Assembly: GCF_014863605.1 (NCBI RefSeq)
Contig: NZ_CP062252.1
Span: forward strand, 2,241,001-2,305,000
Reading direction: 5' to 3'
Source of the DNA: Pseudomonas allokribbensis
Lineage (GTDB): Bacteria; Pseudomonadota; Gammaproteobacteria; Pseudomonadales; Pseudomonadaceae
Length of the DNA stretch: 64,000 nucleotides
The translations under genes were made by a program, and so were the position numbers. A model generated the notes under the pieces. That model made no database searches and was not told the origin of the DNA. It saw nothing but the letters and a program-made list of their open reading frames with translations. Positions 1 through 64,000 of this stretch are shown in pieces (positions within the stretch are counted from its first letter, which is position 1; each line of letters starts with the position of its first letter).

Positions 1-29
1 GAATGGGGCTAGTGCTTCGCTCTTTGCCA

Positions 30-107
30 CATCGGGGTGTGATCTGCGTGACGCTTGCCTGACATTGCTCTCACGCAGCCAGACGGTACTCAGATCACAC
101 CCCGATG
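30..107. repeat. Perfect 17-bp inverted repeat, 44-nt spacer
   Basis: CATCGGGGTGTGATCTG at 30-46 is exactly complementary to 91-107. A second inner pair, TGCGTGA (45-51) and TCACGCA (71-77), could extend the structure. It lies downstream of the leftward early genes. No T-run follows, so a simple terminator is not supported; an RNA structure or protein-binding site is possible. Confidence 0.6.
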
Positions 108-162
108 CGCTCTCATAGAGAGGATCAGGCAGTTAACGACAGGCTGTCGTGGCGCTGGTTGT

Positions 163-462
163 TCAGACGGCGCGTTCCAGCTCGCAGCACTCTTCGTAAT
201 GCGCCATTGCAATCGGCATGTGGAAGCTGTCCAGCGGCCATTTGCTGACATTGCAGCCTTGTCCGGCCGGGCAATGGAAGACGAACAGCTCACCTTCGTC
301 CTTATCCATTTCCATGCTCACCTGTGCACCGCTGGTGAAGGTGTCCTTGATGATCGTGGTCATGCTGAGTTTCTCCGGATGTTTTCCCAATGCACCCGTC
401 ACCAGGTGCATCAGTGAAAAATTCCGCGTCCCTTCGGCGCTACCGGCGCGGTACGGGCTCAT
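163..462 (-). CDS. Small phage early protein, unknown function
   Basis: 99-aa open frame read leftward. The start at 462 has a GGAGG 10 nt upstream and overlaps the stop of the preceding 41-aa gene as ATGA. An internal Met at 363, also with a GGAG-type site, would give 66 aa starting MTTIIKDTFTSG. The protein is acidic in the middle (MDKDEGE) and has a Cys/His-containing C-terminal part (FHCPAGQGC, HYEECCE). I do not recognise a family. Its place downstream of the OL-like operators fits a leftward early (PL) transcript. Confidence 0.6.
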   Translation of the reverse strand: MSPYRAGSAEGTRNFSLMHLVTGALGKHPEKLSMTTIIKDTFTSGAQVSMEMDKDEGELFVFHCPAGQGCNVSKWPLDSFHMPIAMAHYEECCELERAV

Positions 463-584
463 TCAAATTGTTCCTCCAGCCGCGGGCCTTTCGGCTTGTT
501 CTCCCGCTGGATAACTGCTTTCGACGTTTTACGCTGCACGCCCGGGTCAGTTGCCAACCCTTTGAACCGTTGAGGCCGGTTCAT
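459..584 (-). CDS. 41-aa basic peptide of the leftward early operon
   Basis: A short basic reading frame (MNRPQRFKGLATDPG at the N-terminus, EEQFE at the end) starts at 584 behind AAGGCAGCG and ends with a four-base ATGA overlap onto the next gene. Tight coupling and position just downstream of the OL-like operator make it a credible first gene of the leftward operon, the place lambda uses for N. It shows no homology to N that I can see. Function unknown. Confidence 0.5.
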   Translation of the reverse strand: MNRPQRFKGLATDPGVQRKTSKAVIQRENKPKGPRLEEQFE

Positions 585-690
585 CGCTGCCTTCGAATCT
601 GGGCCGGTGGTGATCCGGCAAGGTGAAGCGGTGGAACTAAAGAGCGGCGCGGCTTTCGCTGCTGGGCCGTTGTTGTCTGGCTTGCGAATA

Positions 691-730
691 AAAGTAGCAG
701 CGCTGCTATTTAAAGTAAATAGCGCTGCTA
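691..730 (-). promoter_or_regulatory. OL-like operator pair and leftward promoter PL
   Basis: A perfect 14-bp palindrome TAGCAGCGCTGCTA (695-708) is followed by a half-conserved copy (717-730), with centres 22 bp apart. The same sequence recurs three times in the cI/cro gap. Read leftward there is TTTACT, 17 bases containing the operator, then TACTTT, the same layout as the rightward promoter at 4021-4049. This is best explained as repressor-controlled PL. Confidence 0.65.
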
Positions 731-750
731 ATAATAATTTCTATGGCCGT

Positions 751-775
751 AAAAAAGCCCGCACCTGGCGGGCTT
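751..775 (-). terminator. Intrinsic terminator for leftward transcripts
   Basis: An 8-bp stem (AAGCCCGC/GCGGGCTT) with a 5-nt loop; on the minus strand it is followed by six T. It would end leftward transcription from the rex-position genes before the PL-like promoter. Confidence 0.65.
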
Positions 776-789
776 AGGAAAAATGGGGT

Positions 790-939
790 TCAGTCGAGAA
801 TTGGTGGGTATTTCCCGCTTACGGAATCCCGGTAAATGATTTCGATGAAGAGCCTAGGCTCATTCCGCAGAAGCGCTAAGGCTTGTTTGGCTTTGTCTTT
901 TGTTTCAAAAGGGCCGGCGCAAATTGCGACACCAATCAT
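790..939 (-). CDS. Possible short ORF, C-terminal fragment
   Basis: From Met at 939 a 49-aa frame runs to TGA at 790-792 (MIGVAICAGPFETKDKAKQ at the start, SGKYPPILD at the end). The frame stays open upstream beyond 1080 without a convincing start or ribosome site, and the protein-like composition begins a little upstream of this Met. It may be the 3' end of a degraded gene. Weak support only. Confidence 0.3.
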   Translation of the reverse strand: MIGVAICAGPFETKDKAKQALALLRNEPRLFIEIIYRDSVSGKYPPILD

Positions 940-1095
940 TGGAACAACTGGTAGTCCAAGCGCTTTGATCGCCTCGATGGTGTTTACCTGCTCTGCACCT
1001 GTGGCTGTGCGCCACCATTGTCGAGCGGAACGGGTAGTGCGCCCCGGGCTACGGAATCGGATAAGGGAAGAACTGCGCAGTCTTTGAAAACTACC

Positions 1096-1419
1096 TCAGA
1101 ACGAGGTCGCGATCGCCTGAGCCAGTTGATTGTCAGTCATGTGTGGAGGAGGGGAGGGCGCATGGTAGTGCCGAACTGCCTGCTCAAATTGAGCACCACG
1201 TATCTCGCCATCTGAACCGATGAAGGCAAGCGCATCGGCTTTCGCAGGTTTGAAGTTTTTTGTAGCTAGCTCAGAAAGACCGGTGGTTCCTGAAAGGAGA
1301 AAGGTCGGAGCCATCGTGATCATCATCATCGAGTTCTGATACGAGCCCTTGTCCTCCGCAAGAGTTTGAGTGCTGATCGTTCCCAAGCAAATGATGACCA
1401 GGGCTTTCCACGAGTCCAT
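1096..1419 (-). CDS. DUF2388-type small secreted protein
   Basis: Predicted 107-aa protein with a hydrophobic signal-like N-terminus (ALVIICLGTISTQTLA). The C-terminal pattern DGEIRGAQFEQA followed by DNQLAQAI resembles the DUF2388 family of small exported Pseudomonas proteins, whose role is unknown. I chose Met at 1419 because AAGGA lies 11 nt upstream; a longer form from 1458 lacks this site. It is the last gene of the leftward block between the OL- and OR-like operators, so it is probably expressed in the lysogen. Confidence 0.6.
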   Translation of the reverse strand: MDSWKALVIICLGTISTQTLAEDKGSYQNSMMMITMAPTFLLSGTTGLSELATKNFKPAKADALAFIGSDGEIRGAQFEQAVRHYHAPSPPPHMTDNQLAQAIATSF

Positions 1420-1490
1420 TCCCAACTGCTTCCTTACTGGCTGGTTGTGATGGCGCAACGATAGCAGATGAGGGAGAGGACAGAAACAAG

Positions 1491-1513
1491 AAGCCCGGCG
1501 CTAGGCCGGGCTT
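1491..1513. terminator. GC-rich hairpin between convergent-spaced genes
   Basis: AAGCCCGGC/GCCGGGCTT forms a 9-bp stem with a 5-nt loop, immediately downstream of the stop of the 1516-2418 gene. The minus-strand tail is only moderately T-rich (TTCTTGT). Confidence 0.5.
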
Positions 1514-1515
1514 CG

Positions 1516-2418
1516 TTACCAGGGAAGCGTGGTAAGAGTGTATCTAGGCCGGCCGTTGCCAACCGTTCTAGCTCTTAATTGAACAGTGAACGACTTGTTT
1601 AGATGCATATTGATAACAGCTGGATTTTCCACAGAGGCGGCAATCCTTCCATGAATAATCGAACCTTCTTGAGTTTTGAATTCAAACCGTCTTTCGGCAG
1701 GAAATGCACCCAAAAAATCGCCAGTAAACTCAACGTCTTTTTCTACAATATTCTCGATGCTTAGGCGGGATCTGCTAATTCGGACTTGATCCACGCTGGT
1801 GAATGTGAACAAGTGATCCCGCGTTGCCATAGAGCAATACGCTTCGTATGCAATCAGCTTATCGAGGTAATCCGAGATCATTGCAAGCGCACGGGTGCCT
1901 AGCCTGGACGCGGGCTCAGAAAGCTCTTCATCGCTTTTTGTCGATGCCTCAAGCAGTTCGGCCACTAGCTCAAACGCCTGCGAAACCGAGGTCGTCCCCT
2001 CAAGCGGTAATTGGGCCTCGAGGGAGGGGGCCTCTTCGAATTCAAATCCGAATGAGCCAATAGCCGTTCCAGTTATCAGGATTTGATTCTGGGCTTTGTT
2101 CGGTATAGGTCCAAAATCATTCAGCACCCCACCTATTGATGCTGCGACCGCGGCAATGGCCTCCGAAAATTTCGCAGTAGCGATTGCTCCGAATTCCGCC
2201 ACGACACCGTGCACGCCCCATACAGGGGCACCTTTATAAGTTACAACTGCTTTTGCAGGAGAAAAGGCGCCTCGGCCGGGATCCTGAAGGCGAGACTCTA
2301 CCTGCTCTTTTCTTGAGTTTATTGATAATTGTGCGAGTCTGCTAAGACCCGGCTTGCGCGACATGCGATCCAAGAAATTGATTTCAGCCTGCGCATGGGT
2401 GAATTCAGTTCTGTTCAT
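1516..2418 (-). CDS. Unknown protein, second gene of rex-position cassette
   Basis: 300-aa protein from Met at 2418, which has GGGAGGT 6 nt upstream and overlaps the end of the preceding gene by 14 bp, implying translational coupling. No domain is recognised. It has a mixed alpha region in the middle (residues about 150-215 rich in Glu, Ala, Leu), then a C-terminal beta-rich segment ending in RPRYTLTTLPW. No signal peptide or clear membrane segment is visible. Paired with a nucleotidyltransferase-like gene between the two phage operator regions, it could be a toxin, antitoxin or exclusion partner; that is inference from position only. Confidence 0.7.
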   Translation of the reverse strand: MNRTEFTHAQAEINFLDRMSRKPGLSRLAQLSINSRKEQVESRLQDPGRGAFSPAKAVVTYKGAPVWGVHGVVAEFGAIATAKFSEAIAAVAASIGGVLNDFGPIPNKAQNQILITGTAIGSFGFEFEEAPSLEAQLPLEGTTSVSQAFELVAELLEASTKSDEELSEPASRLGTRALAMISDYLDKLIAYEAYCSMATRDHLFTFTSVDQVRISRSRLSIENIVEKDVEFTGDFLGAFPAERRFEFKTQEGSIIHGRIAASVENPAVINMHLNKSFTVQLRARTVGNGRPRYTLTTLPW

Positions 2419-2977
2419 TCTGGACCTCCCGCTTGCGATTCTCCAAAAGGTGCCTAGCATCGGCGTCATGGTCAGGTTCAAGCCTTACGCTTAAAAAGCC
2501 CTTCCATTGCTGCGACCTTCTGTGAGACCACATACTGTACCAGTATGCTGACATCTCGACTAAATATTCCGCAGGTTCGGAAAGCGGAAGCAGATAAAAG
2601 TCAACCTTGTAAGTCGCTTTGATCCATCGGTTGTCGGTCAATGTCTTGATATCCGCTGGCTGTAATGCTGCCTCGACACCGGGAAGAATATCCGCAAAAG
2701 TCACCACGTCCATGTCATTTGGCGCCCTTCCTTCGAGCAGCTCCACATGCTCCATGAAGCTTCCATTCAACCATTGGAAGCCCGAATTCACGCCCATACG
2801 GTGAAGCTCAGCCCTATGAGAGAGAAAACCTTCGAGTATGTCGCATCTCTCAATCGTAGTAGAAAATCGCTCAACAACCTGTTCGACAGTGACTGGATAA
2901 GGTGCGCGCTCCAAGGCTGTCGGGTCATTCTCATCGATAGGGGGGATTATTCCCTGATGGTTCCATTGCGGGATCAA
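2405..2977 (-). CDS. Nucleotidyltransferase-like protein (DUF6932-type)
   Basis: 190 aa if started at TTG 2977 (MIPQWNHQGIIPPID), which is 6 nt from a strong AAGGAGG; GTG at 2980 is too close to that site. Residues about 65-95 carry GSFMEHVE followed by NDMDVVTF, the Gly-Ser and Asp-x-Asp signature of the polymerase-beta nucleotidyltransferase fold. This matches my memory of the DUF6932 family. Such folds occur in nucleotidylating toxins/antitoxins and defence proteins, so with its coupled partner gene it may be an immunity cassette. Substrate unknown. Confidence 0.65.
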   Translation of the reverse strand: MIPQWNHQGIIPPIDENDPTALERAPYPVTVEQVVERFSTTIERCDILEGFLSHRAELHRMGVNSGFQWLNGSFMEHVELLEGRAPNDMDVVTFADILPGVEAALQPADIKTLTDNRWIKATYKVDFYLLPLSEPAEYLVEMSAYWYSMWSHRRSQQWKGFLSVRLEPDHDADARHLLENRKREVQNEQN

Positions 2978-3100
2978 CACTTACCTCCTTGTGTCGCGGT
3001 CGAAAAGCCAAAGCTTCGAGCATTGCTATACGCGAGATCGCTCTGCCTTCACTCGAGCCAACAAATTTCCTCAATTATCCAATAACCATTCAACGATCAA

Positions 3101-3130
3101 TTTATAGGTATTGTTCGCAGTGGTTGGCAA
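3101..3130 (-). promoter_or_regulatory. Possible sigma70 promoter for the rex-position cassette
   Basis: Reading leftward: TTGCCA, 18 bases, TATAAA, about 125 nt upstream of the 2977 start. The gap between this gene and the repressor gene (about 195 bp, AT-rich) otherwise holds no gene. This would allow expression separate from the repressor transcript. Confidence 0.4.
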
Positions 3131-3174
3131 GAGGGACGACGTAATGTCAATTTATGACAAATACGTAGCTGGCG

Positions 3175-3963
3175 TTATCTAGAGTACATCGCCCACCAGA
3201 ACACATGTCCCAGGATCGAGATCTGCTGCTCCTGGATCTGCTGGAACGTATAGTCCTCGTCTGGATGCTCGTCACGGTTGAAGCTGCGCAGGCGAATCCC
3301 GATCGGGATCCGGTAGACCTGTTTCACGCGAAGCTGACCGTTGTGATTGATGGCGTACATCTCGCCGTCGACGATATCGCTCAGTGAGTTTTTCCCCACA
3401 TTCACGCCAACCGTGGCGCCGTCGCGCAGCACGGGCACCATGCTGTTTCCGCCGACTTTCACGCATTTCGCGTTGCTGAACTGAACGCCATTGTGGCGCA
3501 AGTCCTTTTTGTTGAAGCGCAGGCGTGAGTTGGTGCTTTCCTCAATCGCAAACCTGCCGGATCCGGCCGCCAACTCGACTTCGTGAAGAAAGGGGACGTA
3601 GACCTCATCGTCATCGAGCGGGGTGTCATCATCCCACGTCTCGATACTGCCTAATTTGACGCTGGGTTGGATGCGTTCTTGCTGCACGTTGGCGACGGTG
3701 GAAATCAGCCGGGGGCTGACCTCGCTCGCGTCGAAATTCAAAGCCTTTGCGAGCTTCAGCAGCGCTTCTACGTTCAGCGGCACCTTGCCGGTTGCGTATT
3801 GACTGAAAGCACTCTGGCCAGACCAGCCACAAGCCTCGGCAACATCCGCCTGCGTCAGGCTACGCCCGGCAGCTTTTGCAGCGGATTTCCGCTGTTCGTA
3901 GATGGCCTTGAGCCTGGTGCTCTCGGCGACTTCTTCGGGGGTGAGGGGGCGGCGTATTTTCAT
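3175..3963 (-). CDS. CI-like phage repressor, S24 self-cleaving
   Basis: 262-aa LexA/CI-type repressor that would hold the prophage silent by binding the TAGCAGCGCTGCTA operators. Residues about 28-62 form a helix-turn-helix (LTQADVAEACGWSGQSAFS). A probable autocleavage Ala-Gly lies in ELAAGSGR. The S24 protease domain follows, with catalytic Ser in GGNSMVPVL and Lys in LRVKQVYR. I start at Met 3963; the 34-residue upstream extension runs through the operators and lacks a ribosome site. The catalytic residues imply RecA-triggered (SOS) induction. It is divergent from cro. Confidence 0.92.
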   Translation of the reverse strand: MKIRRPLTPEEVAESTRLKAIYEQRKSAAKAAGRSLTQADVAEACGWSGQSAFSQYATGKVPLNVEALLKLAKALNFDASEVSPRLISTVANVQQERIQPSVKLGSIETWDDDTPLDDDEVYVPFLHEVELAAGSGRFAIEESTNSRLRFNKKDLRHNGVQFSNAKCVKVGGNSMVPVLRDGATVGVNVGKNSLSDIVDGEMYAINHNGQLRVKQVYRIPIGIRLRSFNRDEHPDEDYTFQQIQEQQISILGHVFWWAMYSR

Positions 3964-3977
3964 AAGGACAAGAGTAT

Positions 3978-4049
3978 TAGCAGAGCTGATATTCAAGCAA
4001 ACAGCGCTGCTAGTATTTTGTTGCTGATAAAAAGCAGCGCTGCTACTAT
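3978..4049. promoter_or_regulatory. OR-like operator triplet with divergent PR/PRM
   Basis: Three copies of the OL palindrome lie between cI and cro: 3978-3991 (12 of 14 matches), 3999-4012 (12/14) and 4032-4045 (13/14), with centres 21 and 33 bp apart. A rightward promoter reads TTGCTG (4021-4026), 17 bases including the third operator, TACTAT (4044-4049). The leftward promoter for the repressor would overlap the first two sites. The arrangement mirrors lambda OR. Confidence 0.7.
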
Positions 4050-4079
4050 CCATGGCAGATATCAAGCCGTGGAAATTCC

Positions 4080-4283
4080 ATGAAAAAGATCCCTTTGAGC
4101 AAATACCTAGAAGAGCACGGCACTCAAGCCGCGCTTGCTGCTGCTCTCGGCGTGAACCAGAGCGCGATCTCGCAAATGGTTCGAGCCGGCAGAAGCATCG
4201 AAATCACCCTTTATGACGACGGGCGTATTGAGGCGAATGAGATTCGCCCGATCCCAGCGCGCCCCAAGCGCACAGCAGCCTGA
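4080..4283 (+). CDS. Cro-like repressor
   Basis: 67-aa DNA-binding protein. The helix-turn-helix is visible at residues 14-35 (AALAAALGVNQSAISQMVR), followed by the Cro-style strand LYDDGRIEANEIRPIP and a basic tail. Size, divergence from the S24 repressor and position immediately after the OR-like operators all fit Cro, which would repress cI and early transcription during lytic growth. Confidence 0.9.
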   Translation: MKKIPLSKYLEEHGTQAALAAALGVNQSAISQMVRAGRSIEITLYDDGRIEANEIRPIPARPKRTAA

Positions 4284-4364
4284 GGCATTCATCGCTAGCT
4301 GCCTGAACAAATGATCGCCCAGGCAATGGCAGGGCGCCACGGAAACAAATTTGAGGTTTTACGA

Positions 4365-4787
4365 ATGGAAGATTTTCTGCGGGCCTGCCAGAGCGCTGTG
4401 CTGGACAACGAAGCCAAGACCCTCGCTGCAAAGATGGGCGTTCCGCATGTTGGCCTGCTTCAGCGTGCCAATCCGGACAACGACGCACACCACCTGACCG
4501 TGGAGCATTTGTTCGGGATTCTGCTGCACACCAGCGACATGCGTCCTCTGGCGGCACTCGCGAGCGAATTTGGGTTCGACCTCGTTGCAAAAGCTGCGCC
4601 GGAGCCACAAGCGCTGACCAAATCACTTATCAACGTCGGCAAGGAGGTCGCCGATCTGACCATTGCGGTGCACCAAGCGCTGGATGACAACCACGTCAGC
4701 GCTTTCGAAAAAAACTTGATCCGTCAGGAAATCAACCACGTCAGGCAGAGCCTCGATGTGATGGATGCTTCAGTGAAGGCCGCCTGA
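4365..4787 (+). CDS. Phage regulatory CII-family protein
   Basis: 140 aa starting MEDFLRACQSAVLDNEAK. The pattern of a helical N-terminus with AAKMGVPHVGLLQRANP and HHLTVEHLFG matches the phage regulatory protein family (Phage_CP76/CII-like) common in Pseudomonas lambdoid phages. The central segment resembles a helix-turn-helix. I start at Met 4365, which has GAGG upstream, rather than 4311. It lies second after cro, where lambda has cII, and is likely to influence the lysis/lysogeny choice; direct function is not shown by sequence. Confidence 0.8.
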   Translation: MEDFLRACQSAVLDNEAKTLAAKMGVPHVGLLQRANPDNDAHHLTVEHLFGILLHTSDMRPLAALASEFGFDLVAKAAPEPQALTKSLINVGKEVADLTIAVHQALDDNHVSAFEKNLIRQEINHVRQSLDVMDASVKAA

Positions 4788-4977
4788 TGTTTTCGCATGC
4801 GAAATGTTTACCAGGCCGCCCGAGCCAAGAGATCGGGAATTTTCCAGATTTGAATCAGTGAATCGCCAGATTTGGATCACTGCTTTCCCACTATTAGAGG
4901 GAGGCTGAATAAACCTAGGCACAAAAAAGCCGACGGTCGAGGTCGGCTGATTCGTTAACACTTTCTGAGGTCTGATT

Positions 4978-5775
4978 ATGCAGAACCAGCCAAATTCCAG
5001 CAATACTCCTTACAGTGTCGCGACACGTTTTTCGAATTCTGAAAACGTGTCGCGCACCACCATGTCGTCTCGCGAGATCGCCGATCTGGTCGCATCACGC
5101 CATGACAGCGTGAAGCGCGCCATCGAGCGCCTCCAAGAAAAAGGCGTTGTGAGCTTTTCACCGTCGGTGGAAACCTCCCACGTAGGGTCTGGCGCGCGCC
5201 CGGTTGAGGTGTATCTCGTAAACAAGCGCGACAGCTTCGTTGTCGTTGCTCAGCTCAGCCCAGAGTTCACCGCTGCACTGGTTGACCGCTGGCAGGAGCT
5301 GGAAGGGCAGATCGCCCAGCCTCGCGAACTCTCCCGCATGGATCTGATCCAGATCGCCTTCGAGGCCGAGCAGCAGCGCCTGCAACTGACCATCCAGGTC
5401 GAAGCCCAGGCCTCGAAGATCCACTCCATGGAAAACCTTTTCAAGGAGGGGATGACCCACACCCAATTCTGCAAGGGCCTCAATGGGGTCAACGTCATGC
5501 AGGTGGGCAAATACCTTGAAGGTCGCAGCTGGCTCTACAACGAGAGTAAATCCGGCCTGCGCTTCCGTGTGGCGTCCTACGCCCGCGACAAGTACATGAC
5601 CGAGCACCAGAACGAAGTCACCCCACATGGAAAAGAACCGTTCATTGCCTTCACGCCGGTCCTGCTCAAGAAAGGCGCCGTGCGCCTCTACGACCTGTAC
5701 CTGGCTGGCGAGCTGCCCATGAAGAAGAACTGGGACGGCCTGTTCACTCACGACAAAGCACTGAGGGCCGCGTAA
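4978..5775 (+). CDS. Rha/antirepressor-like regulator with KilA-C-type end
   Basis: 265 aa. The N-terminal half (MSSREIADLVASRHDSV, then KRDSFVVVAQLSPEF and LVDRWQELE) is the pRha family signature. The C-terminal half (TQFCKGLNGVNVMQV, KYLEGRSWLY) looks like a KilA-C/antirepressor domain. Proteins of this build act as phage early regulators or antirepressors. The first codons overlap a 13-bp-arm palindrome (5019-5054), one of four related palindromes in the window. The stop overlaps the start of the next gene (TAATG), so the early genes form one operon. Confidence 0.8.
   Translation: MQNQPNSSNTPYSVATRFSNSENVSRTTMSSREIADLVASRHDSVKRAIERLQEKGVVSFSPSVETSHVGSGARPVEVYLVNKRDSFVVVAQLSPEFTAALVDRWQELEGQIAQPRELSRMDLIQIAFEAEQQRLQLTIQVEAQASKIHSMENLFKEGMTHTQFCKGLNGVNVMQVGKYLEGRSWLYNESKSGLRFRVASYARDKYMTEHQNEVTPHGKEPFIAFTPVLLKKGAVRLYDLYLAGELPMKKNWDGLFTHDKALRAA
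5019..5054. repeat. Palindrome A: 13-bp arms around CGCGACACG
   Basis: CGCGACACGTTTT (5019-5031) and AAAACGTGTCGCG (5042-5054) are perfectly complementary with a 10-nt spacer. It lies inside codons 14-26 of the rha-like gene. Related palindromes occur at 12120-12159, 47853-47891 and 49185-49225. Confidence 0.7.
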
Positions 5776-6518
5776 TGGCCGGGGACTGGATCAAATTTGA
5801 ACTCAGCACCATGGATAAGCCAGAGGTTTGCCAGATCGCGGAGTGGGCCAACATCGACCCTGATGCGGTAGTCGGCAAACTGATGCGTGTATGGGGTTGG
5901 TTCGATCAGCAAACCGAAACAGGTAACGCACCAAGCGTTACCAAAAAGTTACTCGACCGTCTCGTTGGTGTTAGCGACTTCTGCGAATACATGAAGCTGG
6001 TCGACTGGATGGTTGAGGTTGACGGCCTTATCAGCCTGCCTCATTTCGAGCGCCACAACGGCAAGACCGCCAAAAACAGGGCTTTGACTGCTCGCCGAGT
6101 TGCAGAACACAAATCTGGTAACGCAAAAGGTAACGCTGCTAGCGTTAGCGGTGCGTTACCTAGAGAAGAGAAGAATAAAGAACCTCTCTCTGCGCACGAG
6201 GTTGTCGATCCTCGCATGCCCAGTGAAATGACCCTCGACTGGCATCCTGATCAAAAGCTCCTCAAGACCTATTCGGTGCACTCAGGCGTAGCACCGAACC
6301 TGTTCACCGAAGAAGCTCGATGCGCGTTCACCGCTCACTACGAACCTCGCGGTCAGGTGAATACCCAGGCCGAATGGGTGCAGATGCTGGTGAAGTGGGT
6401 GCTGAATGACCGCAATCGCGCGGCGGCCTCGAATGTGAAGCCATTCCCGACTCGACCAAGTGCTGAGCCTGACTTCGATAGCACCGAGTGGGCCCGCGAC
6501 CTTGTGGTGAGCCCATGA
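5775..6518 (+). CDS. Phage replication protein O-like, DnaT-type C-terminus
   Basis: 247 aa. The N-terminal 90 residues (WIKFELSTMDKPEVCQIAE, then MRVWGWFDQQ and GLISLPHFERHNGK) match the DNA-binding replication proteins of Pseudomonas phages. After a low-complexity Ala/Gly/Lys linker, residues about 150-230 resemble the DnaT domain, ending DSTEWARDL. It would bind the phage origin and, with the P-like partner, recruit DnaB helicase. Start overlaps the previous stop; stop overlaps the next start (ATGA). Confidence 0.75.
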   Translation: MAGDWIKFELSTMDKPEVCQIAEWANIDPDAVVGKLMRVWGWFDQQTETGNAPSVTKKLLDRLVGVSDFCEYMKLVDWMVEVDGLISLPHFERHNGKTAKNRALTARRVAEHKSGNAKGNAASVSGALPREEKNKEPLSAHEVVDPRMPSEMTLDWHPDQKLLKTYSVHSGVAPNLFTEEARCAFTAHYEPRGQVNTQAEWVQMLVKWVLNDRNRAAASNVKPFPTRPSAEPDFDSTEWARDLVVSP

Positions 6519-7228
6519 AACCGGTCAACCAACTGATGGCGACTATGGGCAACCTGCCTCCGGCCAATCATGTCCAGCCACTGCAGGTGACTCCGCAGAC
6601 GGCCGAGGTGGTGAACGACCTGTTCCGTCGCCTGCGCGGGATATTCCCAGCGTGGCGCCAGGCATGGCCCTCCACCGAAGCGCTCGACGCCGCCAAGGCC
6701 GAGTGGATCAAGGAGTTCGCCGACGCCGGCATACGCTCCCTGGAGCAGATCGAGTTCGGCATCCAGAAGTGCCGCAAGCTCAAGAAGCCTTTCGCGCCGA
6801 GCGTTGGTGAGTTCATCGCCATGTGCGTGCCCGGTCCTGAAGACTTCGGCATGCCCGCACCGGCCGATGCCTGGCTCGAAGCGTTGATGGGCACCTACAG
6901 CCATGAAGCGGTGAAGCTCGCGGCGGAAGCGACCGGACTGTTCGACCTGCGCGCGGCAAAGCAGGGAGACAAGGGGCTGCGTGCCAGGTTCGACCGTAAC
7001 TACGAAGTGATCCTGCGCCGAGCCCAGGCCAACCAGCCACTGGACGGAAAGATCGCCCCCGGCATTGGCCACGACAGCCAGAAGAGCGAGTTGGAGCTGG
7101 CTGAGGAGTTTGCCAGCCAGCGCCAAGTGAGACTGCTGGCCACTCAGGGCGTACCAACCACTGGCGCCGCGGCGCGGGCGCAGCTGCTGGCCAAGTTCGG
7201 CAGGAAGAATACGGAGCAACGGACATGA
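6515..7228 (+). CDS. Replication protein P-like (helicase recruiter)
   Basis: 237 aa from Met 6515 (MKPVNQLMATMGNLP), overlapping the O-like gene by four bases. The central region VNDLFRRLRGIFPAWRQAWP, KPFAPSVGEFI and the helical C-terminus agree with the lambda P family in pseudomonads. P-type proteins load the host DnaB helicase onto phage DNA. The stop overlaps the next gene as ATGA. Confidence 0.8.
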   Translation: MKPVNQLMATMGNLPPANHVQPLQVTPQTAEVVNDLFRRLRGIFPAWRQAWPSTEALDAAKAEWIKEFADAGIRSLEQIEFGIQKCRKLKKPFAPSVGEFIAMCVPGPEDFGMPAPADAWLEALMGTYSHEAVKLAAEATGLFDLRAAKQGDKGLRARFDRNYEVILRRAQANQPLDGKIAPGIGHDSQKSELELAEEFASQRQVRLLATQGVPTTGAAARAQLLAKFGRKNTEQRT

Positions 7229-7455
7229 CCGATTTCAAAAACTTCCACCGCAGCCTCTGCGAGCGCTTCGGCTACTTCCATGACGATATCGACTGGCAGC
7301 GTGACCAGGTGTCGCTGGAAGAACACATCGCTACGCAGTTCAACCACGTCAATGCGGAGAACGCTGCGCTGCGCGGGCAGGTTGAGGCATTGCAGCGCGC
7401 TGCCGGCCAGCTCCAGGAGCAGGTCGAGGCTCTGAGCGTGAAGGTGGCGCCATGA
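7225..7455 (+). CDS. Small coiled-coil early protein
   Basis: 76 aa; the C-terminal half (ENAALRGQVEALQRAAGQL onward) is a predicted coiled coil with heptad Leu/Ala positions. ATGA overlaps both upstream and downstream place it firmly in the replication/nin operon. Function unknown. Confidence 0.7.
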   Translation: MTDFKNFHRSLCERFGYFHDDIDWQRDQVSLEEHIATQFNHVNAENAALRGQVEALQRAAGQLQEQVEALSVKVAP

Positions 7456-7853
7456 ATCCCGAATTCACGATCCGCGACCGGAGCGACATCAATCGCCTCG
7501 CTGGCGCCCTGTACGCGACCGACCTGACCAAACCCAAGGTTGTGGTGGTGCGCGACGAGAAACGCCCCGACGTCTGCAACCGCAAGATGTGGGCAATGCT
7601 CAAGGACGTTTCCAACCAGGTGATCTGGTACGGCAAGAAACTCAGCGACGAGGACTGGAAGTGCCTTTTCAGTGCCTCGCTTGAGAAGCAGCGCGCGGAG
7701 CCAGGCCTCGACGGTGGCTTCGTTGTGATGGCCGTATCGACCCGCAAGCAGTCACAGAAGTGGTTCAGCGATCTGTTCGAGCTGATGCATGCTTTCGGCG
7801 CCGAGCATGGTGTGCGCTGGACTGAGCAGGACAAATGGGGGGGAAGGTATTGA
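7452..7853 (+). CDS. ninB: Recombination protein NinB
   Basis: 133 aa matching NinB (lambda Orf) in length and pattern: N-terminal FTIRDRSDINRLAGALY, central RKMWAMLKDVSNQVIWYGKKL with DEDWKCLFSA, and the C-terminal QKWFSDLFELMHAFG with GVRWTE. NinB binds single-stranded DNA/SSB and assists phage recombination. It precedes ninG with a one-base overlap (TGATG). Confidence 0.88.
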   Translation: MNPEFTIRDRSDINRLAGALYATDLTKPKVVVVRDEKRPDVCNRKMWAMLKDVSNQVIWYGKKLSDEDWKCLFSASLEKQRAEPGLDGGFVVMAVSTRKQSQKWFSDLFELMHAFGAEHGVRWTEQDKWGGRY

Positions 7854-8467
7854 TGCGAACCGCCATCAAGGAAAAGAAGGCGCCCAAGCCGAAGAAATGC
7901 CGCGTTGCTTCCTGCGGGGCCTCATTCGTCCCAGCACGCCTGGGACAGGCAGTGTGCAGTCCTGCATGCGCGCTGAAGGACGCCCCTCGGAATGAGCAGA
8001 AGGCGAAGAAGGCCATCGACCATCGCAACCGCCGCGAGATCAGGGTCCGCAAGGAGAAGCTGAAGAGCAGGGCGGATCACTTGCGCGAAGCCCAGTCAGC
8101 AGTGAACGAGTACGTCCGCCTGCGTGATGCGCACCTGCCGTGCATCAGCTGCGACTCGATGCCGAATGACAACGACCTCATGACCGGCAGCCGTTGGGAC
8201 GCCGGGCATTACCGATCAGTCGGCGCCTGTCCTGAGCTTCGCTTCGAGCCGCTGAACATCCATCGCCAGTGCGTGAAATGCAACCGAAATCTGTCCGGTA
8301 ACGCGGTCGAATACCGCATCCGGCTGGTGCTGCGCATCGGAGCCGAAACCGTGGCATGGCTTGAAGGGCCTCATGAGCCCCGAAAGTACACCGTCGAAGA
8401 AATCAAAATTATCAAAGCCGAATATCGGGCCAAGACCCGCGAACTGAAGAAGGGGCACGCAGCATGA
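7853..8467 (+). CDS. ninG: Recombination protein NinG (Rap-type nuclease)
   Basis: 204 aa from Met 7853. The N-terminal zinc-like cluster (KKCRVASCGASF, CSPACALK) and the C-terminal HNH-like set (CISCDSM, DAGHYRSVGA, NIHRQCVKCNRN) define NinG/Rap, a Holliday-junction endonuclease in lambda. The upstream 7835 start would include the end of ninB and is unlikely. The stop overlaps the next gene. Confidence 0.88.
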   Translation: MRTAIKEKKAPKPKKCRVASCGASFVPARLGQAVCSPACALKDAPRNEQKAKKAIDHRNRREIRVRKEKLKSRADHLREAQSAVNEYVRLRDAHLPCISCDSMPNDNDLMTGSRWDAGHYRSVGACPELRFEPLNIHRQCVKCNRNLSGNAVEYRIRLVLRIGAETVAWLEGPHEPRKYTVEEIKIIKAEYRAKTRELKKGHAA

Positions 8468-9135
8468 TCTACCACAACGTAATTTCGGCGGTCGTTCGTG
8501 CTTTGGCCGCCGAGACCATCAACAGCGCTGGTGGCTGCGACTTCGAGCCAAAGGTGCAGACCAGCAAGCTCAAGGGCGAGATCACCGGCAAGGACGCAGC
8601 GCTGCTGATCGACTGCATGGTTCACAAGGTGCTTCATGCCCAGCTCTCGCCGCGACACTGGAACGCACTGACAGCGAAGTACAGCACTCACAAAGGGCGC
8701 AAGGTCGAGTCGATCGGCCGGCTGATCGCCGTGCTGGTCAGCCCTGCGCCGATGCTGTTCACGCAGAAGGCTGTCACCGCGTGGGCGATTCCGCAGGTGA
8801 AGGGTGTTCGGCGAGAGGCGGTGAAAGCTCCTTTGCCTGATCGCCGAGACGACGAGGAGAAGTGGGGCTGGCGCAACGACGCTGCGCAGTTGGCTGTGGC
8901 CCGGGCAAACCAGCACTCACAGCAGAAAGCCGAGACGCGATCGAGCGACATGATCGTCCTGGCCGACTCGAACTACGACATGAACACCTGGGACAATCAG
9001 GGACTGACCGAGCGGACTTACCGCCGCTGGAATCAGGCGATCAAGGGGGCGCTGGAGAAGCTGGTGGATGAGGCTCTGGTAGAGGCTCAGTCACTTCTGG
9101 AAGAGGCTGAGGTGCTGGCCAGCGAAGCGGCCTGA
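8464..9135 (+). CDS. Putative late-gene regulator (Q position)
   Basis: 223-aa protein with motifs LTAKYSTHKGRKVESI, FTQKAVTAWAIPQVKG and YDMNTWDNQGLTERTYRRW. It is the last gene of the early operon, immediately before two tandem intrinsic terminators and the late genes. That is the position of the Q antiterminator in lambda, and the segment GLTERTYRRW looks like a DNA-binding helix pair. I infer a late-transcription (antitermination-type) role from position; I do not see direct similarity to lambda Q. Confidence 0.6.
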   Translation: MIYHNVISAVVRALAAETINSAGGCDFEPKVQTSKLKGEITGKDAALLIDCMVHKVLHAQLSPRHWNALTAKYSTHKGRKVESIGRLIAVLVSPAPMLFTQKAVTAWAIPQVKGVRREAVKAPLPDRRDDEEKWGWRNDAAQLAVARANQHSQQKAETRSSDMIVLADSNYDMNTWDNQGLTERTYRRWNQAIKGALEKLVDEALVEAQSLLEEAEVLASEAA

Positions 9136-9223
9136 AAAGATTTCCTCAAAAAGGCTTGCAATTGATGTCCGCATGTCCGATTATTTCCCCATCCTGTCAT
9201 TCCTGCGTGTGTAGGAGTGAAAC

Positions 9224-9254
9224 AAAAAGCCCGGCCAATGAGTCGGGCTTTTTT
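9224..9254 (+). terminator. Tandem intrinsic terminator 1
   Basis: AAGCCCGGC and its loop, then GTCGGGCTT followed by six T. It lies 90 bp after the putative late regulator and is a natural target for late antitermination. Confidence 0.7.
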
Positions 9255-9270
9255 GTGCCCGCCAGAATGC

Positions 9271-9299
9271 AAAAAGCCCCGACATGATCGGGGCTTTTT
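9271..9299 (+). terminator. Tandem intrinsic terminator 2
   Basis: AAAAAGCCCCGA, a short loop and TCGGGGCTTTTT form a strong GC stem with flanking A and T runs, so it can work in both directions. With terminator 1 it separates the early from the late genes. Confidence 0.8.
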
Positions 9300-9439
9300 C
9301 GTTAGCGCGGAGAAAAGAGAGGGCGACTCTAGAGGGTGCGCTAACACCCAATAGAGACGCCAGATCGCAGATAGTGCCTGCAAGCCAGCCAAGGCCCTCA
9401 CTGCTCGCGCGAGCGGGGCGGAGCCTAGCAGAAAACCAA

Positions 9440-9634
9440 ATGGACTTGCAGATGTTAAAAGAATGCAGATGCGGAAAATGCAACAGACTTCTCGCCCGGG
9501 TGGGTGAGTTTACCGAGCTCCAGATCAAATGTTCCCGATGCGGGACGTTGAATCATGAGAAGGCCACGAGCCTCGAGCGATCGCCTTTGAGCGACATGAA
9601 AGCGGAATCCTCCGCGACAAATCATTCGACTTAA
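9440..9634 (+). CDS. com: Com-type zinc-finger regulator
   Basis: 64 aa with two Cys pairs, CRCGKCNRLLAR and IKCSRCGTLNH, the signature of the Mu Com family. Mu Com binds the mom mRNA leader and frees its ribosome site. No mom gene is visible here. The 3' end of this gene doubles as the leader of the next gene, and a partial copy precedes the bacteriocin gene at 10011-10094, so these two genes may be its translational targets. Starts at 9440 or 9452 are both possible; neither has a strong ribosome site. Confidence 0.75.
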   Translation: MDLQMLKECRCGKCNRLLARVGEFTELQIKCSRCGTLNHEKATSLERSPLSDMKAESSATNHST

Positions 9635-9638
9635 AAGG
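9551..9638 (+). repeat. com 3' end/leader repeat, copy 1
   Basis: Shares most of its sequence with 10011-10094 (for example AATCATTCGACT, GAGCGACATGAA and a conserved AGGT near the end). It covers the last 28 codons of com and ends just before the start of the 9646 gene, whose ribosome site is AAAGG within the repeat. Confidence 0.75.
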
Positions 9639-9645
9639 TAAAAAA

Positions 9646-9969
9646 ATGGAAGCAGTAACTGTTGGTGCAAAATTCTTCAGCTCGGACACCTATGGTGTTG
9701 AAGCGATCATCAAGCCGGCTGACAACGTGGCGGGCGCCGTGATTCGTACGGCATCGGTTAGTGGCACTGGTCTTTCCGGCCTGATCACTGGGACCGTGGC
9801 TCCGAAGCATGGCTCTGACTATGCCGGCAAACCTATCCTGATGACTCTGGGTAGCGGCTCTCAGAACCTCTCGTACCCGATCCAACTGCCGCCTGGCTAT
9901 GGCCTGTGGATCACTGCAAACAGCTCTGCCCCGAGTCGCGCTTGCGTGACTTACGATCTGCTGTCGTAA
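9646..9969 (+). CDS. Small beta-rich late protein, unknown
   Basis: 107 aa with alternating hydrophobic and small/polar residues (GAVIRTASVSGTGLSG, SYPIQLPPGYGLWIT), typical of a beta sandwich; no signal peptide and no membrane segment. The start at 9646 has AAAAGGT 8 nt upstream. It is located between com and the LlpA-like gene and shares its leader with the latter. It may be a decoration/tail protein or an accessory of the bacteriocin. Not recognised. Confidence 0.65.
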   Translation: MEAVTVGAKFFSSDTYGVEAIIKPADNVAGAVIRTASVSGTGLSGLITGTVAPKHGSDYAGKPILMTLGSGSQNLSYPIQLPPGYGLWITANSSAPSRACVTYDLLS

Positions 9970-10010
9970 GGAATAAGGGAGGCTGTTCGTAGCCCCTTTT
10001 CAGGATCAAA

Positions 10011-10094
10011 AATCAAGAAGGCCAAGAGCCTCTCCCAATCGCCTGTGAGCGACATGAACGCGGATCTCCGCAATTAATCATTCGACTCAATAGG
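10011..10094 (+). repeat. com 3' end/leader repeat, copy 2 (com remnant)
   Basis: Degenerate copy of 9551-9638 that still encodes a Com-like tail (SLSQSPVSDMNADLRN then stop) but not the zinc finger. It ends 8 bp before the bacteriocin start and supplies its AGGTGA ribosome site. A partial duplication of com is the simplest origin. Confidence 0.7.
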
Positions 10095-10102
10095 TGAACA
10101 TT

Positions 10103-10960
10103 ATGGCTGGACGTACACGTACTCCGTTTCAACGAAGCGGTACTTCGATTCTCCCTGCTTATCAAACAATGTCTCCGGGACAGTTCCTGCTTTCGCCAAA
10201 CGGCCGGTTCAAGTTGCTGCTGCAACCCGACGGCAACCTCGCGTTGCAGGACAATGGCGCAGTGGTTTGGATCGCCAACGAAACTACCCCTTACACTTCC
10301 ACCGTTCCATTGCGATATCAGGTGCCGGTGCAGCTGTATGTCCAATTTGGCGCGTTCCTCGATGATCCGCTCCGCGGGCGTACCTGGCTGACCAACAACT
10401 CTGGCTTCACTAGTGAAGATCAGTGGAACCGCACTCATATGGCGTTGCAGAACGACGGCAACATCGTTCTGGTCGACTCTCTGCCGATCTGGAATGGCAC
10501 TCCATCCCTTCCGCTTGATCCAGGTGGTGGTGCGTATCTGTTCGGCGGTACAACCGAACTGGCGATGGGTGTTCCGTACTTTGCCGGTGACGGCGCCTTG
10601 ATCTTCCAAGGGGACGGCAACGTCGTGAACTACGGCCCTAACTGGAGCGTTCGCTGGGCCAGCTACACCCAGAACAAGGGTGCGGTTCGAGCTGTATTTC
10701 AGAATGACGGTAACTTCGTTATTTACGCAGCGAATAACGTACCGATCTGGCAGTCGGGCACCGGCGGGCATCCTGGCGCCACCATGCGACTGCAGCCGAA
10801 TGGCAGCCTGGCGATTGTCCAGGAAACCCCGGTTTGGGCTCGTTTTGGCTTCACGCCAACAGCGCGTCGACGGAAGGTTTACTACCCCGACAACACCAGC
10901 GCCGAGCATAACGGTACAGACCCATACCCGACCTATGGTCACATCGGTTGGGAGTTCTGA
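10103..10960 (+). CDS. LlpA-type lectin-like bacteriocin (tandem B-lectin)
   Basis: 285 aa, the usual size of LlpA/putidacin L1 bacteriocins, with two monocot-mannose-binding-lectin domains. QxDxNxVxY-type motifs: [13 protein letters not shown] (about residue 36), [13 protein letters not shown] (about 113), [13 protein letters not shown] (about 169), [13 protein letters not shown] (about 196) and a degenerate [12 protein letters not shown]. The two C-domain motifs are closest to consensus. A short C-terminal extension ends in YGHIGWEF. LlpA proteins kill related pseudomonads by binding D-rhamnose LPS and BamA, without a signal peptide; none is seen here. Start 10103 has AGGTGA upstream. Expression with phage lysis genes would solve its release. 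Confidence 0.85.
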
Positions 10961-11085
10961 TCGCTCTCCACACGAGCTGGCGGCGTAACGCCTAAGCTCG
11001 CCCCGCGTAGATAAGGCGGGAGTAGCAAAAGGGTCGTGCCTGTCTGGGCGACCCACTTACATGCGAGAAGTCTTGCACCTGTTAC

Positions 11086-11114
11086 AAGGCCTCGACATTG
11101 ATCGAGGCCTTTCT
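11086..11114 (+). terminator. Intrinsic terminator after the bacteriocin gene
   Basis: AAGGCCTCGA, short loop, TCGAGGCCTTTCTATTT: a 9-10-bp stem with a T-rich tail. It lies 125 bp downstream of the LlpA-like gene and before the holin genes. Confidence 0.65.
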
Positions 11115-11143
11115 ATTTCCATCATGCACACGGAGTCGAGCGC

Positions 11144-11479
11144 ATGGATTCTCTACATCGCCTGCTCGAGCTCATCGACAGGTTCGGATTGCTGATCGCA
11201 GGATTGGTCGGCGCCGTTGTCGCCAGTTGGTGGCACAAGGACGATCTGACGGATTGGCGTGCCTGGATTGTTTTTCTGATTACGGGAGTCGCCTGCTCGA
11301 TTTATTTGACGAGCATGGTCAGCGCCTACTTGGGTGTAACCGAGCCGAAGATCGTCGCAGGTATCGGCTTCCTGCTTGGGGCGTTCGGTGGTTCGCTGCT
11401 TGCAGCTATCAACCGCGCCATCAAATCCGCTGACCTCTGGGCGCTTATTCGCCAGCGGTTCGGGGGAGGCAACCCATGA
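11144..11479 (+). CDS. Putative holin, three membrane segments
   Basis: 111 aa with hydrophobic stretches at about 14-30 (GLLIAGLVGAVVASWW), 41-60 (WIVFLITGVACSIYLTSM) and 69-88 (IVAGIGFLLGAFGGSLLAAI) and a short charged C-terminus. Length and topology fit a class I holin of Pseudomonas phages, which permeabilises the inner membrane to release the endolysin. The stop overlaps the next gene by four bases. Confidence 0.75.
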   Translation: MDSLHRLLELIDRFGLLIAGLVGAVVASWWHKDDLTDWRAWIVFLITGVACSIYLTSMVSAYLGVTEPKIVAGIGFLLGAFGGSLLAAINRAIKSADLWALIRQRFGGGNP

Positions 11480-11823
11480 ACATTGAACTGATCAACACCA
11501 TCGCATGCGGCTTGATTGCCTTTTGGGCGACCTGGTGTGTTCTGAGCGGTCGAGTGCGGGACGGCGTCATCGGAAAGCTGGTCTATTCGGCGATTGCCAT
11601 CAGCGGCTTCGTTGTGATGAGCCGGGAGCAGACCATCTTCATGATTGGCCCGACTACCGCCGGCATCACGTTACACGTATCACTGGCACTTGCCGGTATG
11701 CGCCACATCTTCATGGTCATCTGGTGGCAGCGGGTGAAAGCCTGGCTCTGCCGGACGCTGAACTGTGAACACTGCCTACGCTGCGAGAAGGCGCCAGGCG
11801 GAATCGACCGGCGGGCCAAGTAA
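11476..11823 (+). CDS. Phage membrane protein paired with the holin
   Basis: 115 aa with hydrophobic segments at about 4-22, 33-50 and 58-80 and a Cys-rich C-terminus (LCRTLNCEHCLRCEK). It overlaps the holin-like gene by ATGA. Such pairs occur at the start of late regions in Pseudomonas phages, so a second holin or antiholin is possible; the sequence does not decide. Confidence 0.65.
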   Translation: MNIELINTIACGLIAFWATWCVLSGRVRDGVIGKLVYSAIAISGFVVMSREQTIFMIGPTTAGITLHVSLALAGMRHIFMVIWWQRVKAWLCRTLNCEHCLRCEKAPGGIDRRAK

Positions 11824-11876
11824 GGCTCGCCACTTAACTAACGCGCCGAACGATGGCGCACAGAAAGGGAATTCCC

Positions 11877-12092
11877 ATGAACATCAACAAAACCCAGATC
11901 CACTACAACGACATCAAGCTGAACCTGTCTATCGATGACCTTAAGGATGCGCTGGTTGCCAAGTACGGCGATGCGGCTTCGCAGATTCAGGGGCAGGAAG
12001 TTGCCCTTATGAGCACCGGCTACAACCAGTTCTATCCGGAGGCGGGTTTGACCCTCAACTTTGCCCAGCCGCTGGAAGGCCATAACGGCTGA
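11877..12092 (+). CDS. Small unknown phage protein
   Basis: 71 aa from Met 11877 with AAAGGGA upstream (MNINKTQIHYNDIKLNLS). Mixed alpha/beta, no membrane segment, acidic helix LSIDDLKDALVAKYGD in the middle. Not recognised. It follows the holin pair, about 30 bp before palindrome B. Confidence 0.6.
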   Translation: MNINKTQIHYNDIKLNLSIDDLKDALVAKYGDAASQIQGQEVALMSTGYNQFYPEAGLTLNFAQPLEGHNG

Positions 12093-12119
12093 TTGGCGGA
12101 AAACCGAAAGGCTATTCAG

Positions 12120-12159
12120 GTCGCGACACGTTTGTCGAATCGGCGAATTGTGTCGCGAC
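12120..12159. repeat. Palindrome B, 10-bp arms around CGCGACAC
   Basis: GTCGCGACAC (12120-12129) and GTGTCGCGAC (12150-12159), 20-nt spacer. It sits 5 bp beyond the stop of the minus-strand ParB-like gene and between convergent genes, with no T-run. Confidence 0.65.
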
Positions 12160-12163
12160 ACTC

Positions 12164-12601
12164 TCATACCGTTCCTAGAATTGTCTTTGTGGTGCAGTTG
12201 GTGAAGTCGTACTCATCCAGCGCGGTTTGCTTTTTGCCCCAAAGGTGTACTAGACCATTTGCAATTGTTTTGCTGGTTAGGACTGGAACTGTCTTCAACC
12301 CCATGTCGACTAGAGCGGTTGTTCTATGTCTGCCATCGCAGAATCGAACATGCGGATGCACGTTGTAATAGATGATGGGAAGCTCTAGCGGTTCTGCGGG
12401 AGATTTCTTCAAGAATCTCAGGCAAGCGTTGAGCTTGAACAGGTCTGGGCCATCCCAAAAATCGTCTTTGTAGTGATCCTCTGCAACCTGATTTGCCTTG
12501 CTGGCTTCAAGGATGAGGATAACTTCTTCATCAGCACTTGTAATTCCAGGTGAGATGGTATGAAGGGGTAGTCGATTTTGGTCTGTGACAGCAATCAGCA
12601 T
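12164..12601 (-). CDS. ParB/sulfiredoxin-like accessory protein
   Basis: 145 aa from Met 12601 (AAGGACTTACCA before it). The core FCDGRHRTTALVDMGLKTVP is the DGRHR box of ParB/Srx-type nucleotide-binding domains. The N-terminal part is short for a chromosomal ParB and no helix-turn-helix DNA-binding domain follows. Single-domain ParB-like proteins occur in phages and near restriction or partition genes. It reads against the late operon, has lower GC than its neighbours, and is probably an independently expressed accessory (moron) gene. Confidence 0.65.
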   Translation of the reverse strand: MLIAVTDQNRLPLHTISPGITSADEEVILILEASKANQVAEDHYKDDFWDGPDLFKLNACLRFLKKSPAEPLELPIIYYNVHPHVRFCDGRHRTTALVDMGLKTVPVLTSKTIANGLVHLWGKKQTALDEYDFTNCTTKTILGTV

Positions 12602-12793
12602 TGGTAAGTCCTTAAATAGTAAGCGTCGACATAATGAGCCGGCGTTACCAGCAGTAGTGAAGGCGTTTTTGTTGTTTTTCAAGCATTCCAAGCAATGAAC
12701 TGGTTCTAACGGATACGGTTAGCGGGAATCTTCGCTAGCTAATGTCCTCTGGGGTGAGATCTACCAAGTCAAGCTGCGCTAGGGGAGAGATGC

Positions 12794-12904
12794 TCAGGGT
12801 TTGGCTGCTAGGCAAGCTATTACCCCTCTACCGTCGTAACATTCCGGATCGACCAAATATCCAAGTGCGGCTATTACCAAGGCAATGACGATGATGCGCT
12901 TCAT
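12794..12904 (-). CDS. Possible 36-aa exported/membrane peptide
   Basis: Starts MKRIIVIALVIAALGYLV and ends VIACLAAKP: a basic start, a 15-residue hydrophobic core and two Cys. No convincing ribosome site is seen. It lies in the 390-bp gap between the ParB-like gene and the metallopeptidase gene, which otherwise shows no genes. Confidence 0.35.
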   Translation of the reverse strand: MKRIIVIALVIAALGYLVDPECYDGRGVIACLAAKP

Positions 12905-12992
12905 AGGATTACTCGAAGTGGTGAGCTTCGAGTGAACCACGTCCAAAGATTCTTTTTTGACTCAATCTGCCCCTTTCAAGGGGGAGGGATAA

Positions 12993-13604
12993 ATGATCCG
13001 ACGACCGATCCCGCCTCCGGACCTGCTTCAGTCAGCGGCTATATCGCTGAGCCCAGCTCCTGAAGTGTGGGATTGGCTCCAGTCCGAAATCCTCGCCGAT
13101 ACCGGCAGCATCCACAACGAAGAGCATGCCCATCTGATTGATGCGGACATTCGTGTGATGTGGGCGTCTTCTGCGTTTACGAAGAAGGGGCGCACGGTGG
13201 TGGGCCAGGCCGAGCAGGTCGCATTCCGTGCTGGAGGTTGGCAGAAGGCCCGAATGGAACAGCAGATGATGGATTGGTTCGGCGACGTGCCGGCCTACAT
13301 CATTACGCTCGCTGCCGACTACTGCGCCCAGTGTTCCGACGCTGACTTCTGTGCCCTGGTCGAACACGAGCTGTATCACATAGCCCAAGCGACCGATAAG
13401 TACGGTCAACCAGCGTTCACTCAGGAAGGCTTGCCCAAACTTGAGATGCGCGGACACGACGTGGAAGAGTTCGTCGGAGTTGTCCGACGCTACGGTGCAA
13501 GCCCGGCAGTTCAAGAGCTGGTGGACGCTGCAAACAATCCTGCCGAGGTAGGGAAAATGAACATTGCGAGGGCCTGCGGAACCTGTCTGCTCAAGTCGGC
13601 CTGA
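12993..13604 (+). CDS. Phage putative metallopeptidase
   Basis: 203 aa. A zinc-protease HExxH motif is visible (VEHELYHIAQ, about residues 125-134), with a further GHDVEEFVGV downstream that could supply the third ligand. This architecture matches the phage putative metallopeptidase family often found just before the small terminase. GGGAGGG lies 7 nt upstream of the start. Role (maturation or host target) unknown. Confidence 0.75.
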   Translation: MIRRPIPPPDLLQSAAISLSPAPEVWDWLQSEILADTGSIHNEEHAHLIDADIRVMWASSAFTKKGRTVVGQAEQVAFRAGGWQKARMEQQMMDWFGDVPAYIITLAADYCAQCSDADFCALVEHELYHIAQATDKYGQPAFTQEGLPKLEMRGHDVEEFVGVVRRYGASPAVQELVDAANNPAEVGKMNIARACGTCLLKSA

Positions 13605-13634
13605 CTTTGACAGCACTTTGACGGATGCCCATCT

Positions 13635-14111
13635 ATGGCCGCACTCAGAGACGAGGTGAAAGCCTTTGTTGTACAGGCGCTGGCCTGCTTTGACACGCCA
13701 TCTCAAGTGGTGGCCTCGGTCAAAGAAACCTTCGGGATCGATGTCACCCGCCAGCAGTGCGAGGCATACGACCCCACCAAATACGTCGGGCGGAGCCTGA
13801 ACCAGAAGTGGAAAACGCTGTTTGAAGACACACGCGCCCGCTTCCGAGAGGAGACCGCCGAGATTCCGATCGCGAACCGCGCCTACCGCCTCCGCGCCAT
13901 GAACCGGTTCGTGGAGAAGGCCGAGACGATGAAGAACATCGGCTTGGCCATGCAGATCCTGGAGCAGGCCGCGAAGGAAGTCGGCGACGTCTACGTGAAC
14001 CGGCAGAAGAAGGCTGACGCCGAGGACGAACCCACGGTGCCGACTGCTGTAACTGTTCAAGTGATCAATGCGAGGAAGCCGGATGCCGAGCCTGAATGTT
14101 CCGCAGGCTGA
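13635..14111 (+). CDS. Terminase small subunit (DUF2280)
   Basis: 158 aa. N-terminal helix-turn-helix-like region (FDTPSQVVASVKETFGIDVT, then QCEAYDP) followed by a helical segment (ANRAYRLRAMNRFVEKAE) matches the DUF2280 family, the small terminase that recognises phage DNA for packaging. Its last 28 bp overlap the start of the large subunit. Confidence 0.85.
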   Translation: MAALRDEVKAFVVQALACFDTPSQVVASVKETFGIDVTRQQCEAYDPTKYVGRSLNQKWKTLFEDTRARFREETAEIPIANRAYRLRAMNRFVEKAETMKNIGLAMQILEQAAKEVGDVYVNRQKKADAEDEPTVPTAVTVQVINARKPDAEPECSAG

Positions 14112-15384
14112 TTTCCTCCAGCTTCCGCACAAATTCCGTGGCTTCGTCGCTGGGTTCGGCTCGGGCAAGACTTGGGTTGGCTGCGCGGCGCTGTGCAAGC
14201 ACGTGTGGGAATGGCCGGGAATCAACTCCGGATACTTCGCACCGACCTACCCGCAGATCCGCGACATCTTCTTCCCGACCATTGAGGAAGTGGCCTACGA
14301 CTGGGGCCTGAAGGTCAAGACGAAGGAGAGCGACAAAGAGGTCGACTTCTACAGCGGCAAGCAGTACCGAAGCACCACGATCTGCCGGTCGATGGAAAAG
14401 CCGCAGACAATCGTCGGTTTCAAGATCGGCCACGCGCTGGTCGACGAGCTCGATGTGTTGCCCTCGCTGAAGGCACAGCACGCCTGGCGCAAGATCATTG
14501 CGCGGATGCGCTACAACGTCGACGGGCTGAAGAACGGCGTAGACGTGACCACGACCCCGGAAGGGTTCAAGTTCGTCTTCCAGCAGTTCGTGAAGCAAAT
14601 CCGCGAGAAGCCGGCGCTGGCTGAGATGTACGGGCTGGTCCAGGCCAGCACCTTCGACAACGAGTTGAACCTACCGGACGACTACATTCCTTCGCTGATG
14701 GAGTCGTACCCCGAGCAGTTGATCCGCGCGTACCTGAATGGCCAGTTCGTCAACCTGACGTCTGGATCGATCTATCACGCCTACGACCGCAAGCTGAACC
14801 AATGCTTCGATACCGTCCAGCCCGGCGAACCACTGTTCATCGGCATGGACTTCAACGTCGGCAAGATGGCGGCGATCACCCACGTCAAACGTGACCAGGG
14901 TATGCCGCGTGCAGTGGATGAGTTGATGGATGGCTACGACACGCCGGACATGATCCGTCGCATCAAAGAGCGGTACTGGGAACACACCGGCAACGACTTC
15001 AGAAAAACCTGCGAGATCCGGATCTACCCGGACGCCTCCGGCGATTCGCGCAAGTCGGTCAATGCCAGTCTCACCGATATCGCCATGCTCAAGCAGGCAG
15101 GCTTCACGGTCATCGCGCCGGCGGCCAACCCGCCAGTGAAGGACCGCATCAACGCCATGAACGCGATGTTCTGCAACGCTCAGGGCGAGCGTCGTTACCT
15201 GGTCAACCCGTTCACCTGTCCGACATACGCCGACGGCCTGGAACAGCAGATCTGGGCGCCCAACGGCGAGCCGGACAAGAGCCAAGGCAACGACCACGCC
15301 AACGACGGCGGCGGTTACTTCATTCACCGCGAGTACCCGATCGTTAAACCGGTCACCTCAATGAAAATGGGAGTCGCCCGATGA
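14083..15384 (+). CDS. Terminase large subunit
   Basis: 433 aa from Met 14083 (GAGGAAG upstream). The packaging ATPase has Walker A GFGSGKTWVG (about residue 24) and Walker B VDELDVL (about 122). The C-terminal nuclease half starts near FIGMDFNVGKMAA with its Asp, and further acidic residues follow (PDASGD, NDHANDGGGY). It drives DNA into the prohead and cuts the concatemer. Stop overlaps the portal gene by four bases. Confidence 0.92.
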   Translation: MPSLNVPQADFLQLPHKFRGFVAGFGSGKTWVGCAALCKHVWEWPGINSGYFAPTYPQIRDIFFPTIEEVAYDWGLKVKTKESDKEVDFYSGKQYRSTTICRSMEKPQTIVGFKIGHALVDELDVLPSLKAQHAWRKIIARMRYNVDGLKNGVDVTTTPEGFKFVFQQFVKQIREKPALAEMYGLVQASTFDNELNLPDDYIPSLMESYPEQLIRAYLNGQFVNLTSGSIYHAYDRKLNQCFDTVQPGEPLFIGMDFNVGKMAAITHVKRDQGMPRAVDELMDGYDTPDMIRRIKERYWEHTGNDFRKTCEIRIYPDASGDSRKSVNASLTDIAMLKQAGFTVIAPAANPPVKDRINAMNAMFCNAQGERRYLVNPFTCPTYADGLEQQIWAPNGEPDKSQGNDHANDGGGYFIHREYPIVKPVTSMKMGVAR

Positions 15385-16841
15385 CGGACGTCACTTTTAC
15401 CCGTCCCGAGTACACGGCGGCGCAGTACCGCTGGCGCTTGGTGCGCGACGTCCGCAAAGGGTCGGAAACCATCAAGGCTGCTGGCGACCGTTATCTGCCG
15501 AGGCCCAACGCTGCCGACACCAGTGAAGACAACAAGGCGCGCTATGAGGCGTACAAGAAGCGGGCAGTGTTCTACAACGCCACCGGACGTACGAAGCACA
15601 GCCTTGTCGGCGCAGTGTTCCGCACCTGGCCAACGTTGACGGTGCCTGGCGCACTTGATTACGTGGCCAGAGATGTCGACGGGCAGGGCGTGAGCGTCTA
15701 CCAGCAGTCCCAGTCGGTGATCGGGCATCTGCTCGAAGTGGGCCGTCACGGGCTGCTGGTGGATTACGCAGCAGTCGTGGCCGGAACGGTCAGCAGGGCG
15801 GACGAACTCTCCGGCCGAGCCAGGGCAAACATCGCCAGCTACACCGCAGAGTCAATCATCAACTGGAAGACGCGGCAGGTCGGCGGCCAGCACTTGCTGA
15901 GCCTTGTCGTACTGCGCGAGACGGTGGATGTCGATACGAATGACGGTTTCGGCAGTGAGCAGGTTGTTCAGTACCGCGTATTGCGTCTGGATTCGACCGG
16001 GATGTACACGCAGGAGGTGTGGGAGGAGGGTTCGAGCAAGACCTCGCAGGTTGTCGCCCCGTTTACGCCGCTGAATGGGGCTGGCCGACCATGGGAGGTG
16101 ATCCCGTTCCAGTTTGTTGGCAGCGAAAACAACGACACCACCATCGACGACGCTCCGCTGTACGACATGGCCGAAGTGAATATTGGTCATTACCGGAACA
16201 GCGCGGACTACGAGGAAGCTGCCTATCTGGTGGGTCAGCCTCAGCCGTGGATGGCGGGTCTCGATGAGCAGTGGCGCGATCACATGGAAAAGAATGGGAT
16301 ATTTCTTGGCTCCCGGGCCCCATGGATTCTTCCGGTCAACGGCACCTGTGGTGTCTGGCAGGCCCTGCCAAACACAGTCGCCAAGGAAGCCATGGACGCG
16401 AAGAAACAGGACATGGTTTCGCTCGGCGCCCGGTTGATTGAGCGAGGCAGCGCGGTGAAGACCGCCACCCAGGCCGACAACGACAGCGCCGCAGAACACA
16501 GTGTCCTGTCGCTGGTGGTCAGCAACGTCAGCGAGGCATACAGCCAGTGTCTGGAGTGGATGGCCGAGTTTGTTAATGCCCCCGGCGAGGTGGTCTACAA
16601 GCTCAACCAAGACTTTAGCCAGATCACTCTGGACGCGACGATCCTGGTCGCACTGTTCAATGCAGTTCAGGGCGGTAAGTTGCCGGAAGGTGACTTCTGG
16701 CAGTACCTGCGCGATCGCGGCGTGATCAACCCGGAGAAGACAGACGACGAAATCCGGGACGAGCTGGAGGCGCAAAGCACCGGGCCGGCCCTGGACGACA
16801 CAGAGGTGATCCCGAATGGTGGCAAACCAAGCAATCCTTGA
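15381..16841 (+). CDS. Portal protein (DUF4055)
   Basis: 486 aa. N-terminal RYLPRP, YKKRAVFYNATGRTKHSL and the LVDYA region match the DUF4055 family that occupies the portal slot in this phage type. The C-terminal helical part ends in an acidic, disordered tail. It would form the dodecameric portal through which DNA enters and leaves. Flanked by terminase and MuF genes, overlapping both. Confidence 0.85.
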   Translation: MTDVTFTRPEYTAAQYRWRLVRDVRKGSETIKAAGDRYLPRPNAADTSEDNKARYEAYKKRAVFYNATGRTKHSLVGAVFRTWPTLTVPGALDYVARDVDGQGVSVYQQSQSVIGHLLEVGRHGLLVDYAAVVAGTVSRADELSGRARANIASYTAESIINWKTRQVGGQHLLSLVVLRETVDVDTNDGFGSEQVVQYRVLRLDSTGMYTQEVWEEGSSKTSQVVAPFTPLNGAGRPWEVIPFQFVGSENNDTTIDDAPLYDMAEVNIGHYRNSADYEEAAYLVGQPQPWMAGLDEQWRDHMEKNGIFLGSRAPWILPVNGTCGVWQALPNTVAKEAMDAKKQDMVSLGARLIERGSAVKTATQADNDSAAEHSVLSLVVSNVSEAYSQCLEWMAEFVNAPGEVVYKLNQDFSQITLDATILVALFNAVQGGKLPEGDFWQYLRDRGVINPEKTDDEIRDELEAQSTGPALDDTEVIPNGGKPSNP

Positions 16842-17907
16842 TGCCACGATCCGGCACGCCGTATTTCTCGAGCAATTGAAGTCGGGGGAGGTGGCGAAGT
16901 TCGCGCCATTCCTCAAGGAGATCGACCGCTCGATCCGTGAGCGGCTGACCCGGGCCGACCTGACGGATTACACCGTCGCTCGGCTTGAGCGGCTGCTGAG
17001 CGAGGTCGACAGCCTGCTGCTGGGTATCTTCGACCGGTACAGCGAGAAGCTGAACCTCGACCTGGTGGATATCGCCAACTACGAGGCCGAGTTTGAGGCG
17101 ACCAGCCTGACCCGGGCGGCGCCGGTTGGCGTTTCGTTCGACGCGGCGGTGCCTGGTGCTGCTGCGATCCGCGCTGCAATCCTCACCAACCCGCTCAGCG
17201 TGCGCGGCGCGGATGGCGGCAAGCTGCTCAAGTCGTTCATTGAAGGCTTCACCAGCACCGAGCGGCAACGCCTCACTGGCGCGATCCGGCAGGGCTTCTT
17301 CGAAGGCCAGACCAACTTCCAGATCATCAAGAACATTCGCGGCACCAAGGCGCTGAAGTACAACGACGGCATCCTGGCCACGACCAACCGCAACGCCGGT
17401 TCGATCGTTCGGACTGCGGTGCAGCACGTCGCCACCCAGGCGCGCATGGAAACGCTGAAAGCGAATTCCGATGTCGTGCCGTCGGTGGAATGGGTCAGCA
17501 CGCTGGATACGAAGACGACCAGTCAGTGCCGGACGCTCGACAAACGCAGGTTCAAGCTCACCGAAGGGCCGAGGCCACCGATCCACATCAACTGCCGCTC
17601 GACAGTGGTGGCGGTGACGCGCTTCAGCGATCTGTTCGCCGAGGGCGCTACGCGATCATCCATTGGCGATGCTGGCGCGCAACAAGTGCGTGCCGACCTC
17701 AGCTATTACGACTGGCTCAAACAACAGCCGGCGGCGTTTCAGGACAAGGCCATTGGCCCGGTTCGGGCGAAGCTCTTCCGCGAAGGTGGTCTAAGCGTCG
17801 AGCGATTCGCCGAGCTGCAGCTTGATCGCAATTTTGCACCGATGACACTTACTCAGATGAAGGCAATTGAGCCCCTTGCGTTTGAACGCGCGGGGCTAAC
17901 CCTTTAG
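16816..17907 (+). CDS. Minor head protein, MuF/SPP1 gp7 type
   Basis: 363 aa. The central segment GSIVRTAVQHVATQARME, then WVSTLDTKTTSQCRTLDKR and PPIHINCRSTVV, is the classic Phage_Mu_F domain with conserved Cys and His. The N-terminal 100 residues are helical. Such proteins associate with the portal in procapsid assembly. Start 16816 has AGGTGA upstream and overlaps the portal gene by 26 bp. Confidence 0.88.
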   Translation: MVANQAILDATIRHAVFLEQLKSGEVAKFAPFLKEIDRSIRERLTRADLTDYTVARLERLLSEVDSLLLGIFDRYSEKLNLDLVDIANYEAEFEATSLTRAAPVGVSFDAAVPGAAAIRAAILTNPLSVRGADGGKLLKSFIEGFTSTERQRLTGAIRQGFFEGQTNFQIIKNIRGTKALKYNDGILATTNRNAGSIVRTAVQHVATQARMETLKANSDVVPSVEWVSTLDTKTTSQCRTLDKRRFKLTEGPRPPIHINCRSTVVAVTRFSDLFAEGATRSSIGDAGAQQVRADLSYYDWLKQQPAAFQDKAIGPVRAKLFREGGLSVERFAELQLDRNFAPMTLTQMKAIEPLAFERAGLTL

Positions 17908-18503
17908 CGGTAGGTTTCTTGGCTGTACCAGAAATACGTCGGGATCGGATTCTGAACCGCAGGCTTGCCGTCAAGGTAAGCGCGGCCCGCGTCCACGTTG
18001 AAGTCGAGAGCATTCACTGGGCGGTAGAAATCAAATTTCCGCTTTGTTTTTGTGAAAATGCCAGTTTTCACGAGGGCCTCAACTACAGCCGTCGTAGCCT
18101 GCATCGTGTTGCGATAGGGCGAATCCTTCGGCAGGAAGAAGCGACGGATAAGCGGATCCAGTCCGCCGGAGAACTGGCTATCAAAGCGTTCCAGGGCCTG
18201 GGTGCGAGCATTCACGGGCAAGCTATCACGATAAAGCTCAAAATTTTCCGCTCTGTCGTCGTCGGCTCCGAACGACACTGTCGCTTGGCGCAGGCAGTAA
18301 TCGACTAAACGCACCAAGTCGATGTGTTCGCCATCGGCTTCGGGTAGTTCGATGTAGCGGTCGTCTTTCAGAAGGGGGGTTGGCAGTGTTTCTGCCATCG
18401 GATGGTTGGTCATAAGAACCTCGTAAAAGTGGTAAGGAAGAACGGCGAATTGAGGCCGGCCTTTCTCGTCATTGATGAACTGCACATTTTGTTTCAGGGT
18501 CAT
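17904..18503 (-). CDS. Antitoxin-like N-terminus fused to unknown domain; accessory gene
   Basis: 199 aa read against the late operon. Residues about 8-32 (QFINDEKGRPQFAVLPYHFY) resemble the N-terminus of Phd/YefM-type antitoxins; the rest (LVDYCLRQATVSFGADDD, RRFFLPKDSPYRNTM) is not recognised. A perfect 8-3-8 dyad (18517-18535) lies 14 bp upstream of the start, consistent with autoregulation. Inserted between head genes with its own AT-rich promoter region, it is a typical prophage moron and a candidate for exclusion of other phages. Confidence 0.6.
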   Translation of the reverse strand: MTLKQNVQFINDEKGRPQFAVLPYHFYEVLMTNHPMAETLPTPLLKDDRYIELPEADGEHIDLVRLVDYCLRQATVSFGADDDRAENFELYRDSLPVNARTQALERFDSQFSGGLDPLIRRFFLPKDSPYRNTMQATTAVVEALVKTGIFTKTKRKFDFYRPVNALDFNVDAGRAYLDGKPAVQNPIPTYFWYSQETYR

Positions 18504-18516
18504 GGTTTTTCCTCTT

Positions 18517-18535
18517 TTTCATTTCCCAAATGAAA
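18517..18535. promoter_or_regulatory. Perfect dyad operator upstream of accessory gene
   Basis: TTTCATTT-CCC-AAATGAAA, 14 bp from the start codon of the minus-strand gene ending at 17904. Position and symmetry suggest autoregulatory binding. Confidence 0.5.
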
Positions 18536-18619
18536 TATATGAAATAATTGATACGCCCGCAACCTTTGTTTTTCCTATCTGCAGGCAGGGCCTGCACCGA
18601 CGTCTCTGGGAGACAACCA

Positions 18620-19336
18620 ATGCTGAAATTCCAACTGGATACCCTGGAAGGGGTAGATGAAGCCGTGCGCGCTCTTTACACCGAGAAGGACGGCAAGTTC
18701 GTACTCGGCATTGAAGGTCTACCGCAGCAAGAAGATGTATCCGGCCTGAAGGCCAAGGTTGATGAACTGCTCGGCGAGAAGAAAGCCGCCGAGAAGAAGG
18801 CGCGCGAAGCTGAAGAGTCTGCGCGGCTGGAGCGGGAAGAGCTCGCTCGCAAGTCCGGCAACGTCGAAGAGCTCGAACGTTCCTGGACTGAGAAATTCAC
18901 CCGCCGTGAAGCTGAGCTGACCGGCACGCTGGAACAGGAGCGCGCAACGCTGAGCGGGCAGATCCGGGATCTGACTGTCGGCCGTACCGCTACTGATATC
19001 GCGTCTGCCCTGGCAATCCCGGGCAGCGCGGAAGCATTGCTACCTCACATTGAGCGACGTCTGAGCGTTGAACAGCGCGATGGGAAACCGGTAGTTGTGG
19101 TCCTCGATAAACAAGGAAAGCTCTCTGCATCAACGCTAGACGAACTGAAAGCCGAGTTCGCAAACAACACGGCGTTTGCACCGCTGATCGCGGGTAGCAA
19201 GGCATCGGGTGGCGGGGCCGTCGGTGCAGGAAATGGCGGCGGGGCCGCATTGAAACGTTCTGAAATGACACCAGTGGCCAAGCGTGAATACATCACCGCT
19301 CATGGCCAAGACGCGTACCTGAAATTGCCCAAATAA
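18620..19336 (+). CDS. Capsid scaffolding-type protein
   Basis: 238 aa from Met 18620 (GGAGA upstream). A long charged coiled coil spans about residues 55-125 (KKAAEKKAREAEESARLERE), then a globular part and a Gly-rich linker (SGGGAVGAGNGGG) before the conserved-looking end SEMTPVAKREYITAHG. Location directly before the major capsid gene and this composition indicate a scaffold protein that shapes the prohead. Confidence 0.75.
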   Translation: MLKFQLDTLEGVDEAVRALYTEKDGKFVLGIEGLPQQEDVSGLKAKVDELLGEKKAAEKKAREAEESARLEREELARKSGNVEELERSWTEKFTRREAELTGTLEQERATLSGQIRDLTVGRTATDIASALAIPGSAEALLPHIERRLSVEQRDGKPVVVVLDKQGKLSASTLDELKAEFANNTAFAPLIAGSKASGGGAVGAGNGGGAALKRSEMTPVAKREYITAHGQDAYLKLPK

Positions 19337-19347
19337 TGGAGTAACCC

Positions 19348-20295
19348 ATGGCGACTACCGTCAACTCGGACATGATCGTTTACAACGACCTTGCCCAAAC
19401 CGCCTACCTGGAGCGCATCCAGGATGTAATGGATATTTTTAATGGTTCGTCGAATGGCGCCATCATCCTCGACAACGAACTGATCGAAGGTGACCTCCGT
19501 AAGCGCTCCTTTTACAAACTCGGTGGCTCGATTGCACACCGCGATGTGAACTCGGTCGCTGCTGTCGCTGGCCAGAAAATCGGCTCCGGCGAAATGGTCG
19601 GCGTGAAGGTGCCGTTCAAATACGGTCCTTACGAAACCACCGAGGAGGCATTCAAGCGCCGCGCTCGCTCGCCGGAAGAGTTTTCTGAGCTGGTGGGCCA
19701 GGATTATGCCGATGCGGTACTCGAGGGTTACATCCAATACGCCATGGCTGCGCTGAAGGCTTCCATCGGTGCCAATGCCAACATGGTTGCCAAGGCTAGT
19801 TTCGCCACCGACGGCAAGAAGGCGCTGACCAAGGGGATGCGCAAATTCGGTGACCGTTTCGGTCGCATCGCTCTTTGGACCATGGATTCGGCAACTTACT
19901 TCGACATGGTTGATCAGGCGATCACCGAAAAGGTGTACGAAGAGGCAGGAGTGGTCATCTACGGTGGTCAGCCAGGCACCATGGGCAAACCGGTTTTGGT
20001 GTCCGATACCATTCCAACTGAAACCATCTTCGGGTTGCAGGCGGGGGCGGTGAAAATCACCGAGTCCCAGGCGCCAGGCTTCCGCTCCTACAACATCGAC
20101 AATCAGGAAAACTTGGCGATGGGGTTTCGGGCTGAAGGCACGTTCAACATGGATCTTCTCGGCTACAGCTGGAAAGACTCTACTGGTGGCGTCAACCCGA
20201 ACTTGGCAGCAATCGGAGCTGGTGCCAACTGGTCCAAGTACGCGAACAGTGACAAGGCAACCGCTGGCGTTTTGATCGACCTTTCCGCGCCGTAA
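19348..20295 (+). CDS. Major capsid protein
   Basis: 315 aa. Sits in the major coat slot after the scaffold. Segments such as NGAIILDNELIEGDL, YAMAALKASIGAN and GKPVLVSDTIP match coat proteins of Pseudomonas siphophages with an HK97-type fold. A GGAG ribosome site precedes the start. It forms the icosahedral shell. Confidence 0.85.
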   Translation: MATTVNSDMIVYNDLAQTAYLERIQDVMDIFNGSSNGAIILDNELIEGDLRKRSFYKLGGSIAHRDVNSVAAVAGQKIGSGEMVGVKVPFKYGPYETTEEAFKRRARSPEEFSELVGQDYADAVLEGYIQYAMAALKASIGANANMVAKASFATDGKKALTKGMRKFGDRFGRIALWTMDSATYFDMVDQAITEKVYEEAGVVIYGGQPGTMGKPVLVSDTIPTETIFGLQAGAVKITESQAPGFRSYNIDNQENLAMGFRAEGTFNMDLLGYSWKDSTGGVNPNLAAIGAGANWSKYANSDKATAGVLIDLSAP

Positions 20296-20343
20296 TCGGC
20301 TCATCCACTGCGGGCACCCTGTACTGGGTGCCCTGGAGGTTTC

Positions 20344-20934
20344 ATGGAACTCATTTATTCCGCGCAAACGGCAGGCTTCGATCCGGAAAAACGGTACCGA
20401 AATCCAACACACTTTGACCGGCCCGAGGCGGGTGTGACCCATGCGGTTGTGATCGGCGACTGGCCGAAGGTGGTCGATGCCTATGAGACCCTGGGCGTCG
20501 AGGTTTCGGTGACGATGCCTTTGATCAGCCAGCGTGTTGATTCGGGCTGCGCCGACGCCATTGCCAGCCTGGAACAGGACAACGACACCCTCCGCGCTGA
20601 GCTTGACGGCATCCTTCGACTGATCGAAGCCGCCGAGGGGCAATCGGACTTGGAACATCCGGGCGCGGGCGAACTGCCGATCCGCCTGTTTGGTGCGCTG
20701 AAAGCCATCCATGAGGGTTTCGAAACCCTTGCGGGTGAACGTGACAACTTGGCGGGCGAGGTTGAATCTCTCCGCGCTGAAGTCGAACGCCTGAAGGAGG
20801 CAGCGGAACCGGTCGATAATGCCGAGAAGATCGCAAACCTCAAAGCCCAACTCGACGCCGCCAACGTGACGTATCGGGCGAATGCTTCGGTAGAATCGCT
20901 GGAAAAGGCAGTTGCTGATCTGCAGCAGGCGTAA
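20344..20934 (+). CDS. Head-region protein with C-terminal coiled coil
   Basis: 196 aa. N-terminal 60 residues (MELIYSAQTAGFDPEKRYRN, VVIGDWPKVVDAYETLGV) form a small globular domain. Residues about 115-195 are charged and helical (ERDNLAGEVESLRAEVERL). Its place between capsid and head-tail joining genes suggests a capsid accessory; the role is not known. Confidence 0.65.
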   Translation: MELIYSAQTAGFDPEKRYRNPTHFDRPEAGVTHAVVIGDWPKVVDAYETLGVEVSVTMPLISQRVDSGCADAIASLEQDNDTLRAELDGILRLIEAAEGQSDLEHPGAGELPIRLFGALKAIHEGFETLAGERDNLAGEVESLRAEVERLKEAAEPVDNAEKIANLKAQLDAANVTYRANASVESLEKAVADLQQA

Positions 20935-20991
20935 CAATCCGGGTGCCCGGTAACGTGGCATCCGACCCAGAACACCACAGCGAGCTGATTC

Positions 20992-21495
20992 ATGACTCTC
21001 ATCATTGAGGACGGTACCGGCAGGCCTGACGCCGAAAGCTATGCATCCGCCGAAGACTTGGCCATGTACGCCGTGAAGTTCGGCGTGGTCATTCCGGCGG
21101 AAGTACCTGCACAGGAAGCGCTGCTGCGTCGTGCCGCACTGGCGATGGATGGCATGACGTGGAAAGGGCGGAAGACCAACAGCGAGCAGGCTCTGTCCTG
21201 GCCGCGCCGGGGCGTGGAGTTGGATCGCGAAATCAAGCCTGACAACTACCTCCCAGCGCGGATCCAGTACGGCCAGATGGCGCTGGCTGCGGAGATCCAT
21301 CAGGACGATATTGATCCGCCGGAAAAGCGCAGAGGCGCGGTAACGCTGGAACGAGTCGAAGGCGCAGTGACACGCGAGTACGCGACGATCCCGAACACCA
21401 GTGGACGATTGTTGCCGGCGGCGCCTGACCGGCCGAGCGCAACTCAGTTTGCTGACTATCTGCAGAGACGTGGTTTGTTCGCTGTCCGTGCTTGA
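20992..21495 (+). CDS. DnaT-like head-tail connector
   Basis: 167 aa. Start MTLIIEDGTGRPDAESYAS, ALSWPRRGVELD and the helical middle match the phage family annotated as DnaT-like ssDNA-binding, which in siphophages occupies the adaptor (HK97 gp6-like) position. Given the gene order (capsid, this, head-closure, gp10-like), a connector role is more likely than DNA binding. Confidence 0.75.
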   Translation: MTLIIEDGTGRPDAESYASAEDLAMYAVKFGVVIPAEVPAQEALLRRAALAMDGMTWKGRKTNSEQALSWPRRGVELDREIKPDNYLPARIQYGQMALAAEIHQDDIDPPEKRRGAVTLERVEGAVTREYATIPNTSGRLLPAAPDRPSATQFADYLQRRGLFAVRA

Positions 21496-21529
21496 ACTAC
21501 TTTTAATCCTCCATTGATAGGAGGTGAGT

Positions 21530-21712
21530 ATGCAGCAGGAAGAAAAAGCCGCGTGGGATCAATACTACGCGGCAGCGGTTATCGCGGTCGCATCAATTCC
21601 TCAGGAAAAGACGGGATCGCCACTGGATAGCTTGAATAGCACTCCAATGTCTATCGCGAACAGAGCTGCGACGCTCGCGGACCTGATGTTTGAGCAGCGC
21701 AAAAAGCGATAG
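21530..21712 (+). CDS. Small unknown phage protein
   Basis: 60 aa, helical (EEKAAWDQYYAAAVIAVASI at the N-terminus), with a strong AGGAGG 5 nt before ATG 21530. Lies between connector genes. No family recognised. Confidence 0.65.
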   Translation: MQQEEKAAWDQYYAAAVIAVASIPQEKTGSPLDSLNSTPMSIANRAATLADLMFEQRKKR

Positions 21713-21741
21713 CAGTAACCACTAACCCTCTCGGAGCCACC

Positions 21742-22110
21742 ATGGCCTTCTACGACGAAATGGCCGTGATGGCTCTGGAGATGATTACAGAGTTCGGCCA
21801 GCCGGTGACCATCCGCGCGACAACTGTCGGCGAGTACGACCCGGAAACCGGTTCGGCACCGCCCGACACCACCAAAGAGCAGACCGCCCAAGGCATCCTG
21901 CTCGACTTCACCGGTCAGGAGTTCCAGAACAACAGCCTCATCAAGCAGGGCGACAAGAAACTCAAAATCGCCGCGAAGGGGATGGAGTGGGTGCCGGACT
22001 TGCTGAACAAGGTGATCATTCAGGGGCGCACCTGGTCCATCGTGCCGCCTTTGAAAGAAGTGAATCCGGCCGGTACACCGATCCTGTATGAATTGCAGGT
22101 GCGGTCATGA
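21742..22110 (+). CDS. Head closure (stopper) protein
   Basis: 122 aa, beta-rich. EFGQPVTIRATTVGEYDP and QGILLDFTGQEF resemble the small head-closure proteins that follow the adaptor in siphophages. The stop overlaps the next gene as ATGA. Confidence 0.7.
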   Translation: MAFYDEMAVMALEMITEFGQPVTIRATTVGEYDPETGSAPPDTTKEQTAQGILLDFTGQEFQNNSLIKQGDKKLKIAAKGMEWVPDLLNKVIIQGRTWSIVPPLKEVNPAGTPILYELQVRS

Positions 22111-22763
22111 GTCGCGCGGGCGCCGGCCAGTCCGGTAGCTTTGCACTGAGCCTCGCCGAATTCGCTGCCCACGCCACGGAAGCCATAGACGCCAGTCTTC
22201 GAGAGATCGTCATTGAACTCGGCAACAGCGTCATCCGTATGTCGCCGGTGGGCAACCCTGAAATCTGGGCGGCGAATGTCGCTCACCGCCAAGCGAATAG
22301 CAGGGCGGCTGATGATTACGACTTCAAGGTCAGCGTTCGCAACACACTCATTAATCTCGACGAATCGAACTTCACGAAGGCTGGCAAACTCCGGCGCGGC
22401 GTGAAGTACGCCAAGCCGCTGACCAAGGCTGAGCGTGACCAGAACTTCAACGTGAACGGCCTTGTTTCTGGCAAGGGCTACGTCGGAGGCCGGTTCCGTG
22501 GCAACTGGATGTTCAGCATCGGATCACCGGACAGCACCACGACTGACGAAGTCGACCCGAGCGGTGCCAAATCAACGGCACGGATCGTTGCCGGCGCGAT
22601 CGAGTTCAAGGCGGGCGATACCTGTTACATCACCAACAGTCTCGGATATGCGATCCCGCTGGAGTTTGGGCATTCGACCCAGGCACCGGGCGGCATGGTC
22701 CGCATCACTGTGGCCCGCTTTCAGCAGATCGTGCTGGAAGCCATCAGGAACAACCGAGTATGA
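22107..22763 (+). CDS. HK97 gp10-like neck/tail-completion protein
   Basis: 218 aa. RMSPVGNPEIWAAN near residue 45, the G/R-rich FRGNWMFSIGSP and the C-terminal IPLEFGHSTQAPGGMV motif are typical of the gp10-like family. It joins heads and tails. ATGA overlaps on both sides indicate coupled translation. Confidence 0.82.
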   Translation: MSRAGAGQSGSFALSLAEFAAHATEAIDASLREIVIELGNSVIRMSPVGNPEIWAANVAHRQANSRAADDYDFKVSVRNTLINLDESNFTKAGKLRRGVKYAKPLTKAERDQNFNVNGLVSGKGYVGGRFRGNWMFSIGSPDSTTTDEVDPSGAKSTARIVAGAIEFKAGDTCYITNSLGYAIPLEFGHSTQAPGGMVRITVARFQQIVLEAIRNNRV

Positions 22764-23176
22764 GCCACAACATCATTGCCTCGATCTACGAGGCAAGGCT
22801 GATCACATGGGCGAACGTGTTGCCGGTACCGCTGAAGGTTGTCGTCGAGAACGAGGCTTACACGCCTGTTGCCGACGCTACGTACCTGAGGGCTTACACG
22901 CTACCCGCAGATACCGCGAGCAACACGCTGGCGGGTGACCACAAGCTGTACACCGGCGTGTTTCAAGTCAGCATCGTGACGCCATCGGGCAAGTTTCGTG
23001 GCGCGGCCGGGGCGCTGGCTGACCAGATCGCGGCCCTGTTCCCGCTGTACGAGCGAAACACGAAGAGCGCGCTGACCGTGGTGACCATGACGCCGGTTGA
23101 TCAGGGACCAGGTATTCCGGACGACACAACTTTCACCGTGCCGGTTTCGTTCCAGTACCGGGCCGATACCATTTAA
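22760..23176 (+). CDS. Tail terminator (DUF4128)
   Basis: 138 aa. YTGVFQVSIVTPSGKFRGAA, ADQIAALFP and PDDTTFTVPVSFQYR fit the DUF4128/tail terminator family (lambda gpU slot). It caps the tail tube at its correct length. Confidence 0.8.
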   Translation: MSHNIIASIYEARLITWANVLPVPLKVVVENEAYTPVADATYLRAYTLPADTASNTLAGDHKLYTGVFQVSIVTPSGKFRGAAGALADQIAALFPLYERNTKSALTVVTMTPVDQGPGIPDDTTFTVPVSFQYRADTI

Positions 23177-23199
23177 AACCGCCCATTGGGCAACCCCGA

Positions 23200-23221
23200 A
23201 ACCCGCCATTGAGCGGGTTTT
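23200..23221 (+). terminator. Hairpin before the tail tube gene
   Basis: AACCCGC, CATTGA loop, GCGGGTTTT. A 7-bp stem with a short T tail; it would attenuate transcription or act as an mRNA processing/stability element ahead of the highly expressed tail tube gene. Confidence 0.5.
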
Positions 23222-23247
23222 GTCATTTCTGAAAAGAGGAAACACCA

Positions 23248-23895
23248 ATGGCCGTTTTTCTGCCCAATGGATCGAACGCCGCTATCGCTGGCTCGTATGA
23301 CGCACCGATCATTTTTACTGCAATCACCAATGCGACCGAAGCTGTTGCATCGTCGGCAGGCCATGACCTTGAGGTAGGCGACTTCGTTGAAGTCACTTCC
23401 GGCTGGGCGCGCCTGAACAATCGTATTGCTCGAGTTAAGACGGTGACCACCGACTCGTTCGTGCTGGAGAAGATCAATACGCTAAATGCGGCACGCTTCA
23501 TCGCTGGCGCAGGCGGCGGTTCGGTTCGCAAAATTCTGACTTGGGTACCGATCAGCCAAGTCACGGATTCGAGCAAGTCCGGCGGCGAGCAGCAAAACGT
23601 CACTTACTCGTTCCTCGAGGAAGACGATGATCACCAGATCCCGACGTCCAAGTCTGCACTGTCGTTCACGCTGACCATGGCCGATGACCCGGCGCTGCCG
23701 CACAACGATGTGCTGCTGGAAGCCGACGACGACAAGAAACCGCGCGCGGTTCGCGTGAATCTCGCTTCGGGTGGCGTCATTGCCTACAACGCTTATGCAT
23801 CGTTCGACAATGTGCCCTCGATGACCAAGAACAACATCATGGCGGTCACTGCGGTGTTTGCTGTGGTTGCCAAATTCATCCGCTACGGCGTTTAA
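23248..23895 (+). CDS. Major tail (tube) protein
   Basis: 215 aa. Ig-less siphophage tube protein: N-terminal MAVFLPNGSNAAIAGSYD, a Gly-rich AGAGGGSVRKI loop, and FTLTMADDPALPHND. It follows the tail terminator and precedes the tail chaperones, the standard place for the tube subunit. GAGG lies 8 nt before the start. Confidence 0.82.
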   Translation: MAVFLPNGSNAAIAGSYDAPIIFTAITNATEAVASSAGHDLEVGDFVEVTSGWARLNNRIARVKTVTTDSFVLEKINTLNAARFIAGAGGGSVRKILTWVPISQVTDSSKSGGEQQNVTYSFLEEDDDHQIPTSKSALSFTLTMADDPALPHNDVLLEADDDKKPRAVRVNLASGGVIAYNAYASFDNVPSMTKNNIMAVTAVFAVVAKFIRYGV

Positions 23896-23904
23896 GGGGA
23901 ACTC

Positions 23905-24294
23905 ATGGCTAAGTTCAAAATTGCCCAGAATCCCACCTTCAACGCCGAGGTTGATATTCCGCGCGTTGGCGGCACCACGATCAAAGTGCCGTTTGAGTTC
24001 AAATACCGCGATCGCAAGGAGCTGGCGGTGCTGTTCGCCGGCTGGCAGGAAAGCGCGAAGGAAGATCAAGCGCGCTTCAAGGCCAAAGGTGACGAGCTCA
24101 CGCTGATCGAAATCACTGACTCGCACGTCGAGCGGCAGATCGAACAGGTGACCCAGCTGGTTACTGGTTGGGGGTTCGACGATAAATTCAACGCCGAATC
24201 GATCCGCGCCCTGGTGGAAACCTCGGCCGGTGCTGGTGACGCGATCGTCGACGCTTACCAGAAGGCGTTCTCCGTTGCCCGCCTGGGAAACTGA
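23905..24294 (+). CDS. Tail assembly chaperone G
   Basis: 129 aa. KIAQNPTFNAEVDIPR, then VPFEFKYRDRKELAVLFAGW and a helical C-terminus match the tail assembly chaperone family (lambda G slot), which coats the tape measure before tube assembly. The frame ends GGA AAC TGA directly on a slippery heptamer, allowing read-through into the GT product. Confidence 0.85.
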   Translation: MAKFKIAQNPTFNAEVDIPRVGGTTIKVPFEFKYRDRKELAVLFAGWQESAKEDQARFKAKGDELTLIEITDSHVERQIEQVTQLVTGWGFDDKFNAESIRALVETSAGAGDAIVDAYQKAFSVARLGN

Positions 24295-24596
24295 TCAGCG
24301 CCGCGCGCTCCCTCTATCAGCCGAGTATTCAGGGCCAAGACGCCTTTGGATTTTCGGCTGAAGACTACGGCGACGAATGCGAAGTGTGGGCCGATAACTG
24401 GCCCGCGTTCTGCCTCTTCAATGCTCTGTCAACGCAATGGCGTACAGGCGCGTGCGGCGCTACCGGGCTGGACTACGCGTCCATTCGCGATGTGTCCGGG
24501 TTCCTCGGCATCAAGAAAAAGCAAATCGGTGAGATTTTTCCCGACCTTCAAGTCATGGAGGCCGAAGCACTGCTCGTCATGAGCGAATCGAAGTAA
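23905..24596 (+). CDS. Chaperone GT fusion by programmed -1 frameshift
   Basis: The heptamer G GGA AAC (24285-24291) lies immediately before the G stop and is in the correct X XXY YYZ register. Slipping back one base continues as GKLISAARSLYQPS and on through a DUF1799-type T domain (FGFSAEDYGDECEVW, LDYASIRDVSGFLGI) to a stop at 24594-24596, for about 230 aa in total. Lambda makes gpG/gpGT the same way with a closely similar heptamer. Read as join(23905..24291,24291..24596). Confidence 0.9.
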
Positions 24597-24606
24597 TGGA
24601 GCACTC

Positions 24607-27600
24607 ATGTCGGGCACAATTGCGCAGTTAGGTCTTGCGGTAGATTCAGGCGAGGCGGTCCAAGCCGCTACGGATCTGGAGCGCCTCGCGCAGGCAGGCG
24701 CCAAGGCCGAGAAAGCCGCTGATGGTGTCGCCGCGGGATTCGACAAAGCGGCAACCGCGTCCACCGGTCTGGCCTCGGCCGAAGGCAAACTTTCCGAGTC
24801 CACCGAAGACGCAATGAAGCGGCTGACGGCGATGGCCAAGGCCTCGCTGGAGTCGAGCGATTATTACCAGCGCCTGACCACCAGTGTCAGCACGAACGCG
24901 TCAGCAATGGATGCGTCAGGATCCTCGGTCAGCAGCCTGGCGGCACTGAAACGCCGCTTGCAGGCAGAATCGGATGCACTGGTTGGTTCGACGGATAAAG
25001 AGGCCGAGGCGGCGAAGAAGGCAGCCGCTGCAACTGGCGTTCAGGCCGAAGGTCTGCAAGCACTGCTCGGTAAGATCAATCCCGCGATTGCTGCGCTCGA
25101 CAAGCTTGACCAGCAGCAGGCCCAGCTGCAGAAGTACAAAGCGGCTGGTCTGATCGATGCTGACACCTTTCGCGAGTACTCGACCCGAATCGACGCTTCC
25201 CGGCAGAAGCTGGGCGACTTCGACGAGGGGCTGAGAAAGACTGGTGCCAGCTCGAAGCAGACCGAAGCGGCGCTGCGGCAGCTTCCTTCACAATTTACGG
25301 ACATTTTCACCAGCCTGGCCGGCGGGCAAAACCCGTTGTTGGTGCTTATCCAGCAGGGTGGGCAGATCAAGGATTCGTTCGGCGGTGTAGGCGCCACTCT
25401 TGAAGCGCTGAAGGAAAAGTTCCGGTCGCTCTTCACAGGCGGTGCGGGTGCGGCGGTGCTGGGTGAGTCGCTCGCTGGTATTGCGACAAATGCCAAAGAC
25501 GTAGCAGACAACGCGGGTGAGGCAGGGGAAAGCCTGTCTGATCTGGCCGAGAGTTCAAATACAGCGGCAGAAGCTGCTGAGAACGCGCAGCGCGCGGTAG
25601 GCGCTCTTCAGCCCGCAATAAGCGGCGTATCGCTCGGGGTTGCGGGATTGGCGCTTGCCATTGTTGCCGCTGCAGCTGCCGTCGGGACCCTGATATACGG
25701 CTACAGCCAGGGCAGCAAAGAAACAGATGAATACAACAAGGCGCTGATTCTGACCGGCAATGCTGCTGGCACGACTGCCGGACAGTTGTCCGACCTTGCC
25801 CAGCAGGTGAGCGCCACCAACGGCACCACCGGTGAGGCTGCCGCTTCGCTGGCGCTGCTGGCTTCGTCTGGCGTGATCGCCGGTGGAAGCTTCAAGGATA
25901 TCGCTGATGCGGCGGCAGCCATGGAAGACGCCACCGGAAGATCCGTGGATGCGACCATTGCCGAGTTCGTCAAAATCGCAAAGGACCCGGTCGCAGCAGC
26001 GAAGGAGCTGAATGATCAATACCACTTCCTGACTGCTTCCGTTTACTCGCAGATCGTCGCGCTGAAAGAGCAGGGCGACACCATTGGCGCAGCCAAGCTA
26101 CTCACCGACACCTACGCCGATACGGTCAAGCACCGCTCGACCGAGATCACCGACAACCTCGGCACCATCGAAAAGGCCTGGAAGGGCATCACTGATGAAG
26201 CCAAAAAGTCGCTGGATGCGCTGAAGAATATCGGCCGAGAGGCAGGGCCTGCAAAGCGAATTGCTGAGCTCACCCAAAGTGTGGCTTACGCGCAGAGCGC
26301 TGTGAATGCTGATCCCTATGACACCGATGCGGCGAAGAAACTCGCAGATTCAAAACAAGAGCTGTATCAGCTTCAGCTCATGGTTTTCGCCGGTGAACAG
26401 CGAGTCAAAGTTCAAGAGGACGAAGTCCGAACTCAGAAGGAGGGGATCGAAGCTGAGCAGCGACTCAAGCAGATCAGCGACTCGAATCTGACCAACGCCG
26501 AAAAGCGCGACAAACTGACGAAAGCCTACCTCCGTGACGTAGAAGTTCTGAGAAAGGCCAACCCCAATGACCCGAAGGTTCAGGCCGATTTCGTCGCCAA
26601 AACGCTGCAGAACATCAAGGACAAGAACAAGGATCAGAAGGGGCCGTCAGCCGGCGCCGTCGACCTCACCGGTTATAACGCAGCGCAGAATGCCCTTAAG
26701 GAAATCCAGGCTGAATACGCGAACACCCAGAAACAACTGGATGCCGCGCAAAAGGCCGGGCTGATCTCACAGCAGGAGTACCTGCTGAAGCGCGAGGCGT
26801 TGATCGGCAACGAGCGGGATGAGGTCACGGCGGCTTACGAGGCCGAGATCGCGGCGCTTGAGTCGGCGAAGAGCAAGTCCAGCACCACCGCCGAGCAGCG
26901 CATTCAACTCGACCAAAAGATCGCCGACGCGCGCACCGACATGGTCAAGGCGCAGAAGGCGGCGGATAGCGAGCTGGATGTGCTGGCGAAGAATGAACAG
27001 GGCAGGCTGAGGAAGCAGGAGCTGGCCGTTCAGACCTACACCAGCGCGCTGCAACAGCAAGTCGACACGTTGCGTCAGCAGGGCCAACGGGCTGCGGCAG
27101 GACTTGGCCAGGGTGATCGGGAGCGTGGGCTGACGGATCAGCAGAACGCCATCGACGACCGCTTCAACCAGCAAAAGCTGGATCTGGCCAACCAGTACGG
27201 CGACGGCTCGCGCGGCATGAGCCTCGACGAGTACACCCAGAAACTGGCGGCGCTGAAAGCCACTCAGCAGGATCTGCATGACACGGTTCAAGCCAACTAC
27301 GACGAGATGACCGCGGCCCAGGGTAACTGGAGCGCCGGCGCATCGTCGGCGTGGCAGAACTACCTGGAATCAGCCCGAGATGTCGCCGGGCAAACCAAAA
27401 GCCTTTTCACCAACGCCTTCAGTTCGATGGAAGACGCGATCGTCAATTTCGCCATGACCGGGAAGTTGTCGTTTGCCGATTTCACCAAATCGGTTCTGGC
27501 GGACATGGCGCGGATTGCGACTCGGCAGGCGACGTCTCAAGGGCTTAGTGCTTTGTTCGGCATCGCAGCATCAGCTGCCGGTTCGTACTTCGGCGGTGGC

Positions 27601-28062
27601 GGGAATGGATTGGCCGCTGGATCTGCCGGTGCCGTCTCGTCAGATCTTGGAGCGTCACAGGCTGGCTACACCGGTATCGATTTTTCTGGGTATCGAGCCG
27701 CCGGCGGCCCGGTTGCGCCGAACTCCTTGTACGAGGTGAACGAACTGGGGCCGGAGCTCTATAACGAGGGCGGCCGATCGTTCCTGATGACCGGTGCCAA
27801 CGGCGGTAGCGTTACGCCGCTGACTACCGGCGGCGGGCCAGCGCTGGCCGCAATGTCCGGCGGTGGCGGCAACACGTACAACTTTCCGGTGGCGGTCTCG
27901 GTGCAGACATCTGGAAGTGACGGGGCGGGAGTTTCACAAGAGGCATCCAACCAGCTTGGGAAAGGCATCCAGCAGGCTGCAAAAACCGAAGCGGAAACTG
28001 CAATTGCCAGAGCGTTGCAGCCGAGCGGATCAATCTGGCGCCTGATAAATGGGAGGGGCTGA
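24607..28062 (+). CDS. Tape measure protein
   Basis: 1151 aa, the longest tail gene after the chaperones as expected. Extended helical and Ala-rich regions, a prophage tail-length-tape-measure N-part (QLPSQFTDIFTSLAGGQNPL, about residues 225-245), two hydrophobic segments (about 340-365 and near 960-985) and a lambda gpH-like C-terminal domain (GKLSFADFTKSVLADMARI). Sets the tail length and helps DNA passage across the membrane. Confidence 0.92.
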   Translation: MSGTIAQLGLAVDSGEAVQAATDLERLAQAGAKAEKAADGVAAGFDKAATASTGLASAEGKLSESTEDAMKRLTAMAKASLESSDYYQRLTTSVSTNASAMDASGSSVSSLAALKRRLQAESDALVGSTDKEAEAAKKAAAATGVQAEGLQALLGKINPAIAALDKLDQQQAQLQKYKAAGLIDADTFREYSTRIDASRQKLGDFDEGLRKTGASSKQTEAALRQLPSQFTDIFTSLAGGQNPLLVLIQQGGQIKDSFGGVGATLEALKEKFRSLFTGGAGAAVLGESLAGIATNAKDVADNAGEAGESLSDLAESSNTAAEAAENAQRAVGALQPAISGVSLGVAGLALAIVAAAAAVGTLIYGYSQGSKETDEYNKALILTGNAAGTTAGQLSDLAQQVSATNGTTGEAAASLALLASSGVIAGGSFKDIADAAAAMEDATGRSVDATIAEFVKIAKDPVAAAKELNDQYHFLTASVYSQIVALKEQGDTIGAAKLLTDTYADTVKHRSTEITDNLGTIEKAWKGITDEAKKSLDALKNIGREAGPAKRIAELTQSVAYAQSAVNADPYDTDAAKKLADSKQELYQLQLMVFAGEQRVKVQEDEVRTQKEGIEAEQRLKQISDSNLTNAEKRDKLTKAYLRDVEVLRKANPNDPKVQADFVAKTLQNIKDKNKDQKGPSAGAVDLTGYNAAQNALKEIQAEYANTQKQLDAAQKAGLISQQEYLLKREALIGNERDEVTAAYEAEIAALESAKSKSSTTAEQRIQLDQKIADARTDMVKAQKAADSELDVLAKNEQGRLRKQELAVQTYTSALQQQVDTLRQQGQRAAAGLGQGDRERGLTDQQNAIDDRFNQQKLDLANQYGDGSRGMSLDEYTQKLAALKATQQDLHDTVQANYDEMTAAQGNWSAGASSAWQNYLESARDVAGQTKSLFTNAFSSMEDAIVNFAMTGKLSFADFTKSVLADMARIATRQATSQGLSALFGIAASAAGSYFGGGGNGLAAGSAGAVSSDLGASQAGYTGIDFSGYRAAGGPVAPNSLYEVNELGPELYNEGGRSFLMTGANGGSVTPLTTGGGPALAAMSGGGGNTYNFPVAVSVQTSGSDGAGVSQEASNQLGKGIQQAAKTEAETAIARALQPSGSIWRLINGRG

Positions 28063-28400
28063 TGGCCATCGAGAGATTCACCTGGCCAACCGAGCGCGGG
28101 GAAACACCCAATATCGCTTATCGGGTGCGCACTTCGAAGTTCGGCGGCGGTTACGCGCAGAACGTCGGAGACGGTCCGAACAACAAAGAAGACTCGTATC
28201 CGATTACCTTCACCGGTCAAGAGGCCAAGGTGTTGCAGATCATCGACTTCCTCGATCGGCATGCCGGGGCAAGGGCATTCCTCTGGACCACACCACTCGG
28301 CCAGCTCGGTTTGTTCACCTGCAAAAATCCCGCCCCCACACCAATGGGTGGCGGCGTCTTTAAACTTACCGCCACGTTCGAGCGGGCATTCCAACCATAA
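28062..28400 (+). CDS. Minor tail protein M-like
   Basis: 112 aa. KFGGGYAQNVGDGPNN and ARAFLWTTPLGQLGLFTCK are hallmarks of the phage minor tail protein M family. Overlaps the tape measure stop by one base (TGATG). Part of the tail tip hub. Confidence 0.88.
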   Translation: MAIERFTWPTERGETPNIAYRVRTSKFGGGYAQNVGDGPNNKEDSYPITFTGQEAKVLQIIDFLDRHAGARAFLWTTPLGQLGLFTCKNPAPTPMGGGVFKLTATFERAFQP

Positions 28401-28409
28401 GGGGCAATC

Positions 28410-29159
28410 ATGCCGCTGATCAGTGACATCCAGGTGCTTGAGCCTGGCAGCGAAGTGCTGCTCTTTGAATTGGACGGCACGGAATACGGCGCGGACGTTT
28501 TGCGCTTCCACGGGCACGCGATTCCGCACACGGCGGCCGAGTTGATCGCCGCCGGCGACAATGCCGACCAATTGCCGGCGAAGGCCATCTATTGGCAGGG
28601 CAACGAGTACAGCGCCTGGCCGGTGCAGATTGACGGCATCGAGGCGAATGGTGACGGCACTGCGGTGCGTCCAACGTTTTCGGTAGGCAACGTCAACGGG
28701 CGCATCACCGCGCTGTGTCTGGCGTTCGAGGATCTGCTCGAGTTCAAGCTGACCATGCGTCACACGTTGGGCACCTACCTGGACGCGGCGAACTTCCCGG
28801 CCGGCAATCCTACGGCTGATCCAACCCAAGAGACGATCGAGGTCTGGTACATCGACCAGAAAACGAACGAGGACGGGGAAAGCGTCAGTTGGGAGTTGGC
28901 CAGCCCGGGTGACGTCGGTTATGAGTCCATCGGTAGGCAGGCGACGACGCTTTGTCACTGGTGTCTCACTGGCGGCTACCGTGGGCCGAACTGTGGCTAC
29001 ACCGGACCGCACGTGACCAAGGACGGCATCGTCACCGATAACCCGGAACTGGACGAGTGCGATGCCACCCTGGGCAAGGGCTGCATCCCGCGTTTCGGTG
29101 AGGGAAATCCGCTGCCGTTCGGTGGCTTCCCGGCCGTTTCGCTGATCGCACGGAGCTGA
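28410..29159 (+). CDS. Minor tail protein L-like, Fe-S type
   Basis: 249 aa. N-terminal MPLISDIQVLEPGSEVLLFE and DVLRFHGH, C-terminal four-cysteine set (LCHWCLT, PNCGYTG, DECDATLGKGC) which in lambda gpL binds an iron-sulfur cluster. Tail-tip protein. GGGG lies before the start and it is closely spaced with M and K. Confidence 0.87.
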   Translation: MPLISDIQVLEPGSEVLLFELDGTEYGADVLRFHGHAIPHTAAELIAAGDNADQLPAKAIYWQGNEYSAWPVQIDGIEANGDGTAVRPTFSVGNVNGRITALCLAFEDLLEFKLTMRHTLGTYLDAANFPAGNPTADPTQETIEVWYIDQKTNEDGESVSWELASPGDVGYESIGRQATTLCHWCLTGGYRGPNCGYTGPHVTKDGIVTDNPELDECDATLGKGCIPRFGEGNPLPFGGFPAVSLIARS

Positions 29160-29160
29160 C

Positions 29161-29925
29161 ATGCGCAAACACATTTTGAACGCGATCCAGGCGCATGCTG
29201 CGGCCGAGTACCCGAAAGAGTGCTGCGGGCTGCTGCTCACCGTGGGCCGCAAACAGCAATACTTCCCCTGCATCAACATCTCGACCGAGCCGAACGAGGA
29301 GTTCCGTATCGATCCGGAGGAGTATGCAGCGGCCGAAGACGTAGGCGAGGTGATCGGCGTGGTGCACTCGCATCCGGACGCCACCTGCAGGCCGTCACCG
29401 CGTGACGTCGCCATGTGCGAGGCCACCGCGCTGCCATGGCACATCCTGAGCTGGCCTGAGGGCGATCTGCGCACGGTCACGCCTTCCGGCGAGGTGCCGC
29501 TTCTGAAGCGGCCATTTGTGCACGGCGCCTGGGACTGCTGGCAGGTATGTGCCGACTGGTACAAGCGGGAGTGGGGGTTGGAGTTCGAAGCATTCAAGCG
29601 AGCCGATGGTTGGTGGGAGAGCAGGGACAACACCAGCTTGTACGAAGCGAACTATGAGGCCGCCGGGTTTTACCGGGTGGACCAGCCGCAGCGCGGTGAC
29701 ATGATCGTGATGGAGGTGGGGCGGACGGTTTACCCGAACCACGCCGGGATCTTTCTGGGAGCCGATCCGGCGTTGCCTGGAGAGGACGCAGCGACGTTCG
29801 GCCCTGGGCCTTTCCTGCTGCATCACCTGTACGGCAGGCCGTCGGAAGTCATCGTTTTCGGCGGGCCGTGGCTTGACCGCGCGCGGTTAATTCTACGGCA
29901 CAGAGACGCACAGCCAACTAAATGA
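29161..29925 (+). CDS. Tail tip protein K-like: JAB/MPN plus NlpC/P60
   Basis: 254 aa. The N-terminal JAMM metalloprotease motif is intact (Glu in EVIGVVHSHP, then PSPRDV about residues 63-85). The C-terminal NlpC/P60 peptidase has Cys in WDCWQVCADWY (about 121) and His in NHAGIFLG. It matches lambda gpK and may cut peptidoglycan during DNA entry. In this phage K is separated from I by 4 kb of accessory genes. Confidence 0.9.
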   Translation: MRKHILNAIQAHAAAEYPKECCGLLLTVGRKQQYFPCINISTEPNEEFRIDPEEYAAAEDVGEVIGVVHSHPDATCRPSPRDVAMCEATALPWHILSWPEGDLRTVTPSGEVPLLKRPFVHGAWDCWQVCADWYKREWGLEFEAFKRADGWWESRDNTSLYEANYEAAGFYRVDQPQRGDMIVMEVGRTVYPNHAGIFLGADPALPGEDAATFGPGPFLLHHLYGRPSEVIVFGGPWLDRARLILRHRDAQPTK

Positions 29926-29950
29926 CGCGGCGTAGCCGCAGGAGACTGGT

Positions 29951-30187
29951 ATGCAGCAGACATATGCGTTGACGATACAAAACCTTTTTACGATCAACGA
30001 CGGAGCCATGGCAGGTGGAATTGCCGAAATCGCGATCCTTGATGGAGAGTTCGAGATCGATCGAGTCAGGCTCTCTGGCAAAGTTGGTCCTGGAGGAAGC
30101 GTTTATCGCCGGGAGTATGAGGGCAAGCCTGGGCTGAATGCCGAGTTGTTGACAGGGATTGGTCAGATCACATTCAACGCGATCTGA
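29951..30187 (+). CDS. Small unknown protein after gpK
   Basis: 78 aa, MQQTYALTIQNLFTINDGAM start, beta-rich with GKVGPGGSVYRREYEG. AGGAG lies upstream. In the direction of the late operon but at the edge of the accessory island. Not recognised. Confidence 0.55.
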   Translation: MQQTYALTIQNLFTINDGAMAGGIAEIAILDGEFEIDRVRLSGKVGPGGSVYRREYEGKPGLNAELLTGIGQITFNAI

Positions 30188-30196
30188 CCTCAAGAG

Positions 30197-30409
30197 TCAG
30201 CCGCGTGGTTCTTCCTCCCTGATGAACTCATCAGTGCCGGGTAAGTGGAAGATGTAGCTGACCTTGTAATCTTCGCCCAATGTCTTCGCGCGGGCCTCCG
30301 CAGCAGCTTTGGTCGGGAAGGCTCCGACCATTATGTTCGGCTCGTCACGCACGACACCCCAAGTATAAATCCAGTCTTTTTTGCTTTCTGCATATCCATC
30401 AATGCTCAC
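30197..30409 (-). CDS. Small unknown accessory protein
   Basis: 70 aa from GTG 30409, which has GGAGGTCAAT directly upstream; a longer form from 30448 lacks a site. Sequence GAFPTKAAAEARAKTLG looks like a SPOR-like or small alpha/beta repeat region. Oriented against the tail genes. Confidence 0.5.
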   Translation of the reverse strand: MSIDGYAESKKDWIYTWGVVRDEPNIMVGAFPTKAAAEARAKTLGEDYKVSYIFHLPGTDEFIREEEPRG

Positions 30410-30605
30410 ATTGACCTCCAGGTCATAAACGCGCCGAAGTTGGCGCAATCCCAGTCCTTGGGCTTGCAGACAAAGGACTGGGGAATCCGTTGTGTGAGGG
30501 CAAGATGTCTCTATCGGCGCTATGGAGAACGTTAAGATTCGCTCCGGGGAAAAAACGCTAACGGTAGCCTGTCAGAGTTGAGTAGGAACATGCGTTGACC
30601 TAAAG

Positions 30606-31538
30606 TCAAATATCTTCGTCTTCAGCTTTGTCCGTCTGACCGTAGACTATCGTTTTTTCAGGTCCTCTCCCACCTATCGGCTTAACGATGATAGGGAAGT
30701 CAATTTCGAAGCTTCCCTCCGCTTGAACCTCACGGATCGCGCTCTTCATGAACTCGATTAGCTTAGGTCTGGCGCTTATATTTTCTAAGCGACAGCCGAG
30801 GTATACATTTTTTGCCCGCTCATAGAATGCGTTACTCATCCCAATTGTTCCAACGTCATCGTTGGGTATTCTAGAGTTTATAATATCTATTCCGTTAGGT
30901 CCGCCATAAGATATCTTGTATTTATATATGGAATATTCCTTCGTTGAGGGGCATTGGCAAGATAGGAGGAATTCGGTATCAATTTTTCTTATGTCACCTA
31001 AGCGATCTTTTGCTACTGAGCGTATTATGTGATCTACAGAAAACAGAACCGTTTTATTTATTAGGTCGCTTGTTAGAAGGTTGTCTAAGTCATTTCGCGA
31101 AAACATGTTCTCGTCCCACTCAGTATATCCTTGGGATAGCATTGGGTTTGCTTCGCATGCGCGGACTATTTCGTACCTTCTTTTTTCAGTATTGAATACG
31201 TATCGAAGATTTTTCAAGTGTGTGGAAATTAGGTTTAATGCGTGCTGGGCTATAAGAGTGCTTCCAGCAATTGAAATAAGACATTTGTGCGTGGTCTCTA
31301 TTTCGTGGAAACCATCGAGTACGCCGTAAGGTCTAAAGTAGGGGCGATAGACATTTATGTCGATTTCGTAGGTTTTGCGAAATGATGTAGCGAGCTTTGT
31401 TCCCTTCGAGTCTGGGTGGGTTATGACACTGTCAGAGATAGTGAAAACTCCACACGGTGAATCCTTTTTTTGATCTCTATTGAGTCTGCTAAAGCTTGGT
31501 TCGTTGTTGTAGTCATAGGCTGCAATTATTAATGTCAT
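30606..31538 (-). CDS. Accessory protein with Ntn-hydrolase/proteasome-like pattern
   Basis: 310 aa from Met 31538 (AGGGA upstream). The first 110 residues (MTLIIAAYDYNN, GVFTISDSVITHPDSKG, FRKTYEI, KCLISIAGSTLIAQHAL) recall the order of strands, acidic residue, Lys and Gly-rich turn in proteasome beta/HslV-like Ntn hydrolases. A true N-terminal Thr is not exposed (MTL), though Met removal would expose Thr2. Low GC compared with the tail genes suggests recent acquisition. Function unknown; the island context points to a host-interaction or anti-phage role. Confidence 0.55.
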   Translation of the reverse strand: MTLIIAAYDYNNEPSFSRLNRDQKKDSPCGVFTISDSVITHPDSKGTKLATSFRKTYEIDINVYRPYFRPYGVLDGFHEIETTHKCLISIAGSTLIAQHALNLISTHLKNLRYVFNTEKRRYEIVRACEANPMLSQGYTEWDENMFSRNDLDNLLTSDLINKTVLFSVDHIIRSVAKDRLGDIRKIDTEFLLSCQCPSTKEYSIYKYKISYGGPNGIDIINSRIPNDDVGTIGMSNAFYERAKNVYLGCRLENISARPKLIEFMKSAIREVQAEGSFEIDFPIIVKPIGGRGPEKTIVYGQTDKAEDEDI

Positions 31539-31678
31539 GGCTTTCCCTATTGTCACTATTGGTTATCGATTTTGCTCAGTGTTTGCATCATGTCGATGCA
31601 TACATGCGTCTTGTCAGAAAGCGCTGAAATCAACAGCAAAAAATAATCGAGTGAGCAAGCCCGGTAGTCTGAGCTTGG

Positions 31679-32383
31679 TTAATCCTCGATGGCTACTGCT
31701 TTAAAATCGAATTGCACCCTGTATTGAATGAGCGACAAGTGTGGAACGGCCTCTGCGGCATAGCGCACTGCCTCGGGAAACTCGCTGGCGATAAGCATAC
31801 CTCTTGGGCGGTCAATATCTTGCCTGCCGTACCAACCCATGTATCGGGCGATTTGCCCTACGGCAGCATCCTTAGCATGGCCAACTTTCAGTTCGATAAT
31901 GACACGACGCCCGCTTGTGTCCTCGGCCAGAATGTCCACTCGGCCTACGTCTGTGCTGACTTGACGGTCGACGAAGCGCAGACCTTTTTCGAGGATATGG
32001 AGGTTGCGAACCAAATATGTTTCGACGTCGCGCTCTAGTGTGATAGACGTCTCGACGAGTTCTTCGATATTAGGTTCATCGCTAATCTCGAAGTCCTCGG
32101 TTTGTATGTCTGCGGACGGCGCCCATGTATTCACTCCATGGGCTTGGGGATCGTATAGTTGGAAGTGCCCATCCTCGGATCGGTAGAGAAATCGATCTGC
32201 CCACTTGTGATGAATGTAGGCTTTTGGATTGTTGATAGTACATGCATAGAGGTGTGCAGTCAGCGTGCCAGGTGACCATTTTTCAGGAAAGCTGCTTTCG
32301 ATATGGTCTTTTATTTGTTTTCTTGTTACTCCGCCCGAAGTTTTTTCAATAAAACGACGAAGTGCTCCTGCCATGGTAGTCAT
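31679..32383 (-). CDS. NucS/DUF91-like PD-(D/E)XK nuclease with N-terminal helical domain
   Basis: 234 aa. Residues about 1-75 form a winged-helix-like domain (GGVTRKQIKDHIES, WSPGTLTAHLYACTINN). The C-terminal half has VETYLVRNLHILEKGLRF, VGRVDILAED and VIIELKVG, giving the D...ExK catalytic pattern of NucS/DUF91 endonucleases, and the GQIARYMGW helix. Such proteins act in mismatch repair in archaea/actinobacteria or as restriction-like enzymes. In a prophage accessory island a defence role is plausible. Confidence 0.75.
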   Translation of the reverse strand: MTTMAGALRRFIEKTSGGVTRKQIKDHIESSFPEKWSPGTLTAHLYACTINNPKAYIHHKWADRFLYRSEDGHFQLYDPQAHGVNTWAPSADIQTEDFEISDEPNIEELVETSITLERDVETYLVRNLHILEKGLRFVDRQVSTDVGRVDILAEDTSGRRVIIELKVGHAKDAAVGQIARYMGWYGRQDIDRPRGMLIASEFPEAVRYAAEAVPHLSLIQYRVQFDFKAVAIED

Positions 32384-32437
32384 TCTTGGTTCGTCCCTGA
32401 TTCTGATCTTCGTCTATGTAAAGTCCCTATGGGACGG

Positions 32438-32737
32438 CTATTTGAAGTTGCGCTCATAAAGCAACTCGCTGCACCGCTTTGCGACAGTCAAAAAGAACCA
32501 ACTGCTTAACGCCAGTCCACCCAAAAAAAACAAGGCGAAAATGGCGCTTAGTGGAAGGCCATGGTCTCGGGACAGAATCAACAAATCTGGAGTTGTTGTA
32601 GTGACGACCCACAGGTAGAAACTACCCACCAAGAAGCTTGGAACACCGATGAACGCGAGCGCCAAGTCGTTCAGGTCTGCCCAGGCCTTTTTTTTCGGGC
32701 TGCGAAGCAAGGCCACTGTTTTTTTCAATACGTTCAT
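32438..32737 (-). CDS. Two-span membrane protein of the accessory island
   Basis: 99 aa. Hydrophobic segments at about 25-47 (LALAFIGVPSFLVGSFYLWVV) and 64-85 (IFALFFLGGLALSSWFFLT) with a basic N-terminus. Reads leftward, upstream of the nuclease-like gene. Small prophage membrane proteins often block infection by related phages; not recognised here. Confidence 0.55.
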   Translation of the reverse strand: MNVLKKTVALLRSPKKKAWADLNDLALAFIGVPSFLVGSFYLWVVTTTTPDLLILSRDHGLPLSAIFALFFLGGLALSSWFFLTVAKRCSELLYERNFK

Positions 32738-32865
32738 GAGGGTCTCACTATCCTTTTGCGCTTGAGTGCAAAAGGCTACTATTGGTGACCGGCGGGGCGT
32801 TACTGGGAATTCGTACAGCCCTCATGGGTGATAAATTTGCTAAAAAACCATAAGGAAGTGTTTCA

Positions 32866-33147
32866 GTGATCAAGAGCATTATATTTGCGGCATTGGGTTT
32901 TCTGGGCGTAGCACAGGCTTTTGCAGCTGCTGAATCAACCTCCGTAAGCATGAGTTTCGAAAAGTGCCAGTCAGTTCAAGCCAATACCATCGCTGAGCTG
33001 AATGTTTCACCAGGGGATATTGCACACGTTGTAAACACGTCCATGCTCACCATCACTAAGATCTACACGGCGGATGGGAGCATTCTGATTAGCTGCAGCA
33101 ACCCCGATCAGAAGATGGTGATTACAAAGTCGACCGATGGCCGATAA
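32866..33147 (+). CDS. Small exported protein
   Basis: 93 aa from GTG 32866 (AAGGAAG 9 nt upstream). Signal peptide MIKSIIFAALGFLGVAQAFA with an AxA-type cleavage site, then a short mature domain with two Cys (EKCQSV, ISCSNP) that may form a disulfide. First of three consecutive exported or lipid-anchored small proteins. Confidence 0.55.
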   Translation: MIKSIIFAALGFLGVAQAFAAAESTSVSMSFEKCQSVQANTIAELNVSPGDIAHVVNTSMLTITKIYTADGSILISCSNPDQKMVITKSTDGR

Positions 33148-33221
33148 TCTCCCTCCTATTTGCTTTTTGCCAAGCCCGCCTTGAGTGCTAAATTGCCCGC
33201 ATTTCCACAGGAGTGATCTGC

Positions 33222-33443
33222 ATGAAATTGATTGTAGGAGCATTGGTGGTGGCGCTGTTAGCGGGATGCTCCCACCCACGACAACCACTTGATAATCGTG
33301 ATCCTTGCTTAGATTTCGGTGCCCCTCAGAGCCCAGGCTTTAATGCTTGCTTGGAGCGACGGGCTAAGGCTCTAAAAGCGGTACTTGAAGGTAGCAGTGA
33401 AAATCAGCGTGAAATAGTTTCCGATGAGAAGGTTGATCCCTGA
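33222..33443 (+). CDS. Small lipoprotein 1
   Basis: 73 aa. Starts MKLIVGALVVALLAGC: a basic residue, hydrophobic core and lipobox LLAGC. Start 33222 has AGGAG 8 nt upstream. Nearly the same signal peptide begins the next gene. Lysogenic-conversion lipoproteins can mask phage receptors; no direct evidence. Confidence 0.6.
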   Translation: MKLIVGALVVALLAGCSHPRQPLDNRDPCLDFGAPQSPGFNACLERRAKALKAVLEGSSENQREIVSDEKVDP

Positions 33444-33462
33444 ATCGAAAGGACAAAACAAC

Positions 33463-33861
33463 TTGAAATTGATATTAGGAGTGTTGGCGGTAGCGCTGCT
33501 GGCGGGGTGTGCGACATCTCCAGTTCCATCAAGCAAAGCGGACCCTGTACCAAGCTCGCGGCTGTTTGTGTATCAGAAGCCTGTTTCCGGTGACTCTGTT
33601 TTGATCATCACTCGCGATACCGGTTTTGTCGGGGGTGGCTGCAATACTTCGGTGAGTATCGACGGGCAAAAAGCGGCCGAGATCGGCGCTGGCGAGACGG
33701 CAAAATTTTTCGTTCCAGCCGGTGAACACATCGTTGGTGCTTCGTCGTGTGGCAGCGGCTTGAAAGAGCAAGAGACAAATGTGAAGACTGGCAGCACCAA
33801 GAAATTTAGGATATCCATAGACTCAGCGATGAGCATGGACTTATCACCCACCATGCAATGA
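33463..33861 (+). CDS. Small lipoprotein 2, TTG start
   Basis: 132 aa if started at TTG 33463 behind AAGGA, giving MKLILGVLAVALLAGC, a lipobox protein nearly identical in its signal to the preceding one. An ATG start at 33424 would bury the signal behind 13 residues and is unlikely. The mature part (GDSVLIITRDTGFVGGGC, FFVPAGEHIVGASSC) resembles DUF2846-type small lipoproteins. A terminator follows. Confidence 0.65.
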   Translation: MKLILGVLAVALLAGCATSPVPSSKADPVPSSRLFVYQKPVSGDSVLIITRDTGFVGGGCNTSVSIDGQKAAEIGAGETAKFFVPAGEHIVGASSCGSGLKEQETNVKTGSTKKFRISIDSAMSMDLSPTMQ

Positions 33862-33865
33862 CAGA

Positions 33866-33888
33866 AACCGCCTCCGGGCGGTTTTTTT
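33866..33888 (+). terminator. Intrinsic terminator after lipoproteins
   Basis: AACCGCC-TCC-GGGCGG followed by seven T. It closes the lipoprotein genes and lies just before the gpI gene. Confidence 0.75.
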
Positions 33889-33906
33889 ACGTCCGGAGAA
33901 ACAGCC

Positions 33907-34497
33907 TTGGCAGCCACGCTCAGCGACAACCCAGCCATGACCACCATTTTTCTTTCTGGCCCGCTTATCAAGCTCTTTGGCCGAGTTCACTATCGTGAGC
34001 TTGGCAGCAGATCCGTGGGCGAGGCCTTCAAGGCTCTCAAGTGCACCCTGGAAGGATTTGAGGCGGCGATCAAGGACCTTGAAGGAAAGGGGATGCGTTT
34101 CGCGATTTTCAGAAATCGGAAAAACGTAGCTGAAAAAGATTTCGGCCTCGGCGGAACCCAGGAAATTCGCATAGTCCCCGTCATTTGTGGCAGCAAGCGG
34201 ACAGGCCTTCTTCAAACAATTATTGGTGCGGTTCTGGTCGTGGCCGGCTCGTACTTTGGGCAGCCCTGGGCCGTGCAATTAGGTGCTGGTCTGGTAGCTG
34301 GTGGCGTCATTCAGATGCTCAGCCCTCAAGCGAAGGGTTTGAAGCAGAGCGCATCCCCTGAGAATGCACCGTCCTACGCCTTCGGTAGCGCCAAGAACAC
34401 CACGGCCAGCGGCAACCCGGTGCCGATCTGCATCGGCGAACGCCGGTGGGGCGGGATGATCATCTCTGCCTCGATCCTGGCTGAAGACAAAGTGTAA
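33907..34497 (+). CDS. Tail assembly protein I-like
   Basis: 196 aa from TTG 33907 (GGAGAAA upstream). FLSGPLIKLFGRVHYREL, the membrane-like Gly/Ala segment (LLQTIIGAVLVVAGSYFG) and GNPVPICIGERRWGGMIISA are typical of lambda gpI family tail proteins. It is separated from K by the accessory island but directly precedes J apart from one moron. Confidence 0.82.
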   Translation: MAATLSDNPAMTTIFLSGPLIKLFGRVHYRELGSRSVGEAFKALKCTLEGFEAAIKDLEGKGMRFAIFRNRKNVAEKDFGLGGTQEIRIVPVICGSKRTGLLQTIIGAVLVVAGSYFGQPWAVQLGAGLVAGGVIQMLSPQAKGLKQSASPENAPSYAFGSAKNTTASGNPVPICIGERRWGGMIISASILAEDKV

Positions 34498-34502
34498 AAG
34501 GC

Positions 34503-34781
34503 CTATGGCTGGTGCAAGGCGGAAGGCCGCGGTTGCTTCTTGAAGTTTGACGTCCGAATGTACCGGGCAAGCATCCACAGGCCGCTACCAACTGCGGCAT
34601 ACACAAGAGAAAAGAACAACTCGACCACCCCTGCAACAAGCTGTGAGGGCGTCAGATATTTGGAGAGCACTGTTATTGAAGAGGTGATGATTGTGTATGC
34701 GGTGTAAATCCACAACACAGCAGATATTGCGTACACCGGTAGCGAAAGGACAGTTCGTAGCCAATTCGAAACTTTATTCAT
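34503..34781 (-). CDS. Two-span membrane protein between tail genes I and J
   Basis: 92 aa. Hydrophobic segments at about 10-35 (VLSLPVYAISAVLWIYTAYT) and 47-70, then a basic tail. AGGAAG lies 9 nt before the start. Sits alone on the opposite strand between I and J. Probable moron; a superinfection-exclusion role is possible but not shown. Confidence 0.6.
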   Translation of the reverse strand: MNKVSNWLRTVLSLPVYAISAVLWIYTAYTIITSSITVLSKYLTPSQLVAGVVELFFSLVYAAVGSGLWMLARYIRTSNFKKQPRPSALHQP

Positions 34782-34878
34782 AAGCAGTTACTTCCTTGAT
34801 GACTGAATCGAGCGCCGCATCGTAGTAGGGCGCTGCGAACGAATTCTATCATCACGACTTTTACAGAAATGCCATTAG

Positions 34879-34901
34879 GCCGCCCAAGAGGCGGTTTTTT
34901 T
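34879..34901 (+). terminator. Intrinsic terminator before gpJ
   Basis: CCGCC-loop-GGCGG followed by seven T, 17 bp before the J start. The same terminator-then-gene layout recurs at 33.87, 39.24 and 40.62 kb. Confidence 0.65.
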
Positions 34902-34917
34902 ATGCCTGGAGGAAAGC

Positions 34918-37900
34918 ATGGGCGCAGCGGAACAGATCGAGATCTACGGCGAGAAGGGCGGCAGTAGCAAGCCGAAGTCGCCGGTCGAAGCCAGCGACAG
35001 CCTGCGCTCGACCAACCTGGCAAAGTTGCTGATCGCCGTGGGTGAGGGCGAGTTCGACGGCATCCCGACTGATTACGACATCTACCTGGACAATACGCCG
35101 ATCCGCGATGCCAGTGGAAACTACAACTTCCCGAACGTGAAGTGGGACTGGCGGCCGGGTTCCGTGGATCAGACCTACATCCCGGGCATTCCGTCGGTGG
35201 AAAACGAGACGTCGCTGAACATCGAACTGCGCAGCGATGCACCGTGGGTGCGCTCGATCACCAACATCCAGTTGTCGGCGGTGCGCATGCGTTTGGCGTG
35301 GCCCGCGCTCCAACGTTCGGATGATCAGGGCAATGTCGGCGGCTACCGCATTGAGTACGCCATCGACGTGGCCACTGACGGCGGCGCCTATCAGCAGGTG
35401 CTGGTGGACGCCGTCGACGGCAAGACCACGACCCGTTACGAGCGCTCGCGCCGCATCGATCTGCCGGACGCCACCACGGGCTGGCAGATCCGTGTGCGCC
35501 GTCTGACGCCGAACCAGAACAGCAACAAGATCGCCGACACCATGTTGGTGGCCGGCTATACCGAGGTGATTGACGCCAAGCTGCGCTACCCGAACACCGC
35601 GCTGCTCTACATCGAATTTGATGCCGAGCAGTTCACCAACATCCCGGCCGTGACCGTGAAGTGCAAGGCTCGGCGCTGGATGGTGCCGAGCAACTACGAC
35701 CCGATCCTGCGCACTTACACCGGGACGTGGGATGGCTCGATGAAGTCGGCTTGGACGAATAACCCGGCGTGGATCACCTACGGCACCTGCACCGAAGACC
35801 GTTTCGGCTTGGGCAAGCGTATCAAGCCGTGGATGGTCGACAAGTGGGAGTTGTACCGGATCGCCCAGTACTCTGACCAGATGGTGCCGAATGGGCTGGG
35901 CGGTCAGGAGCCGCGATTCCTCTGCGACATGAACCTGCAGGGCAAGGCCGACGCCTGGTCACTGCTGCGCGACATCTCCGCGATTTACCGGGGCATGACG
36001 TACTGGGCTCAGGGCCAGCTGGTGATGCAGGCCGACATGCCGCGCGCACAGGACTTCGACTACGTGTTCACGCGGGCCAACGTCATCGACGGCAAGTTCT
36101 CCTACGGCAGCGCTTCGGCGAAGACCCGGTTCACCCGGGCGCTGGTCAGCTACGACAACCCCGCGAACAATTACGACACTGACGTCATTCCGTTCGCCGA
36201 CCTGGATCTTCAACGCCGTTATGGCGACCGGCCGACGGAACTGAGCGCCATTGGCTGCACCCGGGCGTCCGAGGCCCAGCGCCGAGGCAAGTGGGCGATT
36301 CTCAGCAACAACCAGGATCGTACCGTGTCGTTCAAGACCGGCATGGAAGGCGTGATCCCACTGCCGGGTCACATCATTCCGGTGGCGGACTCGTTGCTGG
36401 CCGGCCGAGAGGTTGGCGGGCGGATATCGTCGGCATCCGGCCGTGTGGTGACACTCGACCGTGATACCCAGGCCAAGGCCGGTGATCGGCTGATCATCAA
36501 CCTGCCGGACGGCCGCGCCGAAGGGCGTACTGTGCAAAGCGTCAACGGTCGCGCTGTGACGGTCACCGTCGCCTACAGCGAGCCGCCGATCGCGCAGTTG
36601 CAATGGGCAATCGACGCTGACGACCTCGCCATCCCGCTGTATCGCGTTCTGCGTACCAGGCGAACCACCGAGGGCGACTTCGAAATCAGCGCGTTGCAGT
36701 ACGACCCGAGCAAGTTCGCGCACATCGACACCGGAGCGCGCCTGGAAGAGCGGCCAATCAGCGTGATTCCAATCACCGTGGTTCCTCCGCCTACCAGTGT
36801 TGCGGTGGCCTCAACGTCTTCGGTGGTGCAGGGGCTGGCCGTGGCCACCATGACCATCAGTTGGCCTGCTGTGGACGGCGCGGTCGGATATGACGTGGAA
36901 TGGCGCAAGGACAGCGGCAACTGGATCAAGCTGCAGCGCACTGGCATGACCAACGTGGACGTGGTCGGCATTTACGCTGGCGCCTACGTGGCCCGCGTCC
37001 GCGCGGTGAGCGCTTTCGATATTTCGTCGATCTGGCGCAACTCTATCCTGACCAACCTTAGCGGAAAGCAGGGCCTGCCACCGGCGGTGTCATTTCTGAC
37101 CCCGACCAGTCTTGTTTATGGCATCAGAATGGCGTGGGGCTTCCCGCCAGGCGCTGAGGATACTCAGCGCACTGAGATCTGGTACAGCAAGACGACCTCA
37201 CGGGATGACGCAATCAAGCTTGGTGATTTTGCCTATCCGCAGGCATCGCACGAAATGCAGGGCATTCTCGCGGGGGCGAGTTTCTTCTTCTGGGCCCGCC
37301 TGGTGGATCGAACCGGCAACGTCGGGCCATGGTATCCGCAGGGTGTCGGCGTCAATGGCCAAGCCAGCTCGGATCAGAGCGAGTATGAGAAATACTTCTC
37401 TGGCCAGATCGGCGAGTCTGCGCTGGGCAAACACCTGAATGACCGTATCGAGCTGATCGATGGCCCGGCGGATCTGCCTGGCTCGGTGAATAACCGTATC
37501 CAGGTTGTCACGGGTGAAGTGGATGCGATCTCGGAAAAGGTCGACGGCGTATTCGCACAGGTCAATCCACCTTTGGCGGGTGAAACCGCAGGGTTTGCGG
37601 GTTCAACTGAGGCGTTTGTCGGCGTGTGGTCGTTGCAGTCTGCGGTGATCGAGGGCGACGTGGCCACCGGCAAGCGTGTCGACAACGTTCAGGTTGAGGT
37701 GGGTAAGAACAGCGCCGTCGTTCAGCAGGTTAGCCAGGCGCAAGTTGCGTTAGATGGAAAGGCCTCGGCTATGTGGTCGGTGAAGATGCAGGTCGATTCC
37801 AACGGTCGATACGTCGCAGCGGGCATTGGTCTGGGCATCGAGAACGGGCCGGCGGGTTTGCAGAGCCAGTTCCTGGTCAGCGCCGATCGCTTCGCGGTCG

Positions 37901-38193
37901 TGAACGGGTCGGGCGGAAGCCCCACGGCGCCGTTTGTGGTGCAAGACGGGCAAGTATTCATCAACCAAGCGTTCATCAACACGGCGTTCATCAAGGAGTT
38001 GATTCTGGGTATGACGCTCAAGTCGGCCGCTCTGAACAACCAAGGATTGCCGCTACTGGAAATCAACATTCCGGCAGGCACTTTCACGCTGCGCGGGCAA
38101 TCCAGCACGGGCTACACGCTGCTCAACAACAACGGGATCTACGTGTATGACCTGAACTACATCGAGCGTGCAGCTCTCGGGAAGATGACGTAA
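34918..38193 (+). CDS. Host specificity/tail tip protein J
   Basis: 1091 aa. Typical gpJ order: N-terminal YGEKGGSSKPKSPVEASDSL, the phage-tail_3 region (WAQGQLVMQADMP, TRANVIDGKFSYGS about residues 360-395), fibronectin-III-like repeats (about 620-800) and a C-terminal DUF1983-like domain (SAMWSVKMQVDSNGRY, GVGLG-type FLVSADRFAVV). Contacts the receptor. A decayed 0.3-kb homologue of residues about 358-455 exists at 50495-50795. Confidence 0.92.
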   Translation: MGAAEQIEIYGEKGGSSKPKSPVEASDSLRSTNLAKLLIAVGEGEFDGIPTDYDIYLDNTPIRDASGNYNFPNVKWDWRPGSVDQTYIPGIPSVENETSLNIELRSDAPWVRSITNIQLSAVRMRLAWPALQRSDDQGNVGGYRIEYAIDVATDGGAYQQVLVDAVDGKTTTRYERSRRIDLPDATTGWQIRVRRLTPNQNSNKIADTMLVAGYTEVIDAKLRYPNTALLYIEFDAEQFTNIPAVTVKCKARRWMVPSNYDPILRTYTGTWDGSMKSAWTNNPAWITYGTCTEDRFGLGKRIKPWMVDKWELYRIAQYSDQMVPNGLGGQEPRFLCDMNLQGKADAWSLLRDISAIYRGMTYWAQGQLVMQADMPRAQDFDYVFTRANVIDGKFSYGSASAKTRFTRALVSYDNPANNYDTDVIPFADLDLQRRYGDRPTELSAIGCTRASEAQRRGKWAILSNNQDRTVSFKTGMEGVIPLPGHIIPVADSLLAGREVGGRISSASGRVVTLDRDTQAKAGDRLIINLPDGRAEGRTVQSVNGRAVTVTVAYSEPPIAQLQWAIDADDLAIPLYRVLRTRRTTEGDFEISALQYDPSKFAHIDTGARLEERPISVIPITVVPPPTSVAVASTSSVVQGLAVATMTISWPAVDGAVGYDVEWRKDSGNWIKLQRTGMTNVDVVGIYAGAYVARVRAVSAFDISSIWRNSILTNLSGKQGLPPAVSFLTPTSLVYGIRMAWGFPPGAEDTQRTEIWYSKTTSRDDAIKLGDFAYPQASHEMQGILAGASFFFWARLVDRTGNVGPWYPQGVGVNGQASSDQSEYEKYFSGQIGESALGKHLNDRIELIDGPADLPGSVNNRIQVVTGEVDAISEKVDGVFAQVNPPLAGETAGFAGSTEAFVGVWSLQSAVIEGDVATGKRVDNVQVEVGKNSAVVQQVSQAQVALDGKASAMWSVKMQVDSNGRYVAAGIGLGIENGPAGLQSQFLVSADRFAVVNGSGGSPTAPFVVQDGQVFINQAFINTAFIKELILGMTLKSAALNNQGLPLLEINIPAGTFTLRGQSSTGYTLLNNNGIYVYDLNYIERAALGKMT

Positions 38194-38489
38194 TGGACTA
38201 CTACGGCGCCAGAACGAAAAATGCCGCGGGGGTAGTGACCCTTGAATCTTCGATCATGACGGTTCGGTCGATCATCACGAGACAGGTCACCGTCCCGCCC
38301 ATCACCAGCGACTTCACCAGTTACCTCAACATGCCCGAAATCACCGCGCAGTCGTTTGTGTGCGTGACACTGCCAGACCCAACCAATGAAAACGCTGCTC
38401 TGCCTTCCGTGTTCTGGTCGGCAGGGCAGCTTCGGGTTCGGCGCGGTGCGGGTCTGGTGCTCAACGTTTTTATCCTGACCTACCAATAG
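38193..38489 (+). CDS. Small tail-tip accessory protein
   Basis: 98 aa. Overlaps the J stop (TAATG). MDYYGARTKNAAGVVTLES, ending LRVRRGAGLVLNVFILTYQ; beta-rich. Similar small genes follow J in Pseudomonas siphophages; role unknown. Confidence 0.65.
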   Translation: MDYYGARTKNAAGVVTLESSIMTVRSIITRQVTVPPITSDFTSYLNMPEITAQSFVCVTLPDPTNENAALPSVFWSAGQLRVRRGAGLVLNVFILTYQ

Positions 38490-38497
38490 GAGCAGGC

Positions 38498-39223
38498 ATG
38501 GACTATGGATTCAGATCGCGCAATGGTCAGAACTTCTTCCAGATCGACAGCGATAACAAGGTTCTGAATGTGGCCGGGTCCGGCACTTACACGATCGGAA
38601 AACCGCCGACGGCACCCGTCACAATCACCCAAGCAGTTATCACTTATCCGGCGCCAATCACCACGACCGATGCACCTCATGTTTTTCTCAACCCGAACGA
38701 CCAAGGGATGTATCACTCACTGGTCCAGATGGGTGGGCCGGGGAACTGGACAGGCTTCTATTTCAAGCTGCACCTGATGGCGCCGTTCAACAGTTCCGAT
38801 TGCAGCGGGCGGTGGTTGGTGGCGACATTCCGCTCAACCTCACCACCCAATGAATACGACTTGCGACTGCGTAATGCGGCCGGTGAGCAGATCTTCGTGG
38901 GGGCGGACAACCTGCTGGTGATGACCGGCTTGCCCGTTAACGAGGGATGGTCGCTGGATAATCGAGGTGGTTCAGTTTCGGGTGTCTATTGGAGTGGTTT
39001 CCAAATGCCCTGGACCGGCTCCTATGACGACTATTTTCTCGCTTCCACCTTACTGGGTGGGAAAAACTACAACGGCAACACTGCCCGGGAAACGCCTTGT
39101 GGGTTTCATGCGGGAGTGCGCAACACACTGAATGGGTATATGGGCGCGTTGCTGGGAACTGAAGCGGGCTCCGACAAGAATGGTCGGACAACTTTTGCCG
39201 CACGACCTATGCGTGCACTGTAG
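38498..39223 (+). CDS. Tail fibre-related protein
   Basis: 241 aa, beta-rich and Gly/Asn-rich (MDYGFRSRNGQNFFQIDSDN start, TGFYFKLHLMAP). AGGAG lies 9 nt before the start. It shares a short N-terminal resemblance (MDYYG/MDYGF) with the preceding gene. Position after J suggests a distal tail component. Confidence 0.6.
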   Translation: MDYGFRSRNGQNFFQIDSDNKVLNVAGSGTYTIGKPPTAPVTITQAVITYPAPITTTDAPHVFLNPNDQGMYHSLVQMGGPGNWTGFYFKLHLMAPFNSSDCSGRWLVATFRSTSPPNEYDLRLRNAAGEQIFVGADNLLVMTGLPVNEGWSLDNRGGSVSGVYWSGFQMPWTGSYDDYFLASTLLGGKNYNGNTARETPCGFHAGVRNTLNGYMGALLGTEAGSDKNGRTTFAARPMRAL

Positions 39224-39241
39224 AAGATCGACAGTACAACG

Positions 39242-39262
39242 ACCCGCCGAGGCGGGTTTTTT
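39242..39262 (+). terminator. Intrinsic terminator
   Basis: ACCCGCC-GA-GGCGGGT followed by T6, 24 bp before the tail fibre start. Confidence 0.65.
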
Positions 39263-39286
39263 ATTGACCAAAATTTGAGTAATCGC

Positions 39287-39901
39287 ATGAGTAAACAGAC
39301 GATTCAGCTCGGGACGGCTCCCACGGGAGCGGGTGGCGATACACCTCGAAGCGCGTTCACAAAAACGCAGAGCAACTTCGACGAGCTTTATGCCGCACTT
39401 GGTGCAAGCGGTAACCCCATGGCACTTCCCGCAACGCTACCTCTGGCGCAAGGCGGCACTGGCGGAACAACTCAAGCCACTGCGCGCGCCGGGCTTGGCC
39501 TTGGATCGGCCGCCGTTGCGGCAATTGTGGGAACCGTGTCGCAGTCAGGCGGTATTCCCACTGGCGCCATTATTGAGTCCGGATCGACTGCGAACGGGCA
39601 ATACACAAAGCTTGCGGACGGCACGATGTTTTGCTGGCTGCTCATCACTGGGCTCTCTATCGCGATGAACTCAGGGTATGGCGGCGGCATCGTTGGTACG
39701 CAGAACTGGGCTTACCCCGTAGGTTTTGCGTCGACGCCCGTGGTGTTTATGGGGGCAAGGGCTGCGGGTAAGTTCACGACCACCTCACCGGCTGACGCAA
39801 CGTCTGCCACGCTTGGTTCGTTTTTGGTGTTCGACCCTGCGGGCGGCGTCTATACCGGATCCTTCAACTGTTTCTTTTTTGCCTCAGGGCGGTGGAAATA
39901 A
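39287..39901 (+). CDS. Tail fibre protein
   Basis: 204 aa from Met 39287. The N-terminal motif PTGAGGDTPRSAFTKTQSNF, then GGTGGTTQATARAGLGLG, is common to tail fibre proteins. The C-terminal end (GYGGGIVGTQNWAYPVGF, SFNCFFFASGRWK) is a receptor-binding tip type fold. It overlaps the next gene by one base. Confidence 0.78.
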   Translation: MSKQTIQLGTAPTGAGGDTPRSAFTKTQSNFDELYAALGASGNPMALPATLPLAQGGTGGTTQATARAGLGLGSAAVAAIVGTVSQSGGIPTGAIIESGSTANGQYTKLADGTMFCWLLITGLSIAMNSGYGGGIVGTQNWAYPVGFASTPVVFMGARAAGKFTTTSPADATSATLGSFLVFDPAGGVYTGSFNCFFFASGRWK

Positions 39902-40236
39902 TGAAAATCAACCTTTCCCCCCAGCGTCGTGATGACACCTTGTCGATGTCGCGCGCTGGTGCGGTGCTCACGATAAACGGCGAGGCTTTCGACTTCTCGG
40001 CAATGTCGCCCGGGGACACGCTTCCTCTCGGTGCCGTGAAGTCAGAGTGGTTTGTAGGCCCGGTGGAAAACGTCGCGGGTGAGCTTGAGCTGACACTGCT
40101 TCTTCCATTGCCGGTCAATTTCAGCCAGGAGCAGGCGTTCCCCGAGCCGCTGCTGAATGTTCAGGATGGGCCAGTGGCCTTGCCGCAGCCGTTGCCTGCA
40201 CCCGATACAGTGCAGGTCGGAGGGTTTGAAGCATGA
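39901..40236 (+). CDS. Tail fibre-associated protein
   Basis: 111 aa from Met 39901, start coupled to the fibre stop (TAATG). MKINLSPQRRDDTLSMSRAG then a Pro-rich end. Likely a fibre assembly partner; conserved downstream of fibre genes in pseudomonad phages. Confidence 0.65.
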   Translation: MKINLSPQRRDDTLSMSRAGAVLTINGEAFDFSAMSPGDTLPLGAVKSEWFVGPVENVAGELELTLLLPLPVNFSQEQAFPEPLLNVQDGPVALPQPLPAPDTVQVGGFEA

Positions 40237-40598
40237 ACATCGACTGGTCCCAGCTCATCACCAAATCAATGAAGGACGCCGCCGAGCAGGCCGCTCAGCT
40301 GTCGGCAGCCAAAGTCGAGCTGTCCTCTCGAAACACCCGAGCGCTGGCGCAGATCTCCCGCATTCAGGAGCGCATCGACACCATCGGTTACGGCATCGAC
40401 GCAGGCGAGGCGACACCCGAGGATGAAGCCGAGCAGTCCGCGTTACTGGTCAACGTGAAGGCGTGGAAAAACTACAAGTTTGCCTTGGGCAAAGTCACGG
40501 TTCAGCCGGGCTGGTATGCGGCGCCGGTATGGCCCACCGAGCCGAAAGCTCCCGTAATTGTGGCCGACCCACAGACAGTGGCTGCCGATCTCGCCTGA
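40233..40598 (+). CDS. Tail fibre assembly protein/chaperone
   Basis: 121 aa. The N-terminal part is helical and Ala-rich; the C-terminal WKNYKFALGKVTVQPGWY and APVWPTEPKAP match caudovirus tail fibre assembly chaperones (Tfa-like ends). Overlaps the previous gene by four bases. Confidence 0.72.
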   Translation: MNIDWSQLITKSMKDAAEQAAQLSAAKVELSSRNTRALAQISRIQERIDTIGYGIDAGEATPEDEAEQSALLVNVKAWKNYKFALGKVTVQPGWYAAPVWPTEPKAPVIVADPQTVAADLA

Positions 40599-40617
40599 AT
40601 TCAATAGCCGCACGACG

Positions 40618-40644
40618 CACCCGCCATTGAGCGGGTATTTTTTT
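40618..40644 (+). terminator. Terminator before endolysin
   Basis: CACCCGC-CATTGA-GCGGGTA followed by T7, just ahead of the lysis genes. Confidence 0.65.
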
Positions 40645-40658
40645 GCCTGGAGAAACCT

Positions 40659-41207
40659 ATGCCGATCACTCAGCAGCAGTTGCTGCAGATCCTCCCGAAC
40701 GCCGGCCAACGAGCCGGCGTTTTTGCACCTGCCCTCAATACGGCGATGCAGCGTTACCAAATTGTTGGCACCAAGCGCGTTGCCGCGTTCATCGCCCAAA
40801 CCGGTCATGAATCCGGCCAATTGCGCTGGGTGCGCGAGATCTGGGGGCCGACGGATGCCCAGCGCGGATACGAAGGTCGCAAAGACCTGGGTAATACCGC
40901 GGCGGGTGACGGCCGGAAGTACTGTGGTCGTGGTCTGATCCAGATCACCGGTCGGACGAACTACGCCGCGTGCGGCGAGGCGCTGGGCCTGGACCTGATC
41001 AACCAGCCTGAGCTGCTGGAGCTGCCGCAACATGCGGCGATGTCGGCAGCCTGGTGGTGGGCCGCGCACGGCCTGAACACGTTGGCCGATGCCGGTGACA
41101 ACGCGAATATCGGTAGCATCATCAACACCGGCCGGCGCGGACGCACACCGAACGGTGCTGGCGAGCGCCAAGCTTTCTATGAGAAAGCACTGAGGGTGCT
41201 GGCGTGA
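40659..41207 (+). CDS. Endolysin, glycoside hydrolase family 19
   Basis: 182 aa. GH19 chitinase-class lysozyme: AAFIAQTGHESGQLRWVREI carries the catalytic Glu, RGYEGRKDLGNT, then YCGRGLIQITGRTNY and INTGRRGR. It cuts the peptidoglycan backbone after holin opening. No signal peptide. The stop overlaps rz by four bases. Confidence 0.9.
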   Translation: MPITQQQLLQILPNAGQRAGVFAPALNTAMQRYQIVGTKRVAAFIAQTGHESGQLRWVREIWGPTDAQRGYEGRKDLGNTAAGDGRKYCGRGLIQITGRTNYAACGEALGLDLINQPELLELPQHAAMSAAWWWAAHGLNTLADAGDNANIGSIINTGRRGRTPNGAGERQAFYEKALRVLA

Positions 41208-41716
41208 TCGCCGTTCCGTGGAAAACGATCGGCGCGCTGGTGCTGGTGTTCGCCGGCGCCGGCGGCGCCTGGCAGCTTCAGGACTGGCGCTACGGGAAAC
41301 AGTTGGCGGAGCAGGCGCGGCAGCACACCGAAACCCTCAATCAGCTGACCCTGGCCGCCGCCACAGCCCGGCAGGCCGAGCAGGACAAGCGGCTGGCGCT
41401 GGAGCAGCGCCTGTCAGCCAGCGAGCAAACCCACTACAAGGAACTGAGCGATGCTCAAAAGAACCAGGATCGCCTGCGCGATCGCCTTGCCACTTCTGAT
41501 TTGCGGCTGTCAGTCCTCCTCGATGCGGGTTCAGCCGGCGGCTGTTCAGTGCCTGCCACCACCAGCGCCGGCAGCGTGGTTCATGGCCCCGTACGAGCCG
41601 AACTTGACCCGGCGCATGCTCAACGAATTATCGGCGTCACCAATGACGGCGACCGGGGGCTGATTGCCCTCGCGGCCTGTCAGGAATACGCCAAAGAAGT
41701 CTCAACACCGAAGTGA
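41204..41716 (+). CDS. Rz inner-membrane spanin
   Basis: 170 aa. N-terminal membrane anchor (IGALVLVFAGAGGAWQLQDW) and a long periplasmic coiled coil (AATARQAEQDKRLALEQR), ending in a short globular part. With Rz1 it bridges inner and outer membranes and fuses them at the last step of lysis. Confidence 0.87.
   Translation: MIAVPWKTIGALVLVFAGAGGAWQLQDWRYGKQLAEQARQHTETLNQLTLAAATARQAEQDKRLALEQRLSASEQTHYKELSDAQKNQDRLRDRLATSDLRLSVLLDAGSAGGCSVPATTSAGSVVHGPVRAELDPAHAQRIIGVTNDGDRGLIALAACQEYAKEVSTPK
41451..41663 (+). CDS. Rz1 outer-membrane spanin, embedded in rz
   Basis: 70 aa in a different frame, wholly inside rz. Starts MLKRTRIACAIALPLLICGC, a lipoprotein signal with lipobox LICGC, followed by a short Pro-rich mature part (CLPPPAPAAW). 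Complete nesting is one of the known Rz/Rz1 layouts. Confidence 0.85.
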   Translation: MLKRTRIACAIALPLLICGCQSSSMRVQPAAVQCLPPPAPAAWFMAPYEPNLTRRMLNELSASPMTATGG

Positions 41717-41722
41717 AAAAGA

Positions 41723-41760
41723 GCGGCCGGTCCGGATGCGTCAGCATCCGGATCGACCGC
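41723..41760. terminator. Long GC hairpin between rz and the toxin gene
   Basis: GCGG with CGGTCCGGATGC, loop GTCA, GCATCCGGATCG with CCGC. There is no clear T run. It separates the convergent lysis and ADP-ribosyltransferase genes. Confidence 0.4.
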
Positions 41761-41821
41761 CGTCCCTATCAGCTTGGGAAGCTGCGAGACTGACTTCTTT
41801 TCAAGTCGGATGTGGAGCGTT

Positions 41822-42754
41822 TCAGTCAAACAAATTCCCGAGCGATCCCCCGCCAACTCCTTCTTCGTCATCATTAGTTTCCTCAAGGGGGTACGTGTAA
41901 CCATGATTTTTAAGGTTGTATAAAGCGGGACGGGGGGACTTGAATGAGCTCTCTTTTTCCAGTCCTCTTTTTACGATGTCCAACTGATGCTTATATGCAA
42001 GGGTCTTGACTGAGTGTTCGTTGTAATACCAATGCAGGAAATAAAAAGTGCACCCATCCATAAACGAATTTCCATGCCAGCTTCGCGATATTCTGGCCGC
42101 CGCCAGCACATCGTCGGGAGCGACATTCATTGTGGCAACCTCGTGGGCGTATATCAATGATTGCGCTTGCGAGGGGTTACGACCCACGCTGTTGCGACTG
42201 AACCCGATATCAGCTTGCAGACTGTGAGTATCATAATAGTTGGAACATGCAACGAGATATACGTAGGTTACGCTCTCGGGAGTCGGCTGGCCCGGTACTT
42301 TTGCGGGTAATAAGGCTGCCACTGTAAGGTCCCGTGTCAAACACACGGTAGAGGGTGGATGGATATCAGCTTGTTCTGTTCGATATATAGGGCGAGGGTG
42401 GTCATTGTGAGGATTGCGCGGACTAAAGCCCGTCTCGAAAACACACGCTGGTACTCGAGTGTCACTTCGAAACAATAACAACTCTTCCCCTGTCAGCAAT
42501 GCCGTAGGTGGTATCACCACGTAATTGTACGCCAACGTTTCGTTCATAAATGCTATGTTGGTAGGTGGGTGTCGAATATTTTCATAAGCTGCCCGCTCAG
42601 CGTCATCAGGTGCATAAGGAGGCTTTGCTTGGGACTCTTGATACTTCCTTGACTCGTATTTTCGACGAAGACGATCACGAGCCGCATTAGCATCTGTAAT
42701 TTGCTTCTGGCGATTCAATCGTTGCAGCATCTGATAATGCAATTCTTTTCCCAT
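41822..42754 (-). CDS. Putative ADP-ribosyltransferase toxin/effector
   Basis: 310 aa from Met 42754 (AAAGGGCG upstream). The central half follows the R-S-E class ART order: LLLFRSDTRVPACVFETGF (Arg and the RxDxR-P...F..GF box, about residues 95-115), PPSTVCLTRD (Ser-Thr strand), VTYVYLVACSNYYD, and AHEVATMNVAPDDVLAA (candidate catalytic Glu). The N-terminal 60 residues are charged and helical; the C-terminal part is Tyr/His-rich. No signal peptide. GC lower than the phage genes. Probably a lysogenic-conversion gene at the prophage end that modifies a host or competitor target. The family call is by pattern only. Confidence 0.6.
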   Translation of the reverse strand: MGKELHYQMLQRLNRQKQITDANAARDRLRRKYESRKYQESQAKPPYAPDDAERAAYENIRHPPTNIAFMNETLAYNYVVIPPTALLTGEELLLFRSDTRVPACVFETGFSPRNPHNDHPRPIYRTEQADIHPPSTVCLTRDLTVAALLPAKVPGQPTPESVTYVYLVACSNYYDTHSLQADIGFSRNSVGRNPSQAQSLIYAHEVATMNVAPDDVLAAARISRSWHGNSFMDGCTFYFLHWYYNEHSVKTLAYKHQLDIVKRGLEKESSFKSPRPALYNLKNHGYTYPLEETNDDEEGVGGGSLGNLFD

Positions 42755-43193
42755 GATACGCCCTTTATGTCTAGTCAGCCTGGCTGGCCCGATAATGCTA
42801 AGTGTTATATTTTTTTTTGAGCGACGGTCAGGTAAGGCAAAAACAGGCGAGGAGTCGAAGCTCACGAGTTGTAATTTAGTATTCCCAGTCTGTCTTCAAA
42901 ACAGCATCCCCGAGCGCTGATACATTTCGTATAAAGCCTAGCATCGGTACTGGTGCAATGTAGAAAATAAAAAATCAGCGCCATTCTATCTACATAGCTT
43001 CGCTTCAACGGCGCGCAGTTCTTCGCGGGCATCTGATCCAGGTTGGAAGAGGAGGTCATGGGCTAAAGCGGCCCCGAAGGAGTTAGGAAGGGGTTCGAAT
43101 CCCTATCCAAGCAGTCAGTGGCGACACCCGATTAATAGGGGCGGGCTAGATCACTGAGTCCGTACCGGATGTGGCTGATAGCTGGCACCGAAG
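42755..43193. other. AT-rich gap with no convincing gene
   Basis: About 440 bp upstream of the ART gene. It holds probable promoter sequence (T-rich run near 42808) and, around 43072-43110, a tRNA T-arm-like stretch (GGGGTTCGAATCCC) without a complete tRNA. I see no supported ORF. Confidence 0.4.
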
Positions 43194-43442
43194 TCACAGT
43201 TCCACACTAAATCCCCGTAGCCCCACGTTGTCGGCAAAGCGTCCGACCGCCGTGAGGCTGGCCCAGGTGCGCAACGTCTCACGTCGCGAGCGCACCGGCA
43301 TCCAGCTGGCGCCACTACTGCCCAGTCGAATCGACAAGCCCCAATCGAGACCACCGTCGACCTTTGCTTCCAGGCATTCGCGCACCGCGTGCTGTTCGAC
43401 CAGGGCGCGCAACACCTCTTACTGAATACCTTCACCGGTCAC
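43194..43442 (-). pseudogene. Small mobile-element protein, interrupted by TAA
   Basis: Starts at GTG 43442, overlapping the stop of the upstream gene. After MTGEGIQ an in-frame TAA (probably from CAA) is followed by an uninterrupted EVLRALVEQHAVRECLE, WMPVRSRRETLRTWA and VGLRGFSVEL. The block RSRRxxLRTWASLTAVGRF is one I associate with small conserved proteins of Pseudomonas mobile elements. Probably inactive unless reinitiated at GTG 43415. Confidence 0.5.
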
Positions 43443-43764
43443 TGTGCATCCTCCTGCCGACGCGCGTCCGCGGCTCATTCGGCAGCTCGTGAGGCTCGAC
43501 ATTGATCAGCAGCCAGCCGCCGGCTGGTTCATTGCTGCCATCAATAATCGGGCCCTGCAACAGCATTCCATCCGGCAACATCACCTGGAGGGTGTTGGCT
43601 TCCTGGGGGCCTTGCAGGTAGTGAGCGAACTCAACGCGAAAACGTTTTGGGGCGACCTTGATAACTCGAACAGCCAGCTCAAATGTGGTCTGTTTGTTTG
43701 TGGGGCGGCCGCGATACAGGGCCAGCACGGCAACGCTCGCCAAACCGTCATAGGTGTAAGACAT
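43432..43764 (-). CDS. Unknown small protein
   Basis: 110 aa from Met 43764 (AGGAA 8-9 nt upstream). Beta-rich: SYTYDGLASVAVLALYRGR, RFRVEFAHYLQGP, GGWLLINVEPHEL. Overlaps the start of the interrupted gene downstream. Not recognised; probably part of the element flanking the attachment site. Confidence 0.5.
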   Translation of the reverse strand: MSYTYDGLASVAVLALYRGRPTNKQTTFELAVRVIKVAPKRFRVEFAHYLQGPQEANTLQVMLPDGMLLQGPIIDGSNEPAGGWLLINVEPHELPNEPRTRVGRRMHSDR

Positions 43765-44005
43765 GCGCAACGTTCCTAATGCTAAAGGCGATCAATGTGT
43801 CCAACCAGACGGCAGGACAATGGCAGATCAATCCAGGCGGTGGTGGTTTCCGTGGCCCAATAGAAAGGCCCTCGTACCAGGTCAAGGTTTGGGGGCCTTT
43901 TGAACATAAACGGCGATACTCGTAACGCCGTCGGCTCACGCGTTCGCGAGCGGCAGCTACGTTAATTAGCCGACCATTCCATACGGTATTGCCCGCTGGC
44001 GACGA

Positions 44006-44389
44006 CTACTTCACTTGCTCGATCAGGGGTGAGTGCCATTTCCCGGACAACAATTCCGGTTTCGGCCAGTAGTAGCGCATCGTCACCATAAATGATCCAT
44101 CGGGTGCCGGCAGCCAGTTCGCCTCTTTGTCTTTGCCCGGCGACTCATGCTGTATGTAGAGAGTGAGTCCGCCATCCGCATCCTTAGTCAGATTCGGTAG
44201 CATCGGCGAGTTGATCAAGTAGCGGTTGATCGCATTATCCACAAGCAATTGCTTTGGCAGGTCGTACATCGTCAACGACCAGAAGGCTTGCACCGGCGGT
44301 TGCTGACCCTTTGCGAACTTCAGTGTGTACTTGTGCTGGCTGCCATCGAGGGGTTGACCCGACGCGTCCTTATCGTAAATGGGGTACAT
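44006..44389 (-). pseudogene. C-terminal fragment of DUF1254/DUF1214 protein
   Basis: 127 aa matching only the DUF1214 end of DUF1254/1214 proteins (FWSLTMYDLPKQLLVDN, NRYLINSPMLPNL, DADGGLTLYIQHESPG, WLPAPDGSFMVTMRYYWPKP). The large DUF1254 N-terminal part is missing, with a stop just upstream in frame. This looks like a chromosomal gene truncated by rearrangement next to the attachment site. Confidence 0.7.
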
Positions 44390-44551
44390 GCTCTGAAACT
44401 CGTCACGTCCTCACAAGACAAAACTTGCGCAAAACCTTCTCTGGAGGCCGCGCGTTTCCGTTTGCATAAGCACAAAAAAGCGGATTTTTTGTCATGCATG
44501 TATCGGGCTATTGTCCTTTTAAATCATCTAGTTAGGTCACTTCAGTCCCCA

Positions 44552-44598
44552 GCATGGGGTGCTAGGGGTCGAGTGTTCGAATCACTCCGTCCCGACCA
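44552..44598 (+). other. Attachment site: 3' half of tRNA-Pro(GGG)
   Basis: From the anticodon loop (ATGGGGT) through a perfect T arm (GAGTG-TTCGAAT-CACTC) to CGTCCCGACCA. No D arm or 5' acceptor strand precedes it, so it is not a complete tRNA. This is the expected attR/attL duplication for an element integrated in tRNA-Pro(GGG), with the intact tRNA expected to the left of the window. Confidence 0.75.
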
Positions 44599-44677
44599 TA
44601 TAATTCAATGACTTAGGCCAATGTTTACAGCGTTGGCCTTTTTCATGTGCGTGACATTTGCGTGACTTCTCCATTTC

Positions 44678-45861
44678 TCACGCCTGCTTCCTCTTCAAGA
44701 TTGTCAGAACCGGCCCACGTGAATCGGTTGCTGATACCATGTTTGCAGCCTCAATCAGATGTCCGAGCTCAGCGCCCGAATAGTGACTGGTGATGCTGCC
44801 GTTCTTGTGACCAAGAAGGGCCTTTCGGTCTTCTTCGGTTACGCCCGCCGCTCGAAGGCGACGGCCAAACGTGTGTTTCAAGTCGTGAATCCTGATCGAC
44901 AGATAGCCAGGGTGAGCGGGGCGAAGGTTTTCCTCCTGCCAGAGTTTCGCCGCTCTCACTCGCGCCTTCTTCCAAGCCGAGTCGTTCATCCGATGCATTG
45001 CATTGCGTTGCCGTTGTAAGGAAAAACCCATTCCTTGCTCAGGCCGCGCTGCTGATCAATGATCGACTTGGCAACACTGTTCAGCACCACCAGGCGCTCG
45101 TCGCCATTCTTTACGCCAGACCGTTCGTGTCTGCCGCCAAAGTCAGCCGGGATTAGGAACACACTGGCACCGAGCTCCGGCACCGAAATCTCCCAGTCCC
45201 ACCTCAGCTTGCAAACTTCCTGCTCTCGACAGCCGGTGTTCACCTTGAAAAGCGCCATCGTCTGCAAGTGGGCCGGCAATTCCCCGAAAAGAATCGACTG
45301 CTCCTCCCACGACATCGGATAGGGCTTGCGGCTCGATTTCTTCTCTTCCAGCTTCGTTAGCATTGGCACGCTATCCAGCCATGGCCGCCGCTCTTCATCG
45401 CGCCACTTCCTTGCACACAACGACAAAACCCGAACCACACGCTCGATCGAGATGTTCACCGTCCTGTTACTCACACCTTTCTTCACCTTGCCATCCGGCA
45501 GCGTCTTGGTCGCCAGCCTGTCTTTAATGAAAGGCCCGAGGGCCTGGTCATCAATATGGGTTAGCGGCATGTCGCCGATGAATTCGTCCAGCTGTGAAAG
45601 GTGGTGAGCCGAAAGCTTGATCGAAGGCTGATCCTTAAATTCGACCAAGAAGCGCATCGCCGCGTCCCGCCACGTTCTGACCTGCCGAACGCCGTAGACC
45701 TTCTCCTGCCTAATCTGCTCCAGTCGGTGTATCAGGTAACGCTCCGCTTCTTGTCGGTCACTTGTTCCAGTAGATTCGTAAAGTCTTTCGCCGTTGATTT
45801 TCTTGTCGATATGCCAGAGACCGTTCCTTTGGGAGAGGCCTGTGACCGTTTTTCGCGCCAT
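44678..45861 (-). pseudogene. Tyrosine recombinase (integrase), frameshifted
   Basis: The first 290 codons read as an integrase with SAM-like N-terminus and catalytic Arg in NTGCREQEVCKLRW. At 44995-45004 a tandem GCATT duplication shifts the frame; the rest continues in another frame as HRMNDSAWKKARVRAA, IHDLKHTFGRRLRAAG and SHYSGAELGHLIEAAN (catalytic Tyr). The usual HxxR is HDLK here, so the second catalytic Arg is also replaced. Ends 80 bp from the tRNA-Pro att site. Almost certainly inactive. Confidence 0.85.
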
Positions 45862-46118
45862 TGTGTTTCTCCTTTCTGGCGCTCGCTGCGGAGCAATTGT
45901 TGCTCCGTCGCGCCCTTTTTATCAATTGCCTTGGCCGCCACGTAAGACGATGCCCACGCATCAAGCTCCTGACGATCGAAGCCGACACCACGTTCCCCGA
46001 TCGGGAACTCATTTACGAACGGCCTGACGATTTCGTTAAACAAAGGCAAATTCATGCTCAAGTAGGCAGGCGCCTCGCCGGCCCGGATAAAGCGTGGCTG
46101 CAATTTTTGTGCGCCCAT
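45732..46118 (-). CDS. Excisionase/AlpA-like DNA-binding protein
   Basis: 128 aa. RAGEAPAYLSMNLPLFNEIV then FPIGERGVGFDRQELDAWAS is the winged helix-turn-helix pattern of AlpA/MerR-like excisionases. The C-terminal half is charged and low in complexity. It overlaps the integrase start by 130 bp, as recombination directionality genes often do. AAAAGGA lies upstream of the start. Confidence 0.65.
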   Translation of the reverse strand: MGAQKLQPRFIRAGEAPAYLSMNLPLFNEIVRPFVNEFPIGERGVGFDRQELDAWASSYVAAKAIDKKGATEQQLLRSERQKGETQWREKRSQASPKGTVSGISTRKSTAKDFTNLLEQVTDKKRSVT

Positions 46119-46196
46119 ACGGCATCCTTTTCCCCTGATGGGGCAGTTTAATGGTGATGCTCCATGCCGCGCGTGGCGGCAGAAGGTGGTGATGGG

Positions 46197-46803
46197 TTAT
46201 GCGCCGGCCTTGGCTAAGACTGCGTCGGCGACCGACATTGCAGCTTGAGCGTCGTTCACGTAGGCGGGATCGAGCCCGCCGGCGAGATGGATAGTTGCTT
46301 GGCAGGCGCGCAGGTTCTCGCGGGTGAGCTTCAGTGCGGCGACGAGCTCTATGGAGTCCGCGCTCCTCGCGGCCGATATCCCAGAAGCGCTGGCCCCAGC
46401 GCTTGTTCCAGCCGGTGACGGTGTGGTCATCGCACTTGGCGAGATATTCCCACTGGTCGTCCTCGTCCAGATCCATGAAGCCGTAAGCCCGCTCCCACAT
46501 CAGATCCTGGTCGATTTCTGCGCGCTCCTCGTCGTCGAGGTCGTTCCAGTATTCTTTCGGACTGAACCACCGCTGATCTTCCAGGCAGACAACTCGACCT
46601 TCCGCGTAGTCGATCTCGTAGCCGTAATCGATTCGCTTGGTCTGCACCGTGAAAATCGCGGCCGCAGTGTGGTGCCATTTAACGCCGGCACCGTTGCAGT
46701 GATAACGGAGGCGTTCGACGAAGTCGGTCCATGTCGAAGCGTCAAGCGCGGAGCCGGTCGCCAATGTCGGCAGCGGATCGGCCGGTTTGTTTTCTGTGGG
46801 CAT
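46197..46803 (-). pseudogene. Phage early protein with frameshift
   Basis: Starts MPTENKPADPLPTLATG; acidic, Trp/Tyr-rich middle (EDQRWFSPKEYWNDLDDEE). After RFWDIGREERG the frame becomes Arg-rich nonsense, whereas another frame carries a protein-like end (DSIELVAALKLTREN, VADAVLAKAGA). A one-base change near 46355-46365 would join them. Function unknown. Confidence 0.55.
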
Positions 46804-46880
46804 GGGGCGTCCTATGCCGGGGCGGTGGAGGGTGGAGAGGGATCAGCTACAGTTCAGCGATCAGTCAACGGAGATGCGTT

Positions 46881-47114
46881 ATGAATTGTTTTGTCTGCAA
46901 CGAACCGGCGACCGATGTGCCAATCGCAAATGGCGGTAAGTTGGTGGACTGTGAGGGGTGCGGCTGGTATCGCATCTCGGGAACAGCTCTTCACTTTTTT
47001 TACCGAGATCTTTGGGTTTTCAACGTAGTCCGTACCAGGGATTGGATGCGACTGAAGCGTGAGCAAGGTGATCCTCAACCGCTTATTGAGTCCGACACCA
47101 ATCTCAAGGATTGA
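46881..47114 (+). CDS. Small zinc-finger protein
   Basis: 77 aa from Met 46881 (GGAG upstream). MNCFVCNEPATDV and DCEGCGWYRIS form two CxxC pairs for a zinc ribbon. The rest is not recognised. Sits alone on the plus strand in the decayed prophage. Confidence 0.55.
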   Translation: MNCFVCNEPATDVPIANGGKLVDCEGCGWYRISGTALHFFYRDLWVFNVVRTRDWMRLKREQGDPQPLIESDTNLKD

Positions 47115-47253
47115 TCTGTTTGAGGATGCGCCGGCCGATCCAGCGAACGCAGGGCACTGCCTTGCTGTTCCCGATCGCCTTGTAGCGCGGGTCGTCCGGG
47201 CATTCGCTGGCTGGCGTGATCCGTAGAAGTGGGGTATTTGTGTTCGGCCCGGC
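47104..47253 (-). pseudogene. C-terminal scrap of a DNA cytosine methyltransferase
   Basis: A 50-codon frame reads NTNTPLLRITPASECPDD, RYKAIGNSKAVPCVRWIG and then stops. The IGNSxAVP segment is motif X of C5 methyltransferases and is commonly found at the end of phage dcm genes. All upstream domains are missing, replaced by the 47254 gene. Confidence 0.65.
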
Positions 47254-47823
47254 ATGGAGCCGGAAATGGAGATGTCTGTGGCAGAATTACTTCTTGATGA
47301 CGCGCGAGGCTACTGGCGGGATTTGTCCGCTCAAGCATACGAAGAGTTCTGGACTGAATATCAGAAGGATCTTCAGCCGGAGGTGAGGCATCTGCTTTGC
47401 GTATACCGAAGGCTTCTATGCGTTGCGCTTTTACTTAACCATCAGGCGGATAAGGTCGCTCCGCTTCATGGGCTGGATGGCGGCAACAAATTCATGGATT
47501 TGATAGTGAATTTTGATAAAGACGTCGGGCTCAAGCTCCATGCCTGCCGGCATTTCGCCAACGACGCCAAGCACGAAATGAAGCGTATCCAAGAGGCGAG
47601 AACCAGACCGAGAGATCCAGAATACGACCAAGAAGGGCAATTTGAGGTCTTTCAAATCCACATGCTTGCGCTTGATGGCGAACTCTATGACATGTGCCGT
47701 GTTGCCGGTGATGTTTGGCGCTTCTGGATCAGCTACTTCGATGGCTCGGCTACAGTTAACTATCGGCAGGCGCTTAGTCAGCTCAAACTCGGCGATAGCA
47801 CTTCATCTCCAGGGTCTTGCTGA
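47254..47823 (+). CDS. Unknown 189-aa protein
   Basis: Start uncertain among Met 47254, 47266 and 47272. Helical, with RHLLCVYRRLLCVALLLNHQ and LHACRHFANDAKHEMKRI; the His/Cys/Asp cluster could bind a metal. Its 5' end abuts the methyltransferase remnant, indicating insertion. Not recognised. Confidence 0.55.
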   Translation: MEPEMEMSVAELLLDDARGYWRDLSAQAYEEFWTEYQKDLQPEVRHLLCVYRRLLCVALLLNHQADKVAPLHGLDGGNKFMDLIVNFDKDVGLKLHACRHFANDAKHEMKRIQEARTRPRDPEYDQEGQFEVFQIHMLALDGELYDMCRVAGDVWRFWISYFDGSATVNYRQALSQLKLGDSTSSPGSC

Positions 47824-48110
47824 ATCATCAACATGCTTTTGTGGTGAAAAATCCGCGACACGTTTTCGGGTATCACGTATCTGTGTCGCGGCGGGGTGAG
47901 CAGGGGAAGGGCGCCGCCAGGGCCAAGGCCGTGCAGGTGGTGAATCATCAGCGTGATCGCCTCGCCCTGTTCCTCGATGCCGCTCCAAGCTATCAGCTCA
48001 GCAAGGGCTTGGCGCGTACCGGGCAGGCAGTGAAGCCTGATCTCTTCTTCGCCGCGGCTCTTCCTCTTCGCCGCGGCTTTCTCTGAGCGTTCCGCGTTGC
48101 TCTTGGCCAT
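47778..48110 (-). CDS. RHH-like small DNA-binding protein
   Basis: 110 aa. Basic start MAKSNAERSEKAAAKRKSR, then IRLHCLPGTRQALAELIAW and EAITLMIHHLHGLG, a strand-helix-helix suggestive of ribbon-helix-helix. The C-terminal PRHRYVIPENVSRIFHHKS is encoded across palindrome C. A frameshifted paralogue is at 49126-49444. Confidence 0.6.
   Translation of the reverse strand: MAKSNAERSEKAAAKRKSRGEEEIRLHCLPGTRQALAELIAWSGIEEQGEAITLMIHHLHGLGPGGALPLLTPPRHRYVIPENVSRIFHHKSMLMIQQDPGDEVLSPSLS
47853..47891. repeat. Palindrome C, 9-bp arms around CGCGACAC
   Basis: CCGCGACAC (47853-47861) and GTGTCGCGG (47883-47891), 21-nt spacer, inside the 3' part of the RHH-like gene. Confidence 0.65.
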
Positions 48111-48191
48111 GGCCTACCTCTTCGATTCCGCTGGGCGGTACGTCACCAGGTGGTGTATCTATGCCTCAACTCACATTGGCAGGAGGCTGAC

Positions 48192-48380
48192 ATGAGGTTG
48201 CAGAGCGATGTAGATGCGCTAGCGGCGATCGAAGAGGACGCTAAAACGATGCTAAAACGGATAGGGCTGCCGGACGACGCAGTGAAGCTGGAGATGGTCA
48301 TCTGCCTGCGTCAGATCATCGATCTCGCAACCTATTTGGATTGGGTAGACCTGTTCACTAATCTGCCCGGCGTTGTCTGA
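48192..48380 (+). CDS. Small helical protein
   Basis: 62 aa from Met 48192 with AGGAGG 7 nt upstream. MRLQSDVDALAAIEEDAKTM then KLEMVICLRQIIDLATYLD; all-alpha. Unknown. Confidence 0.5.
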   Translation: MRLQSDVDALAAIEEDAKTMLKRIGLPDDAVKLEMVICLRQIIDLATYLDWVDLFTNLPGVV

Positions 48381-48510
48381 AGCTTACGGTCGCGTGTTAG
48401 GAGCAACAGTTAGAAAAAAAGCTCTCGCCGAGGCGATTCAGTCAGGTTGATCTATAGTAGTGATGGCCTAGTAGTATTCTTAGGCCATCATCCTTGTAGG
48501 AGTGAAGAAG

Positions 48511-49026
48511 ATGAGATATGGAATGTTTGTTTTCGCGACAATCTGCTCACTGATTTTTCTATCTGGTTGCTCATATATCTTGCCGAGACAAGTAGCTGTG
48601 CTCGGCGAAGACTCTAATACCCATAAGTGTAATGCAGGGTACAGCGTCTATTATTATAGAGATGCTGATGTCGGTATATGTTTGCCCGAGATTATGGCTG
48701 TATATACGCACTGTGTTACAGAGTTAACTGTTGCTAATTCGTCTTTCAAATTTGACGAGTCAGGTACTCTGAAATCTGCAGAGGTTCTTGATAAAGTAAA
48801 AGGCTTGGAGCTGACTGCTCAGCAAAAAAGAGATTTAGTCAAGGTTTTTGCTGATAGCGGCAGTATTGGTGTTGCAAGAGGGAAAGCTATAGATCAGTGC
48901 TATATTCTGACCGCCGATGTCTACGGGAGTGGAGCTGCTACAGTAAAAGAAGTAGATGGTTCAATAACTCGTGATGCCATGGTCCCACTCAGGTCTACAA
49001 TAAAGCTTCCGCCCCTTCAGCAGTAA
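48511..49026 (+). CDS. Lipoprotein, AT-rich accessory gene
   Basis: 171 aa from Met 48511 (GTAGGAG upstream). Signal MRYGMFVFATICSLIFLSGC with lipobox LSGC; mature part has four Cys (HKCNAGYS, VGICLPE, THCVTE, DQCYIL), probably disulfide-bonded. Clearly lower GC and A/T-ending codons compared with its neighbours, suggesting separate acquisition. Confidence 0.65.
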   Translation: MRYGMFVFATICSLIFLSGCSYILPRQVAVLGEDSNTHKCNAGYSVYYYRDADVGICLPEIMAVYTHCVTELTVANSSFKFDESGTLKSAEVLDKVKGLELTAQQKRDLVKVFADSGSIGVARGKAIDQCYILTADVYGSGAATVKEVDGSITRDAMVPLRSTIKLPPLQQ

Positions 49027-49125
49027 TGGCTGGAAGGTAGTTTTAGTCGGAGTAAATTTGCTGATGGTCAAAATTATTCTTTAGTAGAGAAATCGTGCAT
49101 CTGAATTTTTGGGCGAATTTTCCAT

Positions 49126-49444
49126 CTAGTGATCATCATCGCCAGGATCTCGTTTCAACTCGGCCACGCTCTTCTTTTGAAACATCCGCGCCACGGTTTC
49201 GCTTATTTGTACTTTGTGGCGCGGACTCTGAATCGCTTGGTAAGACAGCGTTGGCCCGAGCGCATGAACATTGAGAATCAGGTTCTGCACGGCTTCGCTC
49301 ATTTCCTCGATATCGTTCCAGGCCATCAGTTCTTCAAGCTTCTGCCTTGTGCCCAGCCGTAACCGGTGCCCCGAGTTCCTTCTCGTCGTACTTGATCCGC
49401 TTCTCGGCGGCCTTCGCTGATCGCTCTTTTCCAGTCTTGGCCAT
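49126..49444 (-). pseudogene. Frameshifted paralogue of the 47778 gene
   Basis: Starts MAKTGKERSAKAAEKRIKYD, and after KEL a one-base excess in a C run (49369-49372; GGGG on the coding strand) breaks the frame. Beyond it the paralogous frame resumes: RLRLGTRQKLEELMAWND, then SPRHKVQISETVARMFQKKS. Homologous to the RHH-like gene at both ends. Confidence 0.7.
49185..49225. repeat. Palindrome D, 10-bp arms, compensated base pair
   Basis: TCCGCGCCAC (49185-49194) and GTGGCGCGGA (49216-49225), 21-nt spacer. Relative to palindrome C, an A-T pair is replaced by C-G in both arms, keeping perfect complementarity. Confidence 0.65.
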
Positions 49445-49539
49445 GGCCTACCTGTCCAACTCCGCTGGCCGGCAAGTCCAGCCAGGTCTGTCTGCGGCGC
49501 GTGGCCGTTCGGTTGATGGTTCGTCTCACGCTGCTTCCT

Positions 49540-50072
49540 TCACTTGATCCGGATCGAGCTTTCGCCGCGCTCAAGGTGCGCCCAGGCCGGTTCCTGTAGC
49601 AGTTCATGCTCCGCGTCTTCGCCGGCTTCTATGCGGTTGCGCACAGCATCGTTGTGATCGCGGATTTCCTTGAGCCGGACGGCGATAATTTTTTGTCAGG
49701 TGTAATCACGCTCTTCAACGAGACAAACTCATCGGGCACGATTTGTTCATTGTCGACGATAACCTTCTCGGGCGAGAGTGCGAGCGTGATGGTGAACAGC
49801 GGTCGTTTGATCGACTTGATGTCTGCGGCCTCCATGTTTTGGCGAAGGTAATCACTGAGCTGGCCCACGGTGTTTTTCTTGATGCGTTTGAGCTCGTTCA
49901 GGCGGTCGACCTCCTTTTCGATGGCGTCGATGTCACCTTCGATGTTCCGGCGCGGCATGACGATGCTGTCGGCCTTCACTTCGAACTCACCCTTGATGCC
50001 ATCCATGGTGTCTTGGATAGCCAAGGCCGCGAGTGCAGCTATCTGCTCATTCCGTTTGTAGAGGTCAGTCAT
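49540..50072 (-). pseudogene. Siphovirus Gp157-like protein, frameshifted
   Basis: N-terminal 125 codons match the Gp157 family (IQDTMDGIKGEFEVKADSIV, RIKKNTVGQLSDYLRQNM, FTITLALSPEKVIVDNEQIV). In a run of six A (after ITPDKK) the frame shifts; the -1 frame carries the expected end (RLKEIRDHNDAVRNRIEAG, WAHLERGESSIRIK). A one-base loss is the simplest cause. Gp157 proteins are early phage proteins linked to nuclease resistance. Confidence 0.72.
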
Positions 50073-50490
50073 GCTGCACCTTCCATAGCGTCTTCAAGGT
50101 CTGCTTTGCAGGCTTCCTTGGCGCGGGTGAATTTGAGTTTGTGGGCTGCGAGCTCTGGATCGGTTTTGCGCAAGTCCAGTTTGCGCATAGCCGATTTGTA
50201 GAGCTGCTCCAACTCGTTGAGTGACTGTGCGGTGCCGATCAGGCGGAGCGTGTCGGCCAGCCACTCACGGTACTCAACAGCCAGACGCTTTTTCGCTTCG
50301 ATCTTGTCCTCGGCGCGCTCGATTTCGGCTTCACCCAGCGCTCGTTGACGGAATGAAAGTCGTCGTAAAAACCCAGGCGAACATCGGCGGATAAGCCCAA
50401 CTGGCTCAGGCACTTGCCGATCGCATCAATAAGGGATTTTTTCGGGGCATCGAAGTCAGTGCTGATGCTTCCGAATTTGTTCTGAGTAAT
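50069..50490 (-). pseudogene. Early phage protein, frameshifted and 5'-truncated
   Basis: The C-terminal 90 codons (LAVEYREWLADTLRLIG, AMRKLDLRKTDPELAAHK) and an N-terminal part in another frame (FGSISTDFDAPKKSLIDAIG, LGFYDDFHSVNE) join near 50335-50345 after a small deletion. The 5' end abuts the gpJ remnant. The stop overlaps the Gp157-like start (ATGA). Confidence 0.6.
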
Positions 50491-50494
50491 GAAA

Positions 50495-50795
50495 GGTGTG
50501 TGACGTACTGGGCGCAGGGCCAGTTGGTGGTGCAGGCTGACATGCCGCGCGCGCAAGACTTCGATTATGTCTTCACGAGGGCCAGCGTCATCGACGGCAA
50601 GTTCTCCTACGGCAGCGCCTCGGCGAAAACCGATACACCCGGGCCCTGGTCAGCGACGACAACCCTGCCAACAACTACGACACTGACGTCATTCCGTTCG
50701 CCGACCTGGATCAGCAGCGCCGCTATGGCGACAGGCGACCGAGCTGAGCGCGATTGGCTGTACCCGTGCGTCCGAGGCCCAGCGCCGAGGCTAGT
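50495..50795 (+). pseudogene. Remnant of a tail-tip gpJ gene
   Basis: About 300 bp with high identity to 35996-36290 in the intact J gene (shared peptides TYWAQGQLVVQADMPRAQD and VIDGKFSYGSASAKT). It contains at least two frame-breaking deletions (near 50633 and 50736) and loses similarity after CCGAGGC. Evidence that a second gpJ-bearing prophage was deleted here. Confidence 0.85.
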
Positions 50796-50878
50796 GTCCA
50801 ATCAGAGCGACCGACTGATCCTGACGGTCAGCCGATCGCGGCTAAGCATTACGACTCAACTGGTTCTATGCGAATCAG

Positions 50879-51208
50879 TCAGGAGACGTGTCCAATATGC
50901 TCAATAAACGCAATGCGTTCCCCTCCGTAGAATATTTCAACCGTTTTGTAGATTGGCGAGCTCGGGGTTATGACCTGATCAAACCTGGCTTGTGTCCAGC
51001 TTATTTGTTGAATCCAGTTTCCTGGTCGTTGGGCCAAATGCAAATCCAATATCAGTGCTTCCGCGACAATACCTTGAGGGGATCGTCTGACAAGGAAGGC
51101 CTTGACTCCAGGATTGGCAACTTCAACATCGCCAACTACATGGAAGTCATCAGGTTTTGGTGGCATTGTGTTCAGCCATGCGTACCAGTCTTTGCTTTTA
51201 ATCGTCAT
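50879..51208 (-). CDS. Unknown small protein
   Basis: 109 aa from Met 51208 (AAGGAATAG upstream). MTIKSKDWYAWLNTMPPKPD, then GVKAFLVRRSPQGIVAEAL; alpha/beta and intact, unlike its neighbours. Not recognised. Confidence 0.55.
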   Translation of the reverse strand: MTIKSKDWYAWLNTMPPKPDDFHVVGDVEVANPGVKAFLVRRSPQGIVAEALILDLHLAQRPGNWIQQISWTQARFDQVITPSSPIYKTVEIFYGGERIAFIEHIGHVS

Positions 51209-51536
51209 TTTCTATTCCTTGAGAAATGAAACTCGAAGCTTGAGGTACTGCTGTTCCGTATGGCGCTTCGTATGCCACCGAATGGAGTGCCTGACGCCGC
51301 TCGAATTTCCCATTTCTGAATTAGCGTTGAAGGCATATCTGACAGGTGTAGACGAGGAATAGGATCCGGTTCCTCGGTCAGGACGAACGGTACTCAACGA
51401 CGCCGCTGGGCTTTACGTTTTCTTTGGGTCACTGCAACAGCTTGTGCTGTTGGCTGGTGATACAGGGGCGGCTCGAATCGGTCGATATCAGGAACTCGGA
51501 TGATGCCGGCAGTTCGTTGTAGTTAATCTGGAGACG
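51209..51536. other. Gap without a supported gene
   Basis: About 330 bp between the unknown small gene and the membrane-protein gene. I see no ORF with good coding features, no tRNA and no second copy of the tRNA-Pro att half; this is probably near the right boundary of the mobile region. Confidence 0.4.
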
Positions 51537-51935
51537 ATGAAAGGGATGGAGCACACGAGCAACAGCCTGATTTTCCTAAAGCGTTTCCGCTACTTGATAC
51601 TAACCTTGATGGTTGCAGGATCTCTGGTAAATGCCTTCGTGCGCTACACGGGAGAATGGAGTCTGTTCTGGCTGTCTCTGGCGATGCAAGCTTGGTTTAT
51701 GCAGGCCGTCTTCGCTTACCTGCGGGGCGGTTGGGTAGCCATTGGGCCGGGTGGTTTAGCTAAAGATGCCAGCCCGGTTGGCAGGGCGATATTGGCGGCA
51801 ACAGCGTTTGGATTGTACTTACTGATGTTCGGCTACGACGGCCATAAACGCGAAGACTCTATTTATGAGCGGCGCGCTTCGGACTGGACCATGCCGACTC
51901 GCGAGGAAATCGGCCGATCTTCCGAGCGCAAGTGA
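51537..51935 (+). CDS. Small membrane protein
   Basis: 132 aa with hydrophobic segments at about 18-35 (RYLILTLMVAGSLVNAFV), 42-62 (WSLFWLSLAMQAWFMQAVFA) and 84-100. The soluble tail is charged. Start could be 51537 or 51546; GGAG spacing suits neither well. Unknown function. Confidence 0.55.
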   Translation: MKGMEHTSNSLIFLKRFRYLILTLMVAGSLVNAFVRYTGEWSLFWLSLAMQAWFMQAVFAYLRGGWVAIGPGGLAKDASPVGRAILAATAFGLYLLMFGYDGHKREDSIYERRASDWTMPTREEIGRSSERK

Positions 51936-51987
51936 TTCATGCTGTTGTGGATTGTCCCAAGTTCTGTTGACTGTCCTGGTGTTCATC

Positions 51988-52197
51988 TTAATGGAGCGTC
52001 GCAGCCCTGCGACTTTCTCCAATCCTGATTCTGTCGAGTGCCCGATTCAACGCATCCAGCGCATCAAGGAGTGCCTTGGCTTCGGCCTCGCGTCCGTCAC
52101 CCCAAAGGCGTTCCGCCATTTTGTTCAGGGTCTGGATAGAGCGTTCTATTTCGGCAGCGGTTGCTGCCGTTTTAATTTGCGGCTGATTCTTTGGCAT
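51988..52197 (-). CDS. Small helical protein downstream of rtcR
   Basis: 69 aa, Ala/Glu/Arg-rich helices (IERSIQTLNKMAERLWGDG, EAKALLDALDALNRALDR). Its start lies inside the last codons of rtcR (26-bp overlap), so it is probably co-translated. Not known in the rtc pathway as far as I can tell. Confidence 0.6.
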   Translation of the reverse strand: MPKNQPQIKTAATAAEIERSIQTLNKMAERLWGDGREAEAKALLDALDALNRALDRIRIGESRRAATLH

Positions 52198-53791
52198 CGG
52201 TCACCTGGCTCCATTCAATCCCAAACCGTCCCAGATACTTTCTCAATCGGTCCGCATCATTGGGCTGCGCCTTCGCCTGGCGGGACACGCCGAACAAGCG
52301 TCTGCCCGCATCCGACAAGCTATCTGACTCTCTGCACACTGCCAGTACGGCCTTCAATTGCAATCGGTCAAACAGGTCCATGCCTTCGGCGTCTCCCGGC
52401 AAATCGTCCGTCACTCCTGCCGGTTGCTTCAGTCCCCAGGCATAACGAAGTCGATCAATTTCTTCCTGCACTTGCGCTTCATCAATTCGGCCGCTGTCGG
52501 CCAGTGTTGCCATGCGTGTGATCGAGGCCGAAAGTTCGCGAAAGTTGCCCAGCCACGCCGCTTCGCGTGAACTGGCAAAGGCCAGATAGCGCCTGCGCGC
52601 TTCAAGGTTGAAACGTACCAACTGACCGTGCTCCCGTGCGTGGCGCTCGAGCTCGAAATCGATGTTGGGTTCGATGTCTTCTCGACGGCCGGCCAGGCCG
52701 GGCAGATCAAATGTCCAAAGATTTATTCGTGCGTACAGGTCTTCCCGGAACAGGCCTTCGGCGACCCGACTGCGCAGGTCGCGGTGAGTGCCGGCAATGA
52801 TCAGGAAGTCACTGTCGACTTCCTTGTCCGAGCCGAGCGGGAAGAAGCGCTTCTCTTCAATGGCCTTGAGCAGCATGGCTTGTTCGTCTGCGCCCAGTTC
52901 GCCGATTTCGTCAAGAAACAACATACCGCCGTCGGCGGCGCGTAGCAGGCCGTCGCGGGCATTTTGCGCGCCGGTGAAGGCGCCTTTGACGTGGCCGAAC
53001 AGGGCGGACATCGCGCCGTCGCCGCGCAGAGTGGCGCAGTTCACTTCAACGAAGCGTCCTTGCATGTGATGGCGGCCGCGCTTGAGCTCATAGATCCGTC
53101 GAGCGAGGAAGGATTTGCCGGCTCCGGTCGGGCCGATCAGCAACATCGGCGCTTTCGAGCGCACGGCGACGCGTTCGATCTGTTCGATGGAGCGGTTGAA
53201 CGCGGCGTTGCGTGTGGCGATGCCGGATTTGAGAAACTCCAGGCCTTCGAGGCGCTTGTTGGTAAAGCGAGTGGCAATGCGATCATAGCGCGACAGGTCG
53301 AGATCGATCAGCGCGTGAGTGCCGGTGGCCGGCTCATCTTCGCTCTTGCGGCGGGCGGGGGAGGTCTGGATCAGTCGTGCCGGCAGGTAGCGCGCCTCGG
53401 TCAGCAGGAACCAGCAGATTTGCGCCACATGGGTGCCGGTGGTGATGTGGACCAGATAGTCCTCGCGTTCGGTATCGAAGGTGTATTCGGTGGTGAAGTC
53501 GTGCAGCGCGCCATAAACCTCTTCGAAATCCCACGGGTTGCGCAGCGCCATCGGGTGCAGGCAGACCTCGGTTTCAGGCGATACCTGACGAATGTCTTGG
53601 CGAACTCGCTCGGCAAGGCTGGCGTCTCGGGCGTCTGTGCCGTGAATCAGTTCCAGTCGATGAATCAACACATCCGGCTGCTGGCACAGGCCCACGCTCG
53701 GGCGCCAGTGGTTCCAGCGATTGGCACCTTTGCCCACGCGATCGAGGGTTGCTCCGATAAAACCGATGGCAACAGTGCGCTTGTTTTGCAT
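52172..53791 (-). CDS. rtcR: RtcR, CARF-domain sigma54 activator of RNA repair
   Basis: 539 aa. N-terminal CARF-type sensor (about 1-185): VAIGFIGATLDR and HITTGTHVAQICWFLL. AAA+ domain: Walker A LLIGPTGAGKSF, sigma54-contact loop KGAFTGAQ, Walker B GGMLFLDEIGEL. A short C-terminal helix-turn-helix region follows (ALAVCRESDSLSDAGRRLFG). RtcR senses an RNA-end ligand through the CARF domain and activates the divergent rtc operon with sigma54 RNA polymerase. The divergent sigma54 promoter at 53939 fits. Confidence 0.95.
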   Translation of the reverse strand: MQNKRTVAIGFIGATLDRVGKGANRWNHWRPSVGLCQQPDVLIHRLELIHGTDARDASLAERVRQDIRQVSPETEVCLHPMALRNPWDFEEVYGALHDFTTEYTFDTEREDYLVHITTGTHVAQICWFLLTEARYLPARLIQTSPARRKSEDEPATGTHALIDLDLSRYDRIATRFTNKRLEGLEFLKSGIATRNAAFNRSIEQIERVAVRSKAPMLLIGPTGAGKSFLARRIYELKRGRHHMQGRFVEVNCATLRGDGAMSALFGHVKGAFTGAQNARDGLLRAADGGMLFLDEIGELGADEQAMLLKAIEEKRFFPLGSDKEVDSDFLIIAGTHRDLRSRVAEGLFREDLYARINLWTFDLPGLAGRREDIEPNIDFELERHAREHGQLVRFNLEARRRYLAFASSREAAWLGNFRELSASITRMATLADSGRIDEAQVQEEIDRLRYAWGLKQPAGVTDDLPGDAEGMDLFDRLQLKAVLAVCRESDSLSDAGRRLFGVSRQAKAQPNDADRLRKYLGRFGIEWSQVTDAKESAAN

Positions 53792-53897
53792 GGCTATCTC
53801 AAAAGATAAAAGACGATATTCAATGATAGTGTTCGGCGAATCGGTTTGTCGTGCTTAACGTTATGAGATCATCGAAATAAAAATAAATATCTATATA

Positions 53898-53910
53898 AAT
53901 CAAATATTTA
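53898..53910. promoter_or_regulatory. Consensus IHF site upstream of rsr
   Basis: AATCAAATATTTA is a full match to WATCAANNNNTTR, placed 29-41 bp upstream of the -24 element in a strongly AT-rich tract. IHF bending here would bring RtcR to the sigma54 polymerase. Confidence 0.65.
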
Positions 53911-53938
53911 AATTATTTTCTGATGTTTTTTTCAAAGC

Positions 53939-53954
53939 TGGCACGGCGGCTGCA
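53939..53954 (+). promoter_or_regulatory. Sigma54 promoter of the RNA-repair operon
   Basis: TGGCACGGCGGCTGCA: the -24 GG (53940-53941) and -12 GC (53952-53953) have the required spacing, and it matches the TGGCAC-N5-TTGCA consensus at all but one key position. Transcription would start near 53965, some 30 nt before rsr. Confidence 0.8.
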
Positions 53955-53996
53955 ATACCTCTTGCAACGAACAGGACAACACAGCGAGACGCCACG

Positions 53997-55544
53997 ATGG
54001 CCAATTTCAACCTCTTCAACACACAATCGAACAACCTGCCGGCGTGCGATACCGTGAATGCTTCAGGAGCTGCGGCCTATGCCTATACGCCCAAGCATCA
54101 ATTGGCCCAGTTGGCAGTGACCGGTTGTCTGAACCAGACCTTTTACGCAACGGCTGAAAACCAGCTGGATCAGGTGTTGAAGCTGGTGGCTGAACTGGAC
54201 AGCCGTTTTGTGGCCAACGCCGCAATATACGCCCGCCAAAAGGGCCATATGAAAGACATGCCGGCCTTGTTGTTGGCGGCGCTGACCGCCCAGCGTTCGG
54301 TGCTGGTACCGGAGGTGTTCGGAGGGATCGTCGACAGTGGCAAGATGCTGCGCAACTTCGTACAGATCCTGCGCAGTGGTGCCACGGGGCGCAAATCCCT
54401 CGGCTCGCAGCCCAAGCGGCTGGTGCAGAACTGGCTGAACAGCGCGACCGAGCGGCAACTGCTGCAAGCGTCGATCGGCAATCAGCCCTCGTTGGCGGAC
54501 GTGGTGAAAATGGTTCATCCCAAGCCTTCCGAAGTCTGGCGCGAAGCATTCTTCGCCTGGCTGATCGGCAAACCTGTGGATGTGCAGGCATTGCCGGAAC
54601 TGACCCGCGATCTGCTGGCGTTCCGCAGTGGTGCAAGTGATCAGGTGCCAGAGGTGCCTTTTCAATTGCTCGGCAATGAAACCCTGAGCAAAGAGCAGTG
54701 GGCTGCTCAAGCGCGAAACATGGGCTGGCAGGGGCTTCGCATCAACCTCAACACCCTGGCGCGCCATGGTGCTTTTGAAGTGCCGGGTTGCACCGAATAC
54801 GTGGCCGCGCGGTTGGCGGATCCCGAAGCAGTCGCCAGGGCGCGGGTGTACCCGTACCAGTTGCTGACGGCGTATCGAATGATCGGTGATGACATTCCGG
54901 CGCCGATACGCGAAGCGCTGCAAGATGCACTTGAGTTGTCGTTGAGCAATGTGCCGAAGATTGAAGGCGCGGTGGTGGTCTGCCCGGACGTCTCCGGCTC
55001 GATGGGCAGCCCGCTGACCGGATACCGGCAGGGCGCGACCACGGCGGTGCGCTGCATCGATGTGGCGGCGTTGATCGCGGCGGCGGTGTTGCGCAAGCAG
55101 CCGGCTGCACGAGTGATGCCGTTCGAGGTCGACGTGGTGGATATCACGCTCAACCCGCGGGACAGTGTGATCAGCAATGCCGAAAAGCTTGCGGGCATTT
55201 TCGGTGGTGGAACCTGCTGTTCGGCGCCGCTGAAGAAGCTGGCGGACAGCAAGGCCAAAGTCGATACGCTGATCATGGTGTCGGACAACGAATCCTGGAT
55301 CGATGCGCGACGTCGAGGGGCGAGTGAAACGATGCTGCAATGGGAGCGGATAAAGCGGCTCAACCCGCAAGCACGCCTGATCTGCATCGACCTTCAGCCG
55401 GGTTGGGCGACGCCGGCGGCGGATCGCGACGACATCCTGAATGTCGGCGGTTTCAGTGACGCGGTGTTTGATGTGATCGAGCAATTCACTGCCGGCCGGT
55501 ACGGCCCGCAGCACTGGGTCGAAGCGATCGAACGTATGGAATGA
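53997..55544 (+). CDS. rsr: Ro60-like RNA chaperone (TROVE + vWA)
   Basis: 515 aa. N-terminal TROVE ring of helical repeats (KHQLAQLAVTGCLNQTFYA, AELDSRFVANAAIYARQKG, KDMPALLLAALTAQRS). C-terminal von Willebrand A domain with MIDAS DVSGSMG (about residue 330) and VSDNESW. Ro proteins bind misfolded RNAs and Y RNAs; bacterial Rsr works with PNPase in RNA decay. The candidate Y RNAs lie directly downstream. Confidence 0.93.
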   Translation: MANFNLFNTQSNNLPACDTVNASGAAAYAYTPKHQLAQLAVTGCLNQTFYATAENQLDQVLKLVAELDSRFVANAAIYARQKGHMKDMPALLLAALTAQRSVLVPEVFGGIVDSGKMLRNFVQILRSGATGRKSLGSQPKRLVQNWLNSATERQLLQASIGNQPSLADVVKMVHPKPSEVWREAFFAWLIGKPVDVQALPELTRDLLAFRSGASDQVPEVPFQLLGNETLSKEQWAAQARNMGWQGLRINLNTLARHGAFEVPGCTEYVAARLADPEAVARARVYPYQLLTAYRMIGDDIPAPIREALQDALELSLSNVPKIEGAVVVCPDVSGSMGSPLTGYRQGATTAVRCIDVAALIAAAVLRKQPAARVMPFEVDVVDITLNPRDSVISNAEKLAGIFGGGTCCSAPLKKLADSKAKVDTLIMVSDNESWIDARRRGASETMLQWERIKRLNPQARLICIDLQPGWATPAADRDDILNVGGFSDAVFDVIEQFTAGRYGPQHWVEAIERME

Positions 55545-55561
55545 AGCTGAATAATTGATTT

Positions 55562-55631
55562 GTCACGGGCACTGAATGCCGATGGGACTACATCCAAGAC
55601 GTCTCATCAAACCCTTGTCAGTGCGCGTGAC
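55562..55631 (+). ncRNA. Candidate Y-like RNA 1 (hairpin)
   Basis: GTCACGGGCACTG (55562-55574) pairs with CAGTGCGCGTGAC (55619-55631) in a 13-position stem with one G-G mismatch. The loop begins with AATGCCGATGGGACTACATC, a motif repeated in the two downstream candidates. A terminal-stem hairpin next to rsr is what Ro-bound Y RNAs look like; identity is inferred. Confidence 0.55.
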
Positions 55632-55726
55632 GGCACGAATGCCGATGGCTGTACATCTGAGGCCGGTTAACCCCGGTGCGCGGCGACGCGCAACAGTCAT
55701 CAATCTTTGTCGTGCCACCTTTTTTT
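55632..55726 (+). ncRNA. Candidate Y-like RNA 2 with T-run
   Basis: GGCACGA (55632-55638) pairs with TCGTGCC (55710-55716), enclosing AATGCCGATGGCTGTACATC and GC-rich inner pairs; seven T follow (55720-55726). The terminal stem plus U-rich tail resembles a small RNA with its own end. Confidence 0.5.
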
Positions 55727-55729
55727 GAA

Positions 55730-55880
55730 TTTGCCCGGCGAATGCCGGTGGAACTACAGGACAGCGTGGGCACGGGTTCGAATCCCGTCGGCCGAAAGGT
55801 CGTAGCTCAGCGGTAGAGCGCGCTGCATGTTTCACCCAACCTTGTCGCTAAAGGCTGTGTAACAGCGCCGAATCATCGGC
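55730..55880 (+). ncRNA. yrlA: YrlA-type Y RNA with permuted tRNA module
   Basis: After AATGCCGGTGGAACTAC there is a T arm ACGGG-TTCGAAT-CCCGT (55772-55788), a 5-bp acceptor-like helix CGGCC/GGTCG capped by a GAAA tetraloop (55789-55802), then TA and a D arm GCTC-AGCGGTA-GAGC (55805-55819). The order T arm, acceptor, D arm is a circular permutation of tRNA, as known for YrlA RNAs. GCGCTG (55820-55825) pairs with CAGCGC (55863-55868), enclosing the remainder. Transcript ends are not defined by the sequence. Confidence 0.8.
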
Positions 55881-55899
55881 CAGACAATAAAGAATCGAG

Positions 55900-57129
55900 A
55901 TGATGAAACAACACACTTACCAACTGCTGGAAGTTGCCAACGGCAAGCCGATCAAACTCTGGACCGAAGGCGTCCCGGTGGAAAACGAAGCCCGCGAGCA
56001 ACTGATGAACACGGCGAAGATGCCCTTCATCTTCAAGCATCTCGCCGTGATGCCGGATGTCCACCTGGGCAAGGGCTCGACCATCGGCAGCGTGATCCCC
56101 ACTGTAGGCGCGATCATCCCGGCGGCGGTCGGAGTCGATATCGGATGCGGCATGATTGCTGCGCGAACGTCTCTGACTGCTGCTGATTTGCCGGACAACC
56201 TGCATGGCCTGCGCAGTGCCATCGAACAGGCGGTGCCCCATGGCCGCAGTTCGACCCGGTCGCGGCGTGACAAGGGCGCCTGGGACGATATTCCGGTGCA
56301 GGCCGATCAGGCGTGGGCGGCGCTGCATCCACGGTTCAAGGCAATCACCGACAAGTATCCGAAACTGGCCAACACCAACAACCGTGGGCATCTCGGAACA
56401 TTGGGCAGCGGCAATCACTTCATCGAAGTGTGTCTGGATGAGGCCAATCGGGTCTGGTTCATGTTGCACAGCGGTTCGCGTGGTGTCGGCAACGCCATCG
56501 GCAACCTGTTCATCCAGATGGCACAGGCGGATATGCGTCAGCACATCGCCAACCTGCCGGACCGTGACCTGGCGTACTTCGAAGAAGGCAGCCAGCACTT
56601 TGATGATTACGTTGAGGCGGTGGGCTGGGCGCAAGACTTCGCCAGGCAGAATCGCGCGTTGATGATGCAGGCCGTGATTCAGGCCACGCGGCAGATTATC
56701 CGCAAGCCATTCGAAGTGGCACTGGAGGCGGTGAACTGCCATCACAACTACGTGCAGAAAGAGCGGCATTTCGGCGAAGACATTCTGGTCACCCGCAAAG
56801 GTGCGGTATCGGCGAAGAAGGGTGAGTTGGGGATCATTCCAGGTTCGATGGGTGCCAAGAGCTTCATTGTGCGCGGTCTGGGCAACGAAGAATCGTTTTG
56901 CTCCTGCAGCCACGGTGCCGGTCGAACCATGAGCCGTACCAAGGCAAAAAACACCTTCACCGTTGAAGATCAGATTCGTGCCACCGCGCACGTTGAATGC
57001 CGCAAGGATGCTGCGGTGATCGATGAAATTCCGATGGCCTACAAGGACATCGACAAAGTCATGCACGCCCAGCGCGAGCTGGTGGAAGTGCTGCACACCT
57101 TGCGTCAGGTGGTGTGCGTCAAGGGATAG
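55900..57129 (+). CDS. rtcB: RtcB RNA ligase
   Basis: 409 aa, the length of E. coli RtcB. Metal/guanylylation residues are visible: GVDIGCGMIA (Cys ligand), TLGSGNHFIEV, MLHSGSRGVGNAIG, NCHHNYVQKE and SCSHGAGRTMSRT (His guanylylation site). Joins 2',3'-cyclic phosphate and 5'-OH RNA ends using GTP and Mn. Start at 55900 or the next Met at 55903. Confidence 0.96.
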   Translation: MMKQHTYQLLEVANGKPIKLWTEGVPVENEAREQLMNTAKMPFIFKHLAVMPDVHLGKGSTIGSVIPTVGAIIPAAVGVDIGCGMIAARTSLTAADLPDNLHGLRSAIEQAVPHGRSSTRSRRDKGAWDDIPVQADQAWAALHPRFKAITDKYPKLANTNNRGHLGTLGSGNHFIEVCLDEANRVWFMLHSGSRGVGNAIGNLFIQMAQADMRQHIANLPDRDLAYFEEGSQHFDDYVEAVGWAQDFARQNRALMMQAVIQATRQIIRKPFEVALEAVNCHHNYVQKERHFGEDILVTRKGAVSAKKGELGIIPGSMGAKSFIVRGLGNEESFCSCSHGAGRTMSRTKAKNTFTVEDQIRATAHVECRKDAAVIDEIPMAYKDIDKVMHAQRELVEVLHTLRQVVCVKG

Positions 57130-57166
57130 CGCGTGCCACGGCACGCTGGAACAAGGATTGAAGGAC

Positions 57167-57955
57167 ATGAAATTCGAAGAACGTCACCCGCTGTGCAGCG
57201 CCATGCGCGCCCGGGTGCTGGAAGAGCTGGCGCGCATAGAGCGCGAGCGTAATGTCACGGTGCTGTATGCCTGCGAGTCGGGTAGCCGGGCCTGGGGATT
57301 CGCCTCGACCGACAGCGATTACGATGTGCGCTTTGTTTATGTGGAGAAACCCGAGTGGTTCGTCCAGGTCGACGCGCCTCGGGACGTGATCGAACGGCCG
57401 CTGGATGATGAACTCGACGTGAGTGGCTGGGAGCTGCGCAAAACCCTCGGGCTGTTGCGAAAGTCCAATCCGACCTTGCTGGAGTGGCTCGACTCACCGC
57501 TGGTGTACCGCAGCGAAACCGCGGCGGTTTCTCAACTGCGGGCGCTTGCCGAGGCGTTTTACAGCCCGCCGGCCGCGCGCAATCACTACCTGTCGATGGC
57601 GAAGAAGAACTTCCGTGGTTATTTGCAGGGCGACAGCGTGAGGTTCAAAAAGTACTTCTACGTATTGCGGCCGCTGCTGGCCGTGCGCTGGATCGACCAG
57701 GGCCGTGGCCGGCCGCCGATGACATTTGCCGATCTACTGAGCACCGTCGATGACCAGGCGTTGCTCGACGAAGTCGATGAGCTGCTCGCACTCAAGCGCA
57801 ATGCCGATGAGAGCGCCTATGGTCCTCGTCGCCCGGCGCTGCATCGATTCATCGCCGCTGAATTGGAGCGCGAAGTACCGACATTGGCCAGAACCCGGGA
57901 AGACTCCGGTCAGCTCGATCGATACCTCAGAGAAACCGTCGGGTTGTACGCATAA
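57167..57955 (+). CDS. Nucleotidyltransferase of the rtc operon (YcgL/COG3541-like)
   Basis: 262 aa from Met 57167 (AAGGA upstream). ACESGSRAWGFASTDSDYDV gives the GS...DxD active site of the polymerase-beta fold (about residues 35-55), with a further conserved WELRKTLGLLRKSNPTLLEW. Located 37 bp after rtcB and 8 bp before rtcA. By association it may add nucleotides to repaired or mature RNA 3' ends; the substrate is unknown. Confidence 0.85.
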   Translation: MKFEERHPLCSAMRARVLEELARIERERNVTVLYACESGSRAWGFASTDSDYDVRFVYVEKPEWFVQVDAPRDVIERPLDDELDVSGWELRKTLGLLRKSNPTLLEWLDSPLVYRSETAAVSQLRALAEAFYSPPAARNHYLSMAKKNFRGYLQGDSVRFKKYFYVLRPLLAVRWIDQGRGRPPMTFADLLSTVDDQALLDEVDELLALKRNADESAYGPRRPALHRFIAAELEREVPTLARTREDSGQLDRYLRETVGLYA

Positions 57956-57963
57956 GGAAGAAA

Positions 57964-58995
57964 ATGAAACAGGACGTGATTGAACTGGACGGCGCTATTG
58001 GTGGCGGCCAGGTGTTGCGCAGTGCCTTGAGCCTGTCGATGGTGACGGGACGGGCATTTCGCATCGAACGGATTCGTGCCAAACGTAGCCGTCCGGGTTT
58101 GTTGCGCCAGCACCTGACCGCCGTGATGGCGGCGGCACAGGTCTGCGGTGCACGGACTCAAGGCGCAGAGTTGGGGTCGCAAGCGTTGAGCTTCGAGCCC
58201 GGACCGATTCGCGGCGGCGAATACCGCTTTGCCATTGGTACCGCCGGCAGTTGCACACTGGTGTTGCAGACCTTGCTGCCCGCGTTGTTGCGGGCGCCGC
58301 AAGCCAGTCGTGTATGGATCAGTGGTGGTACCCATAATCCGCTGGCGCCACCGACCGATTTCCTCACCCGCAGCTGGTTGCCGTTGTTGCGACGCATGGG
58401 GGCCGAGGTTGATCTGAAGCTGCTTCGTCATGGATTCGTTCCTGCGGGTGGTGGCGAAATCGAGGCCACGGTGCAGCCGTCGAAACTGTCGGCGTTGCAT
58501 GTGTGCGATCGCGGCTCGCCGCTTTCACAAAAGGCGTTTGCGCTGACGGCAGGTCTCGCTTCGGACATCGCCAGACGTGAGCTTGACCGTGTGGCCCGAC
58601 GTTTGAATATGCCGCCAGCGACGATGAATGCGATCAGCCTTGATCCGGAGTGCGGGCCGGGTAACGTGCTGTTGCTGGAATATGCGTTTGAACACGTCAC
58701 GGAAGTATTCAGCGCGTTTGGCCAGGCTTCACTGCGCGCAGAGACCGTTGCGGACGTTGCGGTCAATCAGGCAGACGCTTGGTTGCGCAGTGGTGCGGCG
58801 GTGGCTGAACATCTGGCCGATCAATTGTTGTTGCCGATGGCGCTGGCCGGATCTGGCTCATTTACGACGCCCGCGATGACCGAGCATCTGCAGAGTAACG
58901 TCGCCGTGATCGAGCGCTTTTTGCCAGTCACCATTGAGTGCCGTGAAGAAAGCACCGATCGGTTGAGGATAGAAGTCAGCCCCCGAGACCAATAG
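57964..58995 (+). CDS. rtcA: RtcA RNA 3'-terminal phosphate cyclase
   Basis: 343 aa. DGAIGGGQVLRSALSLSMVT at the N-terminus, RSRPGLLRQHLTAV, RHGFVPAGGGEIEATV and ADQLLLPMALAGSGSFTT are RtcA landmarks; the catalytic His (E. coli His309) should lie in the TTPAMTEHLQSN segment. Converts 3'-phosphate to 2',3'-cyclic phosphate with ATP. Last gene of the operon. Confidence 0.95.
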   Translation: MKQDVIELDGAIGGGQVLRSALSLSMVTGRAFRIERIRAKRSRPGLLRQHLTAVMAAAQVCGARTQGAELGSQALSFEPGPIRGGEYRFAIGTAGSCTLVLQTLLPALLRAPQASRVWISGGTHNPLAPPTDFLTRSWLPLLRRMGAEVDLKLLRHGFVPAGGGEIEATVQPSKLSALHVCDRGSPLSQKAFALTAGLASDIARRELDRVARRLNMPPATMNAISLDPECGPGNVLLLEYAFEHVTEVFSAFGQASLRAETVADVAVNQADAWLRSGAAVAEHLADQLLLPMALAGSGSFTTPAMTEHLQSNVAVIERFLPVTIECREESTDRLRIEVSPRDQ

Positions 58996-59069
58996 GCGGC
59001 AAACTGCTGGCCCCCGAATGTTTCCGACACCGGCAAACTCGCCTTTTTTCAAAAGGTTAGGCTGGCCCT

Positions 59070-59399
59070 ATGCGGACGACTGTCATCACCGTTGCAACGC
59101 TTTCCCTGGCTCTCTTCGCGCTGGGCGCCCAGGCGAGGGAACTGAGCAAGAGCCATCGTTTTGCTTGTACCTGGGGTTCGGACATCGCAGCCGGCGCGCA
59201 GCAATCGAAGCTGTCGGGGATTTCCCTTTATGGCGCCCGCAAGCGCTTGCAGGTGCGCAGGTTTCAGCAACCGTGGATGCGCATGACTGCGATGGGCATC
59301 ACAGAGCAGACCTACAACAGTACCTCGCGCCTCAAGCCTGCAGCCGTCAAGCAGACCTATTACGAACAATGCGTGAGACATGAACTGGCTCAGCGATAA
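59070..59399 (+). CDS. Small periplasmic protein
   Basis: 109 aa. Signal peptide MRTTVITVATLSLALFALGA with AQA cleavage site; the mature part has two Cys (FACTWGSD, YEQCVRHE), probably a disulfide. Common unnamed pseudomonad protein; function unknown. A terminator follows. Confidence 0.7.
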   Translation: MRTTVITVATLSLALFALGAQARELSKSHRFACTWGSDIAAGAQQSKLSGISLYGARKRLQVRRFQQPWMRMTAMGITEQTYNSTSRLKPAAVKQTYYEQCVRHELAQR

Positions 59400-59403
59400 A
59401 TAC

Positions 59404-59433
59404 AAAGCCCGACCTGAAGAGGTCGGGCTTTTT
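59404..59433. terminator. Bidirectional terminator
   Basis: AAGCCCGACC-TGAAGA-GGTCGGGCTT with A run before and T5 after, between two convergent genes. Confidence 0.85.
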
Positions 59434-59455
59434 CATGTCCGGCGCATTGGCTGCA

Positions 59456-59869
59456 TCACTTGTCGCTTTCGCAATTGACCATCCACGACACGCCAAAACG
59501 ATCCACCAGCATGCCGAAACGTGCGGCCCAGAAGGTCGCTTCCAGTGGCATGTCCACTCGACCGTCCTTGGCCAGGGCGTTGAAGACTCTTTCAGCCTCG
59601 GCGACGGTGTCGACGTTCAAGGACACCGAGCAACCGCTCATGCCCTGGGTCGGACGGTCGGGCGTGGTGTCCGATGCCATCAGCATCTGATCACCGACCT
59701 TCAGGCAGGTATGAATGATCAGATCGTGATGCTCTTTCGGAACATGCTCTGCGGCGGGCGTTTCGCCGAAAGTCATCATCGCTTCAAGCTTGCCTTGCAG
59801 GCATTGCTCGTAAAACGTGAAGGCCGCACGGCAATCGCCGTTGAAGATCAGGTACGGGTTGATTTTCAT
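59456..59869 (-). CDS. PhnB-like VOC family protein
   Basis: 137 aa. MKINPYLIFNGDCRAAFTFY, DLIIHTCLKVGDQMLMASD, MSGCSVSLNVD and the end WAARFGMLVDRFGVSWMVN match the PhnB/YjdN branch of the glyoxalase/bleomycin-resistance fold. The metal site and substrate of this branch are not established. GGGAGCACCACC precedes the start. Confidence 0.88.
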   Translation of the reverse strand: MKINPYLIFNGDCRAAFTFYEQCLQGKLEAMMTFGETPAAEHVPKEHHDLIIHTCLKVGDQMLMASDTTPDRPTQGMSGCSVSLNVDTVAEAERVFNALAKDGRVDMPLEATFWAARFGMLVDRFGVSWMVNCESDK

Positions 59870-60020
59870 GGTGGTGCTCCCGAACAGGCAGTGAAACGCA
59901 GCGCGGCCGGGTGTGCCGAAGCTGCGTCATGGATTGACACCATCCAGCAAAGCGTTAGATCGACGGATTGCCAGTCAGTGCTGCAATTATTTACGCCGGG
60001 ATGACCGATGGTCTCTGTTT

Positions 60021-60965
60021 TCAGGAATCGCGCGCGCCTTGCAACAACGTTGCGCCTGCGACGCGTGCGGCGGGCTTGGTTTGCATCAATGCATCGATCG
60101 CCTTGCGATAGTTTTGTCCGCCAAGTGCCATGCTGTTGTTGTGCGTCCCACCGGGTACCAGCAGCAATCGTTTGGGTTGGCTGGCGGCCGCGAACAGTTG
60201 CTCACTGAAGCGTGACGGCACAAACGCATCGGCCAGGCCGTGCACGACCAACAATGGCATATGGATGTCGGCAATCTTGTCGATGGAGTCGAACTTCTGC
60301 GACAACAGCCAGCGAACGGGCAGGGATGTGTTGGCCACCGCCGCGGCGACGTCGGCCAGTGAGGTAAAGGTGGACTCAATCACCAGACCCCGGACCGGCA
60401 GCGGCGTATGATTTCTGGCGGCGTCCCGGCCTAGCTCGGCAGCCAGGTCGATGGCGACCGCACCACCGAGAGAGTGCCCGTAGATCAGACGTTTGCTCGG
60501 GTCCGGTTGCAGTTGCTGGAAGCGTTCCCAGGCCACCCGTGCATCCTCATAAACGGTGCTTTCTGACGGCAAGTCACCATGACTCTGACCAAAGCCTCGG
60601 TAATCGATGGCCAATACCGAATACCCCGCCGCGCGCAGCTGTTCGATGCGAAACAACTGCCCGGTCAGGTTCCAGCGCACGCCATGCAGATAAAGAATGG
60701 CCGGGGCATTGGCCCGTTCCGCCGGCCACCACCACGCATGAATGTTCTGCCCGGCCTTGAAGCTTTTGGGTTGCAGGTCAAGTTCCTGAACGCTGCCGGG
60801 CAAGCCGTGATACCAGCCGGCCGTGCCCGGTTCGATGCGAAACAGCAGCTTGCGTTCGGTGTGTTCCAGTACGGCGCAACTCGCCGGCAGACCGATGATC
60901 AGGGCGGCCATGCACGCAAACGCCAGGCGCCGGCGGCGAAGTCGGGTCATGAAGGCAAGGAACAT
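60021..60965 (-). CDS. Alpha/beta hydrolase, membrane-anchored
   Basis: 314 aa from Met 60965 (Met 60950 possible). N-terminal basic/hydrophobic signal or lipobox (LAFACMAALIIGLPASC). Nucleophile YGHSLGGAVAI, acid in HGLADAFVPS and His in VPGGTHNNSM complete the triad, and LAIDYRGFGQS is typical of BEM46/YfhR-like hydrolases. Substrate unknown. Confidence 0.85.
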   Translation of the reverse strand: MFLAFMTRLRRRRLAFACMAALIIGLPASCAVLEHTERKLLFRIEPGTAGWYHGLPGSVQELDLQPKSFKAGQNIHAWWWPAERANAPAILYLHGVRWNLTGQLFRIEQLRAAGYSVLAIDYRGFGQSHGDLPSESTVYEDARVAWERFQQLQPDPSKRLIYGHSLGGAVAIDLAAELGRDAARNHTPLPVRGLVIESTFTSLADVAAAVANTSLPVRWLLSQKFDSIDKIADIHMPLLVVHGLADAFVPSRFSEQLFAAASQPKRLLLVPGGTHNNSMALGGQNYRKAIDALMQTKPAARVAGATLLQGARDS

Positions 60966-61077
60966 TGAACGTTTCACCAGTGCGTGGACAAAGAAGGCTT
61001 TTTACCAGATGCCTTGGTCCGCGCGTGACATTTTCGATCGTCGTCCGCCTGCAATCATTACAAAACGATGCTGTGGC

Positions 61078-62076
61078 TCAAGCCACGTTCAGCACGATCT
61101 TGCCGATGTGATCACCGGCTTCCATGTGCGCATGGGCCTGGGCCGCGTCGGTGAGCGGGTAGACCTTGTCGATGATCGGCAGGCAGCGCCCGGCGGCCAG
61201 TACCGGCCAGACGTGCTCGCGCAATTGATCGGCGATGGCAGCCTTTTCCGCAGAAGTGCGTGCGCGCAACAAGGAACCAGTGACCACGGCTCGTTTGCCG
61301 AGAATGGTCAACAGATCGACATCGTTGGCACGGGCGCCGCCAAGAAAACCGAGCATCACCACGCGGCCATCCATTGCCAGTGCGTTGAGGTTGGCGTTCA
61401 GATACGAGCCGCCCATGATGTCGAGAATCACATTGACGCCCTGGCCGTTGGTTTTCTCGGCGATGACGGCAGCGAAATCCTGCTCGCGATAGTTGATCGG
61501 CTCACCGCCCAATTCACGGATGGCCTCACATTTATCGGTACTGCCGGCGGTGGCGAAGGCTTCGATACCAAACTCGCGGCACAGCATCAGCGCGGTGGTG
61601 CCGATGCCACTGGTGCCCCCGTGAATCAACACACGCTGCCCTCGAATCGCACCACCGAGACCGAACAGATTGGCCCATACCGTGAAAAAGGTTTCGGGGA
61701 TTGCCGCAGCCTGAATCCAGTCCATCCCGTCGGGGATCGGCAGGGCCTGGCCCGCGGGAACCGTGCAGTATTCGGCATAACCGCCGCCATTGGTCAGCGC
61801 GCAAACCCTGTCGCCCACGGCAAAAGTGCTGACACCTGCACCCAGCGCCACGACTTCACCGGCCACCTCCAGACCGGGGATCGGGTTCATCCCGGGTCTC
61901 ATCGGGTACTTGCCTGCACGTTGCAAGGCGTCCGGCCGATTGATACCTGCTGCGTGCACGCGGATCAGCAGTTCGCCCTGCGCGACGACCGGCAGCGGGA
62001 CTCGTCTGGATTGCAGAACCTCGGGCCCGCCCGGTTCAGTGATTTCGATGCGGGTCATTTCAGTGGGCAACGTCAT
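61078..62076 (-). CDS. NAD(P)H quinone oxidoreductase (MDR/QOR family)
   Basis: 332 aa. GroES-like N-domain (HAAGINRPDALQRAGKYP, EVAGEVVALGAGVSTFAVGD) and Rossmann fold (RVLIHGGTSGIGTTALML). Zinc ligands of alcohol dehydrogenases are lacking, as in the zeta-crystallin/PIG3-like quinone reductases. Reduces quinones with NADPH in the cytoplasm. AAGAGGA precedes the start. Confidence 0.9.
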   Translation of the reverse strand: MTLPTEMTRIEITEPGGPEVLQSRRVPLPVVAQGELLIRVHAAGINRPDALQRAGKYPMRPGMNPIPGLEVAGEVVALGAGVSTFAVGDRVCALTNGGGYAEYCTVPAGQALPIPDGMDWIQAAAIPETFFTVWANLFGLGGAIRGQRVLIHGGTSGIGTTALMLCREFGIEAFATAGSTDKCEAIRELGGEPINYREQDFAAVIAEKTNGQGVNVILDIMGGSYLNANLNALAMDGRVVMLGFLGGARANDVDLLTILGKRAVVTGSLLRARTSAEKAAIADQLREHVWPVLAAGRCLPIIDKVYPLTDAAQAHAHMEAGDHIGKIVLNVA

Positions 62077-62140
62077 TGTCGATTCCTCTTAATACAAGTG
62101 ATCAGTAGATGGGAGCGCACTCAGGGCGCAATGATTCCCG

Positions 62141-63361
62141 TCATTGGGCGCAGCAGCGTTGCTCGACGGAGGAGGGCAGCAGTTTTATGGCGTGCTCAAG
62201 TATCAGAGCGATCACAATGGCACCGCCGGCAATCACGAAGAGCAGCACGTGCTGTCCGCCCATGGCGTTGAACAGCGCCGAATAGGCGAATCCGGCCAGC
62301 GCCTGAAACGTGGCGAACGACACCGTGGCGCGGCTCCACGCCACCTGTTGGCGATGATGATCCGGCACCAGCTCATGCACCCTTGCCAACGCCAGCGGGA
62401 CAATGCCCGGCGGAAACGAACCGAGCACCACCGCCAGCAGCGCCAACGCCAGGAACGAATGCGAAATGGCCAGCAAACCAAGGGTGATCGCCTGGACCAC
62501 CAGCACCAGACGAATGCCGGTTCGTGCGCCGAGATGATCGGCGAGAAAGCCATAACTCACCGGCCCGACGATGGCACCCAGACCGTACATGACCCAGATC
62601 AGCGCGCCGACGTGCGCCCCGGCGCCCAGTCCACGGGTGACGTAATCCACCAGAAAGACCATGGCCGGCACCAACCCGGCGGCCATGAATGCGTACTGGG
62701 CAAACAGCAGATAAACAGCAGACGGTGTCGGCTCGACCGGCTCCACCTGAGCCGTTGCGGTGGTTACATGGGGCAGCTCCGAGGGCCAGCCGAACCAGCT
62801 TAATGCCGTCAGCGCCAGCGACAGCGCGCCCAATCCAAGCCAGGTCGCTTGCAGGCCCAGACTCAACAGCAGCGGAACGATCGTGCCCGAGCCGGCGATG
62901 CCCAGACCGATGCCGAGGAAAATCGCCCCACTGGCCAGGCCCTTGCGCGCGGCCGGTACATGGGGCAATACGGTCGAGGCAACCAGCACCATGATCGCGC
63001 CTCCCGCGATTCCCGACAGCAGGCGCCAGCCGAAATACCAGCTCACCGACACGGGGTACGCACAGGCGAAAAACGCCACGGTCACCGCCAGCATCATCAG
63101 ACGCAGAGCGTTTCTCTGGGTAAACCTGCGTGCCAGCGGGCGGCCGAGGAGGGCGCCGATCAGGTAACCGACCAGGTTGGCCGCGCCGAGATAGACCACA
63201 TCATGAGCGGAAAACCACTGCGCCTGAATCAGCGAAGGGATCAGCGGCGTGTAGGCGAAACGCGCCAGACCGATGCTGACCAGGCTGGCGCAGAGTCCGG
63301 CGAAGATCGCCAGCCAGACACTCGTGTCCGGACGCTCGGGCAAAGCAGTTGAAGTGTGCAT
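62141..63361 (-). CDS. MFS transporter, YbfB/YjiJ type
   Basis: 406 aa, about 12 membrane segments. IGLARFAYTPLIPSLIQAQW is the hallmark of the YbfB/YjiJ subfamily; LLSGIAGGAIMVLVASTVLP and PPGIVPLALARVHEL are also present. Divergent from the LysR-type gene, which is therefore its likely regulator. Substrate unknown. Confidence 0.88.
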   Translation of the reverse strand: MHTSTALPERPDTSVWLAIFAGLCASLVSIGLARFAYTPLIPSLIQAQWFSAHDVVYLGAANLVGYLIGALLGRPLARRFTQRNALRLMMLAVTVAFFACAYPVSVSWYFGWRLLSGIAGGAIMVLVASTVLPHVPAARKGLASGAIFLGIGLGIAGSGTIVPLLLSLGLQATWLGLGALSLALTALSWFGWPSELPHVTTATAQVEPVEPTPSAVYLLFAQYAFMAAGLVPAMVFLVDYVTRGLGAGAHVGALIWVMYGLGAIVGPVSYGFLADHLGARTGIRLVLVVQAITLGLLAISHSFLALALLAVVLGSFPPGIVPLALARVHELVPDHHRQQVAWSRATVSFATFQALAGFAYSALFNAMGGQHVLLFVIAGGAIVIALILEHAIKLLPSSVEQRCCAQ

Positions 63362-63413
63362 GACGGCAATCCTGTGAAAGGTTTATGGCGCCCAGCATAT
63401 CGGCTATCTTTGC

Positions 63414-63457
63414 TGCGTTAATGCAGCGAGTTTGCGTGATTGTGATGCGTTTATGCA
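63414..63457. promoter_or_regulatory. Twin operator-like sites between MFS and lysR genes
   Basis: TGCGTTAATGCA (63414-63425) and TGCGTTTATGCA (63446-63457) differ at one base and are 32 bp apart, three helical turns, each near-palindromic and extended by CTGC/GCAG or GATG/CATC. They lie in the divergent promoter gap and are the likely LysR-regulator sites. Confidence 0.6.
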
Positions 63458-63472
63458 TCAATGGAGAACGGT

Positions 63473-64000
63473 ATGAACTGGGATGACGCACGGGTGTTTC
63501 TTGCGGTTTGCCGCGAGTCGACATTGCGTGGCGCCGCGCGTGTACTGGGCGTGGATCAGGCGACGGTCGGGCGACGCATCACAGCACTGGAAAAGTCGCT
63601 GGGCGCGACCTTGTTTCTGCGCACCTCCGAGGGCTATGCACTGACGGCAGTCGGTGAAGCCGCGCTCAAGTCGGTGGAAAAAATGGAGCATTCGGCGCTG
63701 GAGCTGGAGCGGCGTATCCAGGGCCTGGATGATCGCCTGACCGGCAGTGTGCGAATCAGCACCACCGATTCGCTGGCCATCGATTTCCTGATTCCGGCCA
63801 TTGCGCAGTTACACGAACAGCATCCGGACGTGCGCGTGCACCTGGACGCCTCCACGCAGATCCTCAGCCTGGCCAAACGTGAAGCGGACATCGCGGTGCG
63901 CAATACCCGCCCGGACAACCCGGACCTGATCGCCCGGCGCATCGCGCGCTGGCCGGTGGGGCTGTTTGCCTCGCAGAGCTATGTCGACAGCCATGGCGTG
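63473..64000 (+). CDS. LysR-family regulator, partial
   Basis: Starts MNWDDARVFLAVCRESTLRG with helix-turn-helix ARVLGVDQATVGRRITALE, and continues into the effector domain (GSVRISTTDSLAIDFLIPAI) past the window end. GGAG lies 7 nt before the start. Divergent from the MFS gene. Confidence 0.92.
   Translation, partial: MNWDDARVFLAVCRESTLRGAARVLGVDQATVGRRITALEKSLGATLFLRTSEGYALTAVGEAALKSVEKMEHSALELERRIQGLDDRLTGSVRISTTDSLAIDFLIPAIAQLHEQHPDVRVHLDASTQILSLAKREADIAVRNTRPDNPDLIARRIARWPVGLFASQSYVDSHGV

Follow-up and report, generated by a model that had tools for sequence, protein, structure and literature searches.

A YrlA-type Y RNA with a circularly permuted tRNA module in a three-Y-RNA array between rsr and rtcB of Pseudomonas allokribbensis

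The third of three Y RNAs that lie in tandem between rsr and rtcB of Pseudomonas allokribbensis, here called Y-E, belongs genuinely to the YrlA type, a known one, and is new for this genome; it carries a complete tRNA core in circularly permuted order. A preliminary description of the window (the whole stretch of 64,000 nucleotides that was analysed) had already read a T arm, a GNRA-capped helix and a D arm in that order, and this is seen directly in the sequence. It had also held that the module is no ordinary tRNA and has no anticodon arm; ARAGORN called no tRNA over the whole window, and the permuted order was borne out. The RNA itself, however, occupies ~55735-55854 rather than 55730-55880. 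The proposed YrlA-type identity is supported by a covariance search (cmscan), in which Y-E aligned with positions 1-114 of 114 of the RF02553 model at 69.2 bits (E 9.1e-14 in 64 kb), exceeding the gathering score of 69 by 0.2 bits, and it is the sole match to this family at E 0.001 or better in the 6.57-Mb genome. Because of this E-value, the single match in the genome and the compensatory changes found in relatives, Y-E is not a product of chance.

The repair locus and its promoter

The genome is a single contig, and the genes of the locus, identified by Pfam and NCBIfam, are arranged as rtcR on the minus strand followed by rsr, rtcB, rlaP and rtcA, all on the plus strand (Table 1). The placement of Y-E in an rsr-rtcBA locus was thus correct, with rsr (TROVE and Ro60 vWA domains) on its 5' side and rtcB on its 3' side. 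Rsr scores 91 bits against NF041674, far below the cut-off of 900, and is thus divergent; among the best 80 of 288 relatives, the nearest proteins are those of Pseudomonas sputi (94%) and P. pharyngis (93%), which would place the host in the fluorescens/koreensis neighbourhood of the genus. The sigma54-type motif upstream of rsr, TGGCACGGCGGCTGCA (also written TGGCACggcggCTGCA), is widely shared. Of the rsr loci with enough upstream DNA, 38 of 44 from Pseudomonas and 30 of 34 others have TGGCRC-N5-YTGC in the 200 nt before rsr, and the loci that lack it contain near variants in all six Pseudomonas cases and in one of the four others, with none in the other three. The three paralogous Y RNAs would be co-transcribed from this RtcR/sigma54 promoter with rsr and rtcB-rlaP-rtcA.

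Table 1. Features of the rtcR-rsr-rtcB-rlaP-rtcA locus, in window coordinates
Feature	Position	Strand	Evidence or remark
rtcR, CARF-type sigma54 activator of the RNA-repair operon, divergent from rsr	52172..53791	-	PF06956 280.9 bits; NF038308 RNA_repair_RtcR 840 bits, cut-off 650 exceeded
sigma54-type promoter motif	53939..53954	+	58 nt before rsr start
rsr, bacterial Ro60 orthologue	53997..55544	+	PF25045 vWA_Ro60 and PF05731 TROVE; Deinococcus Rsr structure 2nvo, E 5e-25
Y-A, short headless two-stem Y RNA; outer stem GUCACG.GCACUGA/UCAGUGC.CGUGAC	55562..55631	+	fold z -2.62
Y-A inner stem GAUGGGAC/GUCUCAUC, 12-nt loop starting UACAUC	within 55562..55631	+	
Y-B, YrlB-like Y RNA	55632..55716	+	fold z -2.34
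Y-B head, T-arm-like hairpin	55663-55676	+	loop degenerate here
Y-B head, GNRA-capped helix	55677-55692	+	
Seven-T run just 3' of the Y-B closing stem; possible 3' end signal, weak	55720..55726	+	read in sequence
Y-E, YrlA-type Y RNA with circularly permuted tRNA module, between rsr and rtcB	55735..55854	+	RF02553; covariation
Y-E closing stem, Rsr-type; 5' strand GGCGA	55737..55741; 3' strand 55845-55849	+	RF02553 alignment, relatives
Y-E second Y stem; 5' strand GGUGGAAC	55747..55754; 3' strand 55829-55836	+	99.5% of cells paired (23 sequences), 7/8 pairs invariant
Y-E anticodon-stem equivalent; 3' side (39-43) CAGCG, partner (27-31) CGCTG	55762..55766; partner 55821-55825	+	90.9% of cells paired, 5/5 pairs changed on both sides
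Y-E 5-nt variable loop (44-48) TGGGC	55767-55771	+	read in sequence
Y-E T arm ACGGG-TTCGAAT-CCCGT, loop UUCGAAU	55772..55788	+	100% paired; double change in 1/5 pairs
Y-E acceptor-like helix CGGCC-GAAA-GGTCG, 5 bp, sealed by a GAAA tetraloop	55789..55802	+	double changes in 4/5 pairs, 86.0% of cells paired
Y-E TA = U8-A9	55803-55804	+	read in sequence
Y-E D arm GCTC-AGCGGTA-GAGC, loop AGCGGUA with G18-G19; G15 = 55810, partner C48 = 55771	55805..55819	+	D stem invariant
Y-E G26	55820	+	read in sequence
rtcB, RNA ligase	55900..57129	+	PF01139 444 bits
rlaP, RNA-repair nucleotidyltransferase	57167..57955	+	PF10127 325.5 bits
rtcA, RNA 3'-phosphate cyclase	57964..58995	+	PF01137 265 bits; TIGR03399 375.6 bits, above cut-off

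The run of seven T after Y-B is graded weak as an end signal because a consensus terminator scan, which reported no terminator in the rsr-rtcB spacer, did not report it. An origin of the spacer from phage or plasmid was rejected: there was no phage match, and two plasmid records of one species matched over 47 nt only. The T run, and the fact that the three RNAs share the strand of rsr and rtcB and are placed between these genes, could speak for a role in cis, in which the hairpins would be processing sites, spacers or attenuators setting the expression of rtcB relative to rsr, and the tRNA fold would recruit RNase P or RNase Z. We regard such a role as improbable, since the terminator scan was negative, the Rsr-type motif is kept in all three RNAs, the acceptor end of Y-E is sealed and offers no CCA to RNase Z/P, and the number of Y units between the same two genes ranges from 2 to 5 in Pseudomonas.

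Structure of the three RNAs by comparison

In tRNA numbering, which is our own assignment, the module of Y-E forms a complete tRNA core that is opened at the anticodon loop, and its open end passes through two linkers into the Y stems. Plain folding of a 131-nt stretch gave a signal no better than shuffles (z = -0.06), and the structure therefore rests on comparison. We aligned 23 E-class sequences, namely the window, L022 and 21 distinct script-classed E copies from the named set (the script missed some E copies, and the named E rows found later number 26). Across this alignment, 95.6% of 769 cells are paired, against only 35-48% in slid controls; both sides change in 11 of 34 pairs (33 helical pairs and 15-48, the 11 being ten helical pairs and 15-48); and there are 63 doubly changed cells against 19.2 in shuffles, which ignore relatedness. 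The compensatory stem changes that the preliminary description expected across related Pseudomonas are thus present. The number of pair types is not in excess of shuffles, 296 of 500 reaching the same value, and the D stem and the second Y stem hardly vary and therefore say little on covariation. The closing stem GCGAAUGC...CUUGUCGC aligns with the RF02553 model and has the Y-RNA consensus bases, GCGAAUGC and UUGUCGC being invariant in the 23 sequences. An enclosing helix, proposed as GCGCTG/CAGCGC, does exist, but as CAGCG/CGCTG, with 5 bp (6 with U-G).

A decaying tRNA relic without function would account for the C-A outermost pair of the closing stem, for the score just above threshold and for the deletions in sister species described below. 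We consider this highly improbable, because the anticodon-like and acceptor-like helices show compensatory changes in the 23 sequences, in which the D stem is also invariant and the T stem fully paired.

Y-E was the single Y RNA noticed in the spacer at the outset; it is real, but two more, at 55562-55631 and 55632-55716, had been missed. All three contain GAAUGC, CUACA or GUACA, and UUGUC. For Y-A, an alignment of the window and 25 distinct script-classed A copies (more divergent copies surfaced later in a model search) is 97.4% paired, with double changes in 7 of 16 pairs and 43 such cells against 10 in shuffles; its number of pair types is not in excess and is reached by 132 of 500 shuffles. 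No Rfam family matches Y-A at its gathering score, the best being a microRNA match of 20.9 bits (gathering 107). Y-B was aligned as the window and 35 of 42 distinct B copies, seven being excluded, and these 36 sequences are 94.0% paired, with double changes in 6 of 26 pairs and 54 such cells against 16.7 in shuffles; its 11 pair types are reached or exceeded by every shuffle (500/500). The Y-B head in the window reads CCGG-UUAACC-CCGG and UGCGCG-GCGA-CGCGCA. In the protegens group the head is a T arm with a consensus loop, and in P. alcaliphila and kin (the mendocina group) a GNRA-capped helix is present besides the T arm; the Y-B head may thus be viewed as half a tRNA, the top part only, akin to a minihelix.

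Covariance models built from Y-A (R1) and Y-B (R2) were run on 87 sources, made up of 80 bacterial and six viral rsr loci together with the window, and returned 124 and 164 matches, respectively, all on the plus strand, i.e. that of rsr. In the bacterial loci all matches are downstream of rsr, the strong ones in the spacer and the weak ones including mimic units. In three loci (L018, L087, L096) the Y-A slot, the first of the spacer, is taken not by a headless Y-A but by a longer RNA that includes the T-arm-like hairpin GCAGG-UUCRAGC-CCUGC. The viral-contig Rsr relatives (L136-L141) have 43-50% identity, and weak Y-A-like matches lie upstream of rsr in four of these loci (L136, L137, L138, L139).

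The tertiary pair 15-48 (Levitt pair), a contact expected of an L-shaped tRNA, is not demanded by our parser; A14, A21, GG and the TTCRA T loop are demanded and are therefore no evidence. It was scored in 102 heads from the named set, the window and L022, after removal of 31 that lacked an acceptor helix, 3 whose D stem was weak, 7 duplicates and 8 viral heads. The pair is G-C in 68, A-U in 28 and neither in 6, so that 96 of 102 heads match, whereas 10,000 shuffles had a mean of 56 matches and a maximum of 72; under a laxer acceptor filter, which admits koreensis-type D copies, 93 of 103 heads match. The covariation is hardly independent of phylogeny, and independent switches are few: along the Rsr tree, 27 E-class rows provide three independent pairs that differ at 15, two of them concordant and one unchanged at 48 (sign test, p 0.5, underpowered).

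Heads were also compared with 23 isoacceptors from 30 loci of the host genome, which has 69 tRNA matches; 22 tRNAs were parsed and 3 were not. The idea that the heads copy one host tRNA was rejected, as the best-matching tRNAs are spread among the Trp, Arg, His, Gly and Lys types and, for the printed heads, the best isoacceptor leads the next by 1-3 points; as far as can be told from these sequences, no specific host tRNA appears to be mimicked.

Turnover of the mimics and a second type of repair operon

Among 199 genomes sampled from the genus of the window, the window included, 21 have rsr, and in all 21 rsr is followed by at least two Y units and then rtcB. In a scan with stricter filters, RF02553 matches at E 0.001 or better occur in 20 of the 21, and 11 of these 20 exceed the gathering score; the exception is G016, whose Rsr matches that of P. 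pharyngis. The longest unit order is A-B-C-D-E, and two arrays of the named set (L079, L129) read A-B-A-B-E. Script-parsed counts of full tRNA heads in 46 Pseudomonas loci (45 named ones, which belong to the best 80 of 288 relatives and are no random sample, and the window) gave none in 4, one in 23, two in 3 and three in 16, with one zero-count locus, L059, having a D-class unit whose D arm the parser rejected; in 35 other loci of those 80 the counts were none in 2, one in 28, two in 4 and three in 1, and L134, among the loci counted, extends for 228 nt only 3' of rsr. Chen et al. reportedly found, in 2014, at least one tRNA-like Y RNA per species.

In the Rsr tree the window groups with P. 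pharyngis and P. sputi (support 100/96), and the koreensis group is adjacent. Both sister species have lost Y-E at the locus, where a 5' stub is left and the head and the 3' half are gone, and have kept Y-A and Y-B; Pseudomonas sp. Irchel s3h14 has a separate deletion of the mimic with a stub of its own; and nine koreensis-type genomes retain a degenerate D copy that has lost U8-A9, a copy that P. pharyngis and P. sputi have not kept either. Loss of the mimic is thus compatible with retention of Y-A, Y-B, rsr and rtcB (whole-genome absence applying to G016 only), and since the closest sisters have lost it, Y-E is not obligatory for the operon.

Several arrays have features of their own. The class C heads of P. 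alcaliphila and kin (L084, ~5780-5895) have a 7-bp acceptor-like helix with a G-U at the place of 3-70, and a class-C head of Labrys (L099), also with a 7-bp helix and G-U, retains ACCA and a 4-nt spacer, like a fused tRNA-tRNA junction. In one genome (G108; L022/L023) rsr was matched as two overlapping pieces, one with an in-frame stop, and the five-unit Y array seems intact.

Weak RF02553 hits in genomes without rsr were considered as Y RNAs and, for the ten loci that were read, rejected: seven are tandem tRNA genes (L043, L045, L047, L048, L050-L052), which as ordinary genes match at ~30-43 bits, and three are cloverleafs in slipin operons. A tRNA-tRNA junction shows its arms in the order of a permuted tRNA, for which reason any sub-threshold YrlA hit has to be checked for tandem tRNAs. 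In these last three loci, two tandem cloverleafs without a normal anticodon loop lie between a divergent rtcR and an SPFH/Band-7 gene (slipin-like; one protein scanned), which is followed by rtcB. A long slipin occurs in 19 of 398 genomes of the genus, and none of the 12 slipin genomes among the first 199 is one of the 21 with rsr. The cloverleaf pair is present in 6 of the 19 slipin loci, each with a divergent rtcR (L173, 1126-1266; L177, 1118-1259; L178, L179, L220 and L221 on the reverse strand, ~1072-1237 in reversed coordinates), and ARAGORN found no pair in the remaining 13. The twelve RNAs amount to ten distinct ones, since L178 and L220 are identical. Their anticodon-position stem is predicted to have 5-7 bp and a loop of 3-4 nt, UUCG in five; one of the twelve folds otherwise as a whole molecule, with no cloverleaf, and the Rfam tRNA model recognises the two RNAs of L173 and a single one of the L178 pair. 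By eye, a TGGCAC-N5-TCGC motif, missed by the pattern search, lies ~130 nt upstream in all six pair-bearing loci. These six and two others (L174, L175) also have, by eye, a conserved and apparently structured leader before the slipin, ~110 nt after the sigma54-like motif and found with or without the tRNA-like pair; an Rfam scan of five loci gave no match except tRNA. In another genus (L208, 2310-2524), rtcR precedes a tandem of three tRNA-like RNAs, whose loops fold to 5, 6 and 9 nt and the third of which has a CCA end, and then a gene that looks like slipin.

The portions available of PMC9650030, PMC11090510, PMC7652931 and PMC7824862, from the literature on slipin with rtcB and on tRNA-like RNAs with rtcR or rtcB, make no mention of such RNAs, which does not imply their absence from print. 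Tentatively, and at rather less than even odds, RtcR-controlled RNA-repair operons may recurrently carry tRNA mimics without a cuttable anticodon loop, in two unrelated formats, as bait or sensors for tRNA-binding or tRNA-damaging enzymes, with copies specialising. The first format would be that of the rsr operons, where the heads of Y RNAs would be graded from none through the T arm or minihelix of Y-B to between one and three complete permuted tRNAs, with the opening at the very site that anticodon nucleases cut and RtcB seals; the second would be that of the slipin operons without rsr, in which cloverleafs with an anticodon loop reduced to 3-4 nt stand free in tandem. Expression of the slipin cloverleafs would point to tRNA mimicry as a feature of the repair operon and not of Ro.

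Proposed function and comparison with known systems

The reading that we consider probable is that the Y RNAs are ligands of Rsr, induced through RtcR and sigma54, whose heads would tether Rsr to tRNA-elbow-binding or PNPase-type partners. The preliminary description had likewise suggested that the RNA may recruit tRNA-modifying or repair factors to Ro. From Y-RNA homology, the closing stem that the three RNAs have in common, with its GAAUGC...(C/G)UACA...UUGUC bases, is predicted to be the Rsr-binding part of each, and the other end would be what differs: nothing in Y-A, a T-arm-like hairpin and capped helix in Y-B, and a whole tRNA core in Y-E, with the anticodon loop opened and the acceptor end sealed. 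Y-E cannot be charged and has no anticodon loop to cut, but would show a tRNA elbow. With Rsr on the stem and an elbow-binding partner on the head (for Salmonella YrlA, tRNA-modifying enzymes and PNPase are the described partners), the tether could guide Rsr to RNA that is damaged or structured once the operon has been induced by cleaved tRNAs. We prefer the tether since all three RNAs share the Rsr-type motif and differ only in the head.

Known anticodon nucleases read the anticodon loop, and it is this loop that the mimic lacks, which weighs against a decoy, in which the tRNA-shaped head would compete with real tRNAs for an anticodon nuclease or another tRNA-damaging enzyme that docks on the elbow and finds no anticodon loop to cut. 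Furthermore, a decoy would have no need to be attached to Rsr, and arrays without any full mimic persist. The open anticodon loop of the Y-E head, the multiple copies per array and the tandem cloverleafs without a 7-nt anticodon loop in some RtcR operons that lack rsr would all suit a decoy; we nevertheless find it unlikely. The available part of one Salmonella study proposes it for YrlA, itself no substrate of the nuclease (PMC7790460).

Pseudomonas offers a natural series, with species that carry from zero to three mimics in a single operon, a clean loss in sister species, and headless and half-headed paralogues beside the full mimic, so that the function of the head can be tested by comparison and, in laboratory strains, by deletion. 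What might surprise a specialist is the array, together with the losses and the slipin parallel.

As far as the available parts of the sources go, the Salmonella operon has the order rsr-yrlB-yrlA-rtcB-rtcA (PMC9879122) and cleaved tRNAs induce its expression (PMC7790460); DusA and TruB act on YrlA, whose stem binds Rsr and whose tRNA-like domain binds PNPase (PMC8394870), and PNPase is bound by Rsr and YrlA (PMC9879122). Y-E resembles Salmonella-type YrlA (RF02553) in that an Rsr-type stem bears the T arm, the capped acceptor-like helix and the D arm in permuted order, and in its location in an rsr-rtcBA operon adjoining rtcR (PMC7790460, in part, for Salmonella). It differs in being the third of three Y RNAs, whereas YrlA is the second of two (PMC9879122, likewise in part), in its locus, which has a divergent Rsr and a gene for RlaP, and in that relatives of the window have up to three mimics per array. 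Y-B, like YrlB (RF02565), aligns with the whole model and directly precedes a YrlA-type RNA; unlike YrlB, it scores 19.5 bits against a gathering score of 97, is thus no member by score and only YrlB-like, and has a head made of a T-arm-like hairpin and a GNRA-capped helix. Tandem tRNA genes share with Y-E the reading of T arm, acceptor, acceptor and D arm at their junction, but Y-E is flanked by Y stems, has a GAAA cap that closes the acceptor end, and is not called as a tRNA gene. Finally, the Deinococcus Y RNA and the Rsr-Y RNA-PNPase complex, RYPER, to judge from the portions of the sources available, have in common with the window an Rsr orthologue (2nvo) and the logic of a tether; the window differs from them in operon context and in its Y RNA array, and a contact with PNPase is here put forward as a proposal.
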